A stretch of DNA of 28,891 bases from a virus, in the IMG/VR virus record IMGVR_UViG_3300024265_000170, positions 1 through 28,891 of that record; one strand, 5' to 3'. A program made the translations under genes and the position numbers. Positions within the stretch are counted from its first letter, which is position 1; the number at the start of each line of letters is the position of its first letter. The notes below the pieces were generated by a model. It ran no database searches, was not told the DNA's origin, and saw only the letters and a program-made list of their open reading frames with translations. Shown here one piece after another: positions 1 through 28,891 of this stretch.

Positions 1-413
1 GATCTCAAATAAGACCTCTCAGGCATTTCAATATCTGGGATCATATGACCCTTTGAAAAGAAATCTTTTCCCCCCGATTGCCAGTGTAACGCTTTCTTAT
101 TTCTAGGCGCAACAAAATGAGCCGGAATCAAGCCCCCAAATTCATGGATTTTTGCATAAGGAACACCTGTTGAGAATACATCACTAAATACATTTCCGTC
201 GCTATCAATCCCGACCTTCTTCTGGATCGAGTTGAAGAGGCTTCCCGATTGGACATTCAACACCCGACCGCGGAGGTTGTTTTTGGCCTCAGCTTCCACC
301 AAAGAGGCTGCTCTAAACATAGCCGTTAGAGCGAGCTTTTGGATCACAATCGGCATATTGCGCAGATCTTGGGAAAACTTAGTAATATTGTGATCTATGG
401 TGACCTTTAACAC
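1..413 (-). CDS. HK97 gp10-like head-tail/tail completion protein, 3' truncated by window edge
   Basis: About 137 codons are visible and the frame runs off the left edge, so the C-terminus is missing. The start is a GTG at 413 directly after the TAA of the connector gene; GGAG at 422-419 lies 5 nt upstream, which decides the start. The protein carries the motif YAKIHEFGG followed by a proline-rich stretch and, near the edge, PERSYLR. These are hallmarks of HK97-gp10-like and Mu gpG-type morphogenesis proteins that act at the head-tail joint or tail terminator. Its place right after the connector gene matches the usual siphovirus order. Family recognition is by motif only; the exact role (completion or tail terminator) is inferred. 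Confidence 0.8.
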   Translation of the reverse strand, partial: MLKVTIDHNITKFSQDLRNMPIVIQKLALTAMFRAASLVEAEAKNNLRGRVLNVQSGSLFNSIQKKVGIDSDGNVFSDVFSTGVPYAKIHEFGGLIPAHFVAPRNKKALHWQSGGKDFFSKGHMIPDIEMPERSYLR

Positions 414-1463
414 TTAAACTCCAAATAAATTGATTTGAGGCTTTTCATAAGCTCCAAGAGTCATATTCTCATAAGGATCCAGCAGCTCAGTGACAGCCTC
501 TGGGACGCCGTCTTTTAATTTGGTGAAGCTTTGCCCCATAGTTCCTTTGCTTAAAACGCCGAGAGTTCTGTTCGATCGTTGGAACTCCCAGAATTCAATG
601 ATTTGAAGAGTCGCCATTTTGATTCCGCCCGGAACATCATCGGCATCCAGCGCCCAACCAGCTTCATAATTTACGCGAATCGAGCCAAGCTCAGATCCTG
701 AAAAGACTCGACCAATGACGTTATTCTCATCATCATCTCTGAGAGCAATATCATTTCCAATTTTAGTCAAAGCAACATCCGCATCTTGAGGGATATCAGC
801 CACACCTCTCAACAAAAAGTTGATAGGATCTAACTCGGTTTCCGCGCCAAAATTTCGATTGAAATCAATAAATATTGAGTTTATTTGTCTAATAGGCCAA
901 TGGCTTGGGACAATTACATTTGAATTGTTCCCGTCTAGATCTTCCTGCTTTGTTCTAGTGATCACATTTGTTTGAATATAACGCTCCACCCAATCCGTAG
1001 CTGAGTTGATCAAAAGCTCATATCTTTTTCGGCGTTCCTCGACTCCTTTATCAAAAGCAACATCATCAAGACCGCCAGCTAAATTGGCCACAGCCACAGG
1101 ACTCGTTTGAGCTGTTGCCCCAGTTCCTGAGACAGTCACGTCGACCAAAGCCGCGGCGGCTGGGAATCCATCCACCAAAGCTTTCACAGCGTCGGCATCA
1201 GTTGTTCCGTCGGGGAATGTCACCTCGATAACATTCGCCGAAGGAACCGCAACAGCAGCGACTCCGTCTTTATATTCAATTGTGATGGCATTTCCCAAAA
1301 CACCAACCAATTTGGCAATGTATGTCAAATCCTGAATAACAAGAAAAGCCTTCACCTCAGCCTGAGGAACATCAATCTTTATATCCTCAACACCAAGCCA
1401 TTCAGCGACCTCGTCGACTGTACAATAAACTTTAGCTTTTAATTTACTGATAAATGTAGCCAT
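414..1463 (-). CDS. Head-tail connector (HK97 gp6-like) with an inserted N-terminal domain
   Basis: 349 aa, ATG at 1463 after GGAGG 5 nt upstream. Residues about 140-349 read as a gp6/YqbG-type connector: a helical start (VEERRKRYELLINSATDWVE), then a region ending in a helix about amides typical of ring-forming adaptors that dock under the portal. Connectors of this family are usually about 100-200 aa. Here residues about 45-133 form an extra Ala/Val/Gly-rich beta module (IEYKDG, VTFPDGTTDADAV, LAGGLDD) of a type that recurs in phage structural proteins, placed between the first helix and the rest. It follows the decoration genes and precedes the gp10-like gene. The connector role is fairly secure; the function of the insert is unknown. 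Confidence 0.75.
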   Translation of the reverse strand: MATFISKLKAKVYCTVDEVAEWLGVEDIKIDVPQAEVKAFLVIQDLTYIAKLVGVLGNAITIEYKDGVAAVAVPSANVIEVTFPDGTTDADAVKALVDGFPAAAALVDVTVSGTGATAQTSPVAVANLAGGLDDVAFDKGVEERRKRYELLINSATDWVERYIQTNVITRTKQEDLDGNNSNVIVPSHWPIRQINSIFIDFNRNFGAETELDPINFLLRGVADIPQDADVALTKIGNDIALRDDDENNVIGRVFSGSELGSIRVNYEAGWALDADDVPGGIKMATLQIIEFWEFQRSNRTLGVLSKGTMGQSFTKLKDGVPEAVTELLDPYENMTLGAYEKPQINLFGV

Positions 1464-1477
1464 AAAGCCTCCACTTA

Positions 1478-1487
1478 GTATTTACAA
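1478..1487 (-). promoter_or_regulatory. TTGTAAATA motif upstream of connector gene
   Basis: Minus-strand TTGTAAATAC starts 24 nt before the connector ATG. It matches motifs before the portal, protease and capsid genes and could be a phage late-promoter -10-like element; no -35 is evident. Confidence 0.4.
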
Positions 1488-1488
1488 A

Positions 1489-1959
1489 CTAGATATCAAC
1501 CGGCTTATCGAATAGGAATTTCCGGAAAGTATTCTTGGCCGATCTCAAATTCCCATGGTTCGAATCTACAGGTCCAGGAAGAATATTCAAAGCATAATTT
1601 GTTGGACCAGATGTTTGAGTGATCGTAGCTGTAAAGCCTCTGAGGGTTTTAGTCCGAACCCTAGGAGCGATTAACTTATAGGTATCTGTTACCAAAGGCG
1701 TTCCGGAAAAAGCTACAGTGACCGTGACAACGCCTGTTCCTGGCGTGTATGTGTCAACCTTCCTTCTTTCACCAGATTGAGCGCCCGATGTCATTTGAAT
1801 CTCATAACTATCAAGATCAGCCGCTAAAGGGAATGTCCCATTTAATGTGGTGTCTTCCACAGAACTTGGTGAAGCCGCGTCAGTTAAAGACGATAAATGA
1901 GAAGGCGTTCCAACTGTATTAAAACGCCAAGATGCTGAATCCGATACCCCTATTCCCAT
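1489..1959 (-). CDS. Putative phage structural protein, beta-rich
   Basis: 156 aa. ATG at 1959 with GAGGGG 7 nt upstream. The central stretch SGAQSGERRKVDTYTPGTG followed by alternating Val/Thr and a TDTYKL segment resembles a small beta module found in many phage virion proteins that bind or decorate the capsid or tail. No signal peptide, membrane segment or catalytic motif is visible. It sits between small genes behind the large decoration candidate and the connector, so a virion role is likely by context. I do not recognise a named family, and the exact role is unknown. Confidence 0.7.
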   Translation of the reverse strand: MGIGVSDSASWRFNTVGTPSHLSSLTDAASPSSVEDTTLNGTFPLAADLDSYEIQMTSGAQSGERRKVDTYTPGTGVVTVTVAFSGTPLVTDTYKLIAPRVRTKTLRGFTATITQTSGPTNYALNILPGPVDSNHGNLRSAKNTFRKFLFDKPVDI

Positions 1960-1960
1960 T

Positions 1961-2158
1961 TTAAGTCCCCTCGTTCAATTTGACCAACTCTTCAAGAATT
2001 GCCGCCAATAAAGCTTTAGTTGGATCTAAATCATATTCACTCTTTAAAGTAGGATTGGCGATCAGTTTTTTTACCTCTTTGTCGAGTTTATCCTTTTTCT
2101 TTTTATTATCTTTGGCAGCCTTATTTTGTCGAATCTCTTCTTTTGTTACTTCTTTCAT
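1961..2158 (-). CDS. Small basic helical protein, unknown
   Basis: 65 aa, ATG at 2158 with GAGG 7 nt upstream; it starts 2 nt after the previous stop and ends 1 nt before the next gene's start, so it is part of the same message. It is rich in Lys/Glu in the first 35 residues (a KDNKKKKDKLDKEVKKL stretch) and ends with an amphipathic helix (LLAAILEELVKLNEG). It could be a small virion-associated or chaperone-type protein. No family is recognised. The tight spacing and strong ribosome site support it being real. Confidence 0.65.
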   Translation of the reverse strand: MKEVTKEEIRQNKAAKDNKKKKDKLDKEVKKLIANPTLKSEYDLDPTKALLAAILEELVKLNEGT

Positions 2159-2160
2159 AA

Positions 2161-2499
2161 CTAGACCTCAACCAATTCTGTGATAACAGCACATCCACCA
2201 ATAGCAACACCTTCAGAGGTTTCAAGATTTGATAAAACCAAAGCAATCTTTTTAACTCCATCACCAGTTCCGACAAACTGTTTAAATGCAGCATCTTGGA
2301 TTTGAATAATCTCTTCATTCTCAGACCCATAATCCCAAACAATACAGACAGTTGCAGTTTTATTCTGAGTGATATTCCCAATTAATTTTTCCAAATAAAC
2401 TTCTGCTTGATCGTCGGGGATCATAGAAATCGCCGAATCAGAAGCTGCTGGAACAATTTCGGCCAAATGCAATGGAGTTTTTATTCTCTTTTTTCCCAT
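2161..2499 (-). CDS. Hypothetical protein in the head module
   Basis: 112 aa, ATG at 2499 with GGAG 6 nt upstream. The sequence is a mixed alpha/beta small globular protein with a run reading TATVCIVWDYGSENEEII and a C-terminal hydrophobic stretch (VAIGGCAVITELVEV). It has no signal peptide, metal motif or recognised family. It is bracketed by the 439-aa decoration candidate (stop 2 nt upstream of its start) and the 65-aa basic protein, so it is probably expressed with late structural genes. Function unknown. Confidence 0.65.
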   Translation of the reverse strand: MGKKRIKTPLHLAEIVPAASDSAISMIPDDQAEVYLEKLIGNITQNKTATVCIVWDYGSENEEIIQIQDAAFKQFVGTGDGVKKIALVLSNLETSEGVAIGGCAVITELVEV

Positions 2500-2501
2500 A
2501 A

Positions 2502-3821
2502 TTATCTCCAGTTCACCACGACTTCAAAACCAGCTCCACTTGTATCATAAAAGAGACCATTGTTTAATCGTCGGCCATAAGGGATTGGGATTTGATCATT
2601 CGTCAAATCAAGAGAAATTATAGGAACCCCAACAGCCGCAATGTTATCAAAAAGCTCCAAAGTCGCACCAGCAACTCCGACTTCATTGATAATCACTGAA
2701 ACCAATTCCCCCGGAGAATTCTTTAATAAACCGTCTCCATCTAAAATAGTGACTGAATCCGGCTGAGCTGACGATGTTCCAATCCTCGAACAACTAAAAC
2801 CCCTTGTTTTTAGAGTATTTACGGCTGTATTACCGTTGATATTTTCAACCCTTAGAGCGACCGCCAAATGAACGGTATCGTATGCAACAGATAGCAGCGA
2901 TCTCATAGTATGGACTAATCGACGATTTTGAAAAAATAAAATAACTCCAGCGTTATAAACCAACTCAAAAACGCTAACTATTTCACTTTTCCTAAAGGCA
3001 ACGTTTCCATTAAAATTGTTTTCAAAGATCTCCTCAACGTCAGATCCACCACGCTGTCTAACTAGACTAATTACCCCACTGTTATTTCTAAACAAAACCC
3101 CATCTTGAATAGTCGACAAACCAGCCGGTTGAATAGGATCAAAAACACCGAATTCTCTGATCACGTCGGGAGCATTTACATCTTCCATTTGGATCGCGAG
3201 ATGAGCCTTGTTGAATGTGGCAGTTACAAATTCAGCTCTATTGGCCGTCTGAACTTCGGCGATAGAATCAGCAACAGCACCGGTACTTAAAACCAACTCA
3301 CCATTAACAACTGCACCAGATCCAGATCCGACATTATTCGTCAACCAAGTTACGTCGGGCAATGGTCCGGATTCAAAGTTTCCACCGATTAAGCGAATCA
3401 ACTCTCCGGTTTCAATAACTCCGCTTGGAGCCACTACAAATGGAGATCTCGTTTCAGTATCGAACAGAGCATCCCTTGACATATTTTGATAAACTGAAAC
3501 ACCTACAGAGAATTCGACATCCCCAGTTAAAATCTCAGCTTCAAAGGTTACAAAACTGTGGAAGTCTATAAGGGTCTTTTTAACCGGACCAACGCTATCA
3601 CAAGGAATCAATAGTATCTGAACGGGATCCACACTGTCGCTAAATCTGTCAAAAACCTTTAGCATTATAGCCGAATCCGGAGCCATCGTTTTGACAAAAA
3701 TACTAACGACAAGACGAGACCCTTTGACGATCTCAAGATCTCTTGAAATCGTTGAAGGACTAATCGTCTTTAAAGGGAAAACAACTTTGGTGTCATTTTC
3801 TTTGACTTTAAGGAACTCCAA
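2502..3821 (-). CDS. Large beta-rich virion protein, decoration or surface-binding candidate
   Basis: 439 aa. The only start in frame after the upstream stop is TTG at 3821, with GGAG 7 nt before it; it begins 4 nt after the preceding gene. Residues about 140-345 resemble a jelly-roll/laminin-G-like sandwich (repeated beta strands, WLTNNVGSGSG, LAIQMEDVN, HLAVALRVEN). The last 80 residues (LLKNSPGELVSVIINEVG, then ATLELFDN, ending in GRRLNNGLFYDTSGAG) match a short beta module common at the C-terminus of phage capsid-decoration proteins. No catalytic residues are evident. Its place one small gene after the major capsid protein suggests a capsid surface protein. A receptor-binding role is possible but less supported. 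Confidence 0.7.
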   Translation of the reverse strand: MEFLKVKENDTKVVFPLKTISPSTISRDLEIVKGSRLVVSIFVKTMAPDSAIMLKVFDRFSDSVDPVQILLIPCDSVGPVKKTLIDFHSFVTFEAEILTGDVEFSVGVSVYQNMSRDALFDTETRSPFVVAPSGVIETGELIRLIGGNFESGPLPDVTWLTNNVGSGSGAVVNGELVLSTGAVADSIAEVQTANRAEFVTATFNKAHLAIQMEDVNAPDVIREFGVFDPIQPAGLSTIQDGVLFRNNSGVISLVRQRGGSDVEEIFENNFNGNVAFRKSEIVSVFELVYNAGVILFFQNRRLVHTMRSLLSVAYDTVHLAVALRVENINGNTAVNTLKTRGFSCSRIGTSSAQPDSVTILDGDGLLKNSPGELVSVIINEVGVAGATLELFDNIAAVGVPIISLDLTNDQIPIPYGRRLNNGLFYDTSGAGFEVVVNWR

Positions 3822-3825
3822 CCCC

Positions 3826-4065
3826 TTACTCCGATTTTAAATTTTTAAGCTTTTTGGTCTTTGTCCATGGTCTTTTATATTCCATCTTGTTTTTAGTCGG
3901 AGCTTTGGTCTTTGGGCCACCTTCTAAGGTGAAAGCCTCTGGATATTTTATAGCCAAAGATTGAGCCATGCCATCGGCTGTCTGGATATGCGTCCCGGCT
4001 TTGCGTTCAATATTGCTACCAAGGGCTTTCATGGCCTCTTTAGGGTCTTTAATCAATAATTTCAT
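3826..4065 (-). CDS. Small Lys-rich protein following the capsid gene, unknown
   Basis: 79 aa. A longer reading would begin with TTG at 4080, but that codon lies in the ribosome-binding region: GGAGG at 4075-4071 is 5 nt from ATG 4065, which is the better start. The first half is a compact helical stretch (DPKEAMKALGSNIERKAG); the last 25 residues are Lys/Thr/Pro-rich (KTKAPTKNKM, WTKTKKLKNLKSE) and probably disordered. It lies immediately after a terminator hairpin that follows the capsid gene, so it should be made at lower levels than the capsid protein. No family recognised. Confidence 0.65.
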   Translation of the reverse strand: MKLLIKDPKEAMKALGSNIERKAGTHIQTADGMAQSLAIKYPEAFTLEGGPKTKAPTKNKMEYKRPWTKTKKLKNLKSE

Positions 4066-4078
4066 TCTAACCTCCGTC

Positions 4079-4107
4079 AAAAAAAAAGGGAGACGCTACC
4101 GCCTCCC
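4079..4107 (-). terminator. Rho-independent terminator after the major capsid gene
   Basis: On the minus strand GGGAGGCG, loop GTAG, CGTCTCCC forms an 8-bp stem (one G-T pair) followed by nine Ts. It lies 35 nt past the capsid stop and ends right at the ribosome site of the next gene, so it likely causes partial termination and lowers expression of downstream head genes. Confidence 0.85.
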
Positions 4108-4142
4108 TCATATCATCTACCGCCTAGCGGTCTTTTAGCTGA

Positions 4143-5498
4143 TTACAGTGCGATATTGAAGATCTCCGCGCCAGAACTCTCTGTGGCGTAGTTTGATCCG
4201 TCAGCTTTCAATACAGCTTGGAAGGCGTACCTTTGAAAGCTAACCATATCGAGGACATCCAACTCAGTCTTATTCGAGTCCACTCGAACTTGAACCGGTC
4301 GTCTCAATCCAGTAAACCAACGCTTGCGGTTTACCATGAGGACTGATCCTCGGATGTTATTTGGAACAGTTGCAGAGTTAACTCCAGTCGTGTCCAGATC
4401 CTCTCGGAGATATTCGCTGACAATAACTGGCATTCCTTCGTAAGCTGCGAGTTGACCAGTGATCACGGTTGCTTTCGCTCCCAATTGCTCCATGGTTCGA
4501 ACATCGTCAAGCTGAAGAAGTTGGTTGTAAACTTTTGGACCTGAGATCAAAACCAATTGGCTTGGATCTACACCGAATTTGCCCATTTTTGCTCGACCGT
4601 CTGAAAGTTCAGATTCACTAATAGCCGCATCGCCCACATCTACTCGAGAATCTGGATCAGCAGCCTGCAAACGAACTCGAATCCCATCCCAAGCCGTCTC
4701 AGGAGTTGTGGCCAAAATTGAAGCGATGGTCGTACCACCGGCAACATCGGGCAACTGTGAGAAGTTATGCATGGCGCCAGTTGAATCGCCTTCAAGGATC
4801 GCGATTTCAACCGACTTTTCTTGGCCTTCAATCAACTCAATCCTGATAGCGCGAACGATATCTGGAGCAGAATCTTCATTTAACTCCTCGGGCAACTCAT
4901 AACGGTTAGCGAGCTTCACCGCGTCAAACTGAATTGTCTCATCAGTGTTAAAGACTTGCTTGGCGCCTGCTGTGGCCTGACCAAGCTTCCGAGCAACGGC
5001 ACCATTCGTTAGAACTGGCCATTTAAACGGATTTGAAGGCATTCGGACTTCCATGAAAAGCCCGGAGACTTTTCGATCCAAATTGAATTCATCTATATAT
5101 GAGCTGGCGACCAACGTTGGGATCCATTCGAAACCCTCGTCACCTGATTCAATACCAAAGGCCTTCATGGTGTACTGAAAATTGTCATTGTAATATTTGA
5201 GATCTTTCACATCTTTTTTGAAGAGCTGTGCTGAGATCATCAAAACATCCACATCCTCTTTGAATTGCTTAGCTAAAGCAATTTCATCAGCTCCGAGATA
5301 TGCGTATTTTTTGTCAGAAGTGTCCACACTGAGAAGAGCGTCAAAACTTTTTGCTCCCCAACCGCTCAGCTTTGTGCGAGCCGCTTTAGGCATAAGCTTT
5401 TTGTTTGCCGGTTTTGCTGGTTTTCCACTGGCTGCTGCTTTCGCTTTGGCTGTGGCCACCTGTTTACGCAAAGTCGCTACGGTTTGTTTGAGATTCAT
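4143..5498 (-). CDS. Major capsid protein, HK97 fold
   Basis: 451 aa, ATG at 5498 with GGAG 6 nt upstream. The first 45 residues are Ala/Lys-rich (ATLRKQVATAKAKAAASGK), followed by a helical region to about residue 110; this looks like a delta-domain that guides assembly and would be removed by the upstream protease. The rest fits the HK97 coat fold: an E-loop and spine helix region, then GVDPSQLVLISGPKVYNQLL and a P-domain ending in RRPVQVRVDSNKTELD and SFQRYAFQAV. Gene order (protease, scaffold candidate, capsid) supports it. The cleavage site cannot be read from sequence alone. Two TTGTAnATA motifs precede it and a terminator follows. Confidence 0.92.
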   Translation of the reverse strand: MNLKQTVATLRKQVATAKAKAAASGKPAKPANKKLMPKAARTKLSGWGAKSFDALLSVDTSDKKYAYLGADEIALAKQFKEDVDVLMISAQLFKKDVKDLKYYNDNFQYTMKAFGIESGDEGFEWIPTLVASSYIDEFNLDRKVSGLFMEVRMPSNPFKWPVLTNGAVARKLGQATAGAKQVFNTDETIQFDAVKLANRYELPEELNEDSAPDIVRAIRIELIEGQEKSVEIAILEGDSTGAMHNFSQLPDVAGGTTIASILATTPETAWDGIRVRLQAADPDSRVDVGDAAISESELSDGRAKMGKFGVDPSQLVLISGPKVYNQLLQLDDVRTMEQLGAKATVITGQLAAYEGMPVIVSEYLREDLDTTGVNSATVPNNIRGSVLMVNRKRWFTGLRRPVQVRVDSNKTELDVLDMVSFQRYAFQAVLKADGSNYATESSGAEIFNIAL

Positions 5499-5507
5499 TT
5501 GGGACTC

Positions 5508-5517
5508 CTATTTACAA
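5508..5517 (-). promoter_or_regulatory. TTGTAAATAG motif, proximal to capsid gene
   Basis: Minus-strand TTGTAAATAG runs directly into the GGAG ribosome site of the capsid gene. It is too close to the start to make a normal leader, so it may not act as a promoter here despite matching the recurring motif. Confidence 0.3.
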
Positions 5518-5552
5518 TAAAAATTGAAATTTGATTTTGGTTCCTTCATTAA

Positions 5553-5562
5553 CTATATACAA
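5553..5562 (-). promoter_or_regulatory. TTGTATATAG motif, distal capsid promoter candidate
   Basis: Minus-strand TTGTATATAG followed by TTAATGAAGG, 55-64 nt upstream of the capsid ATG, inside a 103-nt gap. The protease-gene motif has the same layout (TTGTAAATAG then TCAATGAAAGG). It would give a leader of about 45 nt before the most highly expressed gene. Confidence 0.45.
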
Positions 5563-5601
5563 CACCGCCCAAAGTAACTTCTGAGCGGCGCTTAATTTGG
5601 A

Positions 5602-6234
5602 CTAATCTTTGTCTTCTGACTCCACATCCGCAATCTCTTCAAGCTCTTTCAAAAGATCGTCAGCTTCATCAAGCAGCTTCTCTTCTTCCTCATCGGAAAG
5701 CTTTTCGTCGCCACCATCAGCAGCAAGTTTGGCCGCTTCTTCAGCAGCTAATTTCTCAGCAGCTAATCGAGCCTCTTTCTCTTCTTCGGTCTCTTCTTCT
5801 TCCTCATCTTCATGAGTATCATCGCCTTTATCACCCGCGTCAGATTCGAGAACCACAGACATAGCTTCCATCAAAACGTCTAGCTTTTCGTTGATAGCCG
5901 CGAGCATGGCTTTATCATCCTCATCTTCCGGCATCTTTGCAGCTTCTTCAGCGGCAATTCGAGCAGCTTCATCTTCAGCCTCTTTGGCTAATTTGGCAGC
6001 AGCCTCTTTCTCAGCGTCAGTTTGACCATCAGCAGCAAGTTTGGCGGCTTCTTCAGCGGCTAATTTCTCAGCAGCTTCTGTGGCCAACTTCTCAGCAGCT
6101 AATTTCTCAGCAGCTAGTCGAACCGCTTTCTCAGCATCCGTCTCAGCCTTAGCGTCCTTTTTCTTGGCGTTCTTCTTTTGAGACTCAAGATAGAATTTCA
6201 TCTTTGCCAAAACTTGCTTCTTTTTCAATTTCAT
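5602..6234 (-). CDS. Candidate scaffolding protein, Ala/Glu/Lys coiled coil
   Basis: 210 aa from ATG 6234, chosen because GGGAG lies 6 nt upstream; an ATG at 6240 abuts that site and a longer frame overlaps the protease gene. The sequence is low-complexity and helical: repeats of AAEKLAAEEAAKLAADG, then acidic blocks (DEEEEETEEE) and a Leu-patterned C-terminal helix (LLDEADDLLKELEEIAD). It is strongly acidic in the C-terminal half and basic at the N-terminus. The location between prohead protease and capsid gene is the standard place for a scaffold. The capsid protein also seems to have a delta-domain, which would make a separate scaffold partly redundant, so this role is inferred. Confidence 0.75.
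   Translation of the reverse strand: MKLKKKQVLAKMKFYLESQKKNAKKKDAKAETDAEKAVRLAAEKLAAEKLATEAAEKLAAEEAAKLAADGQTDAEKEAAAKLAKEAEDEAARIAAEEAAKMPEDEDDKAMLAAINEKLDVLMEAMSVVLESDAGDKGDDTHEDEEEEETEEEKEARLAAEKLAAEEAAKLAADGGDEKLSDEEEEKLLDEADDLLKELEEIADVESEDKD
5714..5764. repeat. 51-nt imperfect direct repeat, copy 1
   Basis: This stretch in the scaffold-candidate gene matches 6026-6076 with two differences. It encodes the AAEKLAAEEAAKLAADG unit and probably arose by duplication in the coding sequence. Confidence 0.8.
6026..6076. repeat. 51-nt imperfect direct repeat, copy 2
   Basis: Second copy of the 51-nt unit at 5714-5764, same orientation, about 312 nt apart. The repeats could recombine and shorten the coiled coil; the region between also contains shorter related units. 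Confidence 0.8.
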
Positions 6235-6250
6235 GACCATCTCCCTAAAA

Positions 6251-6940
6251 TTACTGTTCTTTTTTAGATTCTTGATAAATTTCAACTAACTCACTAACAA
6301 AACCCGGATCAATCTTCTCATCACTAGACAGCTGATTCATTGCCTCGCAAAGGAACGTCTTGAAATCATCCGACATCGAAACATCAGATTTATCATCGCC
6401 CTTCTCACCTTCTGTCGGCTCAAACTTCGCAAATGGATTGCATGGAATAGTGACAACCGAAATCTCCAAGAGTTCGATTTCTTTAACAATATTGACAGCT
6501 TCGCCCTTGTCCCAATCAGCATCAAGCTCATTGTAGCCAATGGAAAAGGTTTTGAGAGCGCCTTCGTCAATCTTGGTTCGCACGTCCTCAACATCTTTGG
6601 CCTTTGAGATCATAGCTTTGACCCAAAGTCCTTTTCTTTCAGCATTCTCGTCATTTATGATCTTGAACTCGATAACTTTGCCGATGATCTTGTCCCAATC
6701 GTGTTGGAATAAAAGGACAGGATTCTCCATAAATTCAGACATTGTCTTTTCAAATGCTGATGGAAGGATTATGTCGTCGACGCGATCTTTGTCGGAAGTG
6801 TTAGCAAAACCTTGGATGAAAATATTTCCTTTTCCATCCTTTTCGACCGACTTTTTGTCCCAGTCGATAGCGCAAGTCATCCGCTTCATTTTTTCTGCGG
6901 AGTGTCGCTTATGTTTGTCTTTTATATTGTAGCACTTCAT
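6251..6940 (-). CDS. Prohead protease, HK97 gp4-like (peptidase S78)
   Basis: 229 aa. The S78 family matures proheads by cutting the capsid delta-domain and scaffold. Catalytic landmarks are present: His80 in LLFQHDWDKIIGKV, Ser133 in LKTFSIGY, and an acidic residue near Glu159 in the strand ELLEISVVTIP that ends in CNPFA. The N-terminal part has the typical GFANTSDKDRVDDIILPSAF strand. The C-terminal 55 residues are acidic and likely disordered. The ATG at 6940 has GGGA about 10 nt upstream, slightly long, but no internal start is better. It lies between the portal and the scaffold candidate as expected. Confidence 0.92.
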   Translation of the reverse strand: MKCYNIKDKHKRHSAEKMKRMTCAIDWDKKSVEKDGKGNIFIQGFANTSDKDRVDDIILPSAFEKTMSEFMENPVLLFQHDWDKIIGKVIEFKIINDENAERKGLWVKAMISKAKDVEDVRTKIDEGALKTFSIGYNELDADWDKGEAVNIVKEIELLEISVVTIPCNPFAKFEPTEGEKGDDKSDVSMSDDFKTFLCEAMNQLSSDEKIDPGFVSELVEIYQESKKEQ

Positions 6941-6963
6941 TTTTACACAATCCCTTTCATTGA

Positions 6964-6973
6964 CTATTTACAA
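6964..6973 (-). promoter_or_regulatory. TTGTAAATAG motif upstream of prohead protease
   Basis: Minus-strand TTGTAAATAG followed by TCAATGAAAGG, 24-33 nt before the protease ATG in the short portal-protease gap. It shares at least 16 positions with the distal capsid motif. Candidate late promoter. Confidence 0.45.
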
Positions 6974-6993
6974 TTCCCAGACTCAAACCTTTT

Positions 6994-9987
6994 CTATGAA
7001 TGGATCGGACACCTTTTCTTTGGTGGTTTTTCACACATAGAATGAGCAGCCGCTGCGGCCTGATCTGGCTTCATCCCCTCATCAATTAGTTTAGGGATAG
7101 CTCTTTGGACACATTCGTCCACAGTCTCTTTAGGCTTACGTGTTACCTTTTCGTGAATTAATTGAGCTTTTCCCAAAGCCTTCATGATTTCTTTATTCCG
7201 CCATTTCGAGGATCGTTTGGCCAAATTTTTCCGTAATTTTGATTCAGCCTCAGAAACCGGTTGAGTTAATGGAGATCTGTCGCCGACAATATCTTGGATG
7301 GCTTCTTTGTCCTCTTCCAAGAAATCAACCACAGTGCAGCGACAATTTATAACTTCTTTAGCCTCTCCGCCCGGCTCCCGCGGGAATTTTAGACCGTTAG
7401 CAAATGTCTCATCAACTCCGACCACATCCTCATTTATCGCCTCATGTGAATCGCGAACCTTGGAATCCCTGGAATCTAGCCACATCTTTTTAAGATTTTC
7501 AGCCTCATCTGGAAATTGAGCCTTGAATTCATTACGTTTTAACTGCTGGCCAATGGAGACTCCGGTCAAAGTTTCGGTCCTGGCGATTGTCTTGGCATTC
7601 GCGAACTCGCCAAAAACATCCTTGATCCTAGACTCTAGTTCAGTAACAGACACCGATTCAGCGACGCTTGAAGTTATGACATTTTTAAGCTGGTCCAATC
7701 TATTCTCAGTAATTGAAACCACATTTTTGGCTGCGATCTTCTTCAAAGCCTTCAGCGCGTCCTCGTTGGGATATGGGATCTCTTTAGGAACTGTCGAATT
7801 TTTATATCCATGGCGAGCGGCTCTGATCATGGCTGTTGAAGCGAACCCCGCAAGTTCTTTAATCTGGAACGCCTTGAGATCATCTTGATCCGGGAGGATG
7901 TCTTTAGTCTTTCCGCCATCTCTCCACCATGCTCCCAACCCTTTCCCGGTGGAAGCTTCTAAATTGCGTAGGATCCACTTTTCAAATCGTTTAAAGAAGG
8001 CCGCTGTCTCCACAGCCCGCTCCTCAATCATATCCTCAACACCCTCTCCTGAGACCAATTTCCAATAACTTACGAGTTCTTTCTCGGTCATTCCACAAGA
8101 AAAGACTTTCTCCCCATCATCCATTTCGTCAGATCCAGCTGAAATAGGTCCGCCTGTTTGGCCACCATTAACCCGGTCTTGATGCGTGTGGTCGTCTGAA
8201 TCATTTGCTAAAGAGGTTCGGCCAAGCCGATTCCCACTCTCATCGAAAACCCAATGGAAATGACTTTCACCCATAACCACCTTTCCGCCTGTGTCGCGGT
8301 CTGTCGAATCTTTGTGGACATGCGGCCCCTTGGATCTCTTTTCCCCATCATCATTTTCAGCCGGGGAAAGCCCCTCTTCTTGGGCCTGTTGGATAGCCCT
8401 TGGAATCGCGATATGTAATGCAACGCCCTGGACAGCAGCTTCGCCGACCAACTCAATCACACGGTCATCAAAGCCTGTATCTGTTTCAACGACATCGTTA
8501 TTAGCCATGTCATTCTGGGCATTTGCGGTATCTATTTTCTCTTGCCCTCTCCCTGCAGCCAATTGGAACGGGCTAGCCGACCTATTAGCTTGAGCGACCG
8601 CTGGAACGATCTTGCCCGATCCGTCTTCAAGCGGCGGAAGCTTCCATATCTTTTCTCTGATCTCATCGATTGAAGCTCCTGTTCCTTTCATTGCGTTGGC
8701 TATTGCTCCCAGCTTAACTAAATCTTCCTTCAAAGCTTCTATGTCATCGAAACTAAAGCCCATTCTGAGATTGCGTTCTTTCTTTAAAACAATAGGGGAC
8801 TTGTTTATCGCAGCTGCGATGATCGCCACAATCGGCATGATCGTATCTATATAATAAGTTGTGTTCTGGATTAAAGCGTTGGAGAAGGTGGCTCCATCAA
8901 GCAAACCGACCTTGATTGGCGGAACATTAAAGGCTGACAAGATCGGCTCTTTATTATTCTTCAAGAAATCAATCAGAGATGTTTGGCCAGGATTTTGCTC
9001 CATCTCTTTATATTCCATCCCGTCTGGAAGGATTAAGGTCTTGTGATGATTACGCTTTCCGGTAAATTGAGCAGAGAAACTCTTCTCTAATCGATTAACC
9101 TGCTCTCTGGTCAGCTTCCTTTTGGCCTGGATAACCCCGCCAAGTCTTGCGCCCTGCTTATAAAATCTGAGCATATGCTCCATGGCATATCGATCGAGCA
9201 GAATATTTTTGATTACGCCGACAATTGGAGAATGGCCAACCAATGGATCGCATGGATTGGGGAGCTTAATGTGGATAACTTCTTCGGCTGGGAATTCAAT
9301 ATCAGCCTCATCATTGATCATTTTATAGCCGCGGATGAATTTATTGTGGTTTTCCTCATCAATAACAGCCTCGACTAAAGCTGAGTTGAGCCTGAACATA
9401 TTTTTGACATTGGTCTTTCTTATTCGATCCATGGCCTCTTGGAGTCTTTGAGATGATCCATCCGAAAGATCTGAACCGGCCTGATCACACCAAATAAAAG
9501 CTTCACCGGTTGCCAACAAATCCATGACGATGAGCATCCAGAATTCAATCCCCGTCATTATACTGTTAGGAAATCTCATGACGTTCATCTCTGGCTCGCC
9601 GCTGGCATCGACCCAAACTTCTTTTGAGACTGTACCTTTTGAACCATCTGGATTTTCTATCTCTTCCTTTTTAAAGAACCTCTTATCTAATTTAACCGGT
9701 AGAGCGCCAATTGTTTTGGCAATAGTATGGACCGCTATGAAGAACCAAGTCTCAGTACAATATAATCTTTGGAGAAACATCTTATTAACTTGCTCGTCGA
9801 CGACATTGAAGAAGCCTCCGAGAGGTGCAGCGCCATCGGTTGAGACGGCTTTTTCCTCAATGATTGCAATCTGTTCATTAAATTCCTTTTCATCAGCGAG
9901 CTTATCAAATTCATTTTGCAAATCTTTTATTTGATTTTCTAAGTCGCTTGTCTTCTTTTTGAATGGATTCAAATCTTTTATTTTCAT
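6994..9987 (-). CDS. Portal protein fused to Mu gpF-like head protein
   Basis: 997 aa, about twice a normal HK97-type portal. Residues about 55-450 are a phage portal domain (TETWFFIAVHTIAKTIGALP, the long clip/wing region, EPILSAFNVPP, GATFSNA). Residues 553-615 hold a His-rich module (PHVHKD, ESHFHW, DDHTHQD, GGQTGGP), probably metal binding. Residues about 790-890 are a Mu gpF-like minor head domain (ARTET at 802, DSRDSKVRDSHE at 838-849, INCRC at 880-884). The last 45 residues contain the phage motif ECVQRAIPKLIDEG...HSMC with Cys959, Cys985 and Cys993. ATG 9987 has AGGA 6 nt upstream. These are normally separate genes; the fusion would put portal and gpF-like copies in a fixed 1:1 ratio unless cleaved. 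Confidence 0.9.
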   Translation of the reverse strand: MKIKDLNPFKKKTSDLENQIKDLQNEFDKLADEKEFNEQIAIIEEKAVSTDGAAPLGGFFNVVDEQVNKMFLQRLYCTETWFFIAVHTIAKTIGALPVKLDKRFFKKEEIENPDGSKGTVSKEVWVDASGEPEMNVMRFPNSIMTGIEFWMLIVMDLLATGEAFIWCDQAGSDLSDGSSQRLQEAMDRIRKTNVKNMFRLNSALVEAVIDEENHNKFIRGYKMINDEADIEFPAEEVIHIKLPNPCDPLVGHSPIVGVIKNILLDRYAMEHMLRFYKQGARLGGVIQAKRKLTREQVNRLEKSFSAQFTGKRNHHKTLILPDGMEYKEMEQNPGQTSLIDFLKNNKEPILSAFNVPPIKVGLLDGATFSNALIQNTTYYIDTIMPIVAIIAAAINKSPIVLKKERNLRMGFSFDDIEALKEDLVKLGAIANAMKGTGASIDEIREKIWKLPPLEDGSGKIVPAVAQANRSASPFQLAAGRGQEKIDTANAQNDMANNDVVETDTGFDDRVIELVGEAAVQGVALHIAIPRAIQQAQEEGLSPAENDDGEKRSKGPHVHKDSTDRDTGGKVVMGESHFHWVFDESGNRLGRTSLANDSDDHTHQDRVNGGQTGGPISAGSDEMDDGEKVFSCGMTEKELVSYWKLVSGEGVEDMIEERAVETAAFFKRFEKWILRNLEASTGKGLGAWWRDGGKTKDILPDQDDLKAFQIKELAGFASTAMIRAARHGYKNSTVPKEIPYPNEDALKALKKIAAKNVVSITENRLDQLKNVITSSVAESVSVTELESRIKDVFGEFANAKTIARTETLTGVSIGQQLKRNEFKAQFPDEAENLKKMWLDSRDSKVRDSHEAINEDVVGVDETFANGLKFPREPGGEAKEVINCRCTVVDFLEEDKEAIQDIVGDRSPLTQPVSEAESKLRKNLAKRSSKWRNKEIMKALGKAQLIHEKVTRKPKETVDECVQRAIPKLIDEGMKPDQAAAAAHSMCEKPPKKRCPIHS

Positions 9988-10018
9988 GAGCCGTCCTATT
10001 ATTTTTGTCTGACATAAA

Positions 10019-10028
10019 CTATCTACAA
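10019..10028 (-). promoter_or_regulatory. TTGTAGATAG motif upstream of portal gene
   Basis: Minus-strand TTGTAGATAG, followed by TTTATGTC, 32-41 nt before the portal ATG. Candidate late promoter for the head operon, facing away from the plus-strand copy at 10116. Confidence 0.45.
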
Positions 10029-10115
10029 CAACCGGATAAGTTGGCGAAATAGCTTGAGTTTCTTATTAAACTTTTTATTTGATTTCTTTGACGTAATAAA
10101 ACCAGACCACGCAAG

Positions 10116-10124
10116 TTGTAAATA
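10116..10124 (+). promoter_or_regulatory. TTGTAAATA motif upstream of phosphoesterase gene
   Basis: Plus-strand TTGTAAATA, 50-58 nt before the ATG at 10174, in the 186-nt divergent gap. It is the only plus-strand copy of the motif and precedes the only plus-strand genes, which supports a promoter role. A TTGACG at 10088 is too far upstream for a standard -35/-10 pair with it. Confidence 0.45.
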
Positions 10125-10173
10125 TCTATTGAACGGAACCTAAAAACGAAACGAACCACAACCGGAGAATTGA

Positions 10174-11316
10174 ATGTCAGACAAAAAATCACGCCGAATT
10201 GCGTCCGCTGATCTATTATCCGAAACCGAGTCAAAATTCCACAAAAACGCCACAGCCGAAGATTGCATCAACGATCTGCGGCGAGTCCAAAAGAGAAATG
10301 ATTCAACCTTTATCACCCGCATCAAATACAGAAACCTTGGCCGGTATTCTGACAGAACCTGGAACCGATTCTTCGGAACCTTCCTTGAGTTCAGAAAACA
10401 GGCCGGTCTCGAGCTGTCCCGCGGAGCCCAGAGGATGGAGCGAGAGATCGCCAAACACGCCTCCCATGATATATATCGCGAGTTCTTTAACGATGAGGTG
10501 CTGCCTTGGTACAATAAACACGCTAAGAAAGACCGCAAAAAACACCCTATAAGGACCATGGCCGTCGTCTCAGATATTCATGACATCGAGTGTGATGAGT
10601 TTACGTTATCTGTTTTTATATCACAGTGCGAAATGAGACAGCCTGACATCATCGCTCTGAATGGAGATATCTTCGATCTCCCAGAATTCTCCAAATTCGA
10701 CAAAGATCCTCGAGCCATGAAAAGTCGGGAAAGGTACAATTTTGTTAAGTCTAGAATCTTTGCCCCGTTGAGAAAAGCTTGCCCAAATGCCCAGATCGAT
10801 TTCCTCATGGGAAATCACGAATTCAGACTCTTGAGACACTTCGCCGATCGCTCCCCTTATCTGAAGATCTGGCTGTCCGATATAATGGACATCACCTTCG
10901 CCGACTTCTTTGGCCTGGAAGAGTTCGAGATCAACTGGACTTCAAAGCTGGACCTTGGATGTTATACAAAAAGCGACATTCAGAAAGAGCTTCGCCAAAA
11001 CTACAAATATTATTATGACCAAACCTATGTCCTTTCTCATGAGCCTGAAACCTTTGGCATCTCTGGATCAAATGGACATCACCACACATTGGAGATGAGA
11101 TCCTTTTCCAACACCCCATCTTCTCAATACACATGGGTCCAAACCCCTGGCCTCCATAAGCTTGACGCGGAATATATAAAGGGCTTGAACAAATGGAATC
11201 TCGGCTTCCTCTTCGTTACAATCAACACCTTGCATAAATCTGTCATACAGGAGCCGGTCCAGGTCCATGAGGATTGGGCCTTGGTCAATGGCGTTTACTA
11301 TTCAAAGAAAGGCTGA
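10174..11316 (+). CDS. Metallophosphoesterase with N-terminal HNH-associated DNA-binding repeat
   Basis: 380 aa, ATG at 10174 with GGAG 6 nt upstream. Residues about 27-84 match the HNH-endonuclease-associated repeat: TAEDCINDLRRVQ, then LGRYSDRTWNRFFGTFLEFRKQAGL, a small helical module that accompanies homing-type nucleases. Residues 127-350 form a calcineurin-like phosphoesterase with all metal motifs: D134-x-H136, G164-D165...D168, G213-N-H-E216, H289 (SHEPE), and GHHH at 301-304. The enzyme should hydrolyse phosphodiesters or phosphomonoesters with two metals; attached to a DNA-binding repeat, a nuclease or DNA-end processing role is an inference. It is on the strand opposite to its neighbours and sits before the portal gene. 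Confidence 0.88.
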   Translation: MSDKKSRRIASADLLSETESKFHKNATAEDCINDLRRVQKRNDSTFITRIKYRNLGRYSDRTWNRFFGTFLEFRKQAGLELSRGAQRMEREIAKHASHDIYREFFNDEVLPWYNKHAKKDRKKHPIRTMAVVSDIHDIECDEFTLSVFISQCEMRQPDIIALNGDIFDLPEFSKFDKDPRAMKSRERYNFVKSRIFAPLRKACPNAQIDFLMGNHEFRLLRHFADRSPYLKIWLSDIMDITFADFFGLEEFEINWTSKLDLGCYTKSDIQKELRQNYKYYYDQTYVLSHEPETFGISGSNGHHHTLEMRSFSNTPSSQYTWVQTPGLHKLDAEYIKGLNKWNLGFLFVTINTLHKSVIQEPVQVHEDWALVNGVYYSKKG

Positions 11317-11318
11317 GT

Positions 11319-11582
11319 ATGAAGAATAAGGGCATATACGTTGAATGGGTTGATTCGGCTTCTTTGGATGCATGGGCAACAATCAAGGAGTTGGAGAAGA
11401 TCCTGTCTACAAAAAGCCATCCTATAAAAACATTAGGATGGCTGATTAAGGAAACAGAAGATTCTATTTTAGTTGCTGAAAATTGGGACGAAAAGACTGA
11501 GGCAACTGAAGAATCGACCTATAGCTGTGTGATACGAATACCTAAAAAAATGATCAGCAAAAGGAAGTGGGTCAAGCTGTAA
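11319..11582 (+). CDS. Small conserved phage protein, unknown
   Basis: 87 aa from ATG 11319, 2 nt after the phosphoesterase stop; AAGG lies about 8 nt upstream. An upstream in-frame ATG would overlap the phosphoesterase by 43 nt and is not preferred. The pattern VEWVDSASLDAW, then TLGWLIKETEDSILVAENWDE and a C-terminal IRIPKKMISKRKWVKL, is that of a small beta-rich protein common in phage accessory regions with no known function. It is cotranscribed with the phosphoesterase and closes the plus-strand unit. No clear terminator is visible in the following 77 nt. Confidence 0.75.
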   Translation: MKNKGIYVEWVDSASLDAWATIKELEKILSTKSHPIKTLGWLIKETEDSILVAENWDEKTEATEESTYSCVIRIPKKMISKRKWVKL

Positions 11583-11659
11583 CCAGTTGTCTGCAAGCCA
11601 CATAAGCAGCCGCCTTTGTATACATATAAAATTATTGCCTGTAGACAACATCATCCTCT

Positions 11660-11878
11660 CTATAGCTTTAATGCTGAAATATCATTGCTCGGAAGCTCAC
11701 CCTCTCCGCATTTTGGACATTGAAAATTATCCCAACAACCACCCCAAGAAACCTTACAGTCGTGACATTCCATATGCCTAACATACGGAGGATCAACCGC
11801 TGACAGATCGCCTAAGTATTTATACTCTATTTCTTCATCTTCCATCTCTGTAATGGTTCTTTTAATCCAACCAAACAC
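11660..11878 (-). CDS. Small zinc-ribbon protein
   Basis: 72 aa, GTG at 11878 with AAGGGA upstream; it begins 2 nt after the previous stop. Two cysteine pairs, CHDC and CPKC, spaced by about 14 residues form a likely single zinc ribbon (CHDCKVSWGGCWDNFQCPKC). The N-terminal 35 residues are charged (TEMEDEEIEYKYLGD). It may bind nucleic acid or protein; nothing more specific can be read. It ends the leftward accessory operon and converges with the plus-strand pair. Confidence 0.65.
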   Translation of the reverse strand: MFGWIKRTITEMEDEEIEYKYLGDLSAVDPPYVRHMECHDCKVSWGGCWDNFQCPKCGEGELPSNDISALKL

Positions 11879-11880
11879 TT

Positions 11881-12165
11881 CTAATCCCTTACAGTTGTAT
11901 AAATATTAACTCGTGTGGTCTTACCTATGAAGCCAGCTAAGACATCTCTACTTGCGCAGTCATTAGGGTATGGAGAGTCACGTCCATCAAGCCAACAGCA
12001 CAGAAGCTTAGCTCTTAATGGGTCTTTTTTTATCTCCCAATCATCGGCTAACAGATCATCCTCAGTAAACATATATATGCCTTCACTGTCTTTTTGAACG
12101 CACCAATCGTCCGCTCCACTGCGCTTGAATCTCTTTTCTGATTTAATCGCCTCCTGTATTGTCAT
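11881..12165 (-). CDS. Short phage protein resembling DUF2829/Tad2-type proteins
   Basis: 94 aa from ATG 12165, chosen because GGAGG lies 8 nt upstream; a GTG at 12174 overlaps that site. The pattern IQEAIKSEKRFKRSG..DWCVQKDSEG....EDDLLADDWEI resembles the EAL...G..v.R..W....l...D..A.DWe layout of DUF2829-like phage proteins, a group that includes the anti-Thoeris protein Tad2, which sequesters a signalling nucleotide. Similarity is limited to this sketch and the C-terminal half (LLCCWLDGRDSPYPNDCASRDV) is unfamiliar. An anti-defence role is speculation. Preceded by a short repeat shared with the gene at 20201. Confidence 0.6.
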   Translation of the reverse strand: MTIQEAIKSEKRFKRSGADDWCVQKDSEGIYMFTEDDLLADDWEIKKDPLRAKLLCCWLDGRDSPYPNDCASRDVLAGFIGKTTRVNIYTTVRD

Positions 12166-12185
12166 TGTTCTCACCTCCGCTAGTT

Positions 12186-12204
12186 CTATAAAAGTACATT
12201 CTAA
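12186..12204. repeat. Short intergenic repeat, copy A1
   Basis: Minus-strand TTAGAATGTACTTTTATAG, matching 20220-20237 except for one extra T. Both copies lie 19-21 nt before a gene start and overlap or abut the previous gene's stop. Possible promoter-like TTATAG element. Confidence 0.45.
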
Positions 12205-12401
12205 TAAGCCCCATGATCACAAATATATTCACGGTCACGGTTGTATTTAATTATGTCGCACCTATTGCACTTAATATTTTCAGTTGCCGGTCCCCACTCT
12301 GAAGACGTATTGAATTGTGAAGACAGCAAGCCGCATAATGTTTTTTCTGGCTCTTGCAGAAAATTAAGCTCTGACTCTTCATCAAATAAATGGCACTTCA
12401 T
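12201..12401 (-). CDS. Small Cys-rich phage protein
   Basis: 66 aa, ATG at 12401 with AAGG upstream. It reads MKCHLF...TLCG...CNRCD...YICDHG; the cysteines (TLCG, CNRC, and a late C) form a probable zinc-binding site, a layout seen in many small phage proteins. No further domain is visible. It follows the 92-aa gene by 4 nt and is clearly part of the same leftward message. Function unknown. Confidence 0.65.
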   Translation of the reverse strand: MKCHLFDEESELNFLQEPEKTLCGLLSSQFNTSSEWGPATENIKCNRCDIIKYNRDREYICDHGAY

Positions 12402-12405
12402 TTAA

Positions 12406-12684
12406 TCACCTTAAATCTAAAAACACTTCGCCGACTTCATAGCTAACATCTATAAAGCTATCACCGCGCTTAAAGCCATCAACAATATCTTTAAGCCTGT
12501 TTGGACTTCCAACAGTTCCAATCACTAAACCATTTTCATCAAGTCTATCAATGGCCCACAATGAATAACCCTGCGCTCTATCATTCCACCCAATTCTAGT
12601 TCTTTGAAATGAGTTCATATCAACCTTTATGTCGTGGCAATTAAACAACCAATTAGTTAATCTAGTTACGTTCTTAGATGCCAC
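12406..12684 (-). CDS. Hypothetical phage protein
   Basis: 92 aa, GTG at 12684 with GGAG 6 nt upstream. A small alpha/beta protein without membrane or metal motifs: it holds WNDRAQGYSLWAIDRLDENG and an LKDIVDGFKRGDSF segment. I do not recognise a family. A short intergenic repeat (12700-12717) sits just upstream, shared with the gene at 13467, so the two may be controlled alike. Confidence 0.6.
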   Translation of the reverse strand: MASKNVTRLTNWLFNCHDIKVDMNSFQRTRIGWNDRAQGYSLWAIDRLDENGLVIGTVGSPNRLKDIVDGFKRGDSFIDVSYEVGEVFLDLR

Positions 12685-12699
12685 TCGTTGCTCCTTTAC

Positions 12700-12717
12700 G
12701 GGTTATAATTTAGCTAA
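12700..12717. repeat. Short intergenic repeat, copy B1
   Basis: Plus-strand GGGTTATAATTTAGCTAA, 17 of 18 identical to 13491-13508. Each copy precedes a small minus-strand gene by 16-24 nt. Could be an operator or promoter element. Confidence 0.45.
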
Positions 12718-12720
12718 TGT

Positions 12721-12894
12721 TTATTTACTGGTTGGTGGTTTCCGAAGTGGTATAAAATAATCTACACGTATATCGTCACGCGCTAGATTAGCAGACCATA
12801 ATCCAAACTGGCTGTAGTCACCATCATTTATCCAGACCAATATCTCTGTACCATCTTTAGGCGCTTCTTCTATTGGCTTCCACTCACTTGTCAC
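12721..12894 (-). CDS. Small DUF551-like phage protein (57 aa)
   Basis: A 57-aa gene in what otherwise looks like a gap. GTG at 12894 with AAAGG about 7 nt upstream; stop TAA at 12721. The reading EWKPIEEAPKDGTEILVW followed by GLWSAN and DYFIPLRKPP matches the W.pI..APkDGt.ilvw...g.....lW pattern of DUF551-type proteins, very common in phages and of unknown function. This pattern identifies it as real despite its length. Confidence 0.75.
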   Translation of the reverse strand: MTSEWKPIEEAPKDGTEILVWINDGDYSQFGLWSANLARDDIRVDYFIPLRKPPTSK

Positions 12895-12906
12895 ATTATT
12901 ACCTTT

Positions 12907-13230
12907 CTATAACGTTGGACGTGTATCTTTAATATTCAAAATCGTTTGTACAAATTCTTGATTTTGGCCGTGCGCGTGGCACATTTTTTGAGCGATCTTT
13001 AACATAATATTGCAGCAATACTTTAAGTCACTATGATAAAACCAAGCCACTGTTGTATTCGGCCCAGCTAAAGGTATCAAGGAGTATTTGATTTGCTGTT
13101 TAACATCAGGTTGACATTGGTTGATGTTAACTTCTGATACCATGCCGACAGATCCGCATGACAGCTGTACGATGTCGAACGGTTTAAATGTTTTTGTTAT
13201 GGGGATCTCTTCTATATTAACCCAAGTCAT
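12907..13230 (-). CDS. Conserved phage protein, unknown
   Basis: 107 aa, ATG at 13230 with AGGGAG upstream. The core FKPFDIVQLSCGSVGMVSEV is a beta-barrel-like stretch seen in a widespread family of small phage proteins; the second half has IKYSLIPLAG, then NIMLKIAQKMCHAHGQN. No enzymatic motif. The last codons (ACG TTA TAG) form part of a short sequence also found at 13481 upstream of the next gene. Function unknown. Confidence 0.7.
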   Translation of the reverse strand: MTWVNIEEIPITKTFKPFDIVQLSCGSVGMVSEVNINQCQPDVKQQIKYSLIPLAGPNTTVAWFYHSDLKYCCNIMLKIAQKMCHAHGQNQEFVQTILNIKDTRPTL

Positions 13231-13239
13231 TCTAACTCC

Positions 13240-13467
13240 CTATGGTTCTATCCACTTAAATCTTGGTGTTTTTTTGACGGCATATTCCGATCTTACAGAC
13301 TTCTTAGCAGCGTCTAGTGACAAATGATATGTAACGCCGAAATAATAAGAGTTATAATTCACTAAGAACTTTTTGATTGGCATTGCATCATGAAAGTAAA
13401 TCTCAATCGGATGTTGAAAGTCACACTCTTTCCAATTTTCTAATTCTAAAAGACATTCGCCAAACAC
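13240..13467 (-). CDS. Hypothetical small protein
   Basis: 75 aa, GTG at 13467 with AAGG 7 nt upstream. A mixed small protein with IEIYFHDAMPIKKFLVNYNSYYFGV and a C-terminal basic part (AAKKSVRSEYAVKKTPRF). No family or motif recognised. The gap upstream holds the B2 repeat and a TTATAGAGAAGG sequence that also occurs before the 57-aa gene at 12894. Confidence 0.55.
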   Translation of the reverse strand: MFGECLLELENWKECDFQHPIEIYFHDAMPIKKFLVNYNSYYFGVTYHLSLDAAKKSVRSEYAVKKTPRFKWIEP

Positions 13468-13490
13468 AGCATCACCTTCTCTATAACGTT

Positions 13491-13508
13491 GGGTTATGAT
13501 TTAGCTAA
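13491..13508. repeat. Short intergenic repeat, copy B2
   Basis: Plus-strand GGGTTATGATTTAGCTAA, paired with 12700-12717. It fills most of the space between the 112-aa gene's stop and the 75-aa gene's start. Confidence 0.45.
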
Positions 13509-13847
13509 CTAACAAAATTCTAAAGGCTGATTTTTTTCAACCGCATAGTCCATGCCAGCGGCCAACATTAGTGCTTGGTTTTTGTCGAATCCATCCTCCC
13601 AGTCAGCAACTAACTCTCTCAATCGAGGCGATACTATTTTGCACTCGTCTACAGTTAACTCACCCTCGCAATCGGAGTGATTCAAGATTGGCTTGATGTT
13701 ATCCTGCATTTCTTCCCAACCCTTATTGCCGCCGAAACCTTTGAAGTCATTCATGTTAAATCCAGCGGCTTTTGCAAGAGCTTCTCTAAATCTATTGAAT
13801 CCGCCGTAAGACCAATGTGCATCTGTATGACTAAAATCTAATCCCAT
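13509..13847 (-). CDS. Conserved phage protein (GLDFSHTDAHWSY family), unknown
   Basis: 112 aa from ATG 13847; GGAGG lies 7 nt upstream and the ATG overlaps the preceding TGA as TGATG, implying coupled translation. The opening GLDFSHTDAHWSYGGFNRFR and the later LNHSDCEGELTVDECKIVSPRLREL define a recognisable family found in many phages. The His/Asp/Cys-rich opening hints at metal binding, but no activity is known. Expressed together with the XRE-type regulator and the two-repeat protein upstream. Confidence 0.75.
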   Translation of the reverse strand: MGLDFSHTDAHWSYGGFNRFREALAKAAGFNMNDFKGFGGNKGWEEMQDNIKPILNHSDCEGELTVDECKIVSPRLRELVADWEDGFDKNQALMLAAGMDYAVEKNQPLEFC

Positions 13848-14128
13848 CAAACGTCCTCCAAATTATCAAACAACCTTACAATCAAATAAGCCAGGCCACC
13901 AACGTTGGCAGAGGATTTTGTAAATTCAACAATCCTACTTTTATGGTGAGTCCCCTTTACAATAGTTTCTCTCAATCCAATAATGACAGCTTTAGCTGCA
14001 GAGCCTGGGCCTGATTTCCCAGCCTCCCAACTGACCACACTTCGAGCGTCAACATTCAACAGCTTAGCGAATAACTCGATCGACATTTCTAATTCAGATC
14101 TGACAAAAGCAATGTCTTTTGAATCCAT
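13847..14128 (-). CDS. XRE-family helix-turn-helix protein
   Basis: 93 aa, ATG at 14128, overlapping the stop of the upstream gene as TGATG. Residues about 4-55 form a Cro/C1-type HTH (DIAFVRSELEMSIELFAKLLNVDARSVVSWEAGKSGPG), with the typical S.e.FA..L.V....V..WE.G pattern. The C-terminal 35 residues may form a dimer contact. It probably binds DNA as a regulator; the target is unknown, and it is one of three HTH proteins in the window. Confidence 0.8.
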   Translation of the reverse strand: MDSKDIAFVRSELEMSIELFAKLLNVDARSVVSWEAGKSGPGSAAKAVIIGLRETIVKGTHHKSRIVEFTKSSANVGGLAYLIVRLFDNLEDV

Positions 14129-14610
14129 CAATAATCTCTATTAGGTTTCTCACAAGGTCCGCCAGTTCTGCGAGAGGAATCTGTCTTGACCGAACTACTT
14201 TCAGACTGAGAGATCTCCTTTACATATTCGACCTGTCCTTCATCAAACCATAGATTCTTCAACTTATTGTCTGCGGATACCTTTGGACCAATCAAAATTC
14301 GACCGCAGCCATTAATAAATACAGTTCGGCCAATCGCAATCCCTTTAAATCCACTGACTGAATCTTCAACCTTTTTACCTATCTCAATCTTTTGAACGTT
14401 GGCAATAGATTCGATAACCAGCTTGCCATCATCTAAGATATCGATTTGCGGTTCATCAAAGATCTGATCTTCAATTGGTTTACAGTCCTTTAATTCCTGA
14501 GGCTGAACGCCAAACCTTGAACAACCATGGATATAATCAGCTTTATAAACAGCCACCCCTTTAAAACCTGTGATCTTATCTTTTACACGCATTCCTAATT
14601 CAATATTCAT
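14128..14610 (-). CDS. Two-repeat phage protein, SH3-like repeats
   Basis: 160 aa. ATG at 14610 is preferred (GGAGG 5 nt upstream); a longer frame places that site inside the gene. Two tandem units, residues about 1-45 and 78-122, share G..V.D..(T/S)GFKG(V/I)A...... (I/F)(H/N)GC.R; each looks like a small beta barrel. The family is common in phages with one or two copies. The last 25 residues are Ser-rich and likely disordered. Function unknown; the conserved GC and GFKG positions could be a nucleic-acid or metal site. Confidence 0.75.
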   Translation of the reverse strand: MNIELGMRVKDKITGFKGVAVYKADYIHGCSRFGVQPQELKDCKPIEDQIFDEPQIDILDDGKLVIESIANVQKIEIGKKVEDSVSGFKGIAIGRTVFINGCGRILIGPKVSADNKLKNLWFDEGQVEYVKEISQSESSSVKTDSSRRTGGPCEKPNRDY

Positions 14611-14673
14611 CTCTTCCTCCGTTTGAACCATTTAATAACCCACTTAATAGCAGGCCATAGGTTGATTGTGAAT

Positions 14674-15285
14674 TTAATTTCTCTCTTTTTTCGCCTCATG
14701 TAATTCCTTCAAGTTGGCCGGTAGCTTGATGTCAATCAGCCCGCTATCTCTCAGCGATCTCAACAACTCAACCTTGGATTCTCCCGAGACAGTCTCGTCC
14801 TTTAAAATATTATACAAATGACAACGAGTAGCAATAGGTCTGATCTTCCTGACGTCCTCGAGTTGAAGGAACTTGTTTTTATATCCGCTCACACTCACAC
14901 CTAGTCTTGAAGAGGTTGTCGAATACTTTTCAGAATACAAAGTTGAAATGTGTCCAAAGTGATATTTTTGTTGAGTGTCAGAAAACACAGCTACCCTTTG
15001 ATCCAAAGACAGATCTTTAACACTCTTAACCCTTTCCAGGATGTGACCGTTATAGAATTCGAATCCGAGGACAATTCCACATTTATCCATATCGATAGAC
15101 TCAGGAATACCTGGATCTATTTTCTGAGACAGATTATGAACTGAATCCTTGGCGTTCTCTATAGCATTGGCGAACCAAGTCCTCATCAAATCTTGATCGA
15201 CTGTGACTTCAGCATTTGCCATAAATGCTTTGGCCCAAGCATCAGCATCCGTATTTTGTGTTCTTAATAATTCATCCGCTTTCAT
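14674..15285 (-). CDS. Conserved phage protein (DAWAKAFM family)
   Basis: 203 aa from ATG 15285: AAGGGAG lies 7-9 nt upstream, whereas a longer frame starts inside the previous gene. The N-terminus LLRTQNTDADAWAKAFM followed by DLMRTWFANAIENAKD is a helical motif widespread in phage proteins of unknown function. The second half (CGIVLGFEFYNGHILERVK, RVAVFSDTQQKYHFGHISTLY, RIRPIATRCHLYNIL) is a separate alpha/beta region I do not recognise. It overlaps the coiled-coil gene upstream by 14 nt. Confidence 0.7.
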   Translation of the reverse strand: MKADELLRTQNTDADAWAKAFMANAEVTVDQDLMRTWFANAIENAKDSVHNLSQKIDPGIPESIDMDKCGIVLGFEFYNGHILERVKSVKDLSLDQRVAVFSDTQQKYHFGHISTLYSEKYSTTSSRLGVSVSGYKNKFLQLEDVRKIRPIATRCHLYNILKDETVSGESKVELLRSLRDSGLIDIKLPANLKELHEAKKERN

Positions 15286-15865
15286 TTTTGTCTCCCTTGG
15301 GGCCAGATAACTCCGGCAATTGTAATGTTGAGGAGGTCTCAGTCTCTCCGGAACCTCTATAGATTTTTTCGGCTTTTTCCAAAAACATATTAAAGTTAAT
15401 ATTCTTTTGATCATACTTTTCTTTATCACTGGCCCCAGACTCCCATCGTGTTGAAGCGTCATCATTAAAATAAGCAAAGAAGCTCTTCAACATCTGTTGG
15501 ACATCCTCATCTCTTTTCTGAGCTACACCGAGAAGGGTTTGTCGACGACGTTTCCAATCTTCAACCTCAGCCCTAGCTTGATCACGATCGCCTGTAATAA
15601 TTTCAAGATGCTGCTGCAAAGTAAAAATCTCATTGATAACTCGCTGAGGATCCATCACAGCCATGCGCCTTATCTGTGACTTGGAATTCATCTTTGGGAG
15701 CTTTTCCTGTTCGGCCTTTAAAGACTCAACCTCTAGAGATAACTGATTGCAATGCTCCTCGAGCTGTTCATAAGTTGCCTTTGGAGCTACTGGTTTGGCG
15801 TTAGTCCAATTTTCCTCATTACAAGCAATACAATTCTCAACGTTATGATTCTCACATCTATTCAT
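15272..15865 (-). CDS. Coiled-coil protein with N-terminal Cys/His cluster
   Basis: 197 aa from ATG 15865, which overlaps the upstream gene's end by 8 nt; no strong ribosome site is seen, so coupling is likely. The N-terminus CENHNVENCIACNEENW is a probable zinc knuckle, followed by a long helix (ATYEQLEEHCNQLSLEVESL and QHLEIITGDRDQARAEVEDW) with heptad pattern. The C-terminus is polar. Such proteins often act as structural adaptors; nothing more specific is visible. Earlier ATGs would extend the overlap and have worse sites. Confidence 0.65.
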   Translation of the reverse strand: MNRCENHNVENCIACNEENWTNAKPVAPKATYEQLEEHCNQLSLEVESLKAEQEKLPKMNSKSQIRRMAVMDPQRVINEIFTLQQHLEIITGDRDQARAEVEDWKRRRQTLLGVAQKRDEDVQQMLKSFFAYFNDDASTRWESGASDKEKYDQKNINFNMFLEKAEKIYRGSGETETSSTLQLPELSGPKGDKNESG

Positions 15866-16187
15866 GAGCTTTGACCATTTCTTGAATTCCATGCAACTCA
15901 TAACCAAGACAGCCAAGCCTGTGTTTAACGCGAGCCTCAAGACTTGGCTGCTCGTCACCATGGGGATCGAGATCCTGCCTTAATGAATCGAAAGCGTCTT
16001 GCATCTGATCATCTAATATCTGAAGTCTAGCGGTCAATTCTTTCGCGGTCTTTGGTGGAGGATCTTCTCTTGGCCAATCCTTACTCAACATCTTGTGGCC
16101 ATTATCACACCAAGAATAACCGTTTGGTCTACGCTCTGTTGAAATTTCTATACTTCCACATTTTGGACATGGTTTCATTTTTCCCAT
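15858..16187 (-). CDS. Zinc-ribbon phage protein (Lar-like N-terminus)
   Basis: 109 aa from ATG 16187; GGAGG 5 nt upstream decides this over the longer frame. The N-terminus MKPCPKCGSIEISTERRPNG...CDNGH looks like the short zinc ribbon seen in Lar-type restriction-alleviation and other small phage proteins. The rest is helical (LTARLQILDDQMQDAFDSLRQD, LGCLGYELHGIQEMVKAHE). It is the first gene after one of the three matched promoters, heading the 16187-to-11660 leftward run. Restriction alleviation is only one possibility. Confidence 0.7.
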   Translation of the reverse strand: MGKMKPCPKCGSIEISTERRPNGYSWCDNGHKMLSKDWPREDPPPKTAKELTARLQILDDQMQDAFDSLRQDLDPHGDEQPSLEARVKHRLGCLGYELHGIQEMVKAHE

Positions 16188-16206
16188 AATTTCCTCCGTC
16201 ACATTA

Positions 16207-16237
16207 GTTATACCGACAACGGATGAAACCGGTTCAA
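16207..16237 (-). promoter_or_regulatory. Promoter P1 of matched set (TTGAAC-19-TATAAC)
   Basis: Minus-strand TTGAAC (16237-16232), 19 nt, TATAAC (16212-16207), then CTAATGTGACGGAGG, the ribosome site of the gene starting at 16187. Its layout matches P2 and P3 base for base around GGTATAACYAA and TGACGG. Confidence 0.7.
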
Positions 16238-16247
16238 TTTTCTTAAT

Positions 16248-16442
16248 TTAATTCAGCAGAGAGATATCTCTCGCCATTACCGTCTTACGCTGATCTGCTT
16301 TAGCGCTGGCCTGAGCTGCTGTCAGAATGTCCCGGACAATAACCGATAGAGAATTGATTACTTCCTCCGAAGTATTCATCGCCGCAGCCTCTTTGTTAAA
16401 CTGTTTGATTCTGCTTGTCACTACTAATGGTAATTTATTCAT
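16248..16442 (-). CDS. Single-domain histone-fold protein (bacterial/archaeal-type histone)
   Basis: 64 aa, ATG at 16442 with AAAGGAG 6 nt upstream. The sequence reads as one histone fold: N-terminal LPLVVTSRIKQF (alpha1), a long helix about residues 25-50 (SEEVINSLSVIVRDILTAAQ), then QRKTVMARDI at 51-60. The last motif copies archaeal HMfB's GRKTIKAEDI, including the R-D clamp pair R52 and D59 seven residues apart. Alpha3 is cut short, as in the Bdellovibrio histone Bd0055, which is about 61 aa. Archaeal relatives wrap DNA; Bd0055 bends or coats it. It lies 18 nt after the BCS1-like gene, so both are cotranscribed. Identification rests on motif and length; no search was run. Confidence 0.85.
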   Translation of the reverse strand: MNKLPLVVTSRIKQFNKEAAAMNTSEEVINSLSVIVRDILTAAQASAKADQRKTVMARDISLLN

Positions 16443-16460
16443 TTACTTCTCCTTTGGTTA

Positions 16461-17747
16461 TTATTCTCCACACAACTCAACAACTTTATCTGGTTTATTT
16501 TTATTGTTTAAAACCATGCCCTGGAATTCAGCAGGCGAAATACCTTTCTTTATAGTGAATTCCCCTTTAGGCATATCATAGTTTGGATAAAATCGCTTCA
16601 TACCATAAATAAACGTCTCTTTATTTAAAGGTCCCAAAACTATTTTAAGATCAGTTCTGCCCTTTCTAAGAATTGCTGGATCTAACGCATCTATATTGTT
16701 GGTGGTCATGACTAATATTCTGCCACAAGCGCTTGTGGATCCATCAATAGCATTCAAAATACCAGACAGAGTCAGAAATGAAAATCCAGACGAACGGCCC
16801 TCCAATACAGTATCTTCTTCAGACTTTGTATCCTTAGACTCATCGACACTTCTCTGAACAGCATTTCTTTTATTAGTTGAACTAAAGCAATCGATATCTT
16901 CAATGGAAACAACAGCATCTTTGCCAGCTGTTAGGAGAGCTTTTTCAAATGAAGTGTCACCAACACTGCTCAAGTTTATCTTATAAAGATCTTTTTTAAA
17001 GTATCCGCATAAGCATTTGGATAGTGTGGTCTTGCCCGTACCTGGGATACCGCTAAAATTTATTCCAAATTGATACGGTATGCCATGCATTATATAATAA
17101 TCTTCACTTAATAAAAACTCTTCAATCTCTTCAATAAGATTCTCTCTAATAGAATTAGACAATATCGCTGAATCCATACTCCTTGAGACCTGCCTATGAG
17201 AAAAAGTCCAACCATTAGTTTCCCAAGTGTAAACCTTTGTCTCTTTATTTTTATCGATTTTCTTTTTACACATTGAAAATAAACTTCGAATAGGCTCCTG
17301 ACTTCGGCCTAATATAGATATTTTTATTGTCTCTTTTGGCCTTATTCCTATTGAATCTTTTTCGGTTCTTTCTATTTTAAACAAACGCAAACCAATAAAG
17401 ATATAATGAACCCCTTTACCAAAAGACAAGTTTACAGAACCAGTACCGTATGAATTATTGTTGGCAGTTAGTATTCTTGCTTTCTTTGAAAATCCTGCAT
17501 CTTCATACCAAATGGTAAAATCCTGAAAGACTTCATCATAGTTATGAATCACAACCGAAACTGTTAACTGTTTTGTAATAAATTCAAGCAGCTTTTTAGG
17601 TACGTCCTTATAGATGAAGCTAAAAACACCAAGAACCCAAAGAGTTATAACCCCACCTATAACAGGATTGGTTTGTGCAAATAACTGAAAGGTTGTAATT
17701 ATTTCCTTCATGTATTGAAAGATAGACAGCTTTATTATGTTTTCCAT
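16461..17747 (-). CDS. Membrane-anchored BCS1-like AAA+ ATPase
   Basis: 428 aa, ATG at 17747 with GGGGAG 6 nt upstream. Residues about 28-46 (PVIGGVITLWVLGVFSFIY) form one membrane segment, followed by a beta-rich BCS1-N-type domain to about 190. The AAA+ core has Walker A GIPGTGKTT (233-241), Walker B VVSIEDID (279-286), sensor 1 Asn350 (MTTNNIDALDP) and Arg361/Arg364 as finger candidates (ILRKGRTD), the last run being a BCS1 signature. Mitochondrial BCS1 moves folded Rieske protein across a membrane; bacterial and phage relatives are poorly known. The insert at about 290-325 is polar and unlike BCS1. Own promoter P2 upstream; cotranscribed with the histone gene. Confidence 0.88.
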   Translation of the reverse strand: MENIIKLSIFQYMKEIITTFQLFAQTNPVIGGVITLWVLGVFSFIYKDVPKKLLEFITKQLTVSVVIHNYDEVFQDFTIWYEDAGFSKKARILTANNNSYGTGSVNLSFGKGVHYIFIGLRLFKIERTEKDSIGIRPKETIKISILGRSQEPIRSLFSMCKKKIDKNKETKVYTWETNGWTFSHRQVSRSMDSAILSNSIRENLIEEIEEFLLSEDYYIMHGIPYQFGINFSGIPGTGKTTLSKCLCGYFKKDLYKINLSSVGDTSFEKALLTAGKDAVVSIEDIDCFSSTNKRNAVQRSVDESKDTKSEEDTVLEGRSSGFSFLTLSGILNAIDGSTSACGRILVMTTNNIDALDPAILRKGRTDLKIVLGPLNKETFIYGMKRFYPNYDMPKGEFTIKKGISPAEFQGMVLNNKNKPDKVVELCGE

Positions 17748-17768
17748 TTATTTCTCCCCGTCAGATTG

Positions 17769-17799
17769 GTTATACCCACCAGACCCGGATGTGGATAAA
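17769..17799 (-). promoter_or_regulatory. Promoter P2 of matched set (TTTATC-19-TATAAC)
   Basis: Minus-strand TTTATC (17799-17794), 19 nt, TATAAC (17774-17769), then CAATCTGACGGGGAG, the ribosome site of the BCS1-like gene. The -35 overlaps the T-tract of the adjacent terminator. Confidence 0.65.
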
Positions 17800-17822
17800 A
17801 AAAAGACCCCGAAAGGTCTTTT
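17797..17822 (-). terminator. Rho-independent terminator after the 231-aa gene
   Basis: Minus-strand AAAAGACC, loop TTTCGG, GGTCTTTT, then more Ts. It closes the 18732-17853 unit and immediately precedes P2; on the plus strand it also resembles a weaker hairpin with T-tract. Confidence 0.85.
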
Positions 17823-17852
17823 ATTGTAAATTCTATATTCAAATACTGAATA

Positions 17853-18548
17853 TTATTGACTGAACGCGTTCTCGAATGATCCAAGCTCATTACCAGCTAC
17901 CGGCTGAGGAACTGGAACCTGTGGAGCTACAGGAGCAACCTGAACAGGAGCAATTGTTGGCGCTACCTCAACAGCAGGAGTTGGAACCGGTTCGGGTTGT
18001 CTAGCCGCTTCAACAGCTTCAACCACTTGGTCAACAGTTTCAACAATCTTAGAAACCTCAGGTCCTTTGGTTCCATCAATAACAGGAGCTTCTCCGCCAT
18101 CAGCTATTTGAGGATTGTTCTCAAATGTCTCTGAAGATGGACCTGGCTCTAATTCGCCCGGCTTATTGTTCATAGTGAACTCATCCATGTCCTTTTCTTT
18201 AATGATTTCACCAGTCTTTAGATTGACGAATCGGATCTTAAAACCGATGTAATCGTATTCGGCCAAACAAGAAACCTTTCTCTCTTCTTCGCCAAGGTGA
18301 ATCTTTGTCAAAAGCTTTTGTACTTCTGATCTCAATCCTTTGACCTGATCATCTTTCTCTTTCTTGAACCGCTTAACTGAATCCTCGATCTCGAATGCAT
18401 CAGCTTGAAGTTGGCCAGCCTCTTGAGCCATCTCCACCTTTTCATTCTTACCAATCACAAAGACTGCATGAGTCTCTGTCTCCTGGCGATAGACCTGATT
18501 GTCTAGATCGAACATTTCTCGGTTGATTTCTGTTTTCTTTTTTCCCAT
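17853..18548 (-). CDS. Coiled-coil protein with Pro/Val-rich tail, unknown
   Basis: 231 aa, ATG at 18548 with GGGGAG upstream. Residues about 35-95 are helical and charged (KVEMAQEAGQLQADAFEIED, KRFKKEKDDQVKGLRSEVQK); residues about 100-130 resemble a small phage module (EERKVSCLAEYDYIGFKIRFV, LKTGEIIKEKDM). The last 100 residues are a disordered Pro/Val/Ala tail (PEPVPTPAVEVAPTIAPVQV) ending in a polar tag (ELGSFENAFSQ). It follows the 57-aa gene by 10 nt and shares promoter P3 and the terminator at 17797. Function unknown. Confidence 0.7.
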   Translation of the reverse strand: MGKKKTEINREMFDLDNQVYRQETETHAVFVIGKNEKVEMAQEAGQLQADAFEIEDSVKRFKKEKDDQVKGLRSEVQKLLTKIHLGEEERKVSCLAEYDYIGFKIRFVNLKTGEIIKEKDMDEFTMNNKPGELEPGPSSETFENNPQIADGGEAPVIDGTKGPEVSKIVETVDQVVEAVEAARQPEPVPTPAVEVAPTIAPVQVAPVAPQVPVPQPVAGNELGSFENAFSQ

Positions 18549-18558
18549 TCTTCTCCCC

Positions 18559-18732
18559 TTAATGCGGTATCCTGAACCGCTCTATTATATTTAATAATGC
18601 GCCGCTTTGGCCATCTGTTAGATAACCAAACTCAGCTATTTTGTTTTCCATTTTGTCGACGAAATCCGTATCGAAGTCAGGACGTTCTTTGGCCCAATGT
18701 TGAATGATGTAGATCATATCTTGATCGGTCAT
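18559..18732 (-). CDS. Small phage protein (57 aa), unknown
   Basis: A 57-aa gene, ATG at 18732, with GGGGG 6 nt upstream and promoter P3 just before it. It reads as an all-helical protein: MIYIIQHWAKERPDFDTDFVDKM, then YLTDGQSGALLNIIERFRI. The Q....L..I..RF.I ending recurs in small phage proteins of unknown function. It is first in a two-gene unit with the 231-aa protein. Confidence 0.7.
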   Translation of the reverse strand: MTDQDMIYIIQHWAKERPDFDTDFVDKMENKIAEFGYLTDGQSGALLNIIERFRIPH

Positions 18733-18752
18733 AAAAAACCCCCGTCAGCTTA

Positions 18753-18783
18753 GTTATACCGACGAAGGCTCAAAGTGGTTCAA
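18753..18783 (-). promoter_or_regulatory. Promoter P3 of matched set (TTGAAC-19-TATAAC)
   Basis: Minus-strand TTGAAC (18783-18778), 19 nt, TATAAC (18758-18753), then CTAAGCTGACGGGGG, the ribosome site of the 57-aa gene. Nearly identical to P1 from -35 to ribosome site. Confidence 0.7.
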
Positions 18784-18796
18784 AATACTTTATTTT

Positions 18797-19447
18797 TTAT
18801 TTTGGAACGCGTCCAGGCGAACAGGAATACATCTGATCCCCATCGACCCACTCAAGATTCTCATCAAAATCCTTGGCGCTGATAGATCCCCGCTCTCCTG
18901 TGTCTTTATCGACAAGAAGATAAGTCCCCAAAGGATTCTCTTGGCCCTCTTTGCCAAGCTTCCAAGGCCCAAAATCCACAGGCATACAGGCAAATACAAC
19001 AAGCTTGACGCCTTTCTTTTCTGTGACTCCTCGAACGATTAAACGAATACCCTCAAGATCCCTACAATTAGACGGCTTTTTGCCCACTGCTGCTGGTCTC
19101 GTTGGAACCGGAGCTGTTTCCGGAGCCTTCTGTTCCGGTGGAGCATCTTCGGTCGGCCCTGTTGGAGCGTTAGCTTCTTCGGGGATGTTATCTCCGCCTT
19201 GCGGTTGAACATCTGTCGAGAATTCTGTTTTATCGCCCTCGGTCTCGGCTGGCGGATCTCCCGCTGGCTGCTCATTCGATAGAACAGTCTCTGGCGGCCC
19301 GGGCTCCTCGGTCTTGCCTTGATGTTCAGGATTATCCCCCTCCGGCTGATGCTCTGGTGGAACAACCGCTGGCGTCTTAGCTTTGGCGGCTCCTTTCTTG
19401 GCTTTAGCGGCGGCTTCTTTCTCGGCTTTGGTTTTTCTTTTGGCCAT
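18797..19447 (-). CDS. Lys/Ala-rich protein with Pro/Glu linker and C-terminal domain
   Basis: 216 aa, ATG at 19447 with AGGAG about 9 nt upstream. The first 26 residues (RKTKAEKEAAAKAKKGAAK) resemble histone H1-like or nucleoid-protein tails. Residues about 28-125 are Pro/Glu/Gly-rich and disordered. Residues about 126-216 form a compact domain (CRDLEGIRLIVRGV, LVVFACMPVDFGPWKLG, GTYLLVDKDTGERGSISAKDF). I do not recognise the domain. The basic head suggests DNA or RNA contact; this is inference. A perfect 16-bp palindrome lies 25 nt before the start. Confidence 0.65.
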   Translation of the reverse strand: MAKRKTKAEKEAAAKAKKGAAKAKTPAVVPPEHQPEGDNPEHQGKTEEPGPPETVLSNEQPAGDPPAETEGDKTEFSTDVQPQGGDNIPEEANAPTGPTEDAPPEQKAPETAPVPTRPAAVGKKPSNCRDLEGIRLIVRGVTEKKGVKLVVFACMPVDFGPWKLGKEGQENPLGTYLLVDKDTGERGSISAKDFDENLEWVDGDQMYSCSPGRVPK

Positions 19448-19471
19448 GTTTATGGTCTCCTAATTAGAATT

Positions 19472-19487
19472 TTAAGTTGCAACTTAA
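19472..19487. promoter_or_regulatory. 16-bp perfect palindrome, operator candidate
   Basis: TTAAGTTGCAACTTAA reads the same on both strands and sits in the 46-nt gap before the Lys/Ala-rich gene. The symmetry suits a dimeric HTH repressor; which protein binds it cannot be told. Confidence 0.5.
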
Positions 19488-19493
19488 CCTCAA

Positions 19494-19862
19494 TTATTGA
19501 AGCAAAGTCAGCGGATCATCAACATAATAAATATAATATGGCTTTTTTTCTTGACGGAAGCATCTCAGCAAATGTCTCGATCGCTCATCCATACTGCATC
19601 TGCAGACTAATATTAACGCATTGCCAAAGAGAGCCATCTTCTGATTGTTCTTTACCCAAGCCTGTTTGCCATAAATCCTGCACTCGATTGGGAATAGCTG
19701 AACCTTGACTCTAAACTTCCCTGACCAGATCAAAGCTTGCCTGCAAGCTCCAACTTGATTATTGGCAATGATTCGAGTGATGTGGAACTTCGACAAACCG
19801 ATAGCATCCGAGATATTGAATGTGTTATCGATGTCAAAGCCGCCAGATATGCAGACTCTCAT
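19494..19862 (-). CDS. SLOG/YspA-like protein (DUF2493-type)
   Basis: 122 aa, ATG at 19862; no good ribosome site is visible, so initiation may be weak or the start shifted. The opening RVCISGGFDID is a glycine-rich nucleotide-binding strand-loop and the later WVKNNQKMALFGNALILV followed by SRHLLRCFRQEKKPYYIYYV matches the second half of the Rossmann-like YspA/SLOG fold. Family members bind nucleotide-derived ligands, often near defence or modification genes. The usual G-a-GaD segment in the middle is not obvious, so activity is uncertain. Confidence 0.6.
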   Translation of the reverse strand: MRVCISGGFDIDNTFNISDAIGLSKFHITRIIANNQVGACRQALIWSGKFRVKVQLFPIECRIYGKQAWVKNNQKMALFGNALILVCRCSMDERSRHLLRCFRQEKKPYYIYYVDDPLTLLQ

Positions 19863-19910
19863 GGTATTAATTACAACGCAAAATCACCCAAAAAGTCAAA
19901 GTTCGCAGTG

Positions 19911-20201
19911 CTAGGCTTTATTATATTGAACGTACCGGACACCCTCTGGAGGTGTTGCGTCATGGTTGATATGGTCTGGGATGTAGGCTCGACCTAGAGA
20001 GTTGTCCTCATTGACTTTGACAAAGATCTTCTCTGGATCTTCCTCGACAGGATCGTCTGACAGATGCCAAGTTGAAACTGCAACAAGGCCCATATCTTCG
20101 GCGACACCAACAACCCTTTCTGTAAACATCCGCTGTTCTTCTTCAGATATTAAAAGATTTTTAGCGCTTTCTAATACTATGGAACCATTGATGTATTTCA
20201 T
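19911..20201 (-). CDS. Hypothetical phage protein
   Basis: 96 aa, ATG at 20201 with AGGAG upstream. The sequence (ERVVGVAEDMGLVAVSTWHLSD, EEDPEKIFVKVNEDNS, GRAYIPDHINHDATPPEGV) is a small alpha/beta protein without a recognised motif. The gap before it contains the A2 repeat shared with the gene at 12165. Lies between the radical SAM and SLOG-like genes. Function unknown. Confidence 0.55.
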   Translation of the reverse strand: MKYINGSIVLESAKNLLISEEEQRMFTERVVGVAEDMGLVAVSTWHLSDDPVEEDPEKIFVKVNEDNSLGRAYIPDHINHDATPPEGVRYVQYNKA

Positions 20202-20219
20202 TTTAATCTCCTAAAGTCT

Positions 20220-20237
20220 CTATAAAGTACATTCTAA
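20220..20237. repeat. Short intergenic repeat, copy A2
   Basis: Minus-strand TTAGAATGTACTTTATAG; it includes the last codons and the TAG stop of the radical SAM gene. Partner of 12186-12204. Confidence 0.45.
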
Positions 20238-21236
20238 AACTTCTAAATATTTATCTGGCTTGCTAAACTCTAGATACTTCTTAATATCTGACTCGGCTCT
20301 CGTATTCCCGATGGGGTGCCTTTTTTGCACAAACTCAGGAAAGGGCATCTTTTTAAAATATGCGGGCTGGTTACACCATGCTGCTAATGATGTATATAGA
20401 CTCTGATCAGGGCTGCACCAGCATAAAGCGTGTCGCATGTAGTAAGGATTAACTTTATTTTTTCTACACCATTCAATTCGCCAAAGATCATCTCGGATAG
20501 ACGAGTCGTAACCGCCCAAGACAAACATTCTGCACTTCCAGTCAGAAGATATGTGCTTTTTGACTATCTCTAGCTTTTTTCCCATTATTTTAGCCAACCG
20601 GATATGATCGAAAGCAAATGTGTAGTTCCCTATATAGTTAAGTTCGCTTAGAGCTTTCGCATTAGCATCTGTAATCAATCTAATATCTAGACCTTGATTA
20701 AATTGACACTTTAGTTTTTTGTCTTTTATTTCTTCCAAGACTTCCAAATGCTTGCGATAAGCTAATATATTGTTGTCCATAAAGAACACCTTATTATGCT
20801 TAACAATCTGATCAACGGTTCTGTATTTATAAATACCGCCCTCTTTTTCAGGGACCACACAGAAAGAGCATTTCCGGGGGCATCCTCTAGTTATAAACCC
20901 ATACGACGATTTGTTATTAGGATATATCCCGTAGTCTTCCCCTATGGAGTCTATCTCAGGGGAAAGGTTGACGGCGTTGACCCCTGTTCCGCCAACTTTC
21001 ACATTCTCCATACTTTCAAAACCAAAGCGATCTGCGTTGACTGAGAATATGCAAGAGGCGTAAACCTTATCGTATTCAGTGTTGTTTATGATCACCCTGG
21101 ATTTTTTGCTAGGATAACCATTAAACCCAAGACGTTGCATTTCAACAGTATAATCTTGACGCTTGTAAAATTCTGATAGCTTCATCAAAGCTAAATTAGG
21201 AATTTTACTATCAACATCTACCAGTAATACATTCAC
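20220..21236 (-). CDS. Radical SAM protein
   Basis: 338 aa, starting with GTG 21236 (AGGGG 5 nt upstream); the longer frame reads into the previous gene. A Rossmann-like N-terminal region (NVLLVDVDSKIPNLALMKLS) precedes the radical SAM motif CPRKCSFC with Cys119, Cys123 and Cys126, which holds a 4Fe-4S cluster that cleaves S-adenosylmethionine. It continues with the expected beta-alpha segments (KVFFMDNNILAYRKH, CQFNQGLDIRLI) and a Cys-bearing C-terminal part (HALCWCSP). The layout resembles B12-binding-domain radical SAM enzymes. The substrate is unknown; a role in modifying DNA, RNA or a peptide cannot be told apart here. Confidence 0.85.
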   Translation of the reverse strand: MNVLLVDVDSKIPNLALMKLSEFYKRQDYTVEMQRLGFNGYPSKKSRVIINNTEYDKVYASCIFSVNADRFGFESMENVKVGGTGVNAVNLSPEIDSIGEDYGIYPNNKSSYGFITRGCPRKCSFCVVPEKEGGIYKYRTVDQIVKHNKVFFMDNNILAYRKHLEVLEEIKDKKLKCQFNQGLDIRLITDANAKALSELNYIGNYTFAFDHIRLAKIMGKKLEIVKKHISSDWKCRMFVLGGYDSSIRDDLWRIEWCRKNKVNPYYMRHALCWCSPDQSLYTSLAAWCNQPAYFKKMPFPEFVQKRHPIGNTRAESDIKKYLEFSKPDKYLEVLECTL

Positions 21237-21252
21237 TCTCACCCCTACGCGT

Positions 21253-21465
21253 TTAGCCAAACATCTTCTCAAAGAATTTGTGAGTATTATAAACAGCATC
21301 CTGACAATAATATGGCAGAGTGTAGAATCTAACTTTACAATATGGATCTTCAATCATTAACCACTTATCTGAACTGCTACGATATAGCACATGCCCCACT
21401 ACATAAACAGCTATGATCTTATCCAGCCAGCGCATTCTGTCGGTGATCCAATAGATCCATTTCAT
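21253..21465 (-). CDS. Small aromatic-rich protein, unknown
   Basis: 70 aa from ATG 21465 (AGGGAT 7 nt upstream); the longer frame starts with a TTG that lacks a site. The sequence is rich in Trp/Tyr (WIYWITDRMRWLDKIIAVYVV, VRFYTLPYYCQDAVY). A short hydrophobic part could be a peripheral membrane helix. No family recognised. It precedes the radical SAM gene by 16 nt in the same message. Confidence 0.55.
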   Translation of the reverse strand: MKWIYWITDRMRWLDKIIAVYVVGHVLYRSSSDKWLMIEDPYCKVRFYTLPYYCQDAVYNTHKFFEKMFG

Positions 21466-21531
21466 TTTTCTATCCCTATATGATCCCAAGCGGTATCATT
21501 ATCGCAAAAACCGATAATAATAGGCCAAATG

Positions 21532-21705
21532 TTACCGAGCGGGATCACCCTCTACTGATGAACCGCATTTAAAAACAGTGTATTGGAAGAAGCCATAAGA
21601 CGCAGCCATCCCGATAAAATAAGCCAACAAAGCAATTGCAACCAATTCCTTTATAGCTTTGACTAATAACAATCCCCAAAATATAGCATGTCTTTTAATC
21701 CTCAT
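21532..21705 (-). CDS. Small membrane protein (57 aa)
   Basis: A 57-aa gene whose ATG at 21705 overlaps the previous stop as ATGA; AAGGAG lies about 10 nt upstream. The sequence has a basic start (MRIKRHA) and one or two hydrophobic helices (AIFWGLLLVKAIKELVAIAL then LAYFIGMAASYGFF). It is likely inserted in the host inner membrane with the N-terminus in the cytoplasm. Role unknown; a holin is possible but no lysis genes are near. Confidence 0.65.
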   Translation of the reverse strand: MRIKRHAIFWGLLLVKAIKELVAIALLAYFIGMAASYGFFQYTVFKCGSSVEGDPAR

Positions 21706-21932
21706 TCGACGAGTCTCCTTATTTTCATCTGTTCTAAAAGCAAAGCTCTGGTTTCTTTTGATCCAGTCTCTTCCATGTTCTGACCGTACTCAGAAACAAT
21801 GTAGCCCAAACTTCCTAAGAACTTAGACTGATCAGGATGGCTGTCTTTGCAATCATGAGCCAACTCCAAACATCTGTCGCCTATATTATAGATTGCAAAG
21901 TTGCCCAATTCGTAATCAGTTATAGTCCTCAT
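21702..21932 (-). CDS. Hypothetical phage protein
   Basis: 76 aa. ATG 21932 overlaps the stop of the Fis-type gene as ATGA; a GTG at 21944 is also in frame but inferior. The protein is helical (DYELGNFAIYNIGDRCLELA, SKFLGSLGYIVSEYGQ, ETRALLLEQMKIRRLVE). No family is recognised. It is translationally chained between the HTH regulator and the membrane miniprotein. Confidence 0.55.
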   Translation of the reverse strand: MRTITDYELGNFAIYNIGDRCLELAHDCKDSHPDQSKFLGSLGYIVSEYGQNMEETGSKETRALLLEQMKIRRLVE

Positions 21933-22267
21933 TCTTCCAAACACCTTTCCATTCTTTTAGTACTTATGTCTATATTATGTCGGTTAATATATCGATAGAG
22001 TTTCTGTTTGCTAATACCCAAAGCAATAGCCGACCTTTTGACATCATAATTAAAATACTTCAAAGCTTCATCAATATACTTTCTCTCAACATCAGCCAAT
22101 TTAGGGATAACTTTGCTGAAATCAGGCTCGACCAATCCTTTAAACGGCCAAGGCTCATCTTTCCCAATTGTTGGAACAGACTTCTTTCTTTTAGGAGGCT
22201 CCTCGCTCTTATGGAACTTGGAAACCTTTGATCCTTTATATTGTTTTAAGCCCGATGGTAAATCCAT
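21929..22267 (-). CDS. Fis-type helix-turn-helix protein
   Basis: 112 aa from ATG 22267 (AGGGG 5 nt upstream). The N-terminal 60 residues are polar with a basic patch (PPKRKKSVP). Residues about 66-105 (VERKYIDEALKYFNYDVKRSAIALGISKQKLYRYI) form the Fis/NtrC-type HTH: helix, then A...LGIS...LYR.I. It should bind DNA as a dimer and could be a regulator or a small-terminase-like DNA recognition protein; context does not decide. An amber-interrupted frame upstream runs into its first codons. Confidence 0.8.
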   Translation of the reverse strand: MDLPSGLKQYKGSKVSKFHKSEEPPKRKKSVPTIGKDEPWPFKGLVEPDFSKVIPKLADVERKYIDEALKYFNYDVKRSAIALGISKQKLYRYINRHNIDISTKRMERCLEE

Positions 22268-22352
22268 CCCCACCCCTTATGATTTGAGCTATTAAATCAT
22301 ACTTAATGGCCTTTGCATTAAATAGCGCGTCAGGATCTACAAGCTTAGAGAT
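22236..22352 (-). pseudogene. In-frame continuation beyond an amber codon (38 codons)
   Basis: The frame of the 46-aa gene continues after TAG at 22355-22353 for 38 codons to TAA at 22236. It reads KLVDPDALFNAKAIKYDLIA then QIIRGGDGFTIGLKTI, which looks like genuine protein, yet no ATG, GTG or TTG precedes it. Readthrough, nonsense mutation or a sequence error would all explain it. It overlaps the Fis-type gene start by 32 nt. Confidence 0.45.
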
Positions 22353-22493
22353 CTATTTGACGACAACTCCGTCGACTAGAACTCGACAGATCTCTCCATC
22401 AACCTCATGCTTAACGCGTTTGAATGGGTCACTAATCAAATTTTCCATTAAAATCTCTTTCAATGCTTCGGCTGATTTGTCGGTGTGGCTCAT
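22353..22493 (-). CDS. Small protein (46 aa) overlapping the upstream gene
   Basis: ATG at 22493, stop TAG at 22353; its first 62 nt overlap the 3' end of the 139-aa gene in another frame. It reads SAEALKEILMENLISDPFKR then KHEVDGEICRVLVDGVVVK. An internal ATG (31 aa) would shorten the overlap. Ribosome site is weak. The protein-like continuation after TAG suggests this may be the N-terminal part of an 84-codon gene. Confidence 0.45.
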   Translation of the reverse strand: MSHTDKSAEALKEILMENLISDPFKRVKHEVDGEICRVLVDGVVVK

Positions 22494-22851
22494 CAATCCG
22501 CTTGTTTGAATACGGACCCATGTGTCGGATCAATCTCTCGATCTCCTGAGCGCAGCTGTCAGTGATAGCGATATGTTTGACAATGTCCCTCTTCCCTCGA
22601 TCTTGATAGCAAAGAACAGCCCAACTTCTCCCCTTGTAATTGACATCAACCCCAAGGTGAAAGCAGGACTCAATATCTCTGAGCCGTCTTCGATTCTCAT
22701 CCCTAACAGACTCATACATATTATAGAGATTGTTGCAGGACTCGTCGACAGAATCCCATTTCTTTCTAACACTACTGATCTGTTGAGCTTGTATTTCTAC
22801 ACCAAGCCACTGTCTGATCCAATTTCGAATCCATTCCTTTAAACGCTTCAT
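22432..22851 (-). CDS. Conserved phage protein (SWAVLC motif), unknown
   Basis: 139 aa; ATG 22851 overlaps the stop of the LuxR-type gene as ATGA. N-terminal half is a basic amphipathic helix and coiled coil (MKRLKEWIRNWIRQWLG, NLYNMYESVRDENRRRLRD). The second half carries LGVDVNYKGRSWAVLCYQD and later a RLIRHMG..S..RIDEP segment, matching a recurring phage family of unknown function. The last 20 residues lie in the overlap with the 46-aa gene. Confidence 0.7.
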   Translation of the reverse strand: MKRLKEWIRNWIRQWLGVEIQAQQISSVRKKWDSVDESCNNLYNMYESVRDENRRRLRDIESCFHLGVDVNYKGRSWAVLCYQDRGKRDIVKHIAITDSCAQEIERLIRHMGPYSNKRIDEPHRQISRSIERDFNGKFD

Positions 22852-23075
22852 CCCTCAGCAAACTTCATATGAGGAAGACACCACACAATAGCCTGAGCCC
22901 TGGATCTAACTTCGAGCTTCCTATAAATGCCAGTGAGGTGGAATTTCACAGCCTTTTCTGAAATAAACAACTTCTTGCCCATTTCAAAACTCGACAGTCC
23001 TTGAGACATTAAATTAGCGACCTCAACCTGTCTAGTCGTCAACCCCTTGTTTTCTAATACTTGTACTAAACTCAT
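22848..23075 (-). CDS. LuxR/GerE-type helix-turn-helix protein
   Basis: 75 aa from ATG 23075 (GGAGG 5 nt upstream); a longer frame begins inside the zinc-ribbon gene. Nearly the whole protein is a GerE DNA-binding domain: LTTRQVEVANLMSQGLSSFEM, then LFISEKAVKFHLTGIYRKLE and VRSRAQAI. There is no receiver or sensor domain, so it is constitutively able to bind DNA as a dimer or acts as a competitor of host LuxR-type regulators. Target unknown. Confidence 0.85.
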   Translation of the reverse strand: MSLVQVLENKGLTTRQVEVANLMSQGLSSFEMGKKLFISEKAVKFHLTGIYRKLEVRSRAQAIVWCLPHMKFAEG

Positions 23076-23076
23076 T

Positions 23077-23331
23077 TCACCCTCCATTATATTTTCCACA
23101 ATTACCACAAACTTTGCCGCCATCTTCCGGAAGATAATAAAAACACCCCTGGCATTTAAACGGCATCATTCTCAACATACTAACGTTATTAATCTCAATA
23201 TTTATTGTAAAGGAAAACTCAGCCCCACACTCACCACATTGACTTTCTTCCTTTAAATCGTCATGAGCATCAAAGAAGACCGCCTCAGTTTCAGCATTAC
23301 AATTAGGACAATTGACACTCTTTGAACTCAC
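23077..23331 (-). CDS. Double zinc-ribbon protein
   Basis: 84 aa, GTG at 23331 with GGGGA 5 nt upstream, sharing one base with the preceding TAG (TAGTG). Four cysteine pairs are visible: CPNC, CGEC, CQGC and CGNC, enough for two zinc ribbons. The first pair holds a central strand region (FSFTINIEINNVS). It is chained to the LuxR-type gene by a shared ribosome site. Likely nucleic-acid or protein binding; nothing more specific. Confidence 0.75.
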   Translation of the reverse strand: MSSKSVNCPNCNAETEAVFFDAHDDLKEESQCGECGAEFSFTINIEINNVSMLRMMPFKCQGCFYYLPEDGGKVCGNCGKYNGG

Positions 23332-23510
23332 TATAATCCCCTAGTATTGCACCAGTAATCAGCTGTTTCTTTAAAGCCATCCCTTGGACAATTACCATCC
23401 GCACCAGATACCAATATAAACGCCCAATATTTTATTCTATCAGGCAACCAATTAGCTAAGGTCAAGCATAATTTCTCTCTATATTTTTTATACTCATATT
23501 TCCAATTCAT
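23331..23510 (-). CDS. Small conserved phage protein (59 aa)
   Basis: A 59-aa gene, ATG at 23510 overlapping the previous stop as ATGA; AGAAGG lies 4 nt upstream. It ends in TAG that shares one base with the next GTG. The sequence (YREKLCLTLANWLPDRIKYW, AFILVSGADGNCPRDGF) has the ..W.P..i.YW.. pattern of a widespread family of small phage proteins. Function unknown. Confidence 0.7.
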   Translation of the reverse strand: MNWKYEYKKYREKLCLTLANWLPDRIKYWAFILVSGADGNCPRDGFKETADYWCNTRGL

Positions 23511-24601
23511 CTCGCCTTCTCCACTTTCTTTCTAAGGATTCCCCAAACGCTGTCGGCTGGATAAAGCCAATCGACAACATGCTTCCATAAATGATTCATT
23601 GGCGGCCCATAGTTCTCAGGCCTGAAATAATAATCCAAAGCAGTCTGAGGTCCGAACTTCTTATCCCAAAGAGATCCTGACTTCGGTACAGCTGCAAGCG
23701 GTCTGAAAAGATATATGAACCGGGCAAGCTGTATTGTAAATGTTGGATAGCAGAAGACAGCCCACGACAGATCACACAGATGATTCATATCCCCAACATA
23801 GGTCGATCGATTAGCCTTTTTAAATGTAATCAATATAGAAGACCCCAGCGTCTGCAGATCCAGGATCGACAGAATCACCAGCGGCGAAAGGAATATCATC
23901 CAGTGTAAATGATCAGGAAAAAAATCAGTCATCTTTAAAATATCAAACATCATCAACCAGACAAAGCAATTGTCGAGCATTGAAATGAAATCTTTACCAA
24001 GGCAATTTAAAAAGCCTCTAATATACGATGCCCAGATCTGTGGCCCTGTTGGATCTGGGAATCTCCACTTGTCCCCGTTCCATGTTCCGTTTGGATTCTT
24101 TATCGTCATTTCCTCACGGTCTGCATACTGATGATTCTTTCTATTGCCTTCAGCGAATAGTAAAGCCCGGCGAGTCAGATGTCTGAAGAAGGTATGCCAA
24201 AGACGTTTGGTGGATCTGGTAGCGCCGAGAGCTGCGATCATTGGTCTCAGCTGATCTCTTGTCCCATGAGTTTTGAATCGGCCAAACCATTTAGACCAAT
24301 CCCCATGGCGACGCCAAAGACCTTTATATCTTTCATGCTCGAGCCAGTTGAGAGCCTTATGCCAATCCTCATCATCAAAATAAGGATACCATTGAGTAGG
24401 AATATTTAGACTTCTTAGGATGGTTGAACCAAGCTTGACCATACCAACCCTTTGCATGGTGTCGCCACCATCTTGGGAAGGATCTGATTGAGTAATCAGT
24501 CCCCTCGCGTCAATATTTTTATCCCAAGCCTTTGGAATCTTACCCATATCTTTGCGAAGAAGCTTTGGAGTTTCTGAAATCGGCTTTGGTGGATTACCCA
24601 T
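23507..24601 (-). CDS. Conserved phage membrane-associated protein
   Basis: 364 aa, ATG at 24601 with AAGGA 8 nt upstream. It overlaps the preceding gene by 106 nt. The N-terminal region has GLITQSDPSQDGGDTMQRVGM, a motif recurring in uncharacterised phage proteins. Residues about 200-290 contain three hydrophobic stretches (LDNCFVWLMMFDILKM, MIFLSPLVILSILDL, LSWAVFCYPTFTIQLARFIY), suggesting a membrane or large hydrophobic core. The C-terminus is aromatic and polar. No enzymatic motif is recognised and the role is unknown. Confidence 0.7.
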   Translation of the reverse strand: MGNPPKPISETPKLLRKDMGKIPKAWDKNIDARGLITQSDPSQDGGDTMQRVGMVKLGSTILRSLNIPTQWYPYFDDEDWHKALNWLEHERYKGLWRRHGDWSKWFGRFKTHGTRDQLRPMIAALGATRSTKRLWHTFFRHLTRRALLFAEGNRKNHQYADREEMTIKNPNGTWNGDKWRFPDPTGPQIWASYIRGFLNCLGKDFISMLDNCFVWLMMFDILKMTDFFPDHLHWMIFLSPLVILSILDLQTLGSSILITFKKANRSTYVGDMNHLCDLSWAVFCYPTFTIQLARFIYLFRPLAAVPKSGSLWDKKFGPQTALDYYFRPENYGPPMNHLWKHVVDWLYPADSVWGILRKKVEKAR

Positions 24602-25218
24602 TGTTTAAATCCTTCGTTGTGTTGTTTACAGAATTCTTTATAGAACCAATTCTTTGCAGTTGGATGTGGTGATGAAGCGATGATCATCTTACCGCCATCT
24701 TTTAGCTTTATTTTGCCTAGCTGAGTCTTCCACCAAGCCTCGGGGATAGTTTGACACTCGTCAATGATCGGATCATCAACATATTCGATAGGCAAATGCA
24801 TTGCCTCGATCTCTTCTTTGGTTGGTTCAAGTTCAGTTTCACAGTCATAGCAAATCTTATAAACGGATCCATTCCAGCTCTCAACCTTAGCGTCCCTGTG
24901 TTGACAACCTTTATTAATCAATGGCCGCTCCGGTATCCTATGCTTGCTTCCGAACTCATGGAATTTAGATTCGTCAATGATCAGCTCACCTTCAGCCAAA
25001 CCGGTCTCTGGATCGCGAGGATTTGGATCAGCGTCTTGAACATACTGCATCTGTAACTCATCAACCCTACGCTGAGCTAGCTTTTGAGCGGCTGCAATAA
25101 GGGGAAGCTGCTGAAGATGGTTGACCTTGCCTAATACCTCCCCAACTGCGCTAGCATAATCTACAGTGACTTGAGCCATGCCTGCTTTGAATTTGATCAT
25201 GGCCATTGCTTTGGTCAT
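24496..25218 (-). CDS. Zinc-knuckle protein with weak terminase-like segment, unknown
   Basis: 240 aa; ATG at 25218 lacks a clear ribosome site and follows the previous stop directly. Residues about 105-130 contain a Cys/His cluster (KGCQHRDAKVESWNGSVYKI, then CYDCETEL). The segment PIIDECQTIPEAWWKTQLG...GGKMIIASSPHPTAKNWFYKEF recalls the Walker B and following motifs of packaging ATPases, but there is no Walker A and no nuclease, and the protein is half the length of a terminase. The last 35 residues overlap the next gene and do not look constrained. It may be a truncated relic or a different family altogether. Confidence 0.5.
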   Translation of the reverse strand: MTKAMAMIKFKAGMAQVTVDYASAVGEVLGKVNHLQQLPLIAAAQKLAQRRVDELQMQYVQDADPNPRDPETGLAEGELIIDESKFHEFGSKHRIPERPLINKGCQHRDAKVESWNGSVYKICYDCETELEPTKEEIEAMHLPIEYVDDPIIDECQTIPEAWWKTQLGKIKLKDGGKMIIASSPHPTAKNWFYKEFCKQHNEGFKQWVIHQSRFQKLQSFFAKIWVRFQRLGIKILTRGD

Positions 25219-25416
25219 TTAAGGCTCAAACTTTTGCAGTTGATAATCATCCGGCTTTACTTTCCAAATATGATGAGAATTTCCATGGACATAGGATTTA
25301 TTAATCTGATTAACAATCTTTTCAGCGGCTTCTTCTGGCACACTCTCGGCTACCAAAATATCATCACCCATCCAACAGTCACGATCGAAATTATCTGCCA
25401 TAATTACTTTAGCCAT
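25219..25416 (-). CDS. Small conserved phage protein
   Basis: 65 aa, ATG at 25416 with GAGAGG 6 nt upstream; adjacent to both neighbours with no gap. The pattern DNFDRDCWMGDDILVAESVPEE, then ending WKVKPDDYQLQKFEP, is shared by many short phage proteins with unknown function. It probably forms a small alpha/beta fold. Confidence 0.65.
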   Translation of the reverse strand: MAKVIMADNFDRDCWMGDDILVAESVPEEAAEKIVNQINKSYVHGNSHHIWKVKPDDYQLQKFEP

Positions 25417-25656
25417 TCAATACCTCTCAAAGACTGTCTTCAATAACTTCCAAATAGAATTAGAAAGTCTGGACCAATTATCAACACGAACTGTTTTAAA
25501 CTTCTTACCCGCCTTGTCATAGAAATCAACCTTATAATTACCCTTCTTTGGATGATCTGGATGACCCGATTTATTACAAATCTTAATCACACCAAGAGTT
25601 TTTGCCTGATTGTAATAAATACCTAATGGAATGAGTTCAATACTAATCTTGATCAT
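25417..25656 (-). CDS. Conserved phage protein (IELIPLG family)
   Basis: 79 aa from ATG 25656, overlapping the upstream stop as ATGA; AAGGG lies 6 nt upstream. The start IKISIELIPLGIYYNQAKTL followed by VIKICNKSGHPDHPKKGNYK and a C-terminal RLSNSIWKLLK matches a short beta-sheet protein family widespread in phages. Function unknown. Confidence 0.7.
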   Translation of the reverse strand: MIKISIELIPLGIYYNQAKTLGVIKICNKSGHPDHPKKGNYKVDFYDKAGKKFKTVRVDNWSRLSNSIWKLLKTVFERY

Positions 25657-25820
25657 TTGCATCCCTTGACAATAATCAGTATAAAAAAAGAGATCACAAG
25701 AGCTAAATTTAAAAATGCATCAACAGCATCCCCGCGAGTCCTTGGACAAACATGCTCATCGAATCCATCATAATCAGGACCCTTAAAGGTCTTTCTACAG
25801 TTCTGGCATTGAATAGCCAT
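25653..25820 (-). CDS. Small zinc-finger membrane protein (55 aa)
   Basis: A 55-aa gene. ATG 25820 overlaps the previous TGA as TGATG, and its own TGA overlaps the next ATG. The N-terminus AIQCQNCRKTFKG...HVC is a C2HC-type zinc finger; the C-terminus is a single membrane helix (FLNLALVISFFILIIVKG). A soluble finger tethered to the membrane is an unusual small design. Role unknown. Confidence 0.7.
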   Translation of the reverse strand: MAIQCQNCRKTFKGPDYDGFDEHVCPRTRGDAVDAFLNLALVISFFILIIVKGCK

Positions 25821-26128
25821 CACTCAGTCCATTCTTCCCAAGTCCAGAACATCAGATGCTCTTTGGGATCGTGGCTTCCGGCTCCCCGCATGATGTCGTA
25901 GAAATGTTCGACGGCTAACCAAACCTCTAAAGCCAAGTGAACTGGACACATTATTACGACACAAAGGAAAAAGCCAACAGCCTCAGCAAACCTGGCCAAA
26001 TACAATTTAAAATCTTCCACAAATCCCTCCGATAATCTTTTGTCGATAATATAATTCTGTTTAACCTTGTCCCAGCCGTTCATTTTACTTAATGCTCTAT
26101 AATCTGAACGACTGATAATGATCTTCAT
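25820..26128 (-). CDS. Putative membrane protein
   Basis: 102 aa, ATG at 26128 with GAGAGG 4 nt upstream and directly after the previous stop. A hydrophobic segment at about 45-75 (EAVGFFLCVVIMCPVHLALE) suggests one membrane helix. The rest is polar with several aromatic residues (LMFWTWEEWTE at the end). No family recognised. Confidence 0.6.
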   Translation of the reverse strand: MKIIISRSDYRALSKMNGWDKVKQNYIIDKRLSEGFVEDFKLYLARFAEAVGFFLCVVIMCPVHLALEVWLAVEHFYDIMRGAGSHDPKEHLMFWTWEEWTE

Positions 26129-26434
26129 TCATCCTCTCGGTGGAGGTATTGGTCGACCAGAGAAATGACATTCGATCGCTTCCTTCAACCAATCTTGATG
26201 ATCTTGATCACCATGTTTAATCGCATCAAAGAGTGTATCAACTGCCTCCGACTTCTCTGGTTCTTTCATTATAAATTTATACACTGCTGTCAACTCCTTA
26301 TGAGTAAACACTCCGGCCAAAGGATCTCGATAACGAAACCCAAGTTTACTGAGAATCTTAGTCCTCATCTCAGCCATTGAAACTGGTGGCTCGATTACCG
26401 TACTGCAGTTGGGACACTCAATGGAATCTTTCAT
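26129..26434 (-). CDS. Conserved phage protein with CPNC motif
   Basis: 101 aa from ATG 26434 (GGAGG 7 nt upstream). The N-terminus SIECPNCSTVIEPP is one half of a possible zinc site; the rest is helical with VFTHKELTAVYKFIM and the C-terminal HQDWLKEAIECHFSGRPIPPPRG typical of a small phage family of unknown function. The 36-aa gene upstream overlaps its start as ATGA. Confidence 0.7.
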   Translation of the reverse strand: MKDSIECPNCSTVIEPPVSMAEMRTKILSKLGFRYRDPLAGVFTHKELTAVYKFIMKEPEKSEAVDTLFDAIKHGDQDHQDWLKEAIECHFSGRPIPPPRG

Positions 26435-26541
26435 TTCACAACCTCCATCCACTTGATAATCGCATCCATTAAGTCGGGATCTCCAGCAAATAAAACGATC
26501 AACGCAAATAGTAAAACACACCCGACAACATCGTCTGTCAT
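26431..26541 (-). CDS. Membrane miniprotein (36 aa)
   Basis: ATG 26541 overlaps the preceding stop as ATGA and its own TGA overlaps the next ATG. GGAAG lies 5 nt upstream. The sequence begins TDDVVGCVLLFALIVLFAGD and ends DLMDAIIKWMEVVK: one membrane helix with a short amphipathic tail. The double coupling and typical phage-miniprotein pattern support it. Confidence 0.65.
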   Translation of the reverse strand: MTDDVVGCVLLFALIVLFAGDPDLMDAIIKWMEVVK

Positions 26542-26846
26542 AACTTCTTCCATTTATAAACGTTCTTAATAAACTGACTGAAGAAAGACCCTTGCGATTT
26601 AGCAGCCAGGAAACTGTCGAACAGCTTCTCGCTAACACCCGCATAGGAATACTTAGCTCCGAGTTTAAACTCGACAGTCAGATCCTCAGTTATCACATTG
26701 TACTCAACGGACTTAATGTTGGAGGATGTAATCGAAGGTCTTCTGATAACTGGTTGATTCGGATGCGGCGTCGATCCTGCAACTTTAGGAGTGTGGCCGT
26801 TCAATTCCGGATTGGTTTCTATAACGTGTGGATTTTTATCATTCAT
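26538..26846 (-). CDS. KTSC-domain protein
   Basis: 102 aa; ATG 26846 overlaps the previous stop as ATGA, with GGAG 8 nt upstream. The first 40 residues are polar and disordered. Residues about 42-100 match the KTSC domain: NIKSVEYNVITEDLTVEFK, YSYAGVSEKLFDSFLAAKSQ, then GSFFSQFIKNVY. KTSC domains occur alone or fused in phages and bacteria and often near lysyl-tRNA synthetase-like genes; their molecular role is unclear. The diagnostic KTSC tetrapeptide itself is altered here. Confidence 0.75.
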   Translation of the reverse strand: MNDKNPHVIETNPELNGHTPKVAGSTPHPNQPVIRRPSITSSNIKSVEYNVITEDLTVEFKLGAKYSYAGVSEKLFDSFLAAKSQGSFFSQFIKNVYKWKKL

Positions 26847-27178
26847 TTTGATTTCTCCAATAGTTTTTTAGCTCGGTCTTGAAAGTGTCTAACGTCAATT
26901 AGTTTCTTATTGTCAGCAATATCCTGCGCCAACTTCTGAAAGCTATCATTCTCAATCAATTCTTTATTGATCAGCAGAGATTTATAAATATCGTTATCGG
27001 GCTGTAATCTTTCGTGCCAAATTTCACCAGTACAAGAAAACATTTCAACCGCATCTTTGGGATCATAGAACTCCTTGCCTGCTATATTGTCGACGAACCA
27101 CTTCATGCAGCTTCTAACGCTATTCTGACTGTTTAAATTATGTACTAAAGGATGCCAATCCGGTTGTTCTATCTTCAT
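26843..27178 (-). CDS. Hypothetical protein
   Basis: 111 aa from ATG 27178, overlapping the stop of the lipoprotein gene as ATGA; a GGGGG site is upstream. The protein is helical and soluble (NSQNSVRSCMKWFVDNIAGK, DAVEMFSCTGEIWHER, DIADNKKLIDVRHFQDRAKK). No family or motif is recognised. It sits between the lipoprotein and the KTSC gene in one message. Confidence 0.6.
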   Translation of the reverse strand: MKIEQPDWHPLVHNLNSQNSVRSCMKWFVDNIAGKEFYDPKDAVEMFSCTGEIWHERLQPDNDIYKSLLINKELIENDSFQKLAQDIADNKKLIDVRHFQDRAKKLLEKSK

Positions 27179-27345
27179 TTCGGCCCCCTGCATTGACACA
27201 CGTTATAATCTAATCGACGGATCCACTCCGCTTCAGAATACCCCAGCTCTTCACAAATCATGTCACATTCTGACTTGTCCTGTGGATTCTGAGGCGAGAC
27301 ACAGCTGACAAAAAGAATTGCGATAAATAGTATGATCATTCTCAT
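27175..27345 (-). CDS. Small Cys-rich lipoprotein
   Basis: 56 aa from ATG 27345, with GGGGG 4 nt upstream; a longer frame reads into the terminator. A short hydrophobic signal (MRMIILFIAILFVSC) ends in a lipobox-like FVSC, so Cys15 is the likely lipid-anchored residue. The mature part has five further cysteines (ECDMICEEL, NVCQC), which could form disulfides outside the inner membrane. No spanin partner is visible nearby, so a lysis role is not supported; superinfection exclusion is possible but untested. Confidence 0.7.
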   Translation of the reverse strand: MRMIILFIAILFVSCVSPQNPQDKSECDMICEELGYSEAEWIRRLDYNVCQCRGPK

Positions 27346-27358
27346 AGAACCCCCAAAT

Positions 27359-27388
27359 AAAAAAGACGCCCGGCTTATTCCGGACGCC
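27359..27388 (-). terminator. Rho-independent terminator/attenuator before the lipoprotein gene
   Basis: Minus-strand GGCGTCCGG, loop AATAAG, CCGGGCGTC, then TTTTTT: a 9-bp stem with two G-T pairs. It falls just upstream of the lipoprotein ribosome site and 32 nt past the -10 candidate at 27425. Confidence 0.85.
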
Positions 27389-27419
27389 CAAAAGTTAGAA
27401 CATAAAAGCATTTATATCA

Positions 27420-27451
27420 ATTATACCCGCGAGATCAAGATCCCGGCTAAA
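27420..27451 (-). promoter_or_regulatory. Possible promoter with consensus -10 TATAAT
   Basis: Minus-strand GGGTATAATTGATAT gives a perfect -10 at 27425-27420; the best -35 (TTTAGC at 27451-27446) is 20 nt away and weak. The GGTATAAY context echoes promoters P1-P3. Confidence 0.35.
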
Positions 27452-27460
27452 CTTTCTGAA

Positions 27461-27727
27461 TTAATCTGCCAGCGGCGGTACAGCGGATGCTAGCGGATCC
27501 GGCTCATCTCGATTGGCTTTGAGCAATAACTCACAATCACTTGCGCCAAAGTAATCTGTCTTGTGTTCATCTTCGAATGGCCATTGGACCTGACCTGTAC
27601 ACTCTTGGGTGTCGGAATGAATGTCAATAATGTGACCAATGACAGACTTCTCCGGCTCATCGTTGAGAGGTTTCACTTTAATAGTGTCACCCTTTTCTAT
27701 TAATCGACCTCTTATATCATGCGGCAT
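27461..27727 (-). CDS. Conserved phage protein (HDIRGR family)
   Basis: 88 aa, ATG at 27727 with GGAGG 4 nt upstream. The start PHDIRGRLIEKGDTIKVKPL matches a widespread small phage protein that looks like an SH3-like barrel. The centre (SVIGHIIDIHSDTQECTGQV) continues the barrel; the C-terminus is polar. Function unknown. It begins 22 nt after the tRNA-like element. Confidence 0.7.
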   Translation of the reverse strand: MPHDIRGRLIEKGDTIKVKPLNDEPEKSVIGHIIDIHSDTQECTGQVQWPFEDEHKTDYFGASDCELLLKANRDEPDPLASAVPPLAD

Positions 27728-27749
27728 AAAGCCTCCTTTAGTTTAAAAT

Positions 27750-27807
27750 TGGTCAGCGGGAAGGGATTTGAACCCATACAGTCCCAAGCCGTCGCTTGAC
27801 CCCGCCG
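27750..27807 (-). ncRNA. tRNA-like element lacking a D-arm, with encoded CCA
   Basis: On the minus strand, 58 nt starting 1 nt after the stop of the DUF1599-like gene. Acceptor stem CGGCGGG pairs with CCCGCTG (7 bp, one G-T); then a hairpin TCAAG / CTTGG with a 6-nt loop CGACGG; then ATGGG-TTCAAAT-CCCTT, a T-arm with a canonical T-loop and one mismatch; then discriminator A and CCA. The D-arm is absent and the middle loop lacks U33, so it cannot decode in the usual way. It could be a degenerate tRNA, a processing signal or a tRNA mimic. Confidence 0.5.
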
Positions 27808-28434
27808 TTAATTACTATACTTATACTCAGCAGCAGCTGCAGCTATCCTGGCCAGATAATCTTTCTCTCTATTTAATTGACCTTTAGTTCCATCCGAATT
27901 AGCCAAGACTCCACGATCCAAACGATTTAAGAACCCAATAGCTTTAGCAGTTGTGTCATGAACATCCTGCAAAAATGCTTTCGGAACTTGAACCATGATC
28001 TCCGGCGAAGAAGGTTCATCATCACACTTCTCACCCTCTGTCGAATTAACATCATCTTCCAACACAGTCTCAAGAGATTGCAGATAAATAGCTTTTAGGA
28101 TTGCGTAATTGGCCAGATCCTTAAGGGTATCTATGATCGATTCATTAGCAACCTTAAGCACTCCGTTCTTACAGAAGCCTGCAAGTCTGGACATTTTGTC
28201 GGTCATGCGTGTCAAGAACCCCTGCTCGACTGTACAAATCCCTAAGACCTGAACATTCTTAAAGTTGGCGAATGGATCCGAATCTGCACCAGTGTAGTCA
28301 TGATTCTTTCTAGTAGTGATTTCAATGATGCTTTCACAAAAAGCCTTGTGGGCCTCAGTAAACTGACGGCGATTCATGCCCATGACTGGCTTTAATAACT
28401 GCTCGTTTCTATCTGTTGAAATTCGTTCACTCAT
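27808..28434 (-). CDS. DUF1599-like (nucleotide-modification-associated) protein
   Basis: 208 aa, ATG at 28434 with GAGGGG upstream. Residues about 25-125 match the all-helical DUF1599 pattern: KNHDYTGADSDPFANFKN, RMTDKMSRLAGFCKNG and ESIIDTLKDLANYAILKA. The family was linked by genome context to nucleotide modification and resembles MazG-type helical proteins, but its chemistry is not settled. Residues about 130-208 are an extra helical extension of unknown role. Its stop directly abuts the tRNA-like element. Confidence 0.75.
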   Translation of the reverse strand: MSERISTDRNEQLLKPVMGMNRRQFTEAHKAFCESIIEITTRKNHDYTGADSDPFANFKNVQVLGICTVEQGFLTRMTDKMSRLAGFCKNGVLKVANESIIDTLKDLANYAILKAIYLQSLETVLEDDVNSTEGEKCDDEPSSPEIMVQVPKAFLQDVHDTTAKAIGFLNRLDRGVLANSDGTKGQLNREKDYLARIAAAAAEYKYSN

Positions 28435-28444
28435 TTCATTCCCC

Positions 28445-28891
28445 TCACAGTTGATTAAATGGATTCAAGTCATCGTCTTCTTCTATATCATTGACCGCCT
28501 CAGTTGTTATAGGCAAGTCTTCATTAGCCTCGACGCGTTCAACAGAATAGCCGATAGAATGATCTTCATGGATACTTCCTCGAATCTTTTCAGCCATCTC
28601 TTCATTAACACTGGCAGTCAAGACCCCGTCCTTAACGGATGCAGTTCCGACCTTCTCCCCTAATTCATTGTTGATGGGGATGCAGGACTCCACGGTCTTA
28701 TCCGATCCCGGCTGAGCCCGATCAACACCAACATAGATGGTTGCTGGATCCGCAACAATCAAAGGAAACGGCTTCGGACAAGTCTGAACCAAAGCCTCCA
28801 AATTGACACCTTTATCGTTCAGCGGAGCTATCTCAGGTTCCGCAAATGAATGGGAAATCGGAGTCCCCACATATTCAACCGATTTCCCATT
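28445..28891 (-). CDS. Hypothetical phage protein, 5' truncated by window edge
   Basis: The frame is open to the right edge, with NGKSVEYVGTPISHSFAEPE at the edge, so the start lies outside and at least 148 codons are present. A GTG at 28870 is in frame but has no convincing site and upstream codons look coding. The centre has PLIVADPATIYVGVDRAQPG, a short Asp-containing strand seen in small phage proteins; the C-terminus is acidic (DIEEDDDLNPFNQL). No function is assigned. Confidence 0.6.
   Translation of the reverse strand, partial: NGKSVEYVGTPISHSFAEPEIAPLNDKGVNLEALVQTCPKPFPLIVADPATIYVGVDRAQPGSDKTVESCIPINNELGEKVGTASVKDGVLTASVNEEMAEKIRGSIHEDHSIGYSVERVEANEDLPITTEAVNDIEEDDDLNPFNQL

Follow-up and report, generated by a model that had tools for sequence, protein, structure and literature searches.

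The window, a viral contig of 28,891 bases from IMG/VR, is part of the genome of a tailed phage, with nearly all of its genes on the minus strand. In the gene order on that strand, a head module stands at the end and a pair of genes, encoding a BCS1-like ATPase and a histone, lies upstream of it. The head module contains the following genes.

414-1463, minus strand: head-tail adaptor
4143-5498, minus strand: capsid protein
6251-6940, minus strand: protease
6994-9987, minus strand: portal protein and Mu F-like head-morphogenesis domain, joined in one ORF of 997 amino acids

Relatives of the portal fusion on two other contigs (L215, L216) align along most of its length. On the plus strand, one gene alone is clearly supported, that for a metallophosphoesterase (10174-11316; phrog_20266, 1.7e-68), and a radical-SAM protein is encoded on the minus strand in the accessory region (20220-21353; phrog_9298, 1.3e-61).

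The ATPase and histone genes, with the elements around them, are laid out as follows.

16194-16239, minus strand: promoter-like repeat, copy 1, just 3′ of the histone stop codon, where the next unit (ORF 15858-16202) begins
16248-16442, minus strand: HBb-type (bacterial-dimer class) histone, 64 amino acids
16443-16460, minus strand: 18-nt spacer between the ATPase and histone genes, with the ribosome site AAAGGAGAAG
16461-17747, minus strand: BCS1-like AAA+ ATPase, 428 amino acids
17756-17801, minus strand: promoter-like repeat, copy 2 (P2), before the ATPase gene; contains TATAAC, and a short leader has the ribosome site GGGGAGAA at its end
17801-17822, minus strand: intrinsic-terminator-like hairpin with a stem of 9 bp and a T run, at the end of the upstream unit and past ORF 17853-18548
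18740-18785, minus strand: promoter-like repeat, copy 3, ahead of ORF 18559-18732

The range given for the unit in the initial annotation, 16248-17799, is correct, and the 18-nt gap and strong ribosome sites that it described were confirmed from the sequence; read on the minus strand, the spacer carries a strong site before the histone gene, TAACCAAAGGAGAAGTAA-ATG. A sequence scan found no terminator or promoter inside the spacer. The core of the promoter-like repeat, GGTATAACYAATSTGACGG, occurs at 16196-16214, 17758-17776 and 18742-18760, three copies compared to none expected from shuffling. The repeat unit is 46-57 nt long (families D4 and D8) and every copy is located at the 5′ end of a minus-strand ORF, with one copy before the ATPase gene and another just past the histone gene, flanking the two-gene unit. 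The promoter P2 proposed earlier stands as a copy of this repeat, which is the support for it, but it is absent from the list of sigma-70-like matches in the promoter scan, and its reading as a plain sigma-70 site was rejected for that reason; the TATAAC repeat is a candidate phage-specific promoter. The terminator proposed upstream is likewise present as a hairpin (17822-17801), but terminator-like sites in the region are no more numerous than the shuffled expectation. The spacing, the repeat copies on both sides and the upstream hairpin together support the single two-gene transcription unit that had been described, and the ATPase and histone are probably read from one transcript. A second contig (L002), 99.98% identical over 11.4 kb, carries the same gene pair.

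Judged from its sequence and a predicted structure, the product of 16461-17747 is a BCS1-family AAA+ protein with the full BCS1 architecture, in agreement with its earlier naming. It was matched by the Pfam families BCS1_N (7.8e-18) and AAA (1.5e-14) and, over its whole length, by phrog_7485 (8.2e-86). Its AlphaFold (AF2) model, with a pLDDT of 85, was aligned by Foldseek to Bcs1 at full length (E of 1.5e-29, TM of 0.70), and the 17 best PDB matches were all Bcs1. The domain order is an N-terminal transmembrane helix at about residues 28-46, a BCS1-specific domain at 39-193, the AAA domain at about 200-380 and a putative lid extending to the C-terminus, the lid profile PF25426 scoring 20.2 bits (E of 5.8e-4), below its 27-bit cut-off. 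Strong hydrophobicity is confined to residues 28-46 (19 residues, Kyte-Doolittle 1.95), which supports the membrane segment noted previously. Nine ATPases, aligned first, proved too diverse for use as a search query; among 26 sequences of phage relatives, G233, G236, G238 and K239, E283 and D284, N350, and R361 and R364 are invariant or nearly so, and the conserved columns correspond to the Walker A and B motifs, sensor 1 and the arginine fingers.

BCS1-related AAA genes were present in 159 annotated phage records, mostly of large-genome phages, and different neighbours follow the BCS1 gene in each phage. In the ATPase tree, the smallest supported clade (97/93) that holds the window copy also holds two other phages (L099, L102) and two genes from Bdellovibrionota bins. 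Of 291 Bdellovibrionota genomes, three had a BCS1-like gene, compared to none of 379 from another phylum, in a search whose control scored four candidates per genome. The GC content of the ATPase gene, 34.4% (z −2.5), is the lowest among the genes measured.

The protein encoded at 16248-16442, previously named a histone-fold protein, was confirmed as such by PF00808 (22.7 bits, over the cut-off of 21.4), by phmmer matches to Bdellovibrio HBb (8fvx/8cmp, 3.4e-11) and by Foldseek, where HBb took the first five places, with 51-53% of residues identical when structurally aligned, for a model of modest quality (pLDDT 81.5, pTM 0.54). A RKTVMARD motif is located at residues 52-59 and the protein ends five residues past it, with no C-terminal extension. 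Ten DNA-contact residues have been described for HBb, namely T8, S9, K10, K12, K16, N22, S24, K52, T53 and R57 (PMC11317129), and the aligned residues of the window histone (T9, S10, R11, K13, K17, N23, S25, K53, T54 and R58) are identical at nine of the ten positions, the exception being K10, which is R here. Also kept are the RD clamp (R52/D59) and the hydrophobic residues of the dimer interface (I12, L32, V36, I39 and I60), while the C-terminus reads SLLN where most host copies end in I-D-H-L/I. By sequence and model, this phage-encoded histone belongs to the "bacterial dimer" (HBb-type) class and is closely related to HBb.

Among the best 80 histone matches, taken as one genome per bacterial species, nearly all were labelled Bdellovibrionota. 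In a tree with HTkC of Thermococcus kodakarensis (9f2c) as the outgroup, the window histone is found on a long branch whose exact place is poorly resolved, the tree having 64 columns and long branches; this branch length indicates that the gene is no recent acquisition from any of the hosts sampled. The base composition of the histone gene is typical among the genes measured (z +0.1). An HBb-type histone on a contig labelled Streptomyces griseus (L007) also grouped with the Bdellovibrionota copies, so that the contig was probably binned or named in error.

The adjacency of the two genes had been taken to suggest a phage system for anchoring, remodelling or compacting DNA at the membrane, or one in which the ATPase loads or strips the histone. 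In the other phage and bacterial genomes, the pair did not recur in any collection searched, the near-identical contig aside. Scans of IMG/VR with histone queries returned three further contigs, L002, L003 and L006, of which the last two are different phages from that of the window and carry an HBb-type histone without a BCS1 gene. With a profile of 86 histones, no histone was found at 80 viral BCS1 loci (flanks of up to 10 kb) or at 13 annotated phage loci, L002 excepted, and a PF00808 search of 16 whole contigs gave matches in L002, L003 and L006 only. The ATPase and histone genes are both missing from seven phages of the same lineage, whose capsid proteins are 59-65% identical to that of the window and whose head modules are syntenic with it; the contigs of three of the seven are 76-79 kb long. 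Phages close enough for this comparison are a small sample. No histone was found beside the three Bdellovibrionota BCS1 genes in the stretches around them. A conserved BCS1-histone pair was therefore rejected, as searches from the ATPase, histone and capsid genes recovered it only in the 99.98% identical contig.

Two of the contigs recovered in these scans showed further features of their own. On L003, from a phage or prophage, the histone gene (9866-10132) is located shortly upstream of RusA-like and terminase genes. On L006, a high-GC phage contig, genes for a radical-SAM QueE-like protein, a FolE-like protein, an HBb-type histone and a QueC-like protein stand in a row (8135-10998). These assignments, read from the sequence, suggest a gene set for modifying DNA with 7-deazaguanine, interrupted by the histone gene.

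A functional pair would fit the 18-nt spacing, the strong ribosome sites, the common promoter-like element and the upstream terminator-like hairpin. In such a pair, the membrane ring of BCS1 would act on the histone by binding, loading, stripping or exporting it, or would hold phage DNA coated with histone at the membrane. BCS1 handles folded substrates, and the histone dimer, small and folded, might be one of them. We nevertheless consider such a pair improbable, since no second lineage carries both genes, each gene is found without the other and their base compositions differ; the functional link proposed in the initial annotation is thus unsupported. The absence of the pair elsewhere, the capsid relatives lacking both genes and the contrast in GC content indicate instead an accessory cassette assembled from two sources, not a conserved machine.

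Given how close the histone is to Bdellovibrio HBb, the host is probably a Bdellovibrio-like (Bdellovibrionota) predator, and the nearest relatives of the ATPase weakly point to the same phylum. Searches for relatives of the capsid and portal proteins in Bdellovibrionota genomes, prophages included, found none, the probes being run without a positive control. With a Bdellovibrionota-like histone and ATPase on one side and no portal or capsid match on the other, the host assignment is only probable.

A host of this kind raises the question of whether the phage histone acts on host chromatin. HBb is abundant and reported to be essential in B. bacteriovorus (PMC11390915, PMC11317129), and a phage protein that keeps the dimer-interface positions and has a different C-terminal tail (SLLN) might heterodimerise with HBb or displace it, altering host chromatin and transcription, with the BCS1 protein unrelated to this activity. 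The histones of L003 and L006 also keep the core with other tails, however, and a plain DNA-binding role fits equally well, so that a takeover or decoy of the host nucleoid seems to us an unlikely account of the cassette.

The bacterial relatives of the ATPase showed a different gene context. At two Bdellovibrionota loci (L191:555-2914, on a contig also numbered L206, and L207:6932-9254), a BCS1-like AAA gene 41% identical to that of the window is divergent from a gene for a WYL-domain regulator, and a HicA/HicB-like pair and a nuclease-like ORF are located near the L207 copy. This BCS1-WYL arrangement looks like an undescribed defence-type locus. Because the nearest bacterial BCS1 relatives adjoin WYL regulators, and because the WYL protein of L191 matches PADLOC WYL models and one of the loci has the HicA/HicB-like and nuclease-like neighbours, the window unit could be read as a cassette for phage-phage or host-phage conflict, with BCS1 as a phage-borne defence or exclusion ATPase. 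The window gene has no WYL neighbour, however, and BCS1 is carried by many lytic jumbo phages. PADLOC gave only weak, generic AAA matches of the window ATPase to IetA/TRIP13, on which grounds its membership of a defence system was rejected. We regard a conflict cassette as very unlikely.

The reading that we favour, with somewhat better than even confidence, is an accessory cassette of a tailed phage of probable Bdellovibrionota host, with its own promoter-like repeat and two most likely independent proteins. That the ATPase and histone function independently is, taken by itself, likewise somewhat more probable than not, in view of the absence of the pair elsewhere, the contrast in GC content and the different neighbours that follow BCS1 in each phage; the tight spacing and the probable common promoter weigh against it, as they would also be expected of a functional pair. 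The cassette would be read from its own promoter-like repeat, and the common transcript would give the two proteins joint timing, not necessarily a joint function. The ATPase would be anchored in the inner membrane by its one N-terminal helix, a topology predicted from the hydrophobic stretch. Bcs1 is a heptamer, and by homology the ATPase would also assemble into a ring, which would move or remodel folded protein substrates at the membrane. One candidate role is in membrane-proximal virion assembly, as proposed for jumbo-phage BCS1 (PMC7824862). The histone would probably dimerise, contact the DNA backbone without sequence preference and bend the DNA by about 80-90 degrees, acting on intracellular phage DNA, host DNA or both, and in a host already using HBb it may compete or heterodimerise with the host protein.

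The main interest of the locus is not the pairing but the presence of an HBb-type histone on three different phage contigs (the window, L003 and L006). A tblastn search gave no match to the histone in annotated phage genomes, and no report of an HBb-type histone in a phage was found in the literature searched. The three contigs make it a testable proposal that histone chromatin in bacteria is exploited, mimicked or disturbed by phages. More broadly, phages of histone-bearing predators may possess HBb-type histones, seen in at least three unrelated phages, with which they organise their DNA or remodel host chromatin; in the phage of the window this would be coupled to a membrane BCS1 motor. We put this generalisation forward as tentative and doubtful as a whole. 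Few phages of predatory bacteria are known, to our knowledge, and the HBb-type histone offers a sequence handle on them.

Compared to known systems, the ATPase has the domain order and fold of mitochondrial BCS1 (PDB 8tp1, 6ukp, 9gs2) at 24% identity, although the Rieske-protein substrate of the mitochondrial enzyme is not relevant to a phage. It shares the transmembrane helix, BCS1_N and AAA domains over the full length, at 24-40% identity, with the phage BCS1-like AAA+ proteins of phrog_7485 (phiKZ PHIKZ286, CcrColossus and the Brevundimonas jumbo phages); most of those isolates have large genomes, whereas no contig from the relatives of the window lineage exceeds 79 kb, and BCS1 is absent from them. 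The copies at the Bdellovibrionota BCS1-WYL loci (L191, L192/L207) fall in the same supported clade at 41% identity but, unlike the window gene, are found in bacterial bins beside a WYL regulator.

For the histone, the "phage histones" of Schwab et al. 2024 share an alpha3-type histone fold and a tailed-phage genome with the window protein, but they lack the RxTxxxD motif and have a C-terminal helical tetramerisation domain (PMC11390915). In the window histone the RKT..RD motif is present and a C-terminal helix is lacking, which places it outside that class, and this assignment was rejected. With HBb/Bd0055 of Bdellovibrio bacteriovorus (PDB 8cmp, 8fvx, 9ezz), it has in common its length, the alpha3-short histone fold, the RKT..RD motif, the DNA-contact residues and the dimer-interface hydrophobics, and it differs in being phage-borne, in the changes of K10 to R and of K13 and I15 to Q and N, and in lacking the typical I-D-H-L ending. 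Each of the two proteins adds a member to a family already known, and the HBb-type histone in a phage is the new point with respect to the literature searched.
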